Positions 1 to 54,326 of a stretch of DNA of 54,326 bases are shown here, piece by piece. Below the pieces are notes generated by a model. That model was not told where the DNA came from. It ran no database searches and worked only from the letters and a program-made list of their open reading frames with translations. Made by a program: the position numbers and the translations under genes. Source of the stretch: Bacteriovoracaceae bacterium (GTDB lineage: Bacteria; Bdellovibrionota; Bacteriovoracia; Bacteriovoracales; Bacteriovoracaceae); assembly GCA_023954635.1 (NCBI GenBank), contig JAGSHI010000008.1:1-54326 (forward strand), given 5' to 3'. Numbering within the stretch: position 1 is the first letter of the stretch; every line of letters starts with the position of its first letter.

Positions 1-369
1 AATACTAGAAAGAAGAATTCCTTTCCAAAGCTTTGGATTTTCTTTTTCATCTTCTACAGTATACGAAGCGTCTTCTTCAGTGGCCTGAACTTGTCCTTGA
101 GGAACTGTTCCAACTCCAGGAGTAACATCGTCTCCACCACCTGTGCCGTTACTTCCGTCAGTTCCATTTCCACCATCAGTTCCTGTTCCGTTGCCGCCAT
201 CTGTCCCATTACTTCCGTTATTACCATTATTACCATTATTACCATTGTTCCCATTATTTCCATCAACGGCATGGGCATTGGAAAAACCAAATCCTAGTGA
301 GTTGTAACTGATACTCACTTGGAGGTGCAGTAAACAAAAAGCGACAACAAATGTAATAAGCGTTTTCAT
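1..369 (-). CDS. Secreted collagen-like Gly-X-Y protein, 3' end cut by window edge
   Basis: The minus-strand frame opens with an ATG at 369 and runs without a stop to base 1, so 123 codons are visible and the C-terminus is outside the window. A strong Shine-Dalgarno (AGGAGAGG) sits just upstream of the ATG. The product has a hydrophobic N-terminal signal sequence (about residues 1-34, ending in NAHA). A low-complexity stretch follows with Gly at every third residue (repeated GNN, GSN, GTD), then an acidic segment. Gly-X-Y repeats of this sort form collagen-like or flexible surface stalks in bacteria. The lipoprotein at 15815-16534 has a similar stretch. Shorter open frames on both strands at 54-297 are shadows of the repeat. 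Function unknown; a surface or secreted role is inferred. Confidence 0.75.
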   Translation of the reverse strand, partial: MKTLITFVVAFCLLHLQVSISYNSLGFGFSNAHAVDGNNGNNGNNGNNGNNGSNGTDGGNGTGTDGGNGTDGSNGTGGGDDVTPGVGTVPQGQVQATEEDASYTVEDEKENPKLWKGILLSSI

Positions 370-588
370 AATCCTCTCCTGAGGCAAATCGAAATTAAGT
401 AATGGAATTTCTTATCTTTTCGACCAAAAATCCATTCCCCTTAACTCATTATAAAAGGTGATAGAAATAATAAGGTATAAAACCTTTCTTAAATGTCTAA
501 CTAGCTGAAACTATAAAGAGGATTACAAGTTTTCAGGTACTTGATAAAACTTCGCTGTTGCCATGAATTGAGGGCGATTCTTTGGGGT

Positions 589-2622
589 TTATTTCTTAAT
601 CAAATCTATTAAAAATTGAGGGTTTTGGAGATGAGTATTATGGGAACAATTGGGGACGGATTGAGTTGTTACTTTTTCATTTTTTAAATTATTTATGACA
701 GTTAAAAACTCAATGTATTTTTGATCTTTTTCACCTGCCACAAATTGAATATTTAAAGAGCAACCTTTTAAAAAATTTTGAGCTGAATCTTGGTGTCCAG
801 TGCTCATTAGATTTAGAGCGGCCTTTAGTTCAGAGATATTCATATCTAATTTTGATTCTTTCATATCTTCATATTGAGTATGATTTTTTATGCCCTCAAA
901 AAGGGGAAGTGCATACCAATTATCGAGAAAGTCACTAAACTCTTCTCTAGTTGAGACATTATTAAAAAGATTCTTATCAGACTCAATTCTACTTTGCTTA
1001 TCTGTAGAATTTTCTAGACCTAGGTGAACTGATTCAAGTACAAGCTTGTTAAAGAGAGTAGGGCTTTGTATTGCCAACTGAAGAAGAATTCTCCCTCCCA
1101 TAGAATAACCAACTCCTGTTAAGAAAGGACATTCCAATGATGTTATAAATGTTGAGAGTTCGTTTAAAATATCATTTTGATCAGAGAATTTATTGGATAA
1201 AGTTTCTCCGTGACCTGGAAGATCAAGTGATATCCAAAAAATATCTTGGTCAAGCTCATTTAAAACATCTTCCCAGTCTAGAAGGTTCCCCATAAAACCA
1301 TGGAGAAAAAGACAAACTTTTTTTCCAAGCGTTCCCCCAAATTTGAAGTTGAATGGAGACGATGATTTTAATAAATGTAACTTAAGTAAAAATTCTAAAC
1401 TTCTCGACTCTGGTTTTAATGAGCTTTGATAATCCCATTTAAAATGAATAATATCTTTTGGGATCATATATTTTGGTAGTCTAAAATTGAGTTCATCCCA
1501 AATCGTAGGGATTTCATTTGGATGGCATTCAACAAAAGCGATAGGGACTTTAGAAAACTTTTCATCCTCAACAGGTTTCACGAATGCATTTTTTACAGAA
1601 TCTATTTCGAGTAATGCTTTTTCTATAAGGGTAGGATCAATGTTTTCACCACCACTGATAAAAACTTTATCAGTTCTACCATTTACAACAAGTCCATCTT
1701 GAGTTATTTCACCTAAATCATTTTGAACAAACCATCCGTCTTCAAATTCGGGAAGTTGAAATATCCCATGTTGAAAAAAACCCACCATTAAGGCATTTGA
1801 TTTAATCTTAATCTTATTTGAGTTATCAATTGCTACTTCTGTTCCAATCAGAGGATTTCCGGCAAAATTAGGGAGAGTTGGATTCTTATTAGAACTCGTG
1901 ATTTGGGCAGCCGTCTCTGTCATTCCATAACTTAAATAGAGAGGAATATTTTTTGTATTTGCTTTTTCAAGTAACTCTTTGGCCATAGGCGCGCCACCAA
2001 TTAACACAACTTTGGATTTCTCTAAGTTTGTATTCTCAATGGATTCTATTAATTGAGTAGGGACTAGAGAATAAAAATCACAAGGGTGATTAATAACTGA
2101 TCTCCAAGAATCTTCATAAAAAACACTTGCTCCACAAATAAGTGTTCTCATGAGTATCATAAATCCACCAGTATGATGAACAGGTAGTGTTAGGCCCCAC
2201 TTTTCAGACTCTTTAAGTTGATAGTGTTCAGTCGTCGCCAAAGCAGAATTAAAGAGAGTTTCAAATGAATGAACTACACCTTTTGGAGTTGAGTTAGAAC
2301 CAGAAGTAAAAAAAACAATGTTTCCTTCTGGGCAAGTTTCTCCAAATGGGACTTGTGTTTCATAAAGACTCATTAAGTCTGCAGGAGTATCTGGAGAAAT
2401 GAGAACGGGTGTGCAGTTTTTTTCCCATAGGGCCATTACTTGAATGAGAACTGATAATGGGTTCGTTTCTTGAATGACAATAAGAGTGTCTTTTGGAAAA
2501 TTAATGTTTTCTGATAACTCTAAATACTTCTCTTTAACCTGAGCATATGTAACTTTCTGGTCAGATGACTCAAAAAAGCAATTGTTGGCAAACTTGTCAA
2601 AGTATTGAGTAAATGGGTTCAT
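589..2622 (-). CDS. menE-menH: MenE-MenH fusion: O-succinylbenzoate-CoA ligase-like plus SHCHC synthase-like hydrolase
   Basis: This 677-residue protein joins two enzyme classes of menaquinone synthesis. Residues 1-410 are an ANL-type adenylating enzyme: ATP loop TSGSNSTPKG (106-114), SYGMTE (231-236), NGRTDKVFISGGENI (about 314-328) and a plausible catalytic Lys403. Residues 430-677 are an alpha/beta hydrolase with HG oxyanion motif (441-442), nucleophile elbow GYSMGG (Ser507) and a C-terminal SHNTH histidine. MenE activates o-succinylbenzoate with CoA. MenH eliminates pyruvate from SEPHCHC two steps earlier in the pathway. The adenylation half is shorter than a typical fatty-acyl-CoA ligase, as MenE is. 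It overlaps the 3' end of dinB by 26 nt. No other men gene is in the window, so the substrate is inferred from architecture; a different acyl-CoA ligase-thioesterase fusion is the alternative. Confidence 0.75.
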   Translation of the reverse strand: MNPFTQYFDKFANNCFFESSDQKVTYAQVKEKYLELSENINFPKDTLIVIQETNPLSVLIQVMALWEKNCTPVLISPDTPADLMSLYETQVPFGETCPEGNIVFFTSGSNSTPKGVVHSFETLFNSALATTEHYQLKESEKWGLTLPVHHTGGFMILMRTLICGASVFYEDSWRSVINHPCDFYSLVPTQLIESIENTNLEKSKVVLIGGAPMAKELLEKANTKNIPLYLSYGMTETAAQITSSNKNPTLPNFAGNPLIGTEVAIDNSNKIKIKSNALMVGFFQHGIFQLPEFEDGWFVQNDLGEITQDGLVVNGRTDKVFISGGENIDPTLIEKALLEIDSVKNAFVKPVEDEKFSKVPIAFVECHPNEIPTIWDELNFRLPKYMIPKDIIHFKWDYQSSLKPESRSLEFLLKLHLLKSSSPFNFKFGGTLGKKVCLFLHGFMGNLLDWEDVLNELDQDIFWISLDLPGHGETLSNKFSDQNDILNELSTFITSLECPFLTGVGYSMGGRILLQLAIQSPTLFNKLVLESVHLGLENSTDKQSRIESDKNLFNNVSTREEFSDFLDNWYALPLFEGIKNHTQYEDMKESKLDMNISELKAALNLMSTGHQDSAQNFLKGCSLNIQFVAGEKDQKYIEFLTVINNLKNEKVTTQSVPNCSHNTHLQNPQFLIDLIKK

Positions 2623-3781
2623 GAAATAAATTTAGCTGAATTGGGAGCGCTTCGTCCAATTTGTCAGGATCAATTTTAAAACCTATTCCGAGGAGGCGAA
2701 CAGGCTTACCTCCTTTTTCCAAACCTTGCTTGAGTAGGGTCATTAGTAAATCTTCAAGGTCTTGACTCCAATCGCCATTGTCCCAAAAACTATCAAACAT
2801 CTCTGAAGGACAAGTTCGCTCTACAGTTACAGTTTGAAAGTCATGAAACTTAACTTTTACCATAAGTGATTTTAAGATATTTTTTTTGATTTCTTTTCGC
2901 TTTTTGTACTTGAGTAACCTTCTGGCCACTTCTGGAATTAGTTCTTTTACTTCCTTAAAGCAAGCAATCCAACCTGAAATATCGTCACCAAAAGTTGTTT
3001 CGACACTCAAGCTCTTTCTAATTGATTCTGTTCGGATAGGACGATTATCTAAACCAAAAGAAAGCTTGTAGAGGTCTAGGCCATGTTTTCCAAAATATTT
3101 ACTCATATATTCAATAGACTTTTCTTGAATATCTCCACAAGTTCTAAGTCCCATTCTTTCAAGTTTTTCCATAGACTTTGGACCGACCCCAGGTATCTTT
3201 CTAAGAGGCAACTCTTCAATGAAATCTAAAATTCGATTGTTTGGAATATAAAGTTGTCCATTGGGCTTATTCCAGTCACTGGCAACTTTAGAAAGAAACT
3301 TATTAGGGGAAATCCCCGCTGATGCTGTTAGTTGAGTTTTTGTGAAAATATCATTTCTAATGGACTCAGCGATCTTATCTGGAGTGAACTCGGGGGTCAC
3401 AAGCTCAGTGACATCTAGAAAAGCTTCATCTAAGGAAAGTGGTTGAACTAGGTCAGTATAGTTATGAAAGATCTCATTGATCTTGAGACTTTCTTCTTTA
3501 TAAAGAGAGTGTCTTCCTGGAACTATTGTTAGATGTGGACAAAGTTTCATCGCCATCATTGAGGGCATAGCGGACCTCACTCCAAATTTTCGAGCATGAT
3601 AATTACTAGTACTAAGGACTGATCGTCTTCCTTTCCCTCCTATAGCAATTGGTATATCTCTAAGGTTGGGGAAGTCTCTCATTTCAACAGCAGCATAAAA
3701 ACAATCCATATCAATATGAATAATGTGGCGATCTTGGTTTAAGACTTTTGAAACAATACTTTTGGTAAAGTGGTCAGACAT
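2597..3781 (-). CDS. dinB: DNA polymerase IV (Y-family translesion polymerase)
   Basis: A 394-residue Y-family polymerase that copies past damaged template bases with low fidelity. The catalytic acidic residues are visible in HIDMDCFYA (Asp24, Asp26) and SLDEAFLD (Asp118, Glu119). The thumb helix-hairpin-helix reads LRKIPGVGPKSMEKLERMG, and the little finger fills the C-terminal third. The extreme C-terminus carries QLNLF (382-386), a good beta-clamp binding peptide. The gene overlaps lexA by 8 nt upstream and the menE-menH fusion by 26 nt downstream. It is therefore almost certainly co-transcribed from the lexA promoter and damage-inducible. Confidence 0.95.
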   Translation of the reverse strand: MSDHFTKSIVSKVLNQDRHIIHIDMDCFYAAVEMRDFPNLRDIPIAIGGKGRRSVLSTSNYHARKFGVRSAMPSMMAMKLCPHLTIVPGRHSLYKEESLKINEIFHNYTDLVQPLSLDEAFLDVTELVTPEFTPDKIAESIRNDIFTKTQLTASAGISPNKFLSKVASDWNKPNGQLYIPNNRILDFIEELPLRKIPGVGPKSMEKLERMGLRTCGDIQEKSIEYMSKYFGKHGLDLYKLSFGLDNRPIRTESIRKSLSVETTFGDDISGWIACFKEVKELIPEVARRLLKYKKRKEIKKNILKSLMVKVKFHDFQTVTVERTCPSEMFDSFWDNGDWSQDLEDLLMTLLKQGLEKGGKPVRLLGIGFKIDPDKLDEALPIQLNLFHEPIYSIL

Positions 3782-4400
3782 ATGACCGAATAAGACCTAC
3801 TAATATACCGGCAATAGAAAAGGCACCACTAGTCTGGTCAACAAGAATTGGTTCCATCGTAGAGTTGGCCGGAATAAGCTCAATATGTGAACGATGTTTC
3901 TTGTAACGTTTTACAGTGGCCTCTCCCTCAATAACCGCTACAACAGTTTGACCATTACTGGCATTAGCTTGATGGCGACAGACGATGAGGTCATCTTCAA
4001 AAATACCATCTTCAATCATTGAATCACCTTTAACTTTTAAGGCAAAGTAGTGATGTGATCCCTGAACCATACTAGAAGGGACTGGAATACTTTCATCGGC
4101 CTGCTCTATGGCCTCAATTGGGATTCCGGCAGCAACTTTTCCAAGCAATGGGACTTCTGTGACGTCAGGTGTGTGTGAGGGTGCAGGTGTTTCATCAACC
4201 ACCTTCAGGCCTCTTCGGGCGTTCCAATCACTTTCTAAAAACCCAGCATTCGCAAGGTACTTTATATAGCGCTGAACTGACCCAAAGGACTTAAAGTTGA
4301 AGTGTTCCTTAATTTCTTTCTGTGTAGGAGATATTCCATTTTTACGTGTGTAAGATGTAATATAATCAAGGACTTCTTTTTGCTTTTTTGTTATGCTCAT
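3774..4400 (-). CDS. lexA: SOS repressor LexA
   Basis: A 208-residue LexA. The N-terminal winged helix-turn-helix (1-70) contains NGISPTQKEI and SFGSVQRYIKYLANAGFL. The autocleavage site is Ala91-Gly92 in KVAAGIP, and the serine-lysine dyad is Ser127 (KGDSMIEDG) with Lys164 (EATVKRYKK). RecA-stimulated self-cleavage should relieve repression of its regulon. It heads an operon with dinB and menE-menH. The ATG at 4400 has no Shine-Dalgarno. A TTGACT-N16-AATAAT promoter ends 6 nt before it, so the transcript probably starts at the A of the ATG. The same DNA contains inverted and direct repeats fitting autoregulation. Confidence 0.95.
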   Translation of the reverse strand: MSITKKQKEVLDYITSYTRKNGISPTQKEIKEHFNFKSFGSVQRYIKYLANAGFLESDWNARRGLKVVDETPAPSHTPDVTEVPLLGKVAAGIPIEAIEQADESIPVPSSMVQGSHHYFALKVKGDSMIEDGIFEDDLIVCRHQANASNGQTVVAVIEGEATVKRYKKHRSHIELIPANSTMEPILVDQTSGAFSIAGILVGLIRSYV

Positions 4401-4434
4401 GAACTTATTATTGCGTAAGTTCTGCGTAAGTCAA
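4401..4434 (-). promoter_or_regulatory. lexA promoter with overlapping candidate LexA operator
   Basis: Reading the minus strand, a -35 TTGACT (4434-4429) and a -10 AATAAT (4412-4407) are 16 bp apart. The -10 ends exactly 6 nt before the lexA ATG. Inside lies a perfect inverted repeat GAACTTA-N8-TAAGTTC (4401-4422). ACTTACGCA is also directly repeated with an 11-bp period (4431-4423 and 4420-4412), about one helical turn. Repeats between -35 and start are what an autorepressor site looks like. The Bdellovibrio LexA motif as I recall it, TTAC-N3-GTAA, is not present here. Confidence 0.5.
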
Positions 4435-4444
4435 GGTTTTTTTT

Positions 4445-5278
4445 ATGAACGAATTATTTATTAAATGGAAAGAGGGTGCCACACTGGGTCAAGTTATCTT
4501 CACTCTTGGTATTTTTCTTAGCGCAGTCCTTATGAGATTTGCGATTAATCAGATACTTAAAAAATCAAAAACTATTCTAAGAGAAAATAAAAGAAGAATG
4601 ATGGTGAATACAAACTCCACTCTTTCATTCATTGTTTTCATTGGTTTAGTTTTAATCTGGTCTGATGAATTAAGAGACCTTGCTCTATCTGTGGCCGCAA
4701 TTGCTGTCGCAGGTGTTATCGCAACAAAAGAACTTATTATGTGTTTTACAGGAACGTTATATAAGGCCGGTAATAATGTTTGCTCAGTTGGAGATTGGAT
4801 AGAAATAAATGGGGTAAGGGGAGTTGTTGTTGATAAAACTGTTACAGCTACAAAGTTGATGGAGATTGGGCCTGGACATTCAACTTCACATTACACTGGA
4901 AGAATGATTACTATTCCTAATAGCTTATTTATTACCCATTCTACAAAGAATGAAAGTATTTTTAGAAAGTATTCACTTCATTCATTTGCTATTCCTTTAT
5001 CTCCTAAGTCTGATCATAAGTTAGCAAAGAAGATATTATTAGAAGCTGCAGGTGAAGTTTGTGATCCATTTTTTGAAGAGGCCTCAAAATATATTGGAAA
5101 AATGCAAGAGCGTGAGGCATTGGATATCCCTGAAATTGAACCAAGAGTAAGGATATTCTTTAAAAACTTTGAAGAAATTCAACTCATCTGTAGAGTTACA
5201 ATACCGACTGCAGACATTGTTACATTAGAACAAAAAATCAAGTCTAGATTTCTAGATGAATTTAAAGGCTGGGGCTAA
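4445..5278 (+). CDS. MscS-family mechanosensitive ion channel
   Basis: 277 residues with three predicted membrane helices (about 12-38, 55-72, 78-105). The third is an Ala/Gly-rich pore helix (SVAAIAVAGVIATKEL) of MscS type, followed by the beta-domain signature GDWIEINGVRGVV (116-128) and a soluble alpha/beta C-terminus. Such channels open under membrane tension and release solutes on osmotic downshift. It is divergent from lexA with only 44 bp between start codons. A weak AAGG lies 8 nt before the ATG. It may also be read as a small-conductance channel with a regulatory rather than emergency-valve role. Confidence 0.85.
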   Translation: MNELFIKWKEGATLGQVIFTLGIFLSAVLMRFAINQILKKSKTILRENKRRMMVNTNSTLSFIVFIGLVLIWSDELRDLALSVAAIAVAGVIATKELIMCFTGTLYKAGNNVCSVGDWIEINGVRGVVVDKTVTATKLMEIGPGHSTSHYTGRMITIPNSLFITHSTKNESIFRKYSLHSFAIPLSPKSDHKLAKKILLEAAGEVCDPFFEEASKYIGKMQEREALDIPEIEPRVRIFFKNFEEIQLICRVTIPTADIVTLEQKIKSRFLDEFKGWG

Positions 5279-5507
5279 CTCTAAAGTATTCATCAAGCAG
5301 ATAGTAGTTATCACTCGGTTTTTCAAAGTTAAACTTGTGATAGATATTATTATCAACTCTTCCTAACAAAGCGAAAAATCTTTTTTGCCATCAAAAATTC
5401 GGACAACCTACTGCTTCTAGTAATCCTACGATTAATTTGGGGTCTGGAGCGACCTTTTGAAAAAGCACTTAATAAAAGAATTGTTATTAGCGCTACTAAC
5501 AATGTTT
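5262..5507 (-). pseudogene. Possible decayed coding remnant with in-frame TGA
   Basis: On the minus strand a frame is open for 38 codons (5507-5394), hits one TGA (5393-5391), and continues open for 42 more codons to a TAA at 5264-5262. The conceptual product has balanced, protein-like composition around the stop. No start codon with a Shine-Dalgarno is seen, and the end overlaps the MscS-like gene. Chance openness in AT-rich DNA is quite possible; I record it only as a candidate. Confidence 0.2.
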
Positions 5508-5780
5508 TATTTAAATATACTTACCCTATGGTGCGGTGAGTTGTGATTACAGCAGTGTTTTGGATCGATTTATTTTAGTTAATAATGATTACATGATCTA
5601 TCTATGATGAACTTACAGTAACTTAGAGCACTTTATATTAGCATTGCTAATAATAACTATTAGTCGAAATGTAAGTAAATGTCATATGAAGAAGTGTTGA
5701 CGACGTTTTGCACAAATCATAGATTCATCACGCGACAGAAACTAGAGACAAACTAAATGAACTACTCAAAAGGAGCCACT
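5279..5780. other. Long intergenic region
   Basis: About 500 bp between the MscS-like gene and the next secreted-protein gene. Apart from the doubtful minus-strand remnant at 5262-5507 and the promoter near 5697-5725 I see no gene, RNA or repeat here. It is AT-rich with several stop codons in every frame. Confidence 0.6.
5697..5725 (+). promoter_or_regulatory. Candidate sigma70-type promoter
   Basis: TTGACG (5697-5702) and TAGATT (5720-5725) are separated by 17 bp. This would give a leader of roughly 50 nt before the ATG at 5781, which itself has a strong AAGGAG. The -35 matches 5 of 6 and the -10 matches 4 of 6 of the consensus. Confidence 0.4.
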
Positions 5781-6524
5781 ATGCACATCTTTAAATCATT
5801 AACATTGGCCTTATTTCTACTTTTTTCAGCAAATGCTCTTTCAGCAGTTGGTGATGTTAAAGTACTTCCATTTATTCAAGAGAGAGTTGAAGGAGCTACT
5901 CTACCGGCAGACTCTAAATATGACGAAGACTACTTTACGATAGGAAAAGTAACAGTAACTGAAGTTGAAACACCACTTGAGTACTTAGAAGATAAAGGTG
6001 ATGAGAAGAAACTTGGTGCAGTGATAATGACTATTGAGAAGCTAATTGCACTAGGTAAAAAGATCTGGGCCATTGTTGAAGCTGGTAGACCAGTTTTAAA
6101 CACAAATATGATGGTTCCTTTAAGCGTACTACCTAAAACAGATGACCCTGATGCTGCTTTTTATCAAATGGAAGGTTGGTCAGCACCTAAAGCTGTTACT
6201 TATAGAGTTCAGTATGACAATCTGTTTGGAATGACAGTAATCGCTTTTGATTACACGGTAATTTTTCAATATGCCGGAAAATATGAAGGTAAGGGAGCTT
6301 ACATTACAGGTTTAAATGTTAAGGCCTCAAATGTATCAGTTGCCTGGGGATTCAGATTTGATGCTAATAGTTCACTAGTAACTATTGCCAATAGAGGAGC
6401 ATCATCAAACCCTGTTGCTGGAGCAACAATTCAAATTGATTACAAGGCCGGAAGTGTTCTACGTACAATTGGAACATCAGAAGCATTTCACGTAACAGGA
6501 AAGGGTTCTGTAACAAAATATTAA
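5781..6524 (+). CDS. Secreted protein of unknown function
   Basis: I do not recognise the family. The ATG at 5781 is preferred over an in-frame ATG at 5757 because AAGGAG lies 6 nt before it and the product then opens with a clean signal peptide (MHIFKSLTLALFLLFSANALSA). The 247-residue product is rich in beta-forming stretches after residue 110 (for example TVIAFDYTVIFQYAGKYEG), suggesting a periplasmic or outer-membrane-associated beta protein. It has its own promoter candidate and a strong terminator, so it is monocistronic and perhaps well expressed. Confidence 0.75.
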   Translation: MHIFKSLTLALFLLFSANALSAVGDVKVLPFIQERVEGATLPADSKYDEDYFTIGKVTVTEVETPLEYLEDKGDEKKLGAVIMTIEKLIALGKKIWAIVEAGRPVLNTNMMVPLSVLPKTDDPDAAFYQMEGWSAPKAVTYRVQYDNLFGMTVIAFDYTVIFQYAGKYEGKGAYITGLNVKASNVSVAWGFRFDANSSLVTIANRGASSNPVAGATIQIDYKAGSVLRTIGTSEAFHVTGKGSVTKY

Positions 6525-6545
6525 AATTTACTTAAATTTATAGCC

Positions 6546-6578
6546 AAAAGGGCCTGATAACTCAGGCCCTTTTTTTTT
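6546..6578 (+). terminator. Rho-independent terminator
   Basis: A perfect 12-bp stem (6546-6557 with 6562-6573), core AAAGGGCCTGA, closes a TAAC loop and runs into a tract of eight or more T. It ends the transcript of the secreted-protein gene at 5781-6524. Confidence 0.92.
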
Positions 6579-6606
6579 ATCTAAATGCCTATTAAAATAG
6601 AAGTAT

Positions 6607-7602
6607 ATGAAAAGAATCTATTACTTATTTATTTTTATAATTGTTTTAGTCGGGTGCTCTTCTTATCGAATAGGATTTGATAAAACTCTTAAAATTGGTA
6701 CAGCCAGTTTTTCTGGGGCCTACTATCCAACAGGTGGAGCTTTATCTAAATTAATAAATGATCATTCTTCAGAGGACTTCTCAAAGGTTATTTCTACAGG
6801 CGGTTCTGCAGACAATATAAATCGATTGTTAAAAGGTAAAATACACATAGCTTTGGCACAAGCTGACAGACATTATGAAGCCTATTATGGAATGGGTGAA
6901 TGGAAAGGTAAAAAACCTGCCAAAAAACTTCGAAGTCTCTTTAGTTTATATCCTCAAACAATTAACCTTATAGCGGCAAGAGTGAGTGGTATAAAAACAA
7001 TTAAGGATCTTAAAGGCAGGAGAGTTAATCTTGGGAACCCAGGGAGTGGAGGAAGAGCAAATGCAAAGGATGTTCTTAAGGCAGCTAGAGTTAAGCTCTC
7101 CGAAATATCTAGTCATGATTATACTATCAGTATCGCCAGTAAAAAATTTTTAGAGGGAAAACTAGATGCTTTCTTCTATACAATTGGGCACCCATCTCTT
7201 GTTATTAGTGAGGCTTCAAATGTTCAAGGTGGAGCTAGTGTCATTCCCATTACAGATGTGGATACATTTTTAATTAAATACCCTTATTATCAATCTACTT
7301 TAGTTCCAATGAAACGATATCCAAGTATGTTAAATTCAAAAGAACGGGTCGATTCAATTGGTATACAAACAACTTTGTTAACGACAGAAGATGTTCCTGA
7401 AGGGATAATATACAAAGTTGTAAAAATTATTTTTGAAAATATGGAAGAGTTTAAATCTCAGCATGCTGTCTTAAGAGATTTAGATCCAAAAGAAATGTTG
7501 CAAGGACTCACTGCTCCTCTTCACCCTGGAGCAGAGAGATATTTTAGAGAATCTGGACTATTAAATGAATTTGATCCTGTTAAACGGATCTTTGGGAATT
7601 AG
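6607..7602 (+). CDS. TAXI-family TRAP-type solute-binding lipoprotein
   Basis: 331 residues with a lipobox (LVGCSS; lipidated Cys about residue 17), then a substrate-binding fold of the TAXI group. The diagnostic start is LKIGTASFSGAYYPTGGALSKL. Further family features are STGGSADNINRL, IALAQADRHYEAYYG, IKTIKDLKGRRVNLGNPGSG and the C-terminal PLHPGAERYF. TAXI proteins normally capture organic acids such as dicarboxylates for a fused TRAP permease. No dctM/dctQ-type permease gene is adjacent, so the permease lies elsewhere or this is an orphan receptor. The next gene starts 1 nt after the stop, so the two are probably co-transcribed. Confidence 0.85.
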   Translation: MKRIYYLFIFIIVLVGCSSYRIGFDKTLKIGTASFSGAYYPTGGALSKLINDHSSEDFSKVISTGGSADNINRLLKGKIHIALAQADRHYEAYYGMGEWKGKKPAKKLRSLFSLYPQTINLIAARVSGIKTIKDLKGRRVNLGNPGSGGRANAKDVLKAARVKLSEISSHDYTISIASKKFLEGKLDAFFYTIGHPSLVISEASNVQGGASVIPITDVDTFLIKYPYYQSTLVPMKRYPSMLNSKERVDSIGIQTTLLTTEDVPEGIIYKVVKIIFENMEEFKSQHAVLRDLDPKEMLQGLTAPLHPGAERYFRESGLLNEFDPVKRIFGN

Positions 7603-7603
7603 A

Positions 7604-8002
7604 ATGAAACTTTTTAGTATAATAATTTTTTTATTTTCTATGTTTAATTTTGCTCAAGCAGAAGATTGCTCAGGTGCTAAGCCTCTTGTTCAGCCAGGAT
7701 GTGAGATCATATGTAAAGATGGAGCCTACACACAAACGTGTGAAAATCAACCATGTGGTCCTAAACCTCTTGCAAATGTAGGTTGTGAAGTTGGTGAATG
7801 CGTTTCTGGAAGTTGGGAAATGAAATGTGATTGCGGATTAAAACCAATCCCAACTAGAGGTTGTAAAATTAAAGAATGTAAAGACGGAGTTTGGGAAGAG
7901 GATTGTACTCAAAGAAAGTGTTCCGCTATGAAGCCTATGACGACCTCTGGTTGCAGTGTTGAGTGCGAACAGGGATCATGGGTCCAAAAGTGTGAAGATT
8001 AA
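7604..8002 (+). CDS. Secreted cysteine-rich four-repeat protein
   Basis: The start is taken as the ATG at 7604, giving a proper signal peptide (MKLFSIIIFLFSMFNFAQA); an earlier in-frame ATG at 7565 lies inside the upstream gene. The mature part of about 113 residues has 16 cysteines in four copies of a unit C-x(4-5)-KP-x(4-6)-GC-x(3-4)-C-x-x-G-x-W/Y-x(3)-C. Such even spacing implies four small disulfide-stabilised modules exported to the periplasm or beyond. I do not recognise the family. The gene is convergent with the CBS gene, and the two stop codons overlap. Confidence 0.8.
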   Translation: MKLFSIIIFLFSMFNFAQAEDCSGAKPLVQPGCEIICKDGAYTQTCENQPCGPKPLANVGCEVGECVSGSWEMKCDCGLKPIPTRGCKIKECKDGVWEEDCTQRKCSAMKPMTTSGCSVECEQGSWVQKCED

Positions 8003-8538
8003 TAACTAAACTTATTTTCGATTACCATCTTTAAGATATCTGTCCTTGTAATCATTCCTACTAAGGATTTATCTTTAGTGACTGGCATACCAGATATATT
8101 TTCTTTATACATAACGAGAGCAATTGATCTAAGTGATGTATTATGATCAGCGGCGACGATAAGGGTTGTCATAACATCTTTTAGTATTACATTCTCAAAA
8201 TCAACTTTTGATTCAAGCCTAAGAAGATCACGATCGCTTAACATACCAACGAGGATACTATTCTCGACTATTGGAACATGTCTGATCTCATAAATTCTCA
8301 TTAAATCAGTTGCATCTAAGAGCTTAGAGTCTGAAGTTAAAAACCGAGGAGGGCCATTCATCACTTCACTAGCATAGTGTCGGTGAGCATTTTCTTCTCG
8401 CTTCTTTAATATATTATCTTTTACGTTTTTAGGAATATTGGAGGGGAGAGTCTTCTCTACTCTTAGGGAATGAAGATCTACTAGATATTCAAAATCATGT
8501 TCCTTGAGTTCTCCATTTATCGCGATAAAAAATCCCAT
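7999..8538 (-). CDS. Tandem CBS-domain protein
   Basis: 179 residues: a 50-residue lead followed by two CBS domains (about 55-110 and 118-175), each ending in the typical VGMLSDRDLL and VGMITRTDIL. Paired CBS domains bind adenine nucleotides or related ligands and usually gate a partner protein. Here no enzyme or channel domain is attached. The start lacks a Shine-Dalgarno, but a near-consensus promoter ends 5 nt before the ATG, suggesting a leaderless mRNA. It is divergent from the acyl-enzyme operon at 8664. Confidence 0.85.
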   Translation of the reverse strand: MGFFIAINGELKEHDFEYLVDLHSLRVEKTLPSNIPKNVKDNILKKREENAHRHYASEVMNGPPRFLTSDSKLLDATDLMRIYEIRHVPIVENSILVGMLSDRDLLRLESKVDFENVILKDVMTTLIVAADHNTSLRSIALVMYKENISGMPVTKDKSLVGMITRTDILKMVIENKFSY

Positions 8539-8543
8539 AAGTC

Positions 8544-8572
8544 ATTATAAACGCTAAAATTGCTAATGTCTA
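8544..8572 (-). promoter_or_regulatory. Promoter of CBS gene, leaderless arrangement
   Basis: On the minus strand TAGACA (8572-8567) and a perfect TATAAT (8549-8544) are 17 bp apart. The -10 ends 5 nt before the ATG at 8538, so transcription should begin at or within one base of the start codon. Confidence 0.65.
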
Positions 8573-8605
8573 AGGTGTTGAATTTATGCACAATATGGAC
8601 TAGTT

Positions 8606-8621
8606 TTGTACGCGTGTACAA
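8606..8621 (+). promoter_or_regulatory. Palindromic operator candidate before the acyl-enzyme operon
   Basis: TTGTAC-GCGT-GTACAA forms a perfect 6-bp inverted repeat around a 4-bp centre. It overlaps a possible -10 (TACAAT, 8617-8622) for the six-gene operon starting at 8664. Size and position fit a dimeric repressor site such as a TetR-type one. No regulator gene of that type is in the window. Confidence 0.5.
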
Positions 8622-8663
8622 TAAAATTTGACAATAGAATTTAAAAAGGGGAAACACATATTA

Positions 8664-9479
8664 ATGAAAAAAATTATGAAGCTTGGTGAAAAATCGATTG
8701 AATATAAAATCAGTGGTGACTCTGGAGAAGTACTAGTTTGCCTTCCCGGCCTAGGCTGTGACTTAGATCTCTTTACACCTTTTCGTCAAAAATTATCATC
8801 AAAATTTCAACTACTTCAAATTAATCACAGAGGTTTTGGAAATAGTATCTCTGAAAATCAAGACGACTATAAAATTATCGATTTAGCCTATGATGTCTTA
8901 GAACTATTAAAAATGTTAGAAATAGAATCCTTTTCTCTTATTGGTATTAGTATGGGGGGATTTGTTGCTCAAGAAATCATGAGTTTAGCGCCAAGTGGCC
9001 TAAAAAGTGTCGCTCTCTTATGTACAACTGGAGGAGGAGACTTCTATCAAAGTTTTTCTCCGATAAAAGATGAAGACTTAAAAAAACTATTCAATATAGA
9101 AAAAGAAAACAGAGATCTTCTTTCAGTTATTAATACAACTGACCCAGTTTTAAAAAATACAAAGGTTGATGTATTCAATGAAATTTTAGAATACCGTAAG
9201 AACTTAAATGTAAATTTAGAAGAATTAATAAAGCAAAATCGTGCAGCGACTGAATTCTTTGAAACAAACTTAGACTTATCAAATAATAATGTTCCAGTTT
9301 TTATAGGTCATGGTGAGAATGATAGAATAGTCCCTGTCGATAATTCAAAAAAACTTGCCAATGAATTAAAGAACTCGACTCATGTCATTTATCCAAAGAC
9401 TGATCACTTCTTTTTTTGGGAAGAGTCTTCTCATTTGAATACAGATCTTGAGACATTCTTTATGGAGAATGCACTATGA
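8664..9479 (+). CDS. Alpha/beta hydrolase, first gene of acyl-enzyme operon
   Basis: A 271-residue alpha/beta hydrolase. Visible are PGLG (oxyanion region), the nucleophile elbow GISMGG (Ser96 counted from the 8664 start), the acid in GHGENDRIVP, and the catalytic His in TDHFFFWE. The ATG at 8664 is chosen because an AAGGGG lies about 12 nt upstream and family proteins start near KLGEKSIEY; an in-frame ATG exists at 8676. No signal peptide, so cytoplasmic. It overlaps the next gene by 4 nt. Likely roles in this context are thioesterase or ester/lactone hydrolase; the substrate is not readable from sequence. Confidence 0.85.
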   Translation: MKKIMKLGEKSIEYKISGDSGEVLVCLPGLGCDLDLFTPFRQKLSSKFQLLQINHRGFGNSISENQDDYKIIDLAYDVLELLKMLEIESFSLIGISMGGFVAQEIMSLAPSGLKSVALLCTTGGGDFYQSFSPIKDEDLKKLFNIEKENRDLLSVINTTDPVLKNTKVDVFNEILEYRKNLNVNLEELIKQNRAATEFFETNLDLSNNNVPVFIGHGENDRIVPVDNSKKLANELKNSTHVIYPKTDHFFFWEESSHLNTDLETFFMENAL

Positions 9480-10474
9480 TAGGTCTTATCAGTACTGGTA
9501 TGTGGCTCCCAAAAGGTAGGGAAACTTCAAAAGAAATCTCAGTAAAATCTAATATCCCCCAAGATATTATTGAAACAAAAATGGGAATTATCGAAAAATG
9601 TAGAGCTCGAGAAGATGAACATCCTTCTATGATGGCCGTTGAGGCAGCAAAAAGATGTTTGAAGGGTATTGATCCTAAGACAGTTGATGCCATTATTTGG
9701 ACTGGAAGCGAACATAAAGACTATCCTGTATGGTCTGCTGGTATATATGTTCAAAATGAGTTGGAGTTGTCTAATGCATGGAGCGTCGATATGTCTGCGA
9801 GATGCTCAAGTAATGTCGTAGGTCTTAAATTTGCGAAGGCACTTATTCAAACCGATAAAAAAATTAATAGAGTTCTCCTTTGTGGAGGTCATAGAACTGG
9901 TGATCTTGTTAATTACAATGATCCCAATGCCAGGTTCTTATACAATCTTAGTGACGGTGGATCTGCAATGCTTGTTGGGAGAAATGAAGGAAACCCAATT
10001 AATGAAGCTTCTATAATAACGGATGGAGACTTTAGCTTAGACGTTATTATTCCCTCTGGTGGTACAAGGGCCAGTTCCAGTAAAGAACACAATAAATTTC
10101 TTACTGTTCCTAATGTAAGTGAGATGAGAGAAAAGCTAGCGAAGAAATCTCTAAACAACTTTTTGAAAGTAATCAAAGAAAGCGCACAATGCTCTAGACC
10201 TGAACCAATTGATTATCTTTCAATACTTCATATGAAAAAAAGTATACACCTCGGGATATTAGAGCAATTAGAATTAAGTGAAAATGATTCAACTTACCTG
10301 GACCATTTTGGGCATTTCGGGGCACCTGATCAAGTTCTAAGTCTTGCTCTAGCTGAGAAAGAAAATAAGTTAAAAAATGGGGACCATGTCGTTATGGCCT
10401 CTGCCGGAATAGGTTATACTTGGTCAGCAATTTCTCTTACGTGGAAAGAGAATTGTTTTAGAGGAACTATTTAA
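9476..10474 (+). CDS. KAS III (FabH)-like condensing enzyme with altered catalytic triad
   Basis: 332 residues with the thiolase-like fold of 3-oxoacyl-ACP synthase III. The nucleophile is Cys110 in MSARCSSNVVG, and a histidine (His252 in ILHMKKSIH) stands where FabH has its HQAN histidine. Where FabH and OleA carry the catalytic Asn of GNTSA, this protein reads FGHFGAPD, placing His280 there. FabH condenses acyl-CoA with malonyl-ACP; related enzymes make beta-ketoacids, acyl esters or amides. The exchanged residue and the operon of ligase, reductase and hydrolases indicate a dedicated pathway rather than housekeeping fatty-acid initiation. ATGA overlap with the upstream gene. Confidence 0.85.
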   Translation: MIGLISTGMWLPKGRETSKEISVKSNIPQDIIETKMGIIEKCRAREDEHPSMMAVEAAKRCLKGIDPKTVDAIIWTGSEHKDYPVWSAGIYVQNELELSNAWSVDMSARCSSNVVGLKFAKALIQTDKKINRVLLCGGHRTGDLVNYNDPNARFLYNLSDGGSAMLVGRNEGNPINEASIITDGDFSLDVIIPSGGTRASSSKEHNKFLTVPNVSEMREKLAKKSLNNFLKVIKESAQCSRPEPIDYLSILHMKKSIHLGILEQLELSENDSTYLDHFGHFGAPDQVLSLALAEKENKLKNGDHVVMASAGIGYTWSAISLTWKENCFRGTI

Positions 10475-10486
10475 AGGGAGCAATAA

Positions 10487-11212
10487 ATGAATAAGTTTAA
10501 TAATCGAAGAGTGTTTATTACTGGCGCAGCGAGAGGAATTGGTTTTTCTTGTGCACAATCTTTTTATGAAGAAGGAGCTGAGCTAGTTCTCATTGATTTG
10601 CCAAAGTTGGAGGAAACAAACCTCGAAACATACTTCCCAGAAAGAATGACTTACTTACAAGCAAATGTGACAAGAAAGGAAGACCTTTCACTCATTAAAA
10701 AAGAGATGCAAAAAGGTGTTTCTGTTCTCGTTAATAATGCAGGAATAACAAAAGATGCAACCTTATTAAAAATGACCGAAGAGGCCTGGGATCAAGTCAT
10801 TGATGTCAACTTAAAGTCGGTTTTCTTATTAAGTCAGATGGCTGCCGCTGAAATGAAAGAAAAGCAAGAAGGTGTAATCCTTAATGCTGCCTCAGTCGTC
10901 GCACATTATGGAAATTTTGGACAATCTAATTATGTTGCTACAAAGGCCGGAGTTATTGGGATGACTAAAACGATGGCGCGTGAACTTGGAAGATATGGCA
11001 TCAGAGTCAATGCTGTTGCTCCTGGTTTTATCGCGACTCCAATGGTTGATACAATGCCTGAAAAAGTAATTGATATGATAAGAGAGAAAACTCCTTTAAA
11101 TAGAATGGGAAAACCTGAAGATATTGCTAAGGCCTACCGGTATTTAGCTTCGGATGATGCTTCATTTATAACTGGGACATGTTTAAATGTTGATGGTGGA
11201 GTATCGATTTGA
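10487..11212 (+). CDS. Short-chain dehydrogenase/reductase, FabG/PhaB-like
   Basis: A 241-residue classical SDR. Cofactor loop TGAARGIG (12-19), NNAG (83-86), and the catalytic Asn108, Ser136, Tyr149, Lys153 are all present, so it should be active. FabG and PhaB reduce 3-oxoacyl-ACP or -CoA to 3-hydroxyacyl forms with NADPH. Placed directly after a KAS III-like enzyme, it most simply reduces that enzyme's beta-keto product. GGGAG precedes the start by 7 nt. Unlike OleD of olefin synthesis it is a short classical SDR, not an extended epimerase-like one. Confidence 0.9.
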   Translation: MNKFNNRRVFITGAARGIGFSCAQSFYEEGAELVLIDLPKLEETNLETYFPERMTYLQANVTRKEDLSLIKKEMQKGVSVLVNNAGITKDATLLKMTEEAWDQVIDVNLKSVFLLSQMAAAEMKEKQEGVILNAASVVAHYGNFGQSNYVATKAGVIGMTKTMARELGRYGIRVNAVAPGFIATPMVDTMPEKVIDMIREKTPLNRMGKPEDIAKAYRYLASDDASFITGTCLNVDGGVSI

Positions 11213-12009
11213 ATCATATCCACTTCAAGGTAGATAGATGTAATAATCCTTCAGCTCCATGGCTTATTTTTGTGAATGGTTTACTCGCAACATTAGAAAG
11301 CTGGGATGAACATGTTAATCTTCTATCCAATGACTTTAACATTCTCAGGTACGATGGATTAGGGCAGGGAAAGTCATCTGATATCAATGGATCAATTAAA
11401 TTAAGTGATCAAGTAAATGTGTTAAATGATCTTCTACAAGATCAAAATATATCTAAAGCAAATTTTGTAGGATTATCTAATGGTGCAAGGGTTACTTTAG
11501 AGTTCTCAACGCTCTATACAGATAAAATTGATAAACAAATTATTGTAGCTGGTTATGCTAAAGTCGATCGTCATATTCAAAGTGTTCTTGAATCATGGAG
11601 AGATGCCCATCTTCAAGGTGGAGCTGACCTCAGGTTTAGTATTGCTCTTCCATGGATATGGGGAAAGTCTACGTTAATCAAGAACCAATCTTTGATTCCT
11701 CTCTTTAGAAAACTCGCAAAAAACTGGAAAGAATCAAATGTCCTAGAGTTAATTAATTCTGGTATGTCGGGTGACATAGATTTATCAAAAATAAAAAGTA
11801 AAACACTTTACCTTACGGGAGAAGAAGATCTATTAACTCCCATAAAGTTACAAAATGAAATGCATGAGTCTACTTTGGGATCAAATATTGAGCTAATGGC
11901 AGGTGGGCATGCTTGCTTGCTAGAACACCCAATTGAGGCAGCTCAAATAATACGTAGGTACCTTCTAAAGGAGAACTTCAATGAGTTGGATCTCATTTCT
12001 AGACAATAA
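11209..12009 (+). CDS. Second alpha/beta hydrolase of the operon (TTG start)
   Basis: 266 residues. The TTG at 11209 overlaps the upstream stop (TTGA) and has GGTGGAG before it. Nucleophile elbow GLSNG gives Ser90; the acid is in TGEEDLLTP and the His in GGHACLLEHP. The first half of the hydrolase core resembles 3-oxoadipate enol-lactonase-type enzymes (YDGLGQGKSS). The nucleophile is serine, not the aspartate of OleB. It overlaps the ligase gene by 29 nt, implying translational coupling. A thioesterase, esterase or lactonase acting on the operon's acyl product is the likely role. Confidence 0.85.
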   Translation: MNHIHFKVDRCNNPSAPWLIFVNGLLATLESWDEHVNLLSNDFNILRYDGLGQGKSSDINGSIKLSDQVNVLNDLLQDQNISKANFVGLSNGARVTLEFSTLYTDKIDKQIIVAGYAKVDRHIQSVLESWRDAHLQGGADLRFSIALPWIWGKSTLIKNQSLIPLFRKLAKNWKESNVLELINSGMSGDIDLSKIKSKTLYLTGEEDLLTPIKLQNEMHESTLGSNIELMAGGHACLLEHPIEAAQIIRRYLLKENFNELDLISRQ

Positions 12010-13429
12010 TGAAAAGAGTTGTCCTGAAAAGTTTGCTATTGTTGAACAGAAGTCGGGGACTCGATTAAGCTTTAGAGAACTTAATAATAAAACAAAACAA
12101 TGGGCCTTTTGGTTATGTGAGAAGGGAGTTAAGAAGGGTGATGTTGTTTGCTTTCTCTCAACGAACTCTAAAGAACACTTATTATTACTCTTTGCTTGCT
12201 CTAAACTTGGAGCAATCTTATCACCACTTAATTTTCGTCTGTCCAAGCGTGAATTAGAAGATCAAGTAGCTTTTTCTCACTCTAAACTTACTCTAACTAC
12301 AAGTGAATTCACGGACTCCATTGAGAAATCTGTAAATATAGAAAATATACATTTGTCTGAAGAGTCTTTTGAAGAGGATTATTCAAATAATAAGAACCCT
12401 GTATTGATGCTGTTTACAAGCGGAAGTACCGGACAACCAAAAGGTGTTCTTTTCCATGGTGAAATGATTTTAAAGAATAACTTAATGACTTCAAGAGAGT
12501 GGGGACTTTTAACAGAAGATATAACTTTAGTTGAAACTCCATTCTTTCATACAGGTGGTTATAATGTTCTTTGCCTTCCTCTCTTGTCTATAGGTGGACA
12601 AGTCATAATTGCAGAGAAGTTCGAACCACAAAATGTCATTGATACTTGGAATCGGTATAAAGTAACTGTTTATTTTGGTGTGCCTACTATGTTTCAAAGC
12701 ATACTTTCACAAGGCGTGAATACGGATGATGTAAATTCTCTAAGGTTTTGTGTTTCAGGAGGAGCTTCGATCTCAAAAGAGACCATAATAAAATTTCAGA
12801 ACCTAGGTGTTATGTTCAAGCAGGGATTTGGACTTACAGAAGTTGGTCCTAACTGTTTTATTTTAGACAGTCATGAAGCCTTGAGAAAACAAGGGAGTAT
12901 TGGAAAACCAATGCCGCATTCAATGACTAAAGTACTTTCCAAAGATCTAAAAGAGGTAAGTGCTAATGAACCTGGTGAATTGTTAATCAAGGGAGAGCAT
13001 TTATGTCTAGGTTATTACAAAAATGAAAACTTGTTTAAGGATTCCTTAGATAGTGAAGGATATTTTAAAACTGGTGACCTTGTTAAATATGATTCCGAAG
13101 GATTTTTTTACGTCGTAGGAAGAATCAAAGATATGTATATAAGTGGTGGTGAAAATGTATACCCCGGAGAAGTCGAAAGAGTTATTAATGATCACCCCTC
13201 AATAAATGAAAGCATCGTTATTTCAAGCCCTGATAAAAAATGGGGAGAAGTAGGGAAGCTTATATATACTTCTGAAATTGAATTACCAATAGAGACTATT
13301 CACTTCTTTTTGAGTGGGAAGCTTGCAAAATATAAATGGCCAAAAAAATTAGAAAGAATTTCAGGTTTTCCTTTATTGCCAAATGGGAAAATAGATAAAG
13401 TTCAAGTTAGAGCAGGAGCAATAAGATGA
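11981..13429 (+). CDS. Acyl-CoA ligase (ANL superfamily)
   Basis: 482 residues with a complete adenylation set: LFTSGSTGQPKG (144-155), GFGLTEVGP, YFKTGDL, GRIKDMYISGGENVYP and a C-terminal PNGKIDK (catalytic Lys470). A good AAGGAGA precedes the ATG at 11981. It should activate a carboxylic acid as acyl-AMP and then acyl-CoA. It lacks the extended N-terminus of long-chain FadD proteins, which suits short- or medium-chain or aromatic acids. In this operon it could feed the KAS III-like enzyme or, as OleC does, cyclise a beta-hydroxy acid. Confidence 0.88.
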   Translation: MSWISFLDNNEKSCPEKFAIVEQKSGTRLSFRELNNKTKQWAFWLCEKGVKKGDVVCFLSTNSKEHLLLLFACSKLGAILSPLNFRLSKRELEDQVAFSHSKLTLTTSEFTDSIEKSVNIENIHLSEESFEEDYSNNKNPVLMLFTSGSTGQPKGVLFHGEMILKNNLMTSREWGLLTEDITLVETPFFHTGGYNVLCLPLLSIGGQVIIAEKFEPQNVIDTWNRYKVTVYFGVPTMFQSILSQGVNTDDVNSLRFCVSGGASISKETIIKFQNLGVMFKQGFGLTEVGPNCFILDSHEALRKQGSIGKPMPHSMTKVLSKDLKEVSANEPGELLIKGEHLCLGYYKNENLFKDSLDSEGYFKTGDLVKYDSEGFFYVVGRIKDMYISGGENVYPGEVERVINDHPSINESIVISSPDKKWGEVGKLIYTSEIELPIETIHFFLSGKLAKYKWPKKLERISGFPLLPNGKIDKVQVRAGAIR

Positions 13430-14889
13430 CACCTATGTATTTTAATATAATGATAATTTCAATCATGTTGATTGCGACATACTACCTTTCAATACTTGGT
13501 ATGAAGAAAACTACTGGGTTAAAAGGGTTTGCTATAGCAGGTGGGCAAATGGGACCAGTCCTCGTTGGAATCACCTTAGCTTCTAGTATTTCTTCAACCG
13601 CAACATTTGTCATAAACCCTGGTTTTGTTTATACACACGGTTTGTCTGCATGGCTTCACTATGGAATAGCTGCATTTTTTGGAATTGCGGGGGCATTTAT
13701 ATTATTAACGAGAAAGTTTAAAAAACTTGGAGAGAAGAATGGAAGTTTAACACTCGCGCAATGGCTTTATCATCATTACGAAAGTAGAAGCCTTTCTTTG
13801 TTTTTTGCTGCATTAAATTTATTAAGTCTCACTTTTATTGTTTTAATACTTGTAGGATGTAGTCTCATTTTGGCCTCTCTTTTTGCAATATCACAAAAAG
13901 TGGCACTCGTTTTATGTATTGGCTTTGTGTTTTCTTATATATTGTTTGGTGGGAGTTATGCACACGCTTATACGAATGCACTTCAAAGCCTTTTTATGAT
14001 CGGTATAAGTCTCTTCTTGTTTTGGGATGGTCTTGAATTGTTTCAAGGAGGTTTTTTACATAGTTTAGAAAACGTTTCTCTTAACTATGGATCAGTATTA
14101 AATCAAAGTAGCTCACTTTATCATGATTATTTTTCAGTTTTTATTTCAAGTTTCTTTATCACTTTTGCTCTTATGCTTCAGCCTCATATATTAACAAAAA
14201 TTTTATTTTTGAAATCTGAGAAAGATACAAAAGTTTTTCTGTGGACGACATTTATTGTTGGTGGAATTTTTGGGCTGATGTTGTTTATTGGTTTCTATGC
14301 ACGACTGATTGATCTTGATGTCATGAGGCAAGATGCTGTCGTTGTTTCTTATATTGCGAAAAGGTTTGAATTGTTTTGGTGGGGACCTTATTTAAAAGGC
14401 CTATTATCTTTAGGACTTCTTGCTGCTGGACTAAGTACACTAGATGGAATTTTAGTTTCTTTAAGTACTATGATTACAACAGACTTTTTAGGCCCTCTTT
14501 TTAATTTCGATGACAAAAAAGGATTAACAGTATCAAGATACATTCTAGTGTTAGTGGGTGTAGTAGGGCTCGCTTTGGCCTGGAACCCTCCTGCTCTTGT
14601 GGGTCTCTTCGCCCAAAAAGGGGTTTATGCACTAGCTGCCGCCAGTCTCGTTCCATTTATTTCTGGTGTATTAAGGAAAGAGCCTCTACCGGTTAGTATC
14701 ATCTTTATTTGCTCACTAACTGCTCTATTTACTCACTTTTACTTGAACTTAGCACTAAATGTAATCAACCCTGCAGTAAGCGGGACATGGGCGATATTTG
14801 TTTCTCTCTTTATTTGGGGGAGTTACGAGGTTATAAGCTACATAAATTCTACATATTTTACACGTCGTGTCATTGACCCTCAGATTTGA
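13426..14889 (+). CDS. Sodium/solute symporter (SSS family)
   Basis: 487 residues with about 13 hydrophobic helices. The first helices carry the family pattern with a polar break (GITLASSISSTATFVINPGF) like pantothenate, proline or acetate symporters, and the Na2-site-like SLGLLAAGLSTLDGILVSLST lies near residue 335. It starts inside the stop of the acyl-CoA ligase (ATGA), so it belongs to the same transcript. This suggests that uptake or export of a small organic acid is linked to its activation by the ligase. The substrate cannot be read from sequence. Confidence 0.88.
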   Translation: MTPMYFNIMIISIMLIATYYLSILGMKKTTGLKGFAIAGGQMGPVLVGITLASSISSTATFVINPGFVYTHGLSAWLHYGIAAFFGIAGAFILLTRKFKKLGEKNGSLTLAQWLYHHYESRSLSLFFAALNLLSLTFIVLILVGCSLILASLFAISQKVALVLCIGFVFSYILFGGSYAHAYTNALQSLFMIGISLFLFWDGLELFQGGFLHSLENVSLNYGSVLNQSSSLYHDYFSVFISSFFITFALMLQPHILTKILFLKSEKDTKVFLWTTFIVGGIFGLMLFIGFYARLIDLDVMRQDAVVVSYIAKRFELFWWGPYLKGLLSLGLLAAGLSTLDGILVSLSTMITTDFLGPLFNFDDKKGLTVSRYILVLVGVVGLALAWNPPALVGLFAQKGVYALAAASLVPFISGVLRKEPLPVSIIFICSLTALFTHFYLNLALNVINPAVSGTWAIFVSLFIWGSYEVISYINSTYFTRRVIDPQI

Positions 14890-14927
14890 ATAGAGTTTAA
14901 TACAGACTTAAACGTTCAGAGGTATGT

Positions 14928-15806
14928 ATGAAGACTATCATTTTGATTTTTGCTCTATCAATTACTACTAGCACTATGGCCAAGGCCAAGTATGGTGCAA
15001 TTCTGCAAGGTATAGATACAATTCATTCTACCGGACAAGATGTCACTCTTAAGGCCAAGTTAGAGAGGGCTAAATATTTTCCTACTTATAGAAGTGATAT
15101 TCCTGGAGAAGTTGTTGAGTTCTTTCTTAAAGAGAAATACCTTGGAGCTGCCTTAACAGATGGTGATGGTGTAGGCTCACTTACATTATCTAGCTTAGGA
15201 AAAGGACTTCACGAAATTGAAGTGAAATTAATTCAAGGAAGTGAATTCAAAAGTAAACCAGCGAATGTTTTAGTCTTAGTTATAGATAAGAACACCCCGA
15301 TAGCAATTTCAGATATTGATCATACGATTAGTGATGCTTCTGCCTTTCAAGTTCTATTGAGACCAAACCATAAACTTCCACCGCTTAAAAAAGCTGTCCA
15401 AGGTATTAAATACTTTTCTGGCCTATTCCAAATTATTTATCTAACCGCCAGAGACGATATGTTTATCAATAAAACAAAAAATTGGCTCGCTATGTACAAC
15501 TTTGTTAAGGCCCCTAGCTTTTTTTGGGATTTTGCAAATAGAGATGTTCCAAATGACCATGGAGATTTTAAAAGTTGGATTATTACCAAGCTTAAAGATA
15601 ATTTTAATAATATTCAAATTGCTTTTGGGGATAAACCTCATGATATTCGGGCCTATCGAGACCATGGATTGCGCTCGTATTACCTAGGTAAACAAGACGC
15701 TGAAATTCACAAAGATGGGATTAAGGTTAAAAGTTGGACTAAACTTCTTGAGCACTTTAAATCAAACCCAATAGGATCACTTTCTAGTGACCTTAATAGT
15801 TTTTAA
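14928..15806 (+). CDS. Secreted HAD-type phosphatase, App1-like
   Basis: 292 residues with a signal peptide (cleavage near Ala18-Ala20) and a beta-sandwich segment (25-115). The C-terminal catalytic domain (120-270) is of the App1/LNS2 phosphatidate-phosphatase kind: nucleophile motif SDIDHTIS (Asp129, Asp131), YLTARDD, and the acidic GDKPHDIRAYRDHGL. Family members dephosphorylate phosphatidic acid or related lipids; here export suggests action in the periplasm or on foreign membranes. It starts 38 nt after the symporter, with AGAGG before the ATG, so read-through from the operon is possible. The gene converges on the lipoprotein at 15815. Confidence 0.78.
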   Translation: MKTIILIFALSITTSTMAKAKYGAILQGIDTIHSTGQDVTLKAKLERAKYFPTYRSDIPGEVVEFFLKEKYLGAALTDGDGVGSLTLSSLGKGLHEIEVKLIQGSEFKSKPANVLVLVIDKNTPIAISDIDHTISDASAFQVLLRPNHKLPPLKKAVQGIKYFSGLFQIIYLTARDDMFINKTKNWLAMYNFVKAPSFFWDFANRDVPNDHGDFKSWIITKLKDNFNNIQIAFGDKPHDIRAYRDHGLRSYYLGKQDAEIHKDGIKVKSWTKLLEHFKSNPIGSLSSDLNSF

Positions 15807-15814
15807 TCTGACCT

Positions 15815-16534
15815 TTAGTACTGGTGATAAACATATTGTCCAACGCTATCAAAAGCATAGCAGTATGAACTGTCTCCAGTCTGATCTAGCCACTGACTAC
15901 AAAAAAGAAATGCATCAGGACTTAAGAGGTATTGATAAAATGGAGCTGGGTAGAAAAACGCCTTGTCTTTCATGATCATTACTCCTGTTACTTGGAAGTT
16001 TTGATAACCAGTTCTATTTTTCAAAAGAGTTAATTTATAAATCTTCTTGTTGTCTTGAATAACTAGACAACGAGGTTCTCCTACATAGATGGCGCGGTTT
16101 CCAGACGTATAAGTCGGAATTACACAAAGTTGTGCATCAAGTATTGGGTTTTGAAGTTGAATGTAAACTTCAGTATCTGAAGTTTGTGAACGGCAGAATG
16201 AATAAGCTCCAATATGTGTATGAGTCTTATCAAAACCGGCCTGGCCATCTGTACTCCAAGAAGTACTAGTTGAACAAGTTGGAAGCTCTGGGTTCGTACC
16301 ATTAGAGCCGTCAGTGCTAGTTGTGCCATTAGTTCCGTCTGTACTTGTTGTTCCATTTGAGCCGTCACTACCGTTCGTACCACTCTCGCCGTCGTTATTA
16401 TAATAATTATAATTAATGGCCTCATTTTGGTTTAGGCCTTTTGTCTTGTAGGCGGTCCTTCTATCCCTTGGCTGATCACAAGCTGTCATCAGAAATAAAA
16501 GTGAAAACATAAATGCCGATATCGGTTTCATCAA
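15815..16534 (-). CDS. Lipoprotein with collagen-like Gly-X-Y linker
   Basis: 239 residues with a lipobox (LFLMTAC, lipidated Cys19) and a strong AGGAG 7 nt before the ATG. Residues about 50-80 are a Gly-rich repeat (GTN, GSD, GSN, GTT, STD units). A roughly 155-residue C-terminal domain follows with four or more cysteines and many aromatic residues. This looks like a membrane-anchored module on a flexible stalk. The linker resembles that of the cut gene at 1-369. Function unknown; no catalytic motif recognised. Confidence 0.82.
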   Translation of the reverse strand: MMKPISAFMFSLLFLMTACDQPRDRRTAYKTKGLNQNEAINYNYYNNDGESGTNGSDGSNGTTSTDGTNGTTSTDGSNGTNPELPTCSTSTSWSTDGQAGFDKTHTHIGAYSFCRSQTSDTEVYIQLQNPILDAQLCVIPTYTSGNRAIYVGEPRCLVIQDNKKIYKLTLLKNRTGYQNFQVTGVMIMKDKAFFYPAPFYQYLLSPDAFLFCSQWLDQTGDSSYCYAFDSVGQYVYHQY

Positions 16535-16650
16535 TAAGCTCCTGCTTATAATTTACTATTTCAGTATAACTAATCGGTATTATTCAGAACAAGTTGAGGA
16601 AATTCTTGAATTTTCCTAATATTTTGAGGATAAGTGTCCGAAAAGAGGTC

Positions 16651-17934
16651 ATGACTAGAATCATAATACCGATAGTGGTGATCATTTTATTGATTGGTGG
16701 AGGCATATTTACTGTAAGCCTCATTCCTTATCATATATATACTCTGGCCCTGAGTGAGGGGGTAGACACTGATTTTGTTAAAACAAATGTTCTACCTTCA
16801 AGTATGTACAAAGGAAGCCTATATAGTTTTAAAAAACTTGATGCAGTATTTGTTGAAGATGAATCCTTATATAAAACATTTCACTTCGATAGTTTCACGC
16901 TTCCGTTTCCATTTAGACACCCTCTGTTTAAAGCAATGCCATTAGTTGAAAACCTTTCTAAGGATAAACCAAACTTAGGTTTAAGGCTGATGGATCAAAA
17001 AGGTAAAATGATATCTGAATTTCTTAATGGAGAGTCTTTTAAATTCTATTTAGAACTTGGAAAGCACAAACTATTTAATCTACCAGTTTATAAAAAAATG
17101 ATATTAGATAAATCTCAAGAAACAGTTTTTAGAGATATGTTTGAAAAAGATATTACAATACCAGATTACAAATCGATGGGTTTTATTAACTATATACGCT
17201 ATATCAAAAAGCGATATTCCTATGATGAACTTGTTTATAATTTATTTATACTCAAACTTCGAAATGATTACCTCCCTAAGAAAGCTTGGAAAATTGCCTA
17301 CTATGAAAAGAAAGGTTATGGCATTGCTGAAATAAATATTGAAAAGGAAGGGGATAAGTTTTTGCAGGAAATAGTCTTTATTCTTCATCGAGGAAATATT
17401 TATAGTCTTTCTCTTAAATCTCGTAAATATACCTCAGAAGCCGAAGCTTATAGAAGAAGACTTATGCAAAATTTAAATTGGAAAGAAAGTATCAGTGGTG
17501 ATTCTAGTGTACCAATTTACAGTGAGTATCGAGAGTTAGAGTATCAAAAAAGAATTGATCAGGAGGGGATGCTTTACCTCTTTGCAGCATGGTCTCATGA
17601 AATACATAAGAAAGAATTTTTGAAAGAAATGATTCAATTCCTCGAGAGAGGAAAAGAAAATACAATGCAGTTGACTCCACTTTATCAATTTGCTTATAAA
17701 AAATTTGGCACAACATTTAGTTTAAAAGATAAATTGAAAGAAGATGCTAAGGCAAGATTGGATAGAAAAATAAAAGAAGAATTAGAAGATGAACTTCGTC
17801 GAGAAAAGCAAAATAACTCAGAAATTGACGATTCTCGCTTTGAAAGTGAAGAGAAGAAAATTGAATATTTCCTTGATAATGCAAAAGAGGCCAAGAACTC
17901 TGATGAAGATGAAGACGTGTTAGTTGTTGAGTAA
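16651..17934 (+). CDS. Membrane-anchored protein of unknown function
   Basis: The ATG at 16651 is preferred (AGAGG close upstream) and places a single membrane helix at about residues 4-25; an earlier TTG at 16594 is in frame but lacks a Shine-Dalgarno. The roughly 400-residue remainder is probably periplasmic. It ends in a highly charged, probably coiled-coil stretch (KLKEDAKARLDRKIKEE onward) and an acidic tail. I recognise no family or catalytic motif. The stop abuts the stop of the convergent gene at 17935. Confidence 0.75.
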   Translation: MTRIIIPIVVIILLIGGGIFTVSLIPYHIYTLALSEGVDTDFVKTNVLPSSMYKGSLYSFKKLDAVFVEDESLYKTFHFDSFTLPFPFRHPLFKAMPLVENLSKDKPNLGLRLMDQKGKMISEFLNGESFKFYLELGKHKLFNLPVYKKMILDKSQETVFRDMFEKDITIPDYKSMGFINYIRYIKKRYSYDELVYNLFILKLRNDYLPKKAWKIAYYEKKGYGIAEINIEKEGDKFLQEIVFILHRGNIYSLSLKSRKYTSEAEAYRRRLMQNLNWKESISGDSSVPIYSEYRELEYQKRIDQEGMLYLFAAWSHEIHKKEFLKEMIQFLERGKENTMQLTPLYQFAYKKFGTTFSLKDKLKEDAKARLDRKIKEELEDELRREKQNNSEIDDSRFESEEKKIEYFLDNAKEAKNSDEDEDVLVVE

Positions 17935-18819
17935 CTAGAGTTTAAAGGACAATCCAAAGAAAATATTTGTTCCAGAAATTTCTTGTAAGTCACTCTTTCC
18001 GCCACTCGTCGTTTCGAAGGCCGTAAGTCCTGAAAGCTTTAAAGTTTGTCTTGTAAAGCCAGCAATGAGACCAATCTTTGAATATGAGAACAGTTTTATT
18101 TGAGCTCCATATAGCCAACCATATGTACTTCCATTATCTTTGACAGTCTGACCACTCTCAAGACGGCTATAATTAAAATCACCACCGACTAAGAATCCTC
18201 CATATGCATCTATAGAAAAGGCACTTGTTTGAATAAGAGAATAACCATAAGTAGCCTCAAGAGTTATTGTTTCCCAGTCATAATCTGTTTCAGACTGAGT
18301 ATAATAAGCAAATCCAATACTCCAAATTGACCTTTTGAATGGAGGACGGTGAAAAACATTTACTTTAAAGTTTGTTGCGGTATCACCTGGAGAAGAACCC
18401 GTTAACTCAGCAAATTCTTTGTAACTATCATCGACACTAATACTTCCAAAAACTAAACGCGCATAATTATTTTCAAAAACGTTGTCGTCAAATTTGTCTT
18501 TATTTTTTTCAAATTGATCCTGACTTACTTTGAATCTTGAAGTTGTAATATTTTTGAGATCTTCAGTATTAAGGGCGAGGTCTCTAACTTTAATCCAAGC
18601 GACTCTACCTATGACAATAATTGGTAATATTTCTCCATTTTTTCTTGGAACATCACCAACAATTACTTTTCTACCAGCAGAAACAAAACCAATCGGACTC
18701 TTCAGTTCTTGATCAGCATAAATGACGGCCCTAGTGGAAACGACGACGGCGGGCTTACTGGCGTAAACCTTAAAGGCCATTGAGAACATTAATATGAAAC
18801 TTAGCAATTTCAAATACAT
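17935..18819 (-). CDS. Secreted SH3-like/outer-membrane beta-barrel protein
   Basis: 294 residues with a signal peptide (to about YAS). A bacterial SH3-like stretch (about 25-85, VVVSTRAVIYADQELKSPIGF) is followed by alternating hydrophobic beta strands. It ends in GTNIFFGLSFKL, as expected for an eight- to ten-stranded outer-membrane barrel. The SH3-like part could bind peptidoglycan in the periplasm. No Shine-Dalgarno is obvious. The assignment of the barrel is inference from strand pattern and C-terminus. Confidence 0.7.
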   Translation of the reverse strand: MYLKLLSFILMFSMAFKVYASKPAVVVSTRAVIYADQELKSPIGFVSAGRKVIVGDVPRKNGEILPIIVIGRVAWIKVRDLALNTEDLKNITTSRFKVSQDQFEKNKDKFDDNVFENNYARLVFGSISVDDSYKEFAELTGSSPGDTATNFKVNVFHRPPFKRSIWSIGFAYYTQSETDYDWETITLEATYGYSLIQTSAFSIDAYGGFLVGGDFNYSRLESGQTVKDNGSTYGWLYGAQIKLFSYSKIGLIAGFTRQTLKLSGLTAFETTSGGKSDLQEISGTNIFFGLSFKL

Positions 18820-19086
18820 CTACCTATTATTATAGCCTTTAGCTCAAATTTTTAAAGACCCAAAATTTGTCCCATTTACTTGAATTTTGAGGACATTCTG
18901 AGGCATTTTTTTAAAGCTACATAGGCAAAAAAATGAACTCTATATATAAGATAGTCTGCAAGTCTCTGATTTCAGTGAGATATACTCAAGACATCGATAG
19001 AAGACTCTTTTACTGGGGTATAATTATTCAATCAAACTACTTGAAAAGTCGATAAGTTAACTGGTGAACGGTCTTCAGGGACAAGT

Positions 19087-21111
19087 ATGTTAAAGATAAT
19101 AAATATTCTCATTTGGATTTTGATGACGACATCACTTGTTGGTTGTCTTCCTGGTGTTGAAGAACCTGAAGGTAATAAGGCACAACGATCTACTCGAAAT
19201 AATACTCAGCCCTCTGGTACCCCAACGCCAACTCCGTTTATCACATCGACTCCAATCCCAACGGCCACTGCTACACCAACGGCAAGTCCAACAGCAACGC
19301 CGACTATACCTGCTCCAACACCTACGACTCCGCCAACTCCAACTGGAACAGCGACGCCGACACCTACACCAACTCCAACTTCAACAGCTACTCCAACTGC
19401 TACTGGGACACCTTTTCCAACACCTACTGCTAGTCCTACACCAACACCAATACCAACTGCTACACCAACACCAACTCCAATGCCGACACCCACTGGAACA
19501 CCTACACCAACACCGACACCGACTCCTCCCACGAGTTTTGCAAAAACGATTAGGGTAAAATATCAAAAACCTAGTTTTTCATTGGCGTCATGTAGTGGAG
19601 GTTTCTGCTCAACAGGAAACTTGAATTACACTGGTAGTGGTTATTTTAACGTACGAGGTGCCACGATAGAGGCCAAAGATACAGCTAACGGAAACTCTCT
19701 CGGTACTTTCAGATTAGATGACAACGGTGAAAAAAGTTTTGATATTTACTCTGGAGCAAATGTCGAGTTTTGGATTTATGCTGAGGTTGATGGGCTGACA
19801 GGTTATCCAAAAGTGATTATTCAAGATAACTATTACTCTGGTCAGTTTGTCTTTAAGTCGCCAACTGTGACTTTTGATTCAACTTCGGCAACTGATATTT
19901 ATATTCCTACAGGTTGGACTGGATCGAATACAAGTGGTTCCTTTCCAGCTTCTCCGGCCCCGAGACCTTCAGCACCTTTTGCCATTTTAGATACAATTTA
20001 CGCTTCAATGAAATATTACAAAGACAATGGGTCTATGAATATTGCTTCTCTTCCTGACCTTTATGTTAATTGGTCAATAGAAAATACTACGACCTCTGGA
20101 AATTATAACGAAGGTCACATTGGAACAAGCCATTATACATCTGTTAATAACCAACTTTATATTTTAGGTAAAGCGGATACTGATACTGATGAATACGATA
20201 GTCATGTAATTGCACATGAGTGGACACATTTTATGGAGGCGAATGCTTCTAGAAGTGATTCTCTCGGCGGACAACATGGTATTGGTGATAAAAAAGAACC
20301 AACCTTGGCCTTTGGTGAGGGTTTTGCTAACGCTAACTCTGCGCTCATTTTACAGCCCGATACTTATTATAAAGATTCCTATGGATCAAAACAACAAAGT
20401 GGTTTTGGGATGGATATGGAAACGAGATCTCCTACTAATAAAATCAATCCTGGTTGGTTTAGTGAAGACTCAGTGGCCTTATTAGTTTTTGATTTATTCG
20501 ATTCTCAAAATACAGATGGTGCCGATACAACAAGCGTACCTCTTACTGATCTTGTAACTGCCTTAACGACCGATCAAAAAGATAATGCAGCTAAGACTAC
20601 AATTTTTTCCTTAGTCTCTTATGTTAAAAGCTATAACTCTTTGAATACATCTCTTCTTACTTATATCGATGCAGTAGCAAGTGAGAACAGCATTGAATCC
20701 ATCACTGATCCATATGGAACAGGTATGACAACAAATGGTGGGAATCCGAACTATTTACCAGCATACACAAATTTATCAGCAGGTGTTCAAAAGGATATCT
20801 ATCTCTATCAGGACACAATTTTTAATTCTCTAGCAAGAAACAGATTTATTAGGTTCACAGCTGAGGCAGGAAAGTCGACTGCAAAAATGTGGATTCAAAG
20901 TGATGATCCTGTCTACTTTGAGGTTTATGGTCAAAGAGATCTTGGGACAAACTCAACGTTCCTTGGAGGGGCCCAGTACAATGGTGGAAATGTTCTTACC
21001 TATTTACCAATTTCAGTTACACCAGGCCAAGTGTATATTGTTCATTTCTTTTCCTTAAGTACAATAACAGGATTTAAAGTCATCAATAATGTGGAGGTCA
21101 CTCAAGAATGA
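19087..21111 (+). CDS. Lipoprotein zinc metalloprotease with Thr-Pro stalk
   Basis: 674 residues. Lipobox SLVGC (Cys20), then a Thr/Pro-rich stalk at 45-149. A beta-rich domain (150-290) follows, then a protease domain with zinc motif HEWTH (377-381) and a likely third ligand Glu411 in FGEGFAN. The C-terminal 110 residues resemble a PPC-type beta domain (RFIRFTAEAGKSTAKMWI, YLPISVTPGQVYIVHF). It is anchored to a membrane with the protease held away on a rigid stalk, suitable for degrading extracellular or prey proteins. A TATAAT lies at 19019-19024. It overlaps the next gene by 4 nt. Confidence 0.85.
   Translation: MLKIINILIWILMTTSLVGCLPGVEEPEGNKAQRSTRNNTQPSGTPTPTPFITSTPIPTATATPTASPTATPTIPAPTPTTPPTPTGTATPTPTPTPTSTATPTATGTPFPTPTASPTPTPIPTATPTPTPMPTPTGTPTPTPTPTPPTSFAKTIRVKYQKPSFSLASCSGGFCSTGNLNYTGSGYFNVRGATIEAKDTANGNSLGTFRLDDNGEKSFDIYSGANVEFWIYAEVDGLTGYPKVIIQDNYYSGQFVFKSPTVTFDSTSATDIYIPTGWTGSNTSGSFPASPAPRPSAPFAILDTIYASMKYYKDNGSMNIASLPDLYVNWSIENTTTSGNYNEGHIGTSHYTSVNNQLYILGKADTDTDEYDSHVIAHEWTHFMEANASRSDSLGGQHGIGDKKEPTLAFGEGFANANSALILQPDTYYKDSYGSKQQSGFGMDMETRSPTNKINPGWFSEDSVALLVFDLFDSQNTDGADTTSVPLTDLVTALTTDQKDNAAKTTIFSLVSYVKSYNSLNTSLLTYIDAVASENSIESITDPYGTGMTTNGGNPNYLPAYTNLSAGVQKDIYLYQDTIFNSLARNRFIRFTAEAGKSTAKMWIQSDDPVYFEVYGQRDLGTNSTFLGGAQYNGGNVLTYLPISVTPGQVYIVHFFSLSTITGFKVINNVEVTQE
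19219..19533 (+). repeat. Thr-Pro coding repeat
   Basis: About 105 codons of PT-type dipeptide repeat inside the metalloprotease gene. Codons vary between copies (ccaacg, ccaact, cctaca), so the repeat is kept at protein rather than DNA level. It creates long spurious open frames on both strands. Confidence 0.9.
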
Positions 21112-21638
21112 AAATACTAATAAGTTTTCTATTCATGATTTGTTTTTCTGCTATTGGTGCAGAGCCTTTAGAATTACAAAAAACGAAAATCAAACCGAAA
21201 ACAGAAGCAAAAATTTGTCAAACTAAAAATAATGCACCTGTCTCAATCATCTCAGAGAGAGTTGGTGCAAATGTTAAGATTACAATAAAAGTTTTAGATA
21301 ATATGGAAAACTCATCAATTAAGTTTTACCCAAATGATGACCTCGTCTTTTTAGAGTCTCCTGCTGATATTAGTAGAAACTTGGTAAAAGGGGAGAGTAT
21401 TGTTGTTAATATAAAAGTACAGCCAACTCTGTATCGATCATATATCGTTGCTCAAATATCAGGTCTTCAATACAATTTTCCTCGAGTAAAAACTCTTACT
21501 ATTCCAATCGACGGGGTCTCAAGTGATGGGAAATTATCGAAAGGAAAGTATTTAAGAAAGAAAAATGCAAAACTTAGAAAAAAGACCTGGCGTGATGGTA
21601 AAACAAGAAATGGTAGAAAACTACAATTTGTTAACTAA
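21108..21638 (+). CDS. Small secreted protein coupled to the metalloprotease
   Basis: 176 residues with a signal peptide (MKILISFLFMICFSAIGA) and no recognised family. A beta-sandwich-like middle (NVKITIKVLDNMENSSIKF, SIVVNIKVQP) is followed by a very basic C-terminus (many Lys/Arg from residue 145). The start codon overlaps the metalloprotease stop (ATGA), so it is translated with it and may be its partner, substrate or inhibitor. It converges with pyrF, overlapping by 8 nt. Confidence 0.78.
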   Translation: MKILISFLFMICFSAIGAEPLELQKTKIKPKTEAKICQTKNNAPVSIISERVGANVKITIKVLDNMENSSIKFYPNDDLVFLESPADISRNLVKGESIVVNIKVQPTLYRSYIVAQISGLQYNFPRVKTLTIPIDGVSSDGKLSKGKYLRKKNAKLRKKTWRDGKTRNGRKLQFVN

Positions 21639-22350
21639 TAGCGTTTATTTGAGTAACCCTTTCTTTTAAATTCTCAGACTGACTTAAGGACCTACCCATA
21701 ACAAGGTAATCTGCACCTGCTTTAAGTGCATCACTAGGATTAAGTACTCTTTTTTGATCTTGTGTTTTTCCAGACTCAATTTCATCTTGAAACCTGATAC
21801 CTGGAGTTACTTTTAATACTTTTACATTTTTGTTAATTTCAACTTCTTTAAGTATATCCAACTCTAGGGGACTAAGGATAAAGCCATCAATTCCAGAATC
21901 AATTCCTAGGTTGAAGAATCTCTCAAAAGCTTTAGGGATATGTTCTTCATTGATATCCCATAAATCTTTTAAATCTTTTGGTGAAAGGCTTGTTAAGTAA
22001 CTTACTCCTAACACCTTTGCTGAGGGAAGGTGCTCTTTTACTGCACTCATTGCAGACTCAATCATATTTTGACCACCACTTGTATGAATGGTTAAAAAAT
22101 GAACAGGAAGTCCTTTTAGAGAACGAATGGCCTTGGCAACTGTATTAGGTATGTCATGGAGTTTTAAATCGAGGAATATCTTTACTCCAAACTTGGAAGA
22201 TAACTCATGCAAGAGTTCAGGACCTTCTGCATAGAATAATTCCATTCCCACTTTTATATTTTTAATATCTCCATTGGAAGAGGCGACAAATTCTATAACT
22301 TGATCTTTTGTCATATTATCTAGTGCCGCAAATACCTTTTCCATACTCAT
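21631..22350 (-). CDS. pyrF: Orotidine 5'-phosphate decarboxylase
   Basis: 239 residues. It converts OMP to UMP, the last step of pyrimidine synthesis. The catalytic Asp-x-Lys-x2-Asp is DLKLHD (Asp61, Lys63, Asp66); KVGMELF, TIHTSGG and KVTPGIRF are typical of the family, and the length matches the short bacterial form. AAGGA precedes the ATG. It begins 6 nt after the carA/carB stop and completes the pyrB-carAB-pyrF operon. Confidence 0.95.
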   Translation of the reverse strand: MSMEKVFAALDNMTKDQVIEFVASSNGDIKNIKVGMELFYAEGPELLHELSSKFGVKIFLDLKLHDIPNTVAKAIRSLKGLPVHFLTIHTSGGQNMIESAMSAVKEHLPSAKVLGVSYLTSLSPKDLKDLWDINEEHIPKAFERFFNLGIDSGIDGFILSPLELDILKEVEINKNVKVLKVTPGIRFQDEIESGKTQDQKRVLNPSDALKAGADYLVMGRSLSQSENLKERVTQINAIS

Positions 22351-22356
22351 TAAAAG

Positions 22357-25300
22357 TTATCCTTTGTTGTGCATCTCTTGAAGGTTCGTTGGAAGAATTG
22401 TTTTAGAGGCCGAGCCAACTAAAGATTCTACAACAGCCTTGATATTTTCAGACCTTGTAAAACAAGGAATCCCATATTGAATAGCAGTATTCCTTATATT
22501 TTCACCATCGCTCTTCGAGTTACCCATATTCATAGGCGTATTGAAAACAAGGACCATTGATTCATCTTTGAGTACATCTAGGATAGTCGTACCTTCTTCA
22601 TTAATCTTGGCGACAAGTTCACAAGGGATACCTTGCTTCTTTATATAGTGATAAGTTCCGCTTGTCGCAGAGAACGTGTAGCCTAATTGATGAAGTCCTT
22701 TGAGGTAAGGTAGCAAGACTTCTTTTGTTTTATCGGCCATCGAAATAAGTATTCTTCCGACATTACTAATTTTCGGATAGTTTCCTAGATATGATTTTAA
22801 AATAGCATGATCTTTATCTTTATCAATACCCATTGTTTCGCCAGTTGATCTCATCTTGGGTCCAAGGATGATATTGTCTTGAACGAACCTATCAAATGGG
22901 AAGGTACTTTGCTTTACACAAAAGTGATCTGAAACTTCTCTGTGCCAAGGTTTTAATTTTTCTCCAAGCATAGCATCAGTTGCCATATTAGGCAGGGAAA
23001 TATCATAGGCCTTAGAAAGAAAAGGCAGAGTTCTCGATCCTCTAGGATTGGCCTCTATACAATAAATCTTTCCTTCTTTTACAGCATACTGAAAATTGAT
23101 AGGCCCTACTACTTGAAGATCTTCTGCTAGCTTATCAGATATCTCTTTCATTTTATTGTAGAGATTACTAGTAAGAACTACTGGTGGAGAAATCATTCCT
23201 GAGTCACCGCTGTGAACACCTGCATATTCAATATGTTCACATACAGTAAAGACAGTATTCCCATATTTATCTCTAACTAAATCGACATCATACTCAAGTG
23301 AGTTTTCTAGATAAGTCTCAACTTGAAACTCTGTTGTTGAATTTTTTAATTGATTTTTTAGCTCTTCAGGTAATTGATTAATATCGTCCATGCTATAAAA
23401 AATGTACATAGATTCACCACCAATTACATAACTTGGTCGAATAATAACTGGCATACCAATATCTGACATTGCATTAAGAAGATTTTTGTAACCTCGAACC
23501 AACTTTGACTTTGTGTGGTTCAAGGGGAGGTTTTTAGTGACCTCATAAAACCTTTTTCTATCTTCAGTTAGATCTAGGGTTTCAAGGCTAGAGCCTAAGA
23601 AGTTAAAAGTTTTAAATTCTTTTCGAAAACTATCTTCAATATGAGCTCTAACCTTAATACCTGTTTGCCCAGAGAAGCAGGTAATAATTCCATCAGGATT
23701 TTCGTTTAAGAGAATATCAAATAAATCCTCTGAAAAAAGTGGAGCTAAGTATAGTCTGTCTGAGCTGTCATAGTCAGTAGAGACAGTTTCTGGGTTAGAA
23801 TTAATCATTATCGATTGAATATTTCTTGTAGAAAGATGTTTACAAGATTTTACACATGAATAATCAAACTCAATACCTTGACCAATTCTATTTGGACCAG
23901 AGCCAAGTATGGCCATAGACCTACCTTTTGAGGCCAGAGATTCAGCTTCATTCTCTAGAGAATAAGTTGAATAGAAGTATGGTGTTTCAGCAGAGAATTC
24001 ACCGGAACAGGTATCTACAGCTTTGTAGACTGGAAATATTTTGTTATCAAACCTAAATTGTAATATGTCCTTATGAGCTTTGCCTGTAATTAAAGCAATG
24101 TACTTATCTGAGAAACCATTTGTTTTTAAGTTTGTGAAATGGTCTGGGCTTTCAAATATATCATTAGCACTTTCTTTTAATTCATTTTCTTTTGCAACGA
24201 AAAGGCCAACCTGCTCAATAAACCAAGGAGTAATACCAGTTAACTTAAAGACTTCATCAACTGAGAGTCCTTTCCTTAGGCCTTCAATACAAGTAAGAAG
24301 ACTTAATTGAAAAGGTTTCTTTAGTCTTTCAACGATGTAATCTTTTGATAAATCAAGCGGTGTGTTTTTTAATTGTGCTAGTGAAGGTATTTCTAAACCA
24401 CTTTCTAAGCTTCTAAGAGCTTTAAAAAATGACTCATTAAAATTGCTTCCAAGTGCCAAGACTTCTCCTACAGAGCGCATTTGAGGTCCAAGCATTTGGC
24501 TTGATGTTGGAAACTTATTAAAAGGAAAAATTGGAATCTTAATTGCTACATAATCAAGTGTAGGTTCAAAGGCGACAGGAGAGGCCTTTGTAATATCATT
24601 TAATATTTCTTTAAGAGTGTATCCTACTGCGAGTAGAGCTGATATTTTTGCAATAGGGTAGCCAGTGGCCTTACTTGCTAAGGCGGATGATCTAGATACT
24701 CTTGGGTTCATCTCAATAACAACAATATCGTCTTCATCCTCTGGGTTGATGGCAAATTGTACATTTGCACCACCGGCAACGACTCCCATATGTTTCGCAA
24801 TCGTTAATGTCATTGTTCTTAGTTGTTGATAACAGCGATCACTAATCGTTTGGGCCGGAGCAACAGTTATACTGTCTCCTGTGTGAATCCCACATGGGTC
24901 AATATTTTCGATTGAACAAATAATGACCCCGTTACGGTCCTTATCAACCATAACTTCTAATTCAATTTCTTTATAACCAACAAGACTCTTTTCCATTGTG
25001 ACGGGAAACTTTATATCTGTTTCTTCAAAAACTTCTTTTAAGCCTTTTATATCTGGAACTAAGGCAGAACCCCTTCCCCCTAATGCAAAGTCTCTACGAA
25101 TGATAAGAGGAAACTCTACCTTAGAAGTTGCAAGTTCTAGGGCCTCATCTGCACTATGCGCCTGATATCTTTTCCCTGTATGATAACCAAGGCCATCGAG
25201 CTCTTCTGCAAATAGCTGTCTATCCTCTGTCTTATTAATGGTGTCGACATTTGCACCTAGCAAAGCAACACCTTTCTCCTTTAGATAACTTTCTTCTTCA

Positions 25301-26775
25301 AGTTCTACACAAATATTAAGTGCTGTTTGGCCACCCATCGTTGAAAGAACAGCATCCACATTCTCTTTCTCGATAATATTTTTTATTGTTTCTTTGGTAA
25401 TAGGCTCAATATATGTTCTATAGGCCATTTCCGGGTCAGTCATAATTGTAGCTGGATTTGAATTCAAGAGAATGACATCAACTCCTAGCTCTTTCAATGA
25501 TTTACATGCCTGAGTTCCTGAGTAATCAAACTCACTTGCTTGACCAATTTTAATAGGTCCACTTCCAACAAGAAGAATCTTCTTATAAGGAATATCTTTT
25601 TCAATTTTTTGATGGACATCAATCATTGGGTGGAGGTCATCAAGATTTATATTTTTAGTCATTTCACCTGAGAGAAAATTTCTTATCTCTTCAAAAAAGA
25701 CAAAGGCATCCGTAGGTCCAGGGTTTGCCTCAGGGTGAAACTGAACTGATTTAATAGCATGGTCAGTTGTGGAAATTCCTTCGACAGATTGATCAAAGAG
25801 TGACCTGTGCTGTATGAATAATTCTTTCCCTATGGCGTTATCCGTTGAAATCTTTAATAAGCTCTCTTCGTCTGAAGCGTATCCATGGTTTTGAGAAGTG
25901 ATGAGAATTTCACCTGAAACGTGATCAATACACGGGTGATTAACCCCTCGTTGACCAAAAGGAAGTTTTATAACTTTAGCTCCAAGTGCAAGAGTTAAAA
26001 GTTGATGTCCTAAGCAGATCCCTCTCATGGGTATATTTAGCTCCAGAAATTTTCTGACTTCATCAAATTGAGTCTTCATTAATCGAGGGTCACCTGGACC
26101 ATTTGAGAGAAAAATCATTCTTGGATTTAAATTTTGTACATCCTGAACGGTTGCATTGTATGGAAGAGTGACTAGCGGATGTCCCATATCTTTTAAGTTA
26201 TTTATAATTGATTGTTTACATCCATAGTTAATTAAGACAATTGGGTTTTCACCTTTTGTAATAACTTCCATTTCATTTTGACTAACACTGGCCAAGTTGT
26301 TGCAATCCAATTCTTTGTTTTCAAACTCACTTTTTGAAGGAGCTTTATTTGATGTCGTGATGACTGACTTGTGTGAAGATTTTCCTGAGGTTAGGTACTT
26401 AACAAGTGACCTTGTATCCAATCCACTTACAAGTGGGGTTTTAATAGAATCTAAATAGTTATTAGGGCTGAAATTTCTAGCAATAAGTGTTGTCGCATGA
26501 CATTTTGTAGATTGGTTTACTCGCTCATCACTTTCGTAATTTCCGATGTGACTATTTGTGAAAATTATATGTTGTCCTAAGAAAGATGGATCAGTCATAG
26601 TCTCTTGATAACCAGACATACCCGTAGTGAATGCGGCCTCTCCCCATATTCCTTCTTTAAGTAGGGAGTCATCTGACTTTTTGTTAATCCATCCTGAAAA
26701 AGATTTTCCATCTTCAAAATGAAGCCAAATTTGTGTTGTTTTTAGTGCTTTTTGAAAATCAAGTTCTCTAGACAT
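22357..26775 (-). CDS. carA-carB: Fused carbamoyl-phosphate synthase, small plus large subunit
   Basis: A single 1472-residue frame. Residues 1-370 are CarA: glutamine amidotransferase with Cys254 in GICLGHQ and His347/Glu349 in QFHPEA. A linker of about 25 residues leads at about 395 to CarB: two ATP-grasp halves beginning LLVGSGPIKIGQASEFDYSG and, about 550 residues later, LGSGPNRIGQGIEFDYSC, then the C-terminal MGS-like allosteric domain (SATSGTYHYIKKQG). It makes carbamoyl phosphate from glutamine, bicarbonate and ATP. Bacteria usually encode CarA and CarB separately; covalent fusion is known from eukaryotic CPS. AAGGA sits 8 nt before the ATG. It lies between pyrB and pyrF. Confidence 0.96.
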   Translation of the reverse strand: MSRELDFQKALKTTQIWLHFEDGKSFSGWINKKSDDSLLKEGIWGEAAFTTGMSGYQETMTDPSFLGQHIIFTNSHIGNYESDERVNQSTKCHATTLIARNFSPNNYLDSIKTPLVSGLDTRSLVKYLTSGKSSHKSVITTSNKAPSKSEFENKELDCNNLASVSQNEMEVITKGENPIVLINYGCKQSIINNLKDMGHPLVTLPYNATVQDVQNLNPRMIFLSNGPGDPRLMKTQFDEVRKFLELNIPMRGICLGHQLLTLALGAKVIKLPFGQRGVNHPCIDHVSGEILITSQNHGYASDEESLLKISTDNAIGKELFIQHRSLFDQSVEGISTTDHAIKSVQFHPEANPGPTDAFVFFEEIRNFLSGEMTKNINLDDLHPMIDVHQKIEKDIPYKKILLVGSGPIKIGQASEFDYSGTQACKSLKELGVDVILLNSNPATIMTDPEMAYRTYIEPITKETIKNIIEKENVDAVLSTMGGQTALNICVELEEESYLKEKGVALLGANVDTINKTEDRQLFAEELDGLGYHTGKRYQAHSADEALELATSKVEFPLIIRRDFALGGRGSALVPDIKGLKEVFEETDIKFPVTMEKSLVGYKEIELEVMVDKDRNGVIICSIENIDPCGIHTGDSITVAPAQTISDRCYQQLRTMTLTIAKHMGVVAGGANVQFAINPEDEDDIVVIEMNPRVSRSSALASKATGYPIAKISALLAVGYTLKEILNDITKASPVAFEPTLDYVAIKIPIFPFNKFPTSSQMLGPQMRSVGEVLALGSNFNESFFKALRSLESGLEIPSLAQLKNTPLDLSKDYIVERLKKPFQLSLLTCIEGLRKGLSVDEVFKLTGITPWFIEQVGLFVAKENELKESANDIFESPDHFTNLKTNGFSDKYIALITGKAHKDILQFRFDNKIFPVYKAVDTCSGEFSAETPYFYSTYSLENEAESLASKGRSMAILGSGPNRIGQGIEFDYSCVKSCKHLSTRNIQSIMINSNPETVSTDYDSSDRLYLAPLFSEDLFDILLNENPDGIITCFSGQTGIKVRAHIEDSFRKEFKTFNFLGSSLETLDLTEDRKRFYEVTKNLPLNHTKSKLVRGYKNLLNAMSDIGMPVIIRPSYVIGGESMYIFYSMDDINQLPEELKNQLKNSTTEFQVETYLENSLEYDVDLVRDKYGNTVFTVCEHIEYAGVHSGDSGMISPPVVLTSNLYNKMKEISDKLAEDLQVVGPINFQYAVKEGKIYCIEANPRGSRTLPFLSKAYDISLPNMATDAMLGEKLKPWHREVSDHFCVKQSTFPFDRFVQDNIILGPKMRSTGETMGIDKDKDHAILKSYLGNYPKISNVGRILISMADKTKEVLLPYLKGLHQLGYTFSATSGTYHYIKKQGIPCELVAKINEEGTTILDVLKDESMVLVFNTPMNMGNSKSDGENIRNTAIQYGIPCFTRSENIKAVVESLVGSASKTILPTNLQEMHNKG

Positions 26776-26858
26776 GATTCAATCCTTTTTGGAGTTGGTT
26801 AGAAAAGGGGAAAAGAAGGGGCAAAAAGTCCAGGTAATAAGTCGAAATACGAATTTTA

Positions 26859-27818
26859 CTAATCCCTGATCCTCTGTCCATCTATGATTCCTATATTTTT
26901 GTCATTATTTGAAAGAATGGAGGTGATTATTGCCATTCTCATGTGAATTGAATTTACGACTTGGTCATAACCCTTATAAAGATTCGACTTCATAAGGTCA
27001 CTACTAATTTCGATTCCAATATTAGCGGGGCCTGGGTGAAAAACGGGAACATTCTTATTCCACTTCTCAAGCCTTTCTTTATTAAGTCCATACTTATCAT
27101 GATATGTTTCATAGTGTTTGGTTTGATCTGTACCCGAGTGCCTTTCTTTTTGAATTCGTAGTGTATAAAGAAAATCACATCTTTTAACTGTAGACTCAAG
27201 ATCATTTGAAATTTCGATTGAATCATTGTCACTTGACTCAGGAACAAAACCTGAAGGGCCACAAAGAATTATTTTACACCCAAAAAGAGGAAGTAATTCC
27301 ATTAAGGAGTGACCGACTCTGGAATGGACACAATCACCGATGATGGCCATTGTTTTCCCTTCTAAGTCTATTCCTAACTCAGTCATCGTAAATAGATCGA
27401 GTAGGGCCTGTGTCGGATGTTGATTAGTTCCATCTCCACCATTAATTATTTTTATTGGAGCATTATTTTTGAACTCACTAAAATGATGACTTACTGATGT
27501 TCTAATGATGCAAAGGTCAACACCTTGAGAGTACAGTGTTAAAAGAGTTTCTTCGAGAGATTCGCCTTTCTTTAGACTTGAAGTTTCAGTGTTGAAGTCT
27601 AAGTAATGACAACCCAATTTTTTGATAGCAATTGCAAAAGAGTTTTTAGTTCTTGTGGAGTTTTCGAGAAAACTATTGGCCACAATTGGTATTCGGTTAG
27701 TGAAATCGCTTTTATCGTAAGATCTATCTTTATATTTTTTTGCGAGAATAAGAAGCCCTTCGATTTGATCTTTACTCAAGTCGCTAATGGCTTCAAAAAC
27801 AGAAGGAAAATTGTTCAT
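26859..27818 (-). CDS. pyrB: Aspartate carbamoyltransferase catalytic chain
   Basis: 319 residues. The carbamoyl-phosphate loop is ENSTRTKNSF (Ser54-Thr-Arg-Thr57), with the substrate-loop lysine in SSLKKGES (Lys83/Lys84) and HPTQALLDL as second signature. It condenses carbamoyl phosphate from the downstream fused synthetase with aspartate. No pyrI regulatory-chain gene is adjacent, and no dihydroorotase gene is in the operon. AAGG lies 6 nt before the ATG. The leader contains a GGCC-AAAC-GGCC hairpin (27835-27846), too short to call an attenuator. Confidence 0.95.
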   Translation of the reverse strand: MNNFPSVFEAISDLSKDQIEGLLILAKKYKDRSYDKSDFTNRIPIVANSFLENSTRTKNSFAIAIKKLGCHYLDFNTETSSLKKGESLEETLLTLYSQGVDLCIIRTSVSHHFSEFKNNAPIKIINGGDGTNQHPTQALLDLFTMTELGIDLEGKTMAIIGDCVHSRVGHSLMELLPLFGCKIILCGPSGFVPESSDNDSIEISNDLESTVKRCDFLYTLRIQKERHSGTDQTKHYETYHDKYGLNKERLEKWNKNVPVFHPGPANIGIEISSDLMKSNLYKGYDQVVNSIHMRMAIITSILSNNDKNIGIIDGQRIRD

Positions 27819-27904
27819 CTCAACCTTTTTCCCGGGCCGTTTGGCCTTTGAAATATGCTTCGAGATAGTCTAAAACAGAGTAAACAATTTGGAAATAGTT
27901 ATTT

Positions 27905-28924
27905 ATGAAAGAGACATACCTGAATGATTCAGCAAGTCAAAAAGAGGCCTTGATAAATGAGTTCAAAGGTAACCTTTTTGAGTACCTAGTAGGACACCAA
28001 TTAGCTCGAAGCTTACAGATTGAATCTAAATTTATTCAATCCTTTGGCGGCGAGTTAAGAACTCGTCTAAGCGAATACGAATCTTGGATTAGAGTTCATG
28101 ACAATGATTTGATTTTAGAACTTCCAAAACTAGCCTCTGAAACAGCTAATAATTTATTAGGAAAACTGGAATCAAAAAAAATTGAAAATGTTCTTGTGAT
28201 GGGAAAATCTGGTTCTGCTGGAGGAAATGATAATTTCAAAGAGGCAGACATATTACTTTTAATGAAGGATAAGTCGGTAAAACCTGTGTCTTTAAAACTC
28301 TGCAAGGCCAATAGTTTTGTAAATACAAAAAGTGCCGGAGTAAAAAGTTTTATCTCTAAATACTTTTCATCTTTTAATGAGTCTTCTCAATTTCAAAAAG
28401 AGCTAAATGACTTGTTAACTCTTTGCTATACAGATATGGCCAGTCAGTTACATTCTATGGCCTCTCTGCCATTTAATGGTGGATTTGATCAGTCATGGAC
28501 ACAGGCCGGTCTTACTGAACTTCCCGGTCAACTTGAACCTCACATGAATGAAGTTGTGATTAAAAGTTATCGACCAGTAATTTCTAAAATAAGAGAAATC
28601 TTATTGATACTTCAAGAATCAGATTCGGAGCTATTTATTAAAAGCTTAAGACCATTGATCGGGATAGGTAAAGAAGAGATGCTACAGGCAACTTGTTATC
28701 ACTCTGTTGTTAAGGGAAAGAAGTATCAGTTTCACTCTTTTGACTATTTTGATTCTTTTCTATTAGATAAAGAAGTTAGAGATATCACAATCGGTGAACA
28801 AAGACCTGAGGTTTCGTCTTTTGAAATTAAGTTAGGTGAACTTTTGTTACAAATTAGAGTAAAACCTATGAATAAGTTCACTTCTGAAGCCTATAAAATT
28901 AACTGTTCAATAAAAAAGCATTAA
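27905..28924 (+). CDS. Unrecognised protein, possible PD-(D/E)xK nuclease-like
   Basis: 339 residues, no signal peptide, divergent from pyrB with 86 bp between starts. I do not recognise a family with certainty. A pattern typical of restriction-type folds is present: an N-terminal helix with Glu26 (FKGNLFEYLVG), then Asp115 in EADILLLM and, 13-16 residues on, VSLK (Lys131), followed by TKSAGVKSF. This is the spacing of D...(D/E/S)xK cores. The site is imperfect (Ser129 where D/E is usual), so activity is uncertain. No methyltransferase is adjacent; the nearest is 22 kb away. Confidence 0.6.
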   Translation: MKETYLNDSASQKEALINEFKGNLFEYLVGHQLARSLQIESKFIQSFGGELRTRLSEYESWIRVHDNDLILELPKLASETANNLLGKLESKKIENVLVMGKSGSAGGNDNFKEADILLLMKDKSVKPVSLKLCKANSFVNTKSAGVKSFISKYFSSFNESSQFQKELNDLLTLCYTDMASQLHSMASLPFNGGFDQSWTQAGLTELPGQLEPHMNEVVIKSYRPVISKIREILLILQESDSELFIKSLRPLIGIGKEEMLQATCYHSVVKGKKYQFHSFDYFDSFLLDKEVRDITIGEQRPEVSSFEIKLGELLLQIRVKPMNKFTSEAYKINCSIKKH

Positions 28925-28959
28925 GTGACAAATATCCTTATAGAGGATAAGCTCATCAA

Positions 28960-29865
28960 ATGTTAGGAATAAATTTTCAAAATTGTTCTTTAGAATTTGA
29001 AAAACTAATTCTAAGAGAATTTAAGGATCACGAAACAAGTGTTGGTGGGGTTCTTACTTTTTCAAACCATGAGGAAGTCTATTTTTCATTTGCTTTTGTG
29101 AAACATGAAATAAGACAAGCAAAGTCTAGTATCCACTTTATTCGTTTTAATGAAAAAGAAAGTTCAGATCTAGAGTTAGATAGTAAGTCTGTTCTTCAAG
29201 ATAGAAATAATTTTAGAGAATCTTGGACTTACTCTGGGATTAGCTTCACTCCATCTGGAGCAGAGCCAACTGGACCAGAAGAAGGCGCCATTGGGGTTCC
29301 TCTTGTTTGGTATAAGACTGAGTGCTCTACACAATCTTTTTCTAAGGCCCTCTTTTTAGATAGGGACGGTGTGATTAATGTCGATAAATCGTACGTCAGT
29401 AAGTACGAAGATATAGAATGGGTCCCTGGGATAGTAGATTTAATCCAAAGTGCTAATCAAAAAAAATTAGAAGTGATTGTTCTCACTAACCAAAGTGGTG
29501 TTGCTAGAGGGTACTATGAAGAAGAGGATGTACTCAATCTTCATAAGCAAATGGATAAATGGCTTAAAGAGAAAAAAGCTATCGTGAAGTCTTGGAAGTA
29601 CTCTCTTTTTCACAATAAAGGTGAAGTTCAAAATTTAAAATGTAATAGTTATTTTCGAAAACCCTGGCCAGGGATGATGCTTCAAGCTGCTTCTGAACAT
29701 AACATAGAGCTAATAGGTAGTTATATGATTGGTGATAAAGTAAGTGATGTCTTATACATCTCAGGTCCAAATTTCTATCTCTTTAAGGGAAATTACGACC
29801 TCCAAGGTACAGACGCACCGGTTCATGATGACCTTTGTAAGATCATTCCACTTTTAGAGGCTTGA
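28960..29865 (+). CDS. HAD-IIIA phosphatase with unknown N-terminal domain
   Basis: 301 residues. The C-terminal 175 residues are a GmhB/HisB-N-type HAD phosphatase: FLDRDGVIN (Asp134, Asp136), VLTNQSGVARG, FRKPWPGM and MIGDKVSD. These enzymes dephosphorylate heptose-1,7-bisphosphate or histidinol phosphate. The zinc-binding cysteine cluster of GmhB is reduced to a single Cys. The first 125 residues are a domain I do not recognise (beta-rich, VYFSFAFVKHEI), unusual for this family. The Shine-Dalgarno AGGA is in the arm of a small hairpin (28933-28949). Confidence 0.8.
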   Translation: MLGINFQNCSLEFEKLILREFKDHETSVGGVLTFSNHEEVYFSFAFVKHEIRQAKSSIHFIRFNEKESSDLELDSKSVLQDRNNFRESWTYSGISFTPSGAEPTGPEEGAIGVPLVWYKTECSTQSFSKALFLDRDGVINVDKSYVSKYEDIEWVPGIVDLIQSANQKKLEVIVLTNQSGVARGYYEEEDVLNLHKQMDKWLKEKKAIVKSWKYSLFHNKGEVQNLKCNSYFRKPWPGMMLQAASEHNIELIGSYMIGDKVSDVLYISGPNFYLFKGNYDLQGTDAPVHDDLCKIIPLLEA

Positions 29866-29919
29866 TTTTCCATACACATATAGAGATTATTTACATCGAA
29901 CTATTTCAAGGAAGAAGTA

Positions 29920-30261
29920 TTGAAAACTTTATTATGTGCAGTAGCAGTATTTATGAGTCTCAGTTTAAATGCGAGAGACCTCACACCTAAAGAACAACTA
30001 GTTCTTTTGCCACTTCCTAAAACCATGTCAGTAAAAAACTTTATGGAAAAGTCTATCGTTGTAGAAGACTTATCTTTTAAAGACTATTTTGCCTTTCAAT
30101 TACTCAAAAAAAGCTGTCTTCCATTAGAGTTACTTTTAGATACTATAAATAAAAAAGAAGAAACTTTTCCAGATCAAGCATCAAAAATCGTAACTAGTTA
30201 TCAAATATGTTCTGAAGGCTCACTTGGTCTTGGCCATTTATTTGTGAAACAACAGGACTAA
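29920..30261 (+). CDS. Small secreted protein
   Basis: 113 residues starting at a TTG with AAGGAAG upstream. The signal peptide ends near LNA. The mature part contains two cysteines that could form one disulfide (SCLPL, QICSEG) and many Leu/Lys residues. No family recognised. It stands alone between the phosphatase and the large secreted protein at 30386. Confidence 0.65.
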   Translation: MKTLLCAVAVFMSLSLNARDLTPKEQLVLLPLPKTMSVKNFMEKSIVVEDLSFKDYFAFQLLKKSCLPLELLLDTINKKEETFPDQASKIVTSYQICSEGSLGLGHLFVKQQD

Positions 30262-30276
30262 TTTACTGATATCTCG

Positions 30277-30289
30277 TTAACTGCTCTGT
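30277..30289 (+). repeat. 13-bp motif shared with 45637-45649
   Basis: TTAACTGCTCTGT lies 97 bp before the secreted-protein gene at 30386. The identical 13-mer recurs at 45637-45649 upstream of the cytochrome genes. Possible shared regulatory site. Confidence 0.3.
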
Positions 30290-30385
30290 TTAATGGTCTG
30301 TAAGTATTACACCTCTAATTGAGATAAATCCCGAAATTTATTAAACTCATGACGTTTAAAATACATTTGAAAAAGGAAAGCGTTC

Positions 30386-32467
30386 ATGAAAATGCGAAAG
30401 TTGTCTTCTGCTATTTGCAGTGTTGTTGTTCTTCAAAGTCTACTCTCTCCTGCTCTTTTTGCTGCTGATTCAATTGATTTATCTCAAATTGAAGCGAAGC
30501 TGCCTGTTACAGGGATGAGTTCAGACTCGCAAACGTCTATTGATGCTTTATTTTCTTCTTATAAACCTTATAGAGAAAAACCAAAGGCATGCCCTTTAGA
30601 GTCAAATAATCATAAAGAGATACTTTCTAAAATTGAAAATATACGAAACCTTTTTAAAGACAACTGTATGGATCAAGATCAGGCCCGTTTAGATGCTCTT
30701 TTGACAGGTGCTCAGGATATTCAGACAAGCTTAAATGATATGGGAGTTGCAGCTGATGATAATGATACTGTTAATTCCCTTGTGAATGGTGACATTCCTA
30801 CCGGTGATGGAAGTTCTGTCAGTGGGACTCAAATAGCCTCAGTATTTAACAACATTAATAACATTTTTTTGAATGGTAAATGTAAGCTTAATAAAGGTTC
30901 ATTTCTAGAGCAGACAGCAGACATTATTCAAAGCTTTGCCCAAATGGGTTTACTTGTACCAAACTCAAATGGACTAGTTATAGCGGGAGGAGGTTTAGCA
31001 CTTTCTTCTATATTAAAGGCCATCGATAGCATCTTCTCTGATCGATTTAATTTCGAAGAAATAAAAGATAGACAGACATTTATCAAACTTAACTGTGCCT
31101 TTTATGACCTTAGACAAGACATTCAAAACGCTGGTCTTATGGACGTTGGAACTGATCAACATGATGAAGACCTTAAAAAAGTTAAAGATTTGGTTAAAAA
31201 AGTTGAAGCTAAAATTAAAGCAGTAACTACGAATAAAACTAATATTGAAAAATCAATTGAAAAGGCTAAGGGCGAACATATTGAAAAAACATTGGATGGA
31301 CTTGCTCCTCTTGAGGGAAGCTTGAAAAAAGCTCTTTCAAGTGTTCAAGCTCCTGTAGCAGATACAAATGGTGTTCCTGCAACAACAATTAAATTAAAAA
31401 CTATTAACAGTCTTGCAAGACTCTATATGACAATGAAGGTTCAATTAGAGTCTTATTTCGATAGTGGGTTAAACTCGATTCCAATAATGGATAATATGCT
31501 GAAACAAGAGCTTTCTAAACTTGATTTTGCTGTTAACAGTTATCAGTTCGAAACATTAATTAAAATGGATGTAAAAGAATTTAATAGTACTTTTAGAGCA
31601 AATCTGTTGTTTCATTTTGAGAGAGTTCTAGGAGACATTTCAGCAAGTAGAGATGTCATTACAAAGAAATGGATGAAAGAAACTCTAATTCATGGAAAAG
31701 ATATTGCTACCTATCTAAAAGATATGACCAAAAGAGTTTCTGAAACTCAAAAGAAACTAACAGCATCACAAAAGTCTTTAACGGTAACAGGTACAAGATT
31801 ATCAAGAGCATTAGGAGAAGCTGATTTTTCTAGCTCTGATGATGGATCTGAAAATGTTGTAAACATCCTCTCTCAATATGAAGATATTGCCTCACAAGTA
31901 TACGGTAAGTGGGGATATGAATTTATGGACTACACAACTCAAACTGCAGTTAAAAAAGACAAAGACTTTAAGAAAAAATTCAAGAAGTTTGCAGATAATC
32001 ATTTAGACAGAGTTGTTCTTGATAATGGAAGAACAGAGTACCTAGTTAGGCACCCTTCTGAACTCAGTGAACTTAGAATAATGTTTGCTTGTCAGGATGC
32101 AATGCCATTTAGAAGAGTTTATAAATATGCAGATGGTTTAGTCCAACAGGGGTACGATTTTATTGAAACTAATAAGAGATTATTCCATGCTGATGTTCCA
32201 AATGGGCTTTTCGGAATTAGGTCTAAGTTTAGACTCCTTCAAATGCATCATAAGTCTAGTATCTACGCTAAAAAGCTTATTGCAGGGAGTGCTGTGACAC
32301 CTTCTCAATATGAAAGATATATTGAAGGGCATTATGGTACTAAACGAAAGAAATACTTAGGTGCTGTAATGATTGGAGTAAATAACTCTCGCGCTAAAGC
32401 AGGAGTACTTCAAAAGCTAATTGAGGCCTATCAATGTGATAAAGTAACTATGGAAGAAACAAACTAA
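30386..32467 (+). CDS. Large secreted protein, probably helical
   Basis: 693 residues with a signal peptide ending at about AFA (residues 1-27) and a good AAAGGA 8 nt before the ATG. The mature protein is mostly helix-forming with coiled-coil stretches (DEDLKKVKDLVKKVEAKIKAV; KRVSETQKKLTASQKSL). It has paired cysteines in the N-terminal part (Cys at about 70, 95, 165, 238) and two near the C-terminus. No known family or active site is visible. It is followed by a clear terminator, so it is probably a single-gene transcript. Confidence 0.8.
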   Translation: MKMRKLSSAICSVVVLQSLLSPALFAADSIDLSQIEAKLPVTGMSSDSQTSIDALFSSYKPYREKPKACPLESNNHKEILSKIENIRNLFKDNCMDQDQARLDALLTGAQDIQTSLNDMGVAADDNDTVNSLVNGDIPTGDGSSVSGTQIASVFNNINNIFLNGKCKLNKGSFLEQTADIIQSFAQMGLLVPNSNGLVIAGGGLALSSILKAIDSIFSDRFNFEEIKDRQTFIKLNCAFYDLRQDIQNAGLMDVGTDQHDEDLKKVKDLVKKVEAKIKAVTTNKTNIEKSIEKAKGEHIEKTLDGLAPLEGSLKKALSSVQAPVADTNGVPATTIKLKTINSLARLYMTMKVQLESYFDSGLNSIPIMDNMLKQELSKLDFAVNSYQFETLIKMDVKEFNSTFRANLLFHFERVLGDISASRDVITKKWMKETLIHGKDIATYLKDMTKRVSETQKKLTASQKSLTVTGTRLSRALGEADFSSSDDGSENVVNILSQYEDIASQVYGKWGYEFMDYTTQTAVKKDKDFKKKFKKFADNHLDRVVLDNGRTEYLVRHPSELSELRIMFACQDAMPFRRVYKYADGLVQQGYDFIETNKRLFHADVPNGLFGIRSKFRLLQMHHKSSIYAKKLIAGSAVTPSQYERYIEGHYGTKRKKYLGAVMIGVNNSRAKAGVLQKLIEAYQCDKVTMEETN

Positions 32468-32478
32468 TATAAGACATG

Positions 32479-32508
32479 GGCCGCATTTATTTGCGGCCTT
32501 CTTATTTT
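32479..32508 (+). terminator. Rho-independent terminator
   Basis: GGCCGCA (32479-32485) pairs with TGCGGCC (32492-32498) around a 6-nt loop and is followed by a T-rich run. It terminates the gene ending at 32467. Confidence 0.88.
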
Positions 32509-32524
32509 TCTTCTATTGTTAATT

Positions 32525-34162
32525 ATGCACAAAAAAAATCACTTCGATATTTTAGTTATAGGTTCTGGCTTTGGTGGTTCAGTATCAGCTATGCGATTGG
32601 CCCAGAAAGGTTATAACGTTTGTATTCTTGAAATGGGGAAAGAATACTCAGACGATGATTTTCCCAAAACAAATTGGAACTTAAAAAAATATCTCTGGGC
32701 ACCGTTTATACGTTGTTTTGGTATCCAAAAAATCACACTATTGAATAAAGTCATGGTATTGCACGGGACTGGTGTAGGGGGAGGGAGCCTTGTTTATGCT
32801 AATACACTCCTAAAACCTGAGAACAAAATATTTGAATCTTCTAGTTGGCCTAAAGGTACTGATTGGAAAGAAGAATTAGAAGATCCCTTCATACAAGCAA
32901 ATAAAATGCTAGGAAATACTACAAATAAAAAATTTCATCAAAATGAAAATTTAATTAAATCATTAGGAGAAAAGCTTAATTGTTCAGAAACATTTAAGCC
33001 TACTACTGTTGGAGTATATTTCGGGTCTGGTAACAAAACTGGTGAAGAAGTAGAAGACCCTTACTTTAGTTCGGAAGGCCCATCAAGATCGGAGTGCACG
33101 GAATGTGGTGGTTGTATGATTGGCTGCCGGGTAGGGGCAAAAAATACTTTGGTCAAAAACTATCTCTATTTTGCAAGGAAATGGGGGGCCAAAGTTCTTC
33201 CCGAAACTAAAGTCACAAAAATAATTAATAACAATGAAAACAACTTCGAAGTTCATACTGTTTCTAGTACTTCATTTATAAATAAGAAAAGAAAAATATA
33301 TTCAGCAGAAAGAGTCATTTTAAGCGCGGGCGTAATGGGGACAATGAAAATACTCCTTGATTCTAAGTTTAAACATAAAACTTTAGACAAAATTTCCGAT
33401 TGCCTTGGAGACAGTGTTAGGACAAACGGTGAAAGTCTACTCGGGTCTGTCAGCTATAAGAACCAAGGTGGAATGGATAAGGGAATAGCTATTGGAGCTC
33501 AGATTAAGCCAAACGATCATACAAAAATAGAGGGGGTGAGATATCCTTCAGGTTCAGATTTTATGAAATTTTTGGCCATACCATTAACCGGTAATGGTAA
33601 TTGGTTTTTAAGACCAATTAAAATGATTTTTAGCTTTATGACTTCTTTTCCAAATTACATGAGAATTCTTTTTCATAAAGATTGGGCCGCCAATTCAATA
33701 ATCCTTTTAGTGATGCAAAGCTTAGAAACGAAAATGAAACTAAAGCTTGGAAGAAGTCCATTTACATTATTTCGAAAAGATCTAGTAGGTGACTTCAAAG
33801 GACATGAACCGCCTCCTTCATACATTCCGATAGCACAGAAAAGTGTGGAGATAGTAGCTGAGGAAATGGACGGTATGCCTCTAAATGTTGCTTTTGAGGC
33901 CGGGCTTGGAATACCTGCTACTGCTCATATTTTAGGTGGAGCAATCATTGGAGATAATAGCAAAACAGGAGTTGTTGATTCTAATCATCAAGTTTTTGGG
34001 CATCCAGGGCTTTATGTAATGGATGGGAGTGTCGTTCCTTCAAACTTAGCGGTTAATCCTTCCTTAACAATTACAGCTTTGGCGGAAAGAATGGCATCTA
34101 AATTTCCCCTAAATTGCTCTGTTGAGGAATTTCAACAAAGAAAAATCAAATTTTCACATTGA
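32525..34162 (+). CDS. GMC-type FAD oxidoreductase, cholesterol-oxidase-like
   Basis: 545 residues, no signal peptide. FAD-binding Rossmann motif VIGSGFGGS (11-19), HGTGVGGGSLVYAN, a cysteine-rich segment CTECGGCMIGC (about 190-200), and a C-terminal TAHILGGAIIG with NPSLTITALAE, the usual His/Asn active-site zone. GMC enzymes oxidise alcohols, including sterols. The cysteine motif is typical of the bacterial ChoD/Rv3409c-like branch. ATG at 32525 is chosen over a TTG at 32516. It has no Shine-Dalgarno; a TATTGT ends 5 nt upstream, perhaps another leaderless start. Confidence 0.85.
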   Translation: MHKKNHFDILVIGSGFGGSVSAMRLAQKGYNVCILEMGKEYSDDDFPKTNWNLKKYLWAPFIRCFGIQKITLLNKVMVLHGTGVGGGSLVYANTLLKPENKIFESSSWPKGTDWKEELEDPFIQANKMLGNTTNKKFHQNENLIKSLGEKLNCSETFKPTTVGVYFGSGNKTGEEVEDPYFSSEGPSRSECTECGGCMIGCRVGAKNTLVKNYLYFARKWGAKVLPETKVTKIINNNENNFEVHTVSSTSFINKKRKIYSAERVILSAGVMGTMKILLDSKFKHKTLDKISDCLGDSVRTNGESLLGSVSYKNQGGMDKGIAIGAQIKPNDHTKIEGVRYPSGSDFMKFLAIPLTGNGNWFLRPIKMIFSFMTSFPNYMRILFHKDWAANSIILLVMQSLETKMKLKLGRSPFTLFRKDLVGDFKGHEPPPSYIPIAQKSVEIVAEEMDGMPLNVAFEAGLGIPATAHILGGAIIGDNSKTGVVDSNHQVFGHPGLYVMDGSVVPSNLAVNPSLTITALAERMASKFPLNCSVEEFQQRKIKFSH

Positions 34163-34222
34163 ATACTGCAAAGCATCTTATTTTTCACGGATAACTGACT
34201 ATAATAGTGGAGAGGAATAAAT

Positions 34223-35218
34223 ATGCCAAAAAAACTATTACTTACTAGTCTCATCAGTTTAATTTCAATCGCACTCCTTTTGTTAATCACTTGGATGATC
34301 ATAGTCCCACGAAGTGATATACAGAAATTAGAAAAAGGTTATGTTGAAGTTACTTATGAGAATAAAAAGGTTGAATATAAAATAACAGATAAAAAGCCAT
34401 CTTCTTGGATTGTGTTAACTGACATTCCAAAAAGTGCTTATCAAGCTATTGTGATTAGTGAAGACTGGGCATTTTTTGAACATGAAGGTGTAGATGTCAA
34501 TCAACTTAAAAAGGCCACTTTAGACTCCGTTTCTGGAAAAAGAACAAGAGGTGCTAGTACAATTAGTCAGCAAGTGGTTAAAAATTTATTTTTAACACCA
34601 GAAAAAACGATGAGTCGTAAATTAAAAGAAGTTTTAATCACACTCTATTTAGAACAAAACGTCTCTAAAACTAAAATCTTAGAAATCTACTTAAACATTA
34701 TAGAATACGGTGAAGGTCTATACGGAATTGAAAATGCCTCAAGACATTACTTCAAGAAAAGTTCATCAAAACTTACAGTGAGGGAGGGCGCGTTCCTTGC
34801 AATGCTACTGCCTAATCCTAAAAGACATGCAGAAAGCTTTAGAAAAAAAGAACTAACTCCTTTTGCTCAAAAGATTGTTAATAATATATTAAAAAAAATG
34901 AAGATGGCGCACTTCTTAACTAAAGAACAATTTGCTAAAGAAAGTAAAGGAAGGTTCTCTTGGGAGAAAAGGTCAACTCAGAATAGTGGTTTTAATGAAC
35001 AAGGTTTAGAGGGGGATTCAAAAACTATTCATGAAAAGCTCAGAGATAATCTAGAAAATACAACAGATAAAATTAAAAAGAACCTTCCCCCAGGTGAAAC
35101 CTTTGAAAAAAAATATAAAGAAGATAGAGACACTTTAATTGGTGATGAACCAGATTATGATCCAGATGCCTTAATAGAGGACGAATCCGGACTAGAAGAA
35201 GAATTTCGAGTTGATTGA
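34223..35218 (+). CDS. mtgA: Monofunctional peptidoglycan glycosyltransferase (GT51)
   Basis: 331 residues: one N-terminal membrane helix (5-29), then a GT51 domain with catalytic Glu80 in SEDWAFFEHEGVD, the RGASTISQQVVKNLFL motif, and RKLKEVLITLYLE. It polymerises lipid II into glycan strands on the outer face of the inner membrane. There is no transpeptidase domain. Beyond the usual end at about residue 225, this protein has a charged tail of about 100 residues ending in an acidic DYDPDALIEDESG stretch, unlike standard MtgA. A hairpin follows the stop. Confidence 0.92.
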   Translation: MPKKLLLTSLISLISIALLLLITWMIIVPRSDIQKLEKGYVEVTYENKKVEYKITDKKPSSWIVLTDIPKSAYQAIVISEDWAFFEHEGVDVNQLKKATLDSVSGKRTRGASTISQQVVKNLFLTPEKTMSRKLKEVLITLYLEQNVSKTKILEIYLNIIEYGEGLYGIENASRHYFKKSSSKLTVREGAFLAMLLPNPKRHAESFRKKELTPFAQKIVNNILKKMKMAHFLTKEQFAKESKGRFSWEKRSTQNSGFNEQGLEGDSKTIHEKLRDNLENTTDKIKKNLPPGETFEKKYKEDRDTLIGDEPDYDPDALIEDESGLEEEFRVD

Positions 35219-35239
35219 GCTGTCTAATCTTTAGACGGC
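35219..35239 (+). terminator. Stem-loop directly after mtgA
   Basis: GCTGTCTAA (35219-35227) pairs with TTAGACGGC (35231-35239) with one G-T wobble and a 3-nt loop, starting at the base after the stop codon. No T tract follows, so it is an mRNA-stabilising or weak termination hairpin rather than a textbook terminator. Confidence 0.4.
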
Positions 35240-35298
35240 CGAAGTTAATCTCACTTAAGCTCCTTATTTAACACCCTGAAAATCTATTCACCTATAGC

Positions 35299-35315
35299 TT
35301 GGCATCCCTTTTGTA
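35299..35315 (+). promoter_or_regulatory. Weak sigma54-like promoter candidate
   Basis: TTGGCA-TCCCT-TTTGTA keeps the GG and a G at -24/-12 spacing, but the -12 element reads GT instead of GC. It lies 37 bp before the giant secreted-protein gene. GTACC-N7-GGTAC (35312-35328) overlaps it as an inverted repeat. Confidence 0.2.
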
Positions 35316-35351
35316 CCTATAGAAGGTACTTATTAAAACATGGGATAACTT

Positions 35352-38300
35352 ATGGAAATCATGAAAGCACTTAGGCTTTGTGCCCTAATCTTGTTCACTT
35401 TGTTGACAGTTCAGCCGTCTTTTTCTGCAATTTTGACTGATGTCGATCCTTTTCAAGAGAAAGTCAGAGGTGCTGAAACAGATGCTCCTGTAGAAGAAGC
35501 ACTTGTCGTCGTTAACTTACCAATAGAGCTAGTGAAACGAGAGTTGAAAGCAATTCTTCTTCATAAAGATTCCCCAATTACAAAAATTGATCGATTAGAC
35601 TTTGATCCAATTAATAGACTTCTCATGCTTGAAGGTGAGATCGTCGTTCCTGCAGATGTTATGTTAGGTCTTACTGATCTAGCAGGTGGCGAAGTTAATG
35701 CAAAACATAGTTTTAAAACAGTTATCTCACTACCTTCAGCAAAAATGCTAGCACTCACACGCTGGTTTCAAGTAAAGATTCAGGAATTCAAACTTGATGG
35801 TCTTGATTATAAACCAAGTCTTCATGTACTTGGGCAGTTTGCTTCAGTTCTTATCTCTAATACTTCATTTTATAACTATATGTTAGATGTAAAACCTGAG
35901 ATGGAAGTCACTCAGGATGATCCAGTCATAATGGTTAGAGACCTTATCCAAAAGAAGGGAGTACGCTTTAGAGGTGATACAATTTCATTTAAATTAGACC
36001 TTAAGTCATTCACTGACTTTTCTAGGTTTGCTGAAATATCAAACATTCGAATGTGGCAATTCAGCCCAGTACTTCTACGTGGAAGTAACCAAATGGTTTT
36101 TAGAATGGAAGCAGGGCTTGGAAAACCTGGTAAAGGTTGGTTACAAGATATCAAAAATCGTGCTGAACACGACTCAAGAACCCTAAGAGAAGTTAGAGAA
36201 CAATTTTATTCAGAGCTTGGAGACCCAAAGGTTTTAAACTCTGAGTTAATGTCCTATTTAGATGCTTCAGTTGAGCAAATGAATTTGATTAAATTGAATA
36301 ATAGAGAAAAACAAGAAATTTCAGACCTTAGAAACTTTGTGGGTAACAAAGTAAGAGAAGCATTAAGTGATAAAAATCCGGAGTTTGTTTCTGACCCTGA
36401 ATATGTACATGAGTCTATAAAACAAACTGGGAAAGAATATATCATTACTGGTTTAACAGATATTAAAAGAAGAAAGACTTTAGAAGAGAGACTAGCAAAC
36501 GGTGGTCGAAATAGTAAAGACACTCCTTTTATAGAAAAAAGAATTAGTCAGAAGACATTGTCTCAAGCTGTAAGGTTTTTTAGAGATTTTGAATTTGAGG
36601 GCGATAATTTATTCCCTGTCTTAGATGTTTATCTTAATCCTGCCCTCCCTGGTGTTGTTATGAAGGGGATTATGAACCTTGATATGAATTGGGTCCTCGC
36701 GATGGGACTTGAGGGAGCTCCAGTAGACTTTGGTAACCTTCCTATTCATTTCTCTGATGATATATATGGAGCTGGGATTCCTTTTGAAACCGCAATTAGA
36801 ATTTCTGTTGAAGACGGTGGTTGGTTAGGTTTAGATGTTAAATCTGTAAGCCTTTTTAAGGGCTCACAAAAGATGGTATTTTCAAGCTTTCAAGAACATG
36901 GTCAATTCATGATTAACTTTGTGAAAATGGCAATTGTAAATACACTTGCTACTACTTTGATCGAGCAGCCAATACCCCCTGTTGTCGATACAGATGATTC
37001 CGGAGAAACAACAGACACATACGTTGTACTAAGAGAAAATATCACACGTCAAAGTTCTGCTTATATGAGTCTTTTTGAAAGTGACGACTTAAGGCTAGAG
37101 GATCTTATTAATTTTGCAAAAGTAGATATTGAAAATAACCCTTTTTTAACAACAGGTCAGCAGTTTGTTGCTGGGAAAACAGAATTGTTCTTCAAAGAAC
37201 TAGTTAAATTTGATGAAGAGTCTGGACTAATTAAGTTTAAAATGGATCCAAAAGTTGTTAGTGAGTCAATTCTTTCTTCGCCAAATGATGTTCAAGTTTG
37301 GAACGTAGAATCTTTATTTGATAAAAATATGGATGAAACATATTTAGATTTAGCTCTAGGTAATAAAAGGCGATCCAAATCATATGTTCAAAAAATATTT
37401 TCCCGTAAAGAAAGAAGAGAAAGTGAAGAGTTTGTAGGAACTAGAGATGAGGGTGGAATTGTAGACCTTGGTATCAAAATGAACTTACAGTCTTTTGAAT
37501 CACTTATTAATAGTATTTTAGCAGATGCTTATACACAACAATCAAAAATTGTAGAAACGCAAATTAAGAGAAACGTAGAAAGTGAACATTATATGATAAG
37601 AGATGTTCACATTAAAGCTGCAAGCAATGGACTTCTTGAGCTAAACGCAACGATGACTCATATTAAAAAGTCGGAAAGAGGTGCTCTGAATCCTGCTCGA
37701 TGGTTTGGAGAGAGATGGCCTGTTAAGAGAAAAACTATTGGTGTAAAAGCGCAAGTAGGAATTTCAGTTGATAGACTAGCAAAGTATCAAAAAGGCTTAA
37801 AACTTGCTGCCAATGAAGTGTTTTTTGGTGACGAGCTATTAAAAATTGATCTTTATAATGCAAAATTCACAATGAGTGGAGATACTTCAGTTGTTGATAA
37901 AATGCTCCTACTTGCTGTTGGGAACTTAGACTTCAAAAGAAGTTCACTCGCTAAAAAAGTAAAAGTACTAGTTCTTAGGGCCTTAAGAGGTTTTCTTAAT
38001 TCAGAAGATCCGCAAAAGAATGGGAACACTGAACTTGGTGGTGTCAAAATCAATATGTATGCAAAAATGCTTACACACAATGAAGAAATATTAATTCAGT
38101 TAAACCCACACATTTTAGCAACAGCGTTTGATGTAAAACTTTTAGCGAATCAACAGTTTAGAGGAAAAGATGTTGGTTTTGTTGTGGATAAGAAAAGTAA
38201 TACATTATCAGTCGACTTCCAAACAGTAGGCAATATGGCCGCAGTCGATAAAGGTGAGCTTTATCAGATCATGGCTAAGGCCAAGAAGATAATGGATCCT

Positions 38301-38867
38301 TATTATATGGAGTCTGATAAAGAAGAATTTCTTAAGAAGTTAAAGGACCTAACTCTACATGATCAGTTTCTTTATAATAGTGACTATAAGAAAATGAGTT
38401 TATTTCACAGATTTATTAAAGTACTTAGTCAGTATGATGGCGTTATTTCAAATACACACAGAGACTATAGAGTAGCTCAAAACATTATGACTGCGATTGG
38501 ACGTGATTTTGAAATGCCACAAGACGAACTCGGTTCCCGAGAGATTACGGCATCAGGTGTTGAGATGATGTATTTCCTTTCAACTGCAATTATTTTAAAA
38601 GAGCATTTAGATTTACTTGCTAATAAGATTAGAGAGTTTGGCCTAGAGGATGAAGTTCCTTATTTTCAAAACTTCGTTAAGCATGCAGAGGATTTTGAGA
38701 AAAGATTTATAGTTCCACTTTTTAATCAATACGAAGTTGAATATAAAGAACACAATGAAAAAATAATTCAAAAAGGACCAACTGACTGGAATCATACATA
38801 TTATCCTGATGCAAGATTTTCAGATGCTGTTTACAAGTTTACGAGACAAATGTTTAAAAGAAGATAG
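35352..38867 (+). CDS. Giant secreted protein of unknown function
   Basis: 1171 residues with a signal peptide (to about FSA, residue 26) and no family I recognise. Beta-rich segments alternate with charged helical regions. Short repeated themes such as IDRLDFDPINRLLMLEGEIVV and VSNIRMWQF-type strands suggest stacked beta layers, like lipid-carrying or AsmA-type proteins, but this is only an impression. No lipobox. A second ATG at 35361 could be the start. The next gene follows after 24 nt and is also secreted, so the two probably form a complex. Confidence 0.8.
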   Translation: MEIMKALRLCALILFTLLTVQPSFSAILTDVDPFQEKVRGAETDAPVEEALVVVNLPIELVKRELKAILLHKDSPITKIDRLDFDPINRLLMLEGEIVVPADVMLGLTDLAGGEVNAKHSFKTVISLPSAKMLALTRWFQVKIQEFKLDGLDYKPSLHVLGQFASVLISNTSFYNYMLDVKPEMEVTQDDPVIMVRDLIQKKGVRFRGDTISFKLDLKSFTDFSRFAEISNIRMWQFSPVLLRGSNQMVFRMEAGLGKPGKGWLQDIKNRAEHDSRTLREVREQFYSELGDPKVLNSELMSYLDASVEQMNLIKLNNREKQEISDLRNFVGNKVREALSDKNPEFVSDPEYVHESIKQTGKEYIITGLTDIKRRKTLEERLANGGRNSKDTPFIEKRISQKTLSQAVRFFRDFEFEGDNLFPVLDVYLNPALPGVVMKGIMNLDMNWVLAMGLEGAPVDFGNLPIHFSDDIYGAGIPFETAIRISVEDGGWLGLDVKSVSLFKGSQKMVFSSFQEHGQFMINFVKMAIVNTLATTLIEQPIPPVVDTDDSGETTDTYVVLRENITRQSSAYMSLFESDDLRLEDLINFAKVDIENNPFLTTGQQFVAGKTELFFKELVKFDEESGLIKFKMDPKVVSESILSSPNDVQVWNVESLFDKNMDETYLDLALGNKRRSKSYVQKIFSRKERRESEEFVGTRDEGGIVDLGIKMNLQSFESLINSILADAYTQQSKIVETQIKRNVESEHYMIRDVHIKAASNGLLELNATMTHIKKSERGALNPARWFGERWPVKRKTIGVKAQVGISVDRLAKYQKGLKLAANEVFFGDELLKIDLYNAKFTMSGDTSVVDKMLLLAVGNLDFKRSSLAKKVKVLVLRALRGFLNSEDPQKNGNTELGGVKINMYAKMLTHNEEILIQLNPHILATAFDVKLLANQQFRGKDVGFVVDKKSNTLSVDFQTVGNMAAVDKGELYQIMAKAKKIMDPYYMESDKEEFLKKLKDLTLHDQFLYNSDYKKMSLFHRFIKVLSQYDGVISNTHRDYRVAQNIMTAIGRDFEMPQDELGSREITASGVEMMYFLSTAIILKEHLDLLANKIREFGLEDEVPYFQNFVKHAEDFEKRFIVPLFNQYEVEYKEHNEKIIQKGPTDWNHTYYPDARFSDAVYKFTRQMFKRR

Positions 38868-38891
38868 ATTGTTATTTTAAAGGGAAAGCTG

Positions 38892-39773
38892 GTGAAGGTA
38901 ATTTATACAACACTTTTGGTTCTTACTTTGAGTTTAGGTGGCTTTGCATGGTCTCAGCAAATGGATCATAATACAGTCCCTGGGGACTCTGTTGTCGTAA
39001 ATGCAGATGATCAAACTACTGCTTATACTAATCTTCAGTTAACTGATGAGCAGTATAAGAAACTTGCCCGTGGAATTTTTAATGTTATAAATGGTATGTC
39101 AGAAAAATTCTTTGTTTCTGACTCTGTAGGTTTGTCTTTCTACATTTTTAGGTATCTATCAGAAATTGGTGAGTATGAAATTGTCTATAAAGATATGATT
39201 ACCTTGATTGATGGCTTCTTGAAACTTGCTGAGTACAAACTAGATGATGATGTTTGGTCTATTGTTCATCAGATTAGAAAGCTAAAGTTTGGAAAAAAGA
39301 ATGGAAAGTTCTGGGTAAAGATATTTGCAAAAGATAAGAAAAATGGGATTAGGTACAATATTGATTCTGACATGGGTGGAAATAAGGTTAAATATTTAAC
39401 AATCTCTAATGGTGCAGAAGCAACATTTGCTGATATTAAAACCACTGATGAAAAGAAGAATATGATCAAGTTTGTCAAAAAGAAAGTAAGGTTTTTGCTA
39501 ATGGGTCTCTCATCTATTAACCAGGTTCATGAAGGGATCGCAAGAAATATTCAATTTCATTTGAGTCAGGAAAACCCTGTTATTCCTATTAAGGCAGAGT
39601 TTTCTGGTATGAAAGTTAGAGTTGTAACAAAGTCTATTTTTAAGACAATTGATTTTAAGCTTCGGAAAGCTTATTCGATACCTGGTCTGAAGGATGGAGA
39701 TAGTCCTCTTCCATCTGTAGTACTCTTATTAAAAGAAAAATTAATGCCTTTAAAGATCTCTATTGATCAATAA
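38892..39773 (+). CDS. Secreted partner of the giant protein
   Basis: 293 residues from a GTG start with AAGGG 7 nt upstream and a signal peptide (KVIYTTLLVLTLSLGGFAWS). No recognised family. The middle is lysine-rich (KKNGKFWVKIFAKDKKNG), with many charged residues throughout and no cysteine in the mature part. It follows the 1171-residue gene by 24 nt on the same strand and converges with the esterase gene at 39777. Confidence 0.78.
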   Translation: MKVIYTTLLVLTLSLGGFAWSQQMDHNTVPGDSVVVNADDQTTAYTNLQLTDEQYKKLARGIFNVINGMSEKFFVSDSVGLSFYIFRYLSEIGEYEIVYKDMITLIDGFLKLAEYKLDDDVWSIVHQIRKLKFGKKNGKFWVKIFAKDKKNGIRYNIDSDMGGNKVKYLTISNGAEATFADIKTTDEKKNMIKFVKKKVRFLLMGLSSINQVHEGIARNIQFHLSQENPVIPIKAEFSGMKVRVVTKSIFKTIDFKLRKAYSIPGLKDGDSPLPSVVLLLKEKLMPLKISIDQ

Positions 39774-39776
39774 TTA

Positions 39777-40787
39777 TTACCGATAGTTAGTAATCATGTT
39801 TCCTTGATAGATTTCTTTTGAAAACTCAATGGCCGTTTTCTTTCCCGCTTTCATTTTTCCAGACTTATTCGTAAGTAAGAAAGTATGCATATGTGTTTTC
39901 GGAACCCAGGCCTTACAGTTTCGAATTCTTTGAGTAACACCAAAAAGTCCACGTTCACTATAAATTAAGTTTTCATGATCACTCGTATTTATGTTTCCAA
40001 ATAGCAGTGTCATAACTATGTCTTTACTTCCCTGGAGAAAACCAATATTAAAATCTCCATAAAGAGAGCAAATCTCAGGAAGTAGTTCTGCCAAGAAGCC
40101 ATCGTGAGTGTCGATAGTCATATTAACTTGTGTCATTGCATAGACAATATCGTTTAACATTTTTGGAGTGAATTTATTCCAAAACTCATTTCCCCAATGG
40201 AGACCAGGAGAGTCCGCGATGAGTGTCTTTTTAATAGCGCTTGGAAATCGCTTATTTATTTCTTGTCCGTGAATCATTGCTCCAATTGCACCAGCACTTG
40301 CACCAAATAAAGCTAAGTCTTTAATACTTTCAGCTTTGATATGACCTCTTTTTATTAGGTGATCAAAAATATACTTAGTATTTGAATAACCTTTGTGATG
40401 AGCTTTAATTCCAAGGCCATACTTAGCAGTATGTCTTCCAGCAAAGACATCACCAGTACAATATGGAATATAAAGAACACTGTGATCATAAAATGGAGTT
40501 TCTTCTTTAGTTCCACTGGCAGCTAAAGAGGCTTTTGTTACAAGCTTAGGAAGTTGATGGAACCAGGCCCTGAGGTTGGGTCCGTAACATGTTGCTGCTG
40601 ACCAACAAGCGCCGCCGCCCATGAACTCTACTGCTAATTTTTTTGAGTCTCTTTTTTTGAAAAACACAGAATATGAACCACCATTTCCACATACAGCGTT
40701 AGGTATTTTTATCTTTTGAAACCCTTTAGCGCTGACTTCGAACATGAAAAAGGTAACGATTAAAATCAATCCTGATTTTAAGGACAT
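39777..40787 (-). CDS. Secreted pectinacetylesterase/Notum-like esterase
   Basis: 336 residues from the ATG at 40787 (AGGAG 6 nt upstream), with a signal peptide (MSLKSGLILIVTFFMFEVSA). Family hallmarks are visible: AVEFMGGGACWSAATC (oxyanion zone, paired Cys), YIPYCTGDVFAGRHT, the nucleophile elbow FGASAGAIGA (Ser164) and LIADSPG. Plant members remove acetyl groups from pectin; animal Notum removes a fatty acyl group from Wnt. A bacterial secreted form should deacylate a polysaccharide or lipidated protein outside the cell. The catalytic His is probably in KTHMHTFLL. Confidence 0.85.
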   Translation of the reverse strand: MSLKSGLILIVTFFMFEVSAKGFQKIKIPNAVCGNGGSYSVFFKKRDSKKLAVEFMGGGACWSAATCYGPNLRAWFHQLPKLVTKASLAASGTKEETPFYDHSVLYIPYCTGDVFAGRHTAKYGLGIKAHHKGYSNTKYIFDHLIKRGHIKAESIKDLALFGASAGAIGAMIHGQEINKRFPSAIKKTLIADSPGLHWGNEFWNKFTPKMLNDIVYAMTQVNMTIDTHDGFLAELLPEICSLYGDFNIGFLQGSKDIVMTLLFGNINTSDHENLIYSERGLFGVTQRIRNCKAWVPKTHMHTFLLTNKSGKMKAGKKTAIEFSKEIYQGNMITNYR

Positions 40788-40930
40788 AGTGAACTCCTGT
40801 TCAAATAAAAACTTTAAGCTCAAGTTTAGAGATTTAATAAAGGCTTAATCTAGACATGATGCAATATTGTCAGAGGATATTAGATTCTAAAAAGACTTTT
40901 CAAGTCACGAAAATTAAGCGAAAAATCTCT

Positions 40931-41953
40931 ATGCCAAAACCACCCGTAAAAGTCTTAATTTCAACAACTTTTGATCCATGGTTCAATCTTGCAACTGAAG
41001 ACTGGATCTTCAAAGATATGGATCCGAAGACAAAGATACTTTTTCTTTGGAGAAACGAGGAAACTGTAGTCATTGGTAGGTTTCAAAACCCTTGGATTGA
41101 ATGCAATACCGCTTTAATGGAACAAGATAGCATCAAGCTCGCTCGGAGACAGAGTGGAGGTGGTGCAGTATTCCATGATCTTGGAAACACAAACTTCACT
41201 TTTTTGACTGGCAAAGATGACTTTGACAAGAAGGTTAACAATTCCATTATCACAAATGCCATTAATTCATTTGGACTTGATTCTTATGCTTCAGGTCGAA
41301 ACGATATTTTAGTAGATGATAACGAAGGACCTAAAAAGATTAGTGGAAGTGCCTTCAAAGAGAAAAGAGATCGTTCTTTTCATCACGGAACTTTACTTAT
41401 AAATGCTGATCTCACGCGACTTGGAAACTATCTTAACCCTGATAAAAAGAAATTAGTTGGAAAGGGGATAAAGTCTGTCAGAAGTCGAGTAACAAATCTT
41501 GCTGCTTTGAGTCCCAAGATTACTCATGACTCACTCACAGGTAAAATAATCGAAGAATTTTTTAATCATCACCAAACAAGTGGTCCAATAGAAGAATTAG
41601 ATCACTCCTACTTGAAGGCCATAAGACCATTGAACGAATATTATGAATCTCTCAAAGATTGGAATTGGAGATTTGGTGAGACACCAAAATTTAATCACCA
41701 TATGGTTGAAAGATTTGATTGGGGAGAGATGGACGTTCATATTGATTCTCATAAAGGGCTAATCGAGCAGTGCCAAATTTTTTCAGATACACTTCACCCT
41801 CAATTGGTAGAATCATTAGCGGCGTTGTTTCCTGGAAGGTCCTATACAAAAGAAACCATAGATATCGTAACAGATGAGATTAGTCGGGAAATGCCTTTTT
41901 TAAACGATGAGCTTACTCAATTTGGTACTTGGCTGAAGACACAAATTGTTTGA
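40931..41953 (+). CDS. lplA: Lipoate-protein ligase A
   Basis: 340 residues from the ATG at 40931, which matches the usual LplA N-terminus (VLISTTFDPWFNLATEDWIF); an upstream in-frame ATG at 40856 would add 25 atypical residues. Signature RRQSGGGAVFHD (72-83), GRNDI, and the lipoyl-AMP lysine in KKISGSAFK (Lys136). The C-terminal accessory domain is present. It attaches scavenged lipoate to E2 and GcvH proteins, fitting a cell that obtains lipoate from outside. Neither candidate start has a strong Shine-Dalgarno. Confidence 0.92.
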   Translation: MPKPPVKVLISTTFDPWFNLATEDWIFKDMDPKTKILFLWRNEETVVIGRFQNPWIECNTALMEQDSIKLARRQSGGGAVFHDLGNTNFTFLTGKDDFDKKVNNSIITNAINSFGLDSYASGRNDILVDDNEGPKKISGSAFKEKRDRSFHHGTLLINADLTRLGNYLNPDKKKLVGKGIKSVRSRVTNLAALSPKITHDSLTGKIIEEFFNHHQTSGPIEELDHSYLKAIRPLNEYYESLKDWNWRFGETPKFNHHMVERFDWGEMDVHIDSHKGLIEQCQIFSDTLHPQLVESLAALFPGRSYTKETIDIVTDEISREMPFLNDELTQFGTWLKTQIV

Positions 41954-41972
41954 ATTTTTACAAAAAGTTAGC

Positions 41973-42001
41973 TTTAAATTACGTTCGGTTTTCTCTAGAC
42001 T
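41973..42001 (+). promoter_or_regulatory. Candidate leaderless promoter of ABC exporter
   Basis: TTTAAA (41973-41978) and TAGACT (41996-42001) are 17 bp apart; the -10 ends 6 nt before the ATG at 42008, which lacks a Shine-Dalgarno. Both boxes match consensus at 4 of 6 positions. Confidence 0.35.
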
Positions 42002-42007
42002 CTTTTC

Positions 42008-43738
42008 ATGTCTAAACCCACCCCAGTAGCTGAAGAATTAAGCGTTAAAAAAGAATCAAAAAATATTTTTTGGACTTATATCAAGAATAATTTATCAATG
42101 TACGTGATAGGTGCATTAATGGTCATACTGACAAACGGTATGCAAGTTCTTTCAACTCGTAATATGGGTTGGATTCTTGACTTTTTCACAGACAAGCCAC
42201 TTCCCGAAATTCTATCTGGGTACACTAAGCTAGATACCTTTCATCTCTTATTCGGAATTATGTTTGTCAGTCGGATACTTCTAACTATTGGACGTTTCGG
42301 CTGGAGAATGACTTTGGCCAGGCAAACTCATTTTGCTAGTGGAATGTTACGTGCGCGAGTATGGGATAAGGTTAGATATTTTAAGTCACATGATTTATCT
42401 TCTAAATGGACGAAAGGTGTTCTAATGAATGCTTCGACTTCAGATGTTGGATCTAGTCGATTTATCTTTGGTTTTACTTTAGTGGCCGTCTTTGATGTTT
42501 TGTTCCTTGGTATTCTAACTCTTGGAGCAATGTTTCTGATTAATGTACCTCTGACATTAATGAGTTTAGTCGTTATGCTCTTTTTACCTATCGCTGTAAA
42601 AAAACTCTCAGAATTAGAGATAAAAAGGTATGGGGTTGCTCAAAATACACTTTCTGAATTCAATGATATTTCTTCTCAAGTTATAAGTACGATAAAGCTA
42701 CAGCGCTTGACTCAGACTGGAGATTATTGGGAAGAGCGCTTGAAAAAGTCAGCTAAGGATTATCAGAATAAGCGTTATGATCTTTTGAAAACATCTTTAC
42801 GCTATATACCAGTTATGGGATCTAGCTCTTTAACTTCTTATGGCGTTTTGTTTTTTATGGGAATTGGAGCGGTTGTAAACGGAAGTTTATCGATAGGTGA
42901 CTTTATAGCAATGCAAGGTTTGATCTTCTTGTTACAAGATCCATTAATGGAATTAGGGTTTATTATTTCTGAAATGAAAAAAGGATTCACATCTCTCGAG
43001 AGGTTAACAGAAATTTATACTACAGATATGGATACAAGCCTTTTGAAAGAAGGTAGAGAAGTGTCTGAAACTGAAGAATTAATGAATATCAGAAATCTAA
43101 ACTTTTCTTATGATAATGGGCCCGGTCTTATTACAGACCTTTCTTTTGTTCTGAAAAAAGGTGATCGATTAGGTATTACAGGTCAAATTGGAACTGGGAA
43201 AAGTACTCTGGTTAAAATTCTGAGTGGACTCATAAGAGGATATGAGGGGGAAGTATTCCTTGCTGGTAAACCTTTTGACTTTTATGGACACGACAATCTA
43301 CGAAAATATATTGGACAAGTTCATCAAAAACCGTTTTTGTTTGCTGAGTCTATTAAAAGTAATATTGCAATGGATGAGGATCTCTCTAATGATGAAATCT
43401 GGAGAATTTTAAAAGTAGCCGGGCTTTCCAAAGATGTAAAACTGTTCCCCTATGGAATTGAAACTCCTTTAGGAGAATGGGGAATAAATCTAAGTGGTGG
43501 TCAAAAACAAAGATTAACAATTGCGAGGGCCCTTTCTAGAAAGCCACGTTTATTATTTCTTGATGATTGTTTAAGTGCCGTAGACACAGTTACTGAAGAG
43601 GAAATATTAAAAAATCTTGATCAAGAGCTTTCAGAGACGACTCTCGTTTGGGTCGCTCATCGAAAATCAACATTAAAATATTGTAATAAAATTCTAGACT
43701 TCGACCAAGATCAAAAAGTGCAGGTAAGTGATGTCTAA
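42008..43738 (+). CDS. ABC exporter half-transporter, degenerate catalytic residue
   Basis: 576 residues: six-helix exporter membrane domain (about 25-330), then a nucleotide-binding domain with Walker A GQIGTGKST (about 391), signature LSGGQ (about 494) and Walker B LLFLDDCLSAVD. The general-base Glu after Walker B is replaced by Asp, as in the MdlA/LmrC half of heterodimeric exporters. It overlaps the next ABC gene by 11 nt. The pair probably exports a lipid or small hydrophobic molecule across the inner membrane; the substrate is unknown. Confidence 0.9.
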   Translation: MSKPTPVAEELSVKKESKNIFWTYIKNNLSMYVIGALMVILTNGMQVLSTRNMGWILDFFTDKPLPEILSGYTKLDTFHLLFGIMFVSRILLTIGRFGWRMTLARQTHFASGMLRARVWDKVRYFKSHDLSSKWTKGVLMNASTSDVGSSRFIFGFTLVAVFDVLFLGILTLGAMFLINVPLTLMSLVVMLFLPIAVKKLSELEIKRYGVAQNTLSEFNDISSQVISTIKLQRLTQTGDYWEERLKKSAKDYQNKRYDLLKTSLRYIPVMGSSSLTSYGVLFFMGIGAVVNGSLSIGDFIAMQGLIFLLQDPLMELGFIISEMKKGFTSLERLTEIYTTDMDTSLLKEGREVSETEELMNIRNLNFSYDNGPGLITDLSFVLKKGDRLGITGQIGTGKSTLVKILSGLIRGYEGEVFLAGKPFDFYGHDNLRKYIGQVHQKPFLFAESIKSNIAMDEDLSNDEIWRILKVAGLSKDVKLFPYGIETPLGEWGINLSGGQKQRLTIARALSRKPRLLFLDDCLSAVDTVTEEEILKNLDQELSETTLVWVAHRKSTLKYCNKILDFDQDQKVQVSDV

Positions 43739-45581
43739 CTCTAATCCAAAAAATAAGACTGAGAATAAAAAGAAGACTTTCCTCAAGCTTGATGACCAGG
43801 ATGAAAACAATATTGATGAGAATGAAACTCCTGACTATAAAAGCTTACTTTATTTATTAAAGTATTCTTCTCAATTTAAATGGAAAATTACATTATCCTT
43901 AGTCTTAATGATTTCGACCTCTATCATTGTGATTGCTTCTGCAAGGGCCATGGGTCATCTTGTCGATCAAGGACTAATCCCAGGCGATTATGATAAGGCC
44001 TGGGTTTATGCCGGTATGATTCTTACTTTTGAAGTTGCTGCTGTTTTTACAGGTTGGATTGGGCGTAGTCTGTTAGCTAAATATGCCTTAGCAAGTATTT
44101 TTGAAATTAGAAAAGGGCTATTTGAGCATGTGCAGCTGCTTCCCATGACATATTATGATACACAACCTCAAGGTAGAGTCGTTACTCGAATCACACATGA
44201 TGTTGAAAGTTTAGAACAGTTTTTTACATCATCTCTCGGTAGGCTTTTTAACGCTCTTTTTATGACTATCGTTGCCTCTACTGCAATGCTTGCAACTGAT
44301 TTTAGACTTGGAAGTATTCTTATTTTAAGCATGGTTCCAGCGGCTACATTTGTCTTTGGAACTAGAGGAATGGTTCGAAAGATTAATCGGAAAATGTCAC
44401 GTTTAAATTCGGCCCTAAATGCCAAATTAAGTGAATATATAAATGGAATTGAAGTCATACGTTCTTTTGGACTAGAGAAATGGTCAAAAAGCAATTATGA
44501 CAAAGCAGTTAATGAACACTTAGGTAGTCAACTTGAGGCCAATATGCTTTTTAGTTGGTCAAGGCCACTAGTTAGTTTTCTTTGTACTCTTCCTCTAATA
44601 GGACTTGTTTGGTTTGGTGGAAAGTCTGTACTTACAGGTGTCATAGGAGTCGGGCTCTTTGTTACTTTTGTAAGATACTGTGAACGGTTTTTTATGCCAA
44701 TAATGATTCTTGCAAGAGAGATTCATATTATTCAACAGGCCTTTACTTCAGCAGAAAGAATTTCAAATTTCCTCCGAGAAAAAGATGAAATGGATTACTT
44801 TAATGGAAATGGAGAGTTAGGTGGAGATAAAGATTTCAATCTTCAAGGAAAAATTGAATTCAAAGATGTCTTTATGGCCTATGAAGGTGAAAACTACGTT
44901 TTAAAAGGCCTTGACTTTGAGATTCATAGTGGTGAAAAAATTGGTTTAGTTGGAACAACCGGATGTGGGAAAACTACCACTGTTAGTTTAATAAGCAGAC
45001 TATATGAATTTCAAAAAGGTGAAATTTTATTAGATGACCACAATATAAGGTATTACGACAGAGAGTTTTTAAGGAAGAGAGTTGGATTTGTTTCTCAAGA
45101 CGCAATCTTGTTTCGAGGTAGTTTAAGAAATAATTTAACAACTGATGAGCTTAGAGATGAAGTTATACTTGAGGGCTGTGAGAAAACGGGTCTCTCTAAT
45201 ATAATGAATAAGTCTGGTCTGACCCTAGACTCTTTAATTCTCGAGGGGGGAAGTAACCTCTCTATTGGAGAAAGACAATTGGTGGCCTTAACAAGAGTTC
45301 TTCTAAGAAACCCAGCTATTCTTGTGTTAGATGAAGCAACCGCAAATATAGACCCTCATTTTGAAAAAATAATCCATACAGCTGTTGATAAAATTATGGA
45401 AGAGCGCACCTGTCTAATGATTGCTCATAGGTTGGATACATTAGATCATTGTGACCGTATCTTAGTTTTTGAAAAAGGTGAGTTGGTACAACAGGGATCA
45501 CGTGAAGAATTATTAATCAAAGAGGGCCACTTTAAAAATTTACACCAGGCTGCACTCAGGAATCCTGACTTACTGAAATAG
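43728..45581 (+). CDS. ABC exporter half-transporter, catalytic subunit
   Basis: 617 residues: a charged N-terminal 40 residues, exporter membrane domain (about 45-340), and a nucleotide-binding domain with Walker A GTTGCGKTT (about 408), a deviating signature LSIGE (about 510) and Walker B ILVLDEATANID with the catalytic Glu. Paired with the upstream half, its Walker A/B plus the partner's LSGGQ make one good ATPase site. The other site (partner's Asp plus this LSIGE) is degenerate, the usual arrangement of MdlAB/BmrCD-type heterodimers. Confidence 0.92.
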   Translation: MMSNSNPKNKTENKKKTFLKLDDQDENNIDENETPDYKSLLYLLKYSSQFKWKITLSLVLMISTSIIVIASARAMGHLVDQGLIPGDYDKAWVYAGMILTFEVAAVFTGWIGRSLLAKYALASIFEIRKGLFEHVQLLPMTYYDTQPQGRVVTRITHDVESLEQFFTSSLGRLFNALFMTIVASTAMLATDFRLGSILILSMVPAATFVFGTRGMVRKINRKMSRLNSALNAKLSEYINGIEVIRSFGLEKWSKSNYDKAVNEHLGSQLEANMLFSWSRPLVSFLCTLPLIGLVWFGGKSVLTGVIGVGLFVTFVRYCERFFMPIMILAREIHIIQQAFTSAERISNFLREKDEMDYFNGNGELGGDKDFNLQGKIEFKDVFMAYEGENYVLKGLDFEIHSGEKIGLVGTTGCGKTTTVSLISRLYEFQKGEILLDDHNIRYYDREFLRKRVGFVSQDAILFRGSLRNNLTTDELRDEVILEGCEKTGLSNIMNKSGLTLDSLILEGGSNLSIGERQLVALTRVLLRNPAILVLDEATANIDPHFEKIIHTAVDKIMEERTCLMIAHRLDTLDHCDRILVFEKGELVQQGSREELLIKEGHFKNLHQAALRNPDLLK

Positions 45582-45636
45582 TTGGGTAATGTTAAAGAAA
45601 CTTACACTATTCCTGTCTAATTAATGTATTTCTTGT

Positions 45637-45649
45637 TTAACTGCTCTGT
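45637..45649 (+). repeat. 13-bp motif shared with 30277-30289
   Basis: A second copy of TTAACTGCTCTGT, 157 bp before the cytochrome c gene at 45806. The rest of the 224-bp gap between 45582 and 45805 shows no other feature. Confidence 0.3.
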
Positions 45650-45805
45650 ATCATTCTATTTTTCTATACTTACAAGTAGTTGAGTTCAGTGCTCGGTTGG
45701 ATGGTTACATTACCGGTAAAAAATATCCCTATTAATTAGTCAGCGAATTGATACAATTATTTTGTAAATGTTGGTGTGAGAGCTAACTAAACCAAGGATT
45801 GGATT

Positions 45806-47269
45806 TTGAAACGTTCATTTTTATCCCTAACATTATTTCTAATGTTGGTACCCTCTCTTTTATCTGCCGCTAGCTGCCCAACTAAGTCTACTGAAGACTG
45901 GGTGAAGTTTTTTAAAGAGCAAGCAAAGCTCATGTCGAGGAACTCTACTTCATATAGTGATGAACTCGCTAAGATTGCTGAGGCCTGTAAAGCGACATGG
46001 AACCTTAAAGGTGTAGGTAAATGTTCAGAAAGGTTAGCAGATGCAGCAGTCGCTAGACGTAAGGCCGACAAAGATGGCGGAAGTATGGGCTGGCAAATGA
46101 GTGATAGAGACTATAATGATTCTATCCCAAAAGAATTCATTACTCTTCCTAGAGAATTACAAGACGGTCTTCCTGCTAATTACAGAGAAGTGGCTAAACG
46201 TAAAGGCTGGAAAGTTTTTAAGTACCGTTCAAGAACTGTTCCTAACCCTCCAAATAGATCATATAATAGAGTTTTAATTGTCGTTGAAGGTGCTAAGGAC
46301 GATAAGTATATTCAATTCACAATCAGTGACGACCCAAATAGACCTAATAAGCCTGAGCAGTTAATTGACTACCTATCAGTTGAACATAATAAACAAAACC
46401 CTGATAAGAATGCACAAATTCACTTTGGTCAATTTTGGCGAGATGCAAACGGAAGAAATCCAGAAAATAAGGCCCATCAAGGTAAGAGATTTGATAACTG
46501 TTATCAGTGTCATCCCAATGGTGTGAGAGAACTTTCTCCTGAGCCAGGTTCTTACTCTAAAGAAGATGCTGGAACACTTGAATATCTAAAAAAGAAAATG
46601 TCCAGTTATGGGAAAATTGAATTCAATGGAGCACTTGATCCTAAGGCCTATGGAGCACCTATGGGTAAAGAGCAAGGTTGTGTAAAATGTCACAATAACT
46701 ATGAAGGACAACATCTTCAGTCTAGAGGTGCTCTAAATCACAGAACATCTGGAATGCATATTGGTCATAAAATGACAGCTGATTATTCTATGCCATTAAC
46801 TTCTCTTGATGCAGAGAAAGACCTTCAAAAAACAATTGATCAAATTCCAAGTCTTTTAAGCGAAGCTGAACTTAAAGATTTTCATTCTAAAATTAGAAGA
46901 ATTGGTCAAGATGAGAAAAATGAGTGGGCCATTGATGAACTAAAGAGACTAGGAAAAATTGATGCCGCCAAACATAAAAAACTTAAGTTTGTACTTAATG
47001 GACATCCTGATTATCCAAACTGTCTTGGAGCTCCAGATTGTTTTATGGGAATTAAGAAAACTTATGCTGAAATGTATAGAAAAATGAAAACCAACTATCC
47101 TAAAGAAAATGAAGAATGGTTTGTCGCAAAATGTAGTCAAGAGTTTATAAGACCAGGTCTTGCTAGTGAAGTAAATGATTCTGGAAGAAGTGAAGGAAAC
47201 ATCTTTAGTCGAGGATGGAATTACCTTTTTGGTGACGATGATAACGGTTCACAAGGATCACAAAGATGA
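45806..47269 (+). CDS. Secreted diheme cytochrome c
   Basis: 487 residues from a TTG start with AAGGA 7 nt before it and a signal peptide ending at LSA. Two covalent haem motifs are visible, CYQCH (232-236) and CVKCH (292-296), within a larger protein that has no standard small cytochrome c fold boundary. Mature N-terminal cysteines (24, 61, 73) may form disulfides. It overlaps the next secreted gene (ATGA) and heads a three-gene periplasmic redox cluster. I recognise no characterised family. Confidence 0.85.
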   Translation: MKRSFLSLTLFLMLVPSLLSAASCPTKSTEDWVKFFKEQAKLMSRNSTSYSDELAKIAEACKATWNLKGVGKCSERLADAAVARRKADKDGGSMGWQMSDRDYNDSIPKEFITLPRELQDGLPANYREVAKRKGWKVFKYRSRTVPNPPNRSYNRVLIVVEGAKDDKYIQFTISDDPNRPNKPEQLIDYLSVEHNKQNPDKNAQIHFGQFWRDANGRNPENKAHQGKRFDNCYQCHPNGVRELSPEPGSYSKEDAGTLEYLKKKMSSYGKIEFNGALDPKAYGAPMGKEQGCVKCHNNYEGQHLQSRGALNHRTSGMHIGHKMTADYSMPLTSLDAEKDLQKTIDQIPSLLSEAELKDFHSKIRRIGQDEKNEWAIDELKRLGKIDAAKHKKLKFVLNGHPDYPNCLGAPDCFMGIKKTYAEMYRKMKTNYPKENEEWFVAKCSQEFIRPGLASEVNDSGRSEGNIFSRGWNYLFGDDDNGSQGSQR

Positions 47270-48021
47270 AAAAAATTAACTTAACTTTATTAATGCTACT
47301 CTTTTCAAGTTCTGTATGGTCTTACGATACAGTCGGTGATCTTGGGAAGAAATATGGTGAGCATAAGTGTTGGGGCCGAGTGAGTTTAATGACTGCAGAT
47401 TGGGGATCGTCTGACTCTTGGCAAAAAACGCCTCCAAGCCAACCTGATCAAACCTCTTATAAAACACCTACTGGGAAGATTGGCTCTTGGATAGAGTTCA
47501 GAACTTTAGGATCTCAAGTTTTTCAACTTACGAGGATGACGGCCAGAACTAGCGTTATTGTTACAATGGATCAAAGTTCTGGTGAATGTAAGTCAACTTC
47601 TAGAGTTCAAAATTTTAAATATAATGAGAACTATCTTAAATCTGCCTATACAGATGAGAGTTTAGAAAGAACTTTAAAAGCAGCTAAAAAAGGTGTCATT
47701 TATATGTGGTCACCTAATATGCCACTTTCTATCAAGAATTTAGAATACCTAACAAAACAGGCAAAGAAATTAAATGTAAATCTAGTTGTTACAGTTGATC
47801 CTGCCACTCCGAAAGGCCTTATTAAAAAGTACATTCAAAGTGGAAGAATCAAAAAGGAATGGACTAAACCTATGGAGTCGTTCGATCTTATAAACCGAGG
47901 GGCCCTTATTCATTTTCCAGCCTTCATCCCATTTAAAGATGGAAAACCTAGCAGAGGACCAAAACTTGGCTATGAAGATGAAGTACAAACACTAGAATAT
48001 TTAAAGAAAGAAGTTCTCTAA
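47266..48021 (+). CDS. Secreted protein in cytochrome cluster
   Basis: 251 residues with a signal peptide (MKKINLTLLMLLFSSSVWS). The second half (KGVIYMWSPNMPLSIKNLEYL, LNVNLVVTVDPATPKGL, RGALIHFPAFIPFKDG) reads like a thioredoxin-like alpha/beta fold without a CxxC. Two cysteines in the first half (residues 35 and 109) could pair. It is translationally coupled to the diheme cytochrome upstream and followed after 21 nt by the propeller cytochrome. The role is probably structural or assembly in that module; this is inference. Confidence 0.78.
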   Translation: MKKINLTLLMLLFSSSVWSYDTVGDLGKKYGEHKCWGRVSLMTADWGSSDSWQKTPPSQPDQTSYKTPTGKIGSWIEFRTLGSQVFQLTRMTARTSVIVTMDQSSGECKSTSRVQNFKYNENYLKSAYTDESLERTLKAAKKGVIYMWSPNMPLSIKNLEYLTKQAKKLNVNLVVTVDPATPKGLIKKYIQSGRIKKEWTKPMESFDLINRGALIHFPAFIPFKDGKPSRGPKLGYEDEVQTLEYLKKEVL

Positions 48022-48042
48022 ATCTAAGACATGGAAGTAAAA

Positions 48043-49740
48043 ATGAGAAAAATGACAATTTCATTATTAGCACTAACAGTAAGTATGCCACTAATTGCTG
48101 AAGAACCGGATATGTGTAAATTATCAGAGACACAAGCTTCTTCTTCGACAGCTTTAACGGATGCACCTAGCTATTTTATTAGCCCTGACCCAAATGGAAA
48201 ATATGTTGGTGTGATTGGTGATAATGCTGGAAATACAATTGTTAACTTAGAAACTGGGAAAGCGACAAAAGTTCCTGGTAGTGTTGACCCTGTATTCACT
48301 CCAGACGGAAAGTATTTAACATTACCTGGTGGTACTTTTTACGATTATAAAAAAGATATTAAACCAAAGGCCGATTCAGGAGATTCTGTTGGACGTCCTT
48401 CATCAATTCATAATGATGGAATGGATGGGGTGTATCAATCTCTTGGTGCTGTAAAGACTGAAGGCTCTAAAACTACTTATCGGATGATTGACGATACTAT
48501 GGGGGTTTCTTGGCAAGATTACACCATTGATTCAAGTAATAATCGAGTTAAACAAAAAATGGGACGTAATAAAAAACTTTGTGGGGATGTCGCATCTGAT
48601 ACACCAATGCTTTCTAAGGATGGAAAATACCTTTCAATATACAATAAAACAACTGGTACCACTCAAATTTATAATATTGAAGACAATGTTAATAATGGTG
48701 GAAAATGTAATATGGTCTTAGACCTAGGATTTCCAACAGGGAAAGTCTCGTTTGACTACACCAATGGGCAAATTGCTTTTCACGTCGACAGTGTACAAAC
48801 TCAAGCAAATTACTTCTCAGGTGTTTCATCTAGAATGAGAAAAGATTCTTTTGTACTAAAAATTGATAAATCTACAGATTCTGATGGAAAAGAAAAATGG
48901 GTTCCAAAGGCCTTCACTAAAATGAATTTAACTAAAGGTAAGGCAGAGCTAGGAACTGGTACTTATTATCCTAGATTTAGAAAAGATGGTTCGATTGTAA
49001 CTGTTGTTCAACATAAGTCTGGAATGCAAAATTACTCACTTGATGTGGTTAAGCAAAATGATATTGCTTGGCAACCGTTTAAAGCCTACCTCTTTAATCC
49101 TGATATGTATGGAACATGTAATGCCAACCAGAAAAAAGAGATTAAAAGCCTTTATGCTCTCGGTGAACTATGGTCTCAAATTTGTGGTAAGTACAACAGC
49201 GGTATGAGATTTAAAGATACGTTAAAAATTCCATTTGGAATGGACCACGAATCATGTGTTGCCCTCATTAAAAAGCAATGGAAAGGTAGCAATAAAACTA
49301 AAGTTGCCCAAGCTGGTAAATCGAAATCAGGAATTGATGGATCATTACAAATAGGTAAGATCAATGAATTAAGTGTTCAGGATCTAGAGGCCGTCTGTCC
49401 TCCAAAATTTGAAAAATCTTCAACTGGAAGACCTAGAATGGCAGGAATGTTTGGAACTAGAAAACCAAGAACTGGTCCAGAAATTCTTGAAGCGAAATGT
49501 GCTGGTTGTCACGAGTCGCGACGAGATGACAGACCTTTTATTGATTTCAGTAATCCTTCAAAAGCTGATATCAACCAATGGGCCCAGCATACTTTTAACA
49601 AGAGTTTAGATAAGAAAAAACAAATGCCTCCAGCAGATGAAAATCAGCTTGAGGATGATGAGCAAACAACTCTGAAGAAGTATTTCATTGATGTCCTAAG
49701 TGGTCGAGAAACTTACCAGAGAGCGATTCCACCAGAATAG
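48043..49740 (+). CDS. Beta-propeller cytochrome c
   Basis: 565 residues from the ATG at 48043 (GGAAG 5 nt upstream; an ATG at 48031 is less suited). Signal peptide to about IAE. The N-terminal 330 residues carry TolB/WD-type blade repeats (FISPDPNGKYVGVI, VFTPDGKYLTL, MLSKDGKYLSIYN, YYPRFRKDGSIVTVV). The C-terminal domain has one haem motif CAGCH (486-490) and a distal KQMPP whose Met may be the axial ligand. It resembles propeller-plus-cytochrome oxidoreductases. A strong terminator follows. Confidence 0.85.
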   Translation: MRKMTISLLALTVSMPLIAEEPDMCKLSETQASSSTALTDAPSYFISPDPNGKYVGVIGDNAGNTIVNLETGKATKVPGSVDPVFTPDGKYLTLPGGTFYDYKKDIKPKADSGDSVGRPSSIHNDGMDGVYQSLGAVKTEGSKTTYRMIDDTMGVSWQDYTIDSSNNRVKQKMGRNKKLCGDVASDTPMLSKDGKYLSIYNKTTGTTQIYNIEDNVNNGGKCNMVLDLGFPTGKVSFDYTNGQIAFHVDSVQTQANYFSGVSSRMRKDSFVLKIDKSTDSDGKEKWVPKAFTKMNLTKGKAELGTGTYYPRFRKDGSIVTVVQHKSGMQNYSLDVVKQNDIAWQPFKAYLFNPDMYGTCNANQKKEIKSLYALGELWSQICGKYNSGMRFKDTLKIPFGMDHESCVALIKKQWKGSNKTKVAQAGKSKSGIDGSLQIGKINELSVQDLEAVCPPKFEKSSTGRPRMAGMFGTRKPRTGPEILEAKCAGCHESRRDDRPFIDFSNPSKADINQWAQHTFNKSLDKKKQMPPADENQLEDDEQTTLKKYFIDVLSGRETYQRAIPPE

Positions 49741-49764
49741 GAATTAAAATACAGATAATTCAAT

Positions 49765-49792
49765 AAAGGGTCGCTTTGCCGGCCCTTTTTTT
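49765..49792 (+). terminator. Rho-independent terminator
   Basis: AAAGGGTCG (49765-49773) pairs with CGGCCCTTT (49780-49788) with one G-T wobble, a 6-nt loop and a seven-T tract. It ends the cytochrome cluster. The convergent hydrolase gene ends at 49791, so both transcripts may use it. Confidence 0.88.
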
Positions 49793-50681
49793 ATGTCTTA
49801 AGAAAGCTTGTGAAGGCCTTTAAGGTAGGTTCAACTGACTCTTCTTGGGGGACATGCCCAACAGAATCAAACAGCTCTAAGGTTAGGTTAGGCAGTGTTT
49901 TTTGCCAGTATTCAGAATGTCTAGCCGGTACCCAAGCATCATTTTTTCCCCAGATGATAAGAGTTTGCAGCATAAGGTTTTCAAGGCCCTTGGGCCATTC
50001 TCCGGCATACTTGATCATCATTGAAAAAACATCCATATAATTTTTTCTATTACCTTCGGCCATAAGGATTTCATAATATCTGTTTCTCTGATGTTCTGAC
50101 ATAAAATTTGGGTCATGAAAAATTTCTTCGATAGCTAAATCGGCTAAATACTTTGGAGTATAAATGGAGGCCAATTTCTTGATAAGTCCGTGTCCGGTTG
50201 CTCGAACGATAAGGGGAGGTTTATTTGGTTTACCAGGAGGAGAAATGAGTATTAACTTCTTTAATTTAGATTGATGTTTGAGAGCATAATTCCAAGAGAT
50301 CCAGCCTCCTAGGCTATGTCCACAAAGATAAAATTGATCTAGTCCAAAATGATTTATAATTTTGTCTAAAATAATTGGATAAAACTCTTTTGTTATCTTA
50401 TGGTCACTTTTTACTTGTGATAGTCCAAAAAATGGAAGATCAAATCTGATGACTCTATAATCTTGACTCAAACTTTTACACCATGGAGTCCAAGTGTGGA
50501 GAGAGTCACAGATCCCATGGAGTAGTAAAATGACTGGGCCTTTGCCTTCATCACGATAGTGGAGGTCAATACCGTCGATTTCAACGAATTTAGAACCTTC
50601 TTCTTCTTTTGCGTGAAGACTTCTTACATATTCAAAGGGGAGTTCTTTTATACCGCGAGTTTTATGCTTCACTGTAAACAA
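49791..50681 (-). CDS. Alpha/beta hydrolase
   Basis: 296 residues. Oxyanion motif LLLHGICDS, nucleophile elbow CGHSLGG (Ser123), acid in WGKNDAWVP and His in VGHVPQEE give a full triad. The TTG at 50681 lies 4-5 nt after AAGG; a GTG three codons later is an alternative. It overlaps the DNA methyltransferase by 20 nt and should be co-translated with it, an unusual pairing with no evident functional link. No signal peptide. The substrate is unknown; haloalkane-dehalogenase-like and esterase relatives share this pattern. Confidence 0.88.
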   Translation of the reverse strand: MFTVKHKTRGIKELPFEYVRSLHAKEEEGSKFVEIDGIDLHYRDEGKGPVILLLHGICDSLHTWTPWCKSLSQDYRVIRFDLPFFGLSQVKSDHKITKEFYPIILDKIINHFGLDQFYLCGHSLGGWISWNYALKHQSKLKKLILISPPGKPNKPPLIVRATGHGLIKKLASIYTPKYLADLAIEEIFHDPNFMSEHQRNRYYEILMAEGNRKNYMDVFSMMIKYAGEWPKGLENLMLQTLIIWGKNDAWVPARHSEYWQKTLPNLTLELFDSVGHVPQEESVEPTLKAFTSFLKT

Positions 50682-51807
50682 AGGCCTTACCGCGAATCTT
50701 ATGAATATCTGTTTCTACGTTTCCACGTTTCTTGTTCTTTGAAAGGTTAGCTGAACCTTTTTTGAACATAGATATTAAAGATTTACCAATGGCCTTACCG
50801 AGAAGTGGAGGAACGGCATTTCCAATTTGTCTCCATTGGGCACTGAGTGGTCCTTCAAAAACAAAGTTATTTGGAAAGCTTTGTAGGGCAGCCGCTTCTC
50901 TTTGTGTTAAAAACCTTGGTTCTACTGGATGATAGTAAGAGTGCCTATGAGTCATAATTGTTGGACTTGGTTTCTTTCTGTCCAGTTTATAATACTTCGT
51001 TTGTCTAAACCTATTTTCTCTGAGGTTTTCCCAGTCAATTCCTAGTCTAAGTCGTGGAGGAAGAAACTCTAATTCATCTCTTTCATAACGAATCCCATGA
51101 CCTTCGGGAATTTTAAGTAAACGTTTTTCATCAATTTTGTCTGATACTTTAGCTAGATCTAAATCGTGATTATGTAGTTTCCCATTTTTCGTTTTTAAAT
51201 TCTTAAGGGCCTCGCCAACAGTTTTAGGGGGACGATATGTTTTGGCCAGTACGACATCATGTGTTTGTTTAGGAAAGACTGGCTTTTCATTAATTTTTGT
51301 TCCAATAATAATAGTTCTTCTTCTTTTTTCAGGAACTCCATACTTTTCAGAGGACATAACTTGAACGTCCATGTGGTAACCAAGTCTAGCAAACTTTTTA
51401 AATATAGCTTTTAATGTGTCTTCATTTTTCTTGGCCAAAAGGCCTGTGACGTTTTCTAGAACAACAAAAGATGGTTCTGTTATTTTAACGATTCTTACAA
51501 ACTGCAAAAAGAGAGAATTTCTCTGGTCTCCAGGGTCACCTGTACCAACTGTGGAAAAACCCTGGCAGGGTGGACCGCCAACAACAGCATGTATCTTTTT
51601 ATTATTTATTAATTCGAGTAAGTGCTTTTTAGTTAACTTAGTGATGTCACCACAATAAGTTTCGGCCTTCTTGTGATTTCTAGCGAATGTCGCCATAGCG
51701 TGTTTATTATGATCTACACCTAATAAGCATTGCATCCCGGCCATCTCCATTCCGCAAGAAAGTCCACCAGCACCAGCAAATACATCGATAAAGTTTAATT
51801 TAGGCAT
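50662..51807 (-). CDS. C5-cytosine DNA methyltransferase, orphan
   Basis: 381 residues with all main motifs in order: I (DVFAGAGGLSCG, 8-19), IV with the catalytic Cys81 in GGPPCQGFS, VI (ENV, 118-120), VIII (PEKRRRTIIIG), IX (REAAALQSFP) and X (QIGNAVPP). It should methylate cytosine at C5 within a short target. The target-recognition region between VIII and IX is short, as in monospecific enzymes. No restriction endonuclease gene is adjacent, so it is an orphan or regulatory enzyme, or the partner has been lost. Confidence 0.95.
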   Translation of the reverse strand: MPKLNFIDVFAGAGGLSCGMEMAGMQCLLGVDHNKHAMATFARNHKKAETYCGDITKLTKKHLLELINNKKIHAVVGGPPCQGFSTVGTGDPGDQRNSLFLQFVRIVKITEPSFVVLENVTGLLAKKNEDTLKAIFKKFARLGYHMDVQVMSSEKYGVPEKRRRTIIIGTKINEKPVFPKQTHDVVLAKTYRPPKTVGEALKNLKTKNGKLHNHDLDLAKVSDKIDEKRLLKIPEGHGIRYERDELEFLPPRLRLGIDWENLRENRFRQTKYYKLDRKKPSPTIMTHRHSYYHPVEPRFLTQREAAALQSFPNNFVFEGPLSAQWRQIGNAVPPLLGKAIGKSLISMFKKGSANLSKNKKRGNVETDIHKIRGKAFVYSEA

Positions 51808-51893
51808 GAGTCATCCAGTCATAAGTTGTGTGTAGATAAATTATCCAAGTAATTGGGTGAAATTGTCAACTAAGGGGTGGAAATTAAAGACAT

Positions 51894-52586
51894 CTAAGAC
51901 GCTTTTTTGTCTAAATTTTCTTTATCAAAATTAAGTGAAATAACGTTTGATTCTTCGTTTTTGAGCTTATCAGGTGGTAATAGAGAGGTTCCAGGTTGTT
52001 TGATGACAGGTGTCACTAAGAACTCTTTCTTAGCTCCTCTCGTAATAATTTTTGTCACTTTGCCCTGCCAAAATAAAAGAGATGGGCTTGATATGAAAAT
52101 AACTTGCCCATTTGTCTGACTTTGATAATTTAGGGCCTTTACGAATAATTTTAAGTTGTCATCACTTAGATGTTTTTCGGGCCTTTCGAGAAATAAATAA
52201 TCGGCCTCTTGAATCAATCCTTTTATTAATGCAGCTACCTTTCTCGTTTGATCATTTACCTGAGATGACTTTGACTCAAGGTCATTAATTTTTGTAAAGA
52301 GTTCCAATAAATATTCATTACCAATCTTTTTTAACAGGTTTTGAAGCTCCATTTCCTTTGTATTACTCAATGACATTTGAACACTGTCTAGATGAATATT
52401 TTCTCTTAACGACAGTTTTGGTATCAGGGGTCCTTCACTTTCAATATAAGCAAATTTATATGGACGCCGTATGCCATTAGAGCTTAAAAAACTTAAAAAG
52501 TTTTTAAGCTGACTGTGTCCGTATCTGTTTTCTTCATTTTTAAAAAGAAGAATATCAGACGTTATTAGTTGATTCTTTTTATCCAT
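51894..52586 (-). CDS. Degenerate ABC-ATPase-like protein without Walker A
   Basis: 230 residues. The order and spacing recall an ABC ATPase: a Q-loop-like FAYIESEGPLIPKLSLRENI (45-64), a helical region, a signature-position VNDQTRKVAALIKGLI (110-125), Walker B-like ADYLFLERPEKHL (128-140), and an H-loop position FISSPS. But no Walker A (GxxGxGKS/T) exists in the first 45 residues, the H-loop His is Ser, and LSGGQ is absent. It is therefore probably non-hydrolysing. The C-terminal 50 residues are an unrelated tail. ATG at 52586 (a TTG is one codon earlier). Confidence 0.7.
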   Translation of the reverse strand: MDKKNQLITSDILLFKNEENRYGHSQLKNFLSFLSSNGIRRPYKFAYIESEGPLIPKLSLRENIHLDSVQMSLSNTKEMELQNLLKKIGNEYLLELFTKINDLESKSSQVNDQTRKVAALIKGLIQEADYLFLERPEKHLSDDNLKLFVKALNYQSQTNGQVIFISSPSLLFWQGKVTKIITRGAKKEFLVTPVIKQPGTSLLPPDKLKNEESNVISLNFDKENLDKKAS

Positions 52587-52690
52587 CAATTACTTATCGG
52601 AAAATCTGAGAGTCATTTGAATAATTTATATTTAACCGACTAAATGTTGTGGGTAATATATGTATTGTTTTTTCAAGTGGTTATTCATTG

Positions 52691-52696
52691 TATAAT
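52691..52696 (+). promoter_or_regulatory. Perfect -10 box before mnmA-like gene
   Basis: TATAAT at 52691-52696 would start transcription near 52703, leaving a very short leader that still contains the GAGG before the ATG at 52711. No good -35 is seen at 16-18 bp. Confidence 0.35.
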
Positions 52697-52710
52697 TATT
52701 GTGAGGTCAA

Positions 52711-54036
52711 ATGAGCAATAAGAATAAAAAAGTAGTAATAGGTATGACGGGGCGAAGGGACTCTACTGTTGCAGCATACTTGCTTAAAAAGCAAGGATAT
52801 GAATGTATAGGTGTGAGTATGCTTCTTAATGACCCTGATCTACCTCGACGAGCGGCTGCTTTTGCTGAAAAGAAGGCCCTCGATTCTGATGAGTTCAATT
52901 TAAATGATTCATATGCGGAAACTAAAAATACTCCAAAAGAACCTCTGACTAGTCGTTGTCATTTAAAAAATCTTGATGATGTTAAGTCTATTTGTGACCA
53001 TCTCGAAATCCCTTTTTATGGAGTAAAAGCTCAAGAGATATTTAAAGCAAATGTTATGGACCCTTTGATTGCAAGTAGATTAAGTGGAACTTCGTTTCAA
53101 TCTTGTATTAATTGTAATCAGGTTAAAATGGGCTTGCTGGTCGAAAAAGCAAAAATACTTGGCGCTGATAATATAGCAACTGGACACTATTCAAAAATTC
53201 TTATGAATCAAAGTACAGGCTTTTTAAATATCGCGAAAGGAAATGATCTCGAAAATGATCAAAGTTATTTACTTTCAAGGATAAACCAAGAAATTCTTAA
53301 AATGTTAATTCTTCCTCTCGCCGAAATGCGAGTTGATGAAGTCCAAAAGTTACTTGAGATGATTGATATTCCAACTGTACCTTCTACTGAGGGAACAAAG
53401 GTTTGTTACAGTGGGGATTCTAGACTAGCTCAATTTGTCGAAGTAAGCGCTGCTGTCACACTTATTAAGCCTGGACATTTGTCTATAGCCTCAGAAGAGA
53501 CAGTTTTGGCTGATCATAAGGGGCTTCATAATTTCCACTTAGGACAAGGTAAAATAAAGCTGGCAAGTGAAAAAAATATCGATGCAGATTTACATGTCAT
53601 AAATATTGTTCCTCCTACTGGAACAGTATACCTCGCACCTGTAACCGAGTTAGCCTTTACTCATTGTCAACTTTATCGATTCCGCCATGATCCTGAATTA
53701 GACATTTCAAGACCTTTAGAATTATTCGCAAAAATTGGTAGTTCAAAAACAATGTTACCAGCTCTCGTCTTCTTTAAAAATAATAGGTCTGCAGTCATTA
53801 GATTCAAAGATGCTCATGTCGGTATGTTATCAAAGGGACTAGTAGTCGCTCTTTATAATAAGAATAATATTGGAGCTAGTTTAATCTGTAGTGGTTTTAT
53901 TGGTGAAGCCGGCGTGATTGATAATAAAAAAATTAAAAACTATATACCACCAGAACCTCCACCTATGGATGACGAGGAAGCTGAGGAAAGAGAAAAGGAA
54001 AAAAAGAAAAATGCCACTCCGGATTTTCATTTTTAG
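52711..54036 (+). CDS. MnmA-like tRNA 2-thiouridylase with altered PP-loop
   Basis: 441 residues with the general MnmA plan: N-terminal PP-loop domain, CINC (132-135) at the catalytic-cysteine position, TGHYSKI (157-163), NDQSYLLSRI (182-191) and the second Cys232 in KVCYSGDSR. MnmA adenylates and thiolates U34 of Lys, Glu and Gln tRNAs. Here the PP-loop reads TGRRDST (13-19) instead of SGGVDSS, exchanging residues that wrap the ATP phosphates while keeping Asp17 and Ser18. The C-terminus has an added Pro-rich, acidic tail (PPEPPPMDDEE). It may be a paralogue with changed function, or the genuine MnmA of a divergent lineage. Confidence 0.8.
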   Translation: MSNKNKKVVIGMTGRRDSTVAAYLLKKQGYECIGVSMLLNDPDLPRRAAAFAEKKALDSDEFNLNDSYAETKNTPKEPLTSRCHLKNLDDVKSICDHLEIPFYGVKAQEIFKANVMDPLIASRLSGTSFQSCINCNQVKMGLLVEKAKILGADNIATGHYSKILMNQSTGFLNIAKGNDLENDQSYLLSRINQEILKMLILPLAEMRVDEVQKLLEMIDIPTVPSTEGTKVCYSGDSRLAQFVEVSAAVTLIKPGHLSIASEETVLADHKGLHNFHLGQGKIKLASEKNIDADLHVINIVPPTGTVYLAPVTELAFTHCQLYRFRHDPELDISRPLELFAKIGSSKTMLPALVFFKNNRSAVIRFKDAHVGMLSKGLVVALYNKNNIGASLICSGFIGEAGVIDNKKIKNYIPPEPPPMDDEEAEEREKEKKKNATPDFHF

Positions 54037-54326
54037 TCTAATCTTGTTTTACGTTACTGATTCTCAGTCTTTTGTACTCAAGAAATATGAAAAAGTTCCT
54101 AAGAATATGATGACTGTCTCAAGTTTTCTTGCGCGATATAATAAGAAAAAAGTAATGAAGAATTTACGAGATTTTGTTTCATGTTGTCGACCGTCTCGGC
54201 TACCAGGTACTAATGGTCATAGTAAAGTTGCTCCTTGGCTTGTTTCAAAAATAAAGGAATTAGATCCGAGTGGAGATAATTTATTAACTGTTGAGGAATT
54301 TGATCCTGATATTGCTCATGCAATGG
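54011..54326 (+). CDS. Start of a secreted M28-type peptidase, cut by window edge
   Basis: From the ATG at 54011 the frame stays open for 105 codons to the window end, overlapping the previous gene by 26 nt; AAAGGA lies about 10-12 nt upstream. The N-terminus is hydrophobic (LRIFIFSLILFYVTDSQS), a likely signal peptide. The stretch LRDFVSCCRPSRLPGTNGHSKVA, shortly before the edge, resembles the lead of M28 aminopeptidases (a few residues after the signal, RxxGT-like segment, then LVSKIKEL). The zinc-binding part is outside the window, so the family call is tentative. Confidence 0.65.
   Translation, partial: MPLRIFIFSLILFYVTDSQSFVLKKYEKVPKNMMTVSSFLARYNKKKVMKNLRDFVSCCRPSRLPGTNGHSKVAPWLVSKIKELDPSGDNLLTVEEFDPDIAHAM

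Follow-up and report, generated by a model that had tools for sequence, protein, structure and literature searches.

A link between quinone synthesis and the SOS response has been described in Vibrio cholerae: transcription of the SOS gene rmuC reads through into ubiEJB, so that both are induced together, as established by RNA-seq and RT-PCR, and the authors see a connection of ubiquinone with the repair of DNA breaks and with stress-induced mutagenesis (PMC5963079). The usual SOS core genes are lexA, recA, dinB, umuDC and SRAP (PMC8565304). Among the LexA motifs on record are TTAC-N3-GTAA, known from Bdellovibrio bacteriovorus, and a direct repeat, GTTC-N7-GTTC, known from Alphaproteobacteria (PMC8565304, PMC3323433). 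A preliminary description of the locus considered here had held that nothing in known SOS biology requires quinone synthesis, a statement contradicted by the rmuC-ubiEJB read-through (PMC5963079).

The window analysed is a stretch of 54,326 nucleotides from a Bacteriovoracaceae bacterium (contig JAGSHI010000008.1). Its minus strand carries lexA, encoding the SOS repressor (3774–4400, 208 aa), dinB, encoding DNA polymerase IV (2597–3781, 394 aa), and a menE-menH fusion (589–2622, 677 aa). By their ORF coordinates, lexA and dinB overlap by 8 bp and dinB and the fusion by 26 bp, which bears out the operon-like overlapping string at 589–4400 proposed in the preliminary description. In the profile search both LexA and DinB exceed the curated NCBIfam cut-offs (TIGR00498, 193 bits against 111; NF002677, 426 bits against 256), and a domain search found S24 peptidase and LexA DNA-binding domains in LexA. 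Residues A91 and G92, which we take to be the Ala-Gly cleavage site, and S127 and K164, presumably the Ser/Lys catalytic pair, are invariant in 13 sequences, so that the curated score, the cleavage site and the catalytic pair all place the protein among the LexA repressors.

The fusion comprises an AMP-binding half and an alpha/beta-hydrolase half in the domain search. The first (1393–2622, minus strand, residues about 1–410) is of the MenE type (o-succinylbenzoate-CoA ligase) by PDB matches and conserved residues; it scores 241 bits against TIGR01923 over residues 103–400 only, under the cut-off of 330, so by its score the fusion does not qualify as a TIGR01923 equivalog and the MenE assignment is one of residues, PDB matches and gene context. 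The second (589–1392, minus strand, residues about 411–677) scores 191.7 bits against TIGR03695, under the cut-off of 208.6, and is filed as MenH-type (SHCHC synthase) on residues and context only. All top five PDB matches of the MenE half are 2-succinylbenzoate-CoA ligases, and the PDB entries nearest to the MenH half, 4myd and 4mys, are annotated as SHCHC synthase. Across 37 fusions of the order, conservation reaches at least 90% at S107, G108 and K114, which we take to form the adenylate motif, at K403, presumably the functional C-terminal lysine, at S507, D633 and H661 (in our reading the MenH Ser-Asp-His triad), at R511, R545 and W569 (presumably pocket residues) and at Y570; the triad and pocket residues were aligned to 4myd. 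The adenylate-forming motif and C-terminal lysine are thus kept in a protein whose nearest solved enzymes are MenE, the triad and the Arg and Trp pocket residues are present in the second half, and the MenE-MenH-type fusion of the preliminary description is upheld by these residues and the PDB matches. A second ligase of the window (11981–13429) was considered as a true MenE and rejected, its nearest PDB entries being fatty-acyl and feruloyl-CoA synthetases despite 298 bits against TIGR01923.

On contig C181 of the same genome, ispB stands divergent from ubiE-menF-menD-menA-menC, where menD scores over its cut-off and the other genes are named from synteny and protein reading. This operon is without menE and menH, and the fusion would supply the absent steps; because both catalytic residue sets are kept and the men operon elsewhere lacks these two genes, menaquinone synthesis is the likely role of the fusion. 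Of the classical pathway, menF, menD, menH, menC, menE and menA are thus found in the genome. As to the remaining men genes that had been named as a check on this role, menF, menD, menA and menC (with ubiE) are accounted for on C181, and menB is the part that failed to appear, the profile search finding no match over the cut-off in this genome. On the simplest reading this is probably a gap in the assembly (219 contigs, 98% complete), since 106 of the 129 genomes of the order, both congeners included, have menB over the cut-off. Candidates on C161, C134 and C201 were rejected as menB, as they lie at least 197 bits under the cut-off and their neighbours, named by reading and not by family search, were read as fatty-acid or leucine-type degradation genes.

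Upstream of lexA, a promoter was found at 4407–4434 on the minus strand, with a -35 element TTGACT, a spacer of 16, a -10 element AATAAT and then 6 nt to the lexA ATG. It scores 10 of 12, the best among 13 promoter-like matches in positions 1–5000, a class found no more often than expected (13 vs 14.0), and its layout is repeated before lexA in the relatives compared. Because the -10 element is only six bases from the ATG, the lexA mRNA is probably leaderless or nearly so. Overlapping the -35 element lies a putative LexA box (4413–4430, minus strand), a direct repeat CTTACGC-N4-CTTACGC with an 11-bp period. Exact copies occur in four places in the genome: at lexA, at recA (with three half-sites), between umuDC and the divergent SRAP gene, and by a gene of unknown function. 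With up to one mismatch the reversed control gave 0 in this genome; three further sites with two mismatches were taken as chance, the reversed control giving 4. In 1.26 Mb of fetched loci, picked around lexA and men genes, a search allowing up to two mismatches gave 65 matches, 60 of them at the start of lexA (reversed control: 2), and among named loci a box within the same mismatch limit precedes 33 of 34 menE-linked lexA genes vs 4 of 35 unlinked ones. The exact box is common to the lexA, recA and umuDC loci, as befits an SOS regulon operator, and the CTTACGC repeat is very probably the LexA box. We conclude that the lexA-dinB-menEH string lies behind a putatively LexA-repressed promoter, and a direct-repeat LexA box for Bacteriovoracales comes as a by-product.

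The gene order was surveyed in 129 genomes of the order, searched with the fusion, LexA and menD, and linkage was scored where menE lies no more than 3 kb behind lexA in the same orientation. By table count it is present in 43 genomes of 19 genera; G030 and G032 were added after their loci had been read, giving 45 of 129, and since the same order recurs so often, the string is more than chance. A hand tally of the 53 genomes with a lexA above 140 bits and a listed menD gave 43 linked, five cut by contig ends (G008, G049, G053, G076, G077) and five unlinked (G040, G115, G118, G120, G128). A second collection, of named records, held 80 lexA loci (34 linked, 11 at contig ends, 35 unlinked), counts that are not independent of the first as many genomes are common to both; Bacteriovorax sp. 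BSW11_IV and an isolate of Halobacteriovorax marinus are among its linked records. In a set of 191 genomes of the phylum, 31 from outside the family have a MenE match at E<=1e-20, which may be to generic ligases, and 29 of the 31 a LexA match; on reading by eye, no lexA and menE lay within 3 kb of each other in these. The menE and menH genes are fused in 33 of the 45 linked loci. Other lexA neighbours, the divergent gene at 5757 among them, likewise show wide conservation, so that linkage is not unique to menE.

The history of the locus can be read from relatives. In G072, a genome without a LexA match, ubiE-menF-D-A-C-E-H are contiguous; G107 has ubiE-menF-D-A-C-lexA-menE-menH, and G108 has menA-menC-lexA-menE-menH from the contig start. 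One small and one divergent gene lie between menC and lexA in G111 and G070, more genes lie there in five g13 genomes, G001, G052, G078 and the g16 genomes, and the men halves are far apart or on separate contigs in the present genome, G003, G047 and the examined g4 genomes. The lexA-menE junction contains only dinB in 35 loci and nothing in nine (44 of 45), the gap before menE is at most 30 bp in 40 of 45 loci and the median of all gaps is 2 bp; the menC-lexA junction, by comparison, has inserted genes in 15 of the 17 loci that show both, always including one opposite-strand gene. The simplest account would be that a lexA(-dinB) unit was placed between menC and menE and that linkage on the menC side was then lost. 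Such a splitting of the men operon by lexA would account for the unusual surroundings of menE-menH, with no functional link required. A LexA tree of 59 rows, in which G076, G053, G049 and G012 were set to unknown, joins long branches, leaves 26 of 56 inner branches open and implies at least four changes of linkage state; it was rejected as proof of a single origin on account of its weak support, long branches and 59 rows only. The tree does not contradict the split-operon history and is too weak to prove it or to settle its direction.

Taken together, we consider the following explanation probable. In an ancestral ubiE-menF-D-A-C-E-H operon, lexA, with or without dinB, would have come between menC and menE; the menE-menH end would have depended on the lexA promoter ever since, and the ubiE-menC part would have been free to move off. 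A working MenE-MenH-type menaquinone enzyme would then be encoded on a transcript common with lexA and dinB and made from the LexA-repressed lexA promoter. Repression of lexA promoters is typically partial and self-limiting, which would give undamaged cells enough MenEH, and after DNA damage MenEH would rise together with LexA and DinB. The overlaps and the closed junction favour co-transcription of lexA, dinB and menEH, a simple scan of the minus strand found no terminator between them, and the arrangement suggests that DNA damage also raises one quinone enzyme; incidental damage induction of menEH is likely on these sequence grounds.

The same facts bear on the rather unlikely reading that menEH is expressed from a promoter of its own within dinB (within lexA where dinB is absent), so that SOS control would not be meaningful and the neighbourhood would be a relic. 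The search within dinB for the internal promoter named in the preliminary description revealed no obvious separate promoter, the sole minus-strand promoter-like match (3072–3044, 9 of 12) speaking for one but also, since it lies at chance level, against one, as the 13 matches found against 14.0 expected indicate. Synonymous conservation is not raised at the 3' end of dinB in groups g4, g16 and g13, which argues against a constrained promoter there, whereas in the three genomes of g14 the last 80 dinB codons are unusually conserved (0.66–0.84 vs 0.53 overall) and could hide one. The V. cholerae read-through genes mostly have promoters of their own as well (PMC5963079). On the other side, the genes overlap or abut directly before menE in 24 of 45 loci, nine of 45 are without a gene between lexA and menE, and the gap before menE never exceeds 106 bp.

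It is also conceivable, though in our view unlikely, that menEH is retained in the SOS operon by selection, a greater quinone capacity aiding survival of DNA damage through respiration, control of ROS or energy for repair. A lexA-(dinB)-menE junction that stays closed while the menC side opens would fit such coupling, as would the independent quinone-SOS link in V. cholerae (PMC5963079). A promoterless gene would, however, stay attached for passive reasons, and the linkage is absent from five informative genomes that have both lexA and menD. Moreover, the motif scan found no box before ubiE-menF-D-A-C in this genome, and in the 1.26 Mb of fetched loci it found none close to UbiE, close to MenF or ahead of menE, so that induction would pass over the greater part of the pathway. 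It is doubtful that menaquinone synthesis in this Bacteriovoracales clade is under SOS control through MenE-MenH, with damage raising a quinone-supply step; such an arrangement, maintained in 19 genera and convergent with Vibrio rmuC-ubiEJB, would, if real, make quinone supply a recurrent element of the response to DNA damage. An adaptive link between quinones and the SOS response may exist. Finally, a fusion acting outside menaquinone synthesis, on a substrate other than o-succinylbenzoate or SEPHCHC, is highly improbable, for although both halves fall under the NCBIfam cut-offs and the ligase at 11981–13429 outscores the fusion against TIGR01923 (298 bits), the nearest PDB entries of that ligase are fatty-acyl and feruloyl-CoA synthetases, whereas the fusion's first five matches there are MenE and the second half comes nearest to MenH, and related menE and menH genes lie within the men operon in G107, G108 and G072.

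The arrangement is real, deeply conserved and largely explained, in that a menaquinone enzyme would have stayed on the downstream side of the lexA promoter once lexA had come to lie in the men operon. It offers, in bacteria related to the predator Bacteriovorax, a deeply conserved case of a repair regulator whose own operon carries a respiratory biosynthesis gene, and illustrates that the distal genes of a biosynthetic operon can end up under a foreign promoter when a regulator gene lies within it. The open-access literature, subscription papers being outside the scope, yielded no earlier report of menE-menH in a lexA-dinB string; the SOS-quinone link is not new in kind, but its occurrence within the lexA operon itself, in the form of menE-menH and together with the direct-repeat box, appears to be new. 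With respect to classical men operons, the enzymes are the same and G072 retains the contiguous ubiE-F-D-A-C-E-H order, whereas here menE and menH are fused, as in most linked loci (33/45), and parted from the rest by lexA(-dinB). The SOS genes are those of the core regulon (lexA, dinB, recA, umuDC, SRAP), unlike which a central-metabolism enzyme forms the third gene of the lexA string; the operator, a CTTACGC-N4-CTTACGC direct repeat, also differs from the Bdellovibrio and alphaproteobacterial LexA motifs. The closest parallel is V. cholerae, where quinone genes likewise lie 3' of an SOS gene on the same strand and are co-induced with it by mitomycin C. There, ubiquinone (UbiE) genes follow rmuC and read-through is proven by RNA-seq and RT-PCR; here, in an unrelated lineage and as known from sequence alone, menE-menH follows lexA itself in overlapping genes. 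Together with rmuC-ubiEJB, the locus allows a possible role of quinone supply in the response to DNA damage to be put to a direct test in two unrelated lineages.

Behind the fusion gene menEH, a partial ORF on the minus strand (1-387) runs off the window, so that its C-terminal end is missing. The related protein of G077, a genome of the order Bacteriovoracales, has 706 aa, is encoded 199 bp past menEH and gives a weak collagen-repeat match. The final 80 codons of dinB show unusually conserved synonymous sites in the three genomes of group g14 (loci L055, L080 and L151), a conservation that the dinB 3' end lacks in groups g4, g16 and g13.

The divergent neighbour of lexA (5757-6524), encoding a 255-aa protein with no Pfam match, is conserved beside it in this orientation in most menE-linked genomes (those in which menE follows lexA on the same strand). 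A cluster for a hydrolase, KAS III, FabG, a second hydrolase and an acyl-CoA ligase (8628-13429) is found again in genomes G002, G015, G009 and G016, where it lies upstream of lexA at a distance of a few kb.

Elsewhere in the same genome, on contig C109, an exact copy of the predicted LexA box (L085:1501-1518) lies ~190 bp ahead of a gene for a secreted-looking 270-aa protein, also with no Pfam match, which is possibly an additional SOS gene. Comparison of 4413-4430 and its relatives with the regions upstream of lexA in loci L212-L245 suggests that two direct-repeat dialects of putative lexA operator are present in the order, both with a ~11-bp period: CTTACGC-N4-CTTACGC in the menE-linked clade (the copy at 4413-4430 and its relatives), and TACGGAAA...TACGG, often occurring twice, in the unlinked clade.
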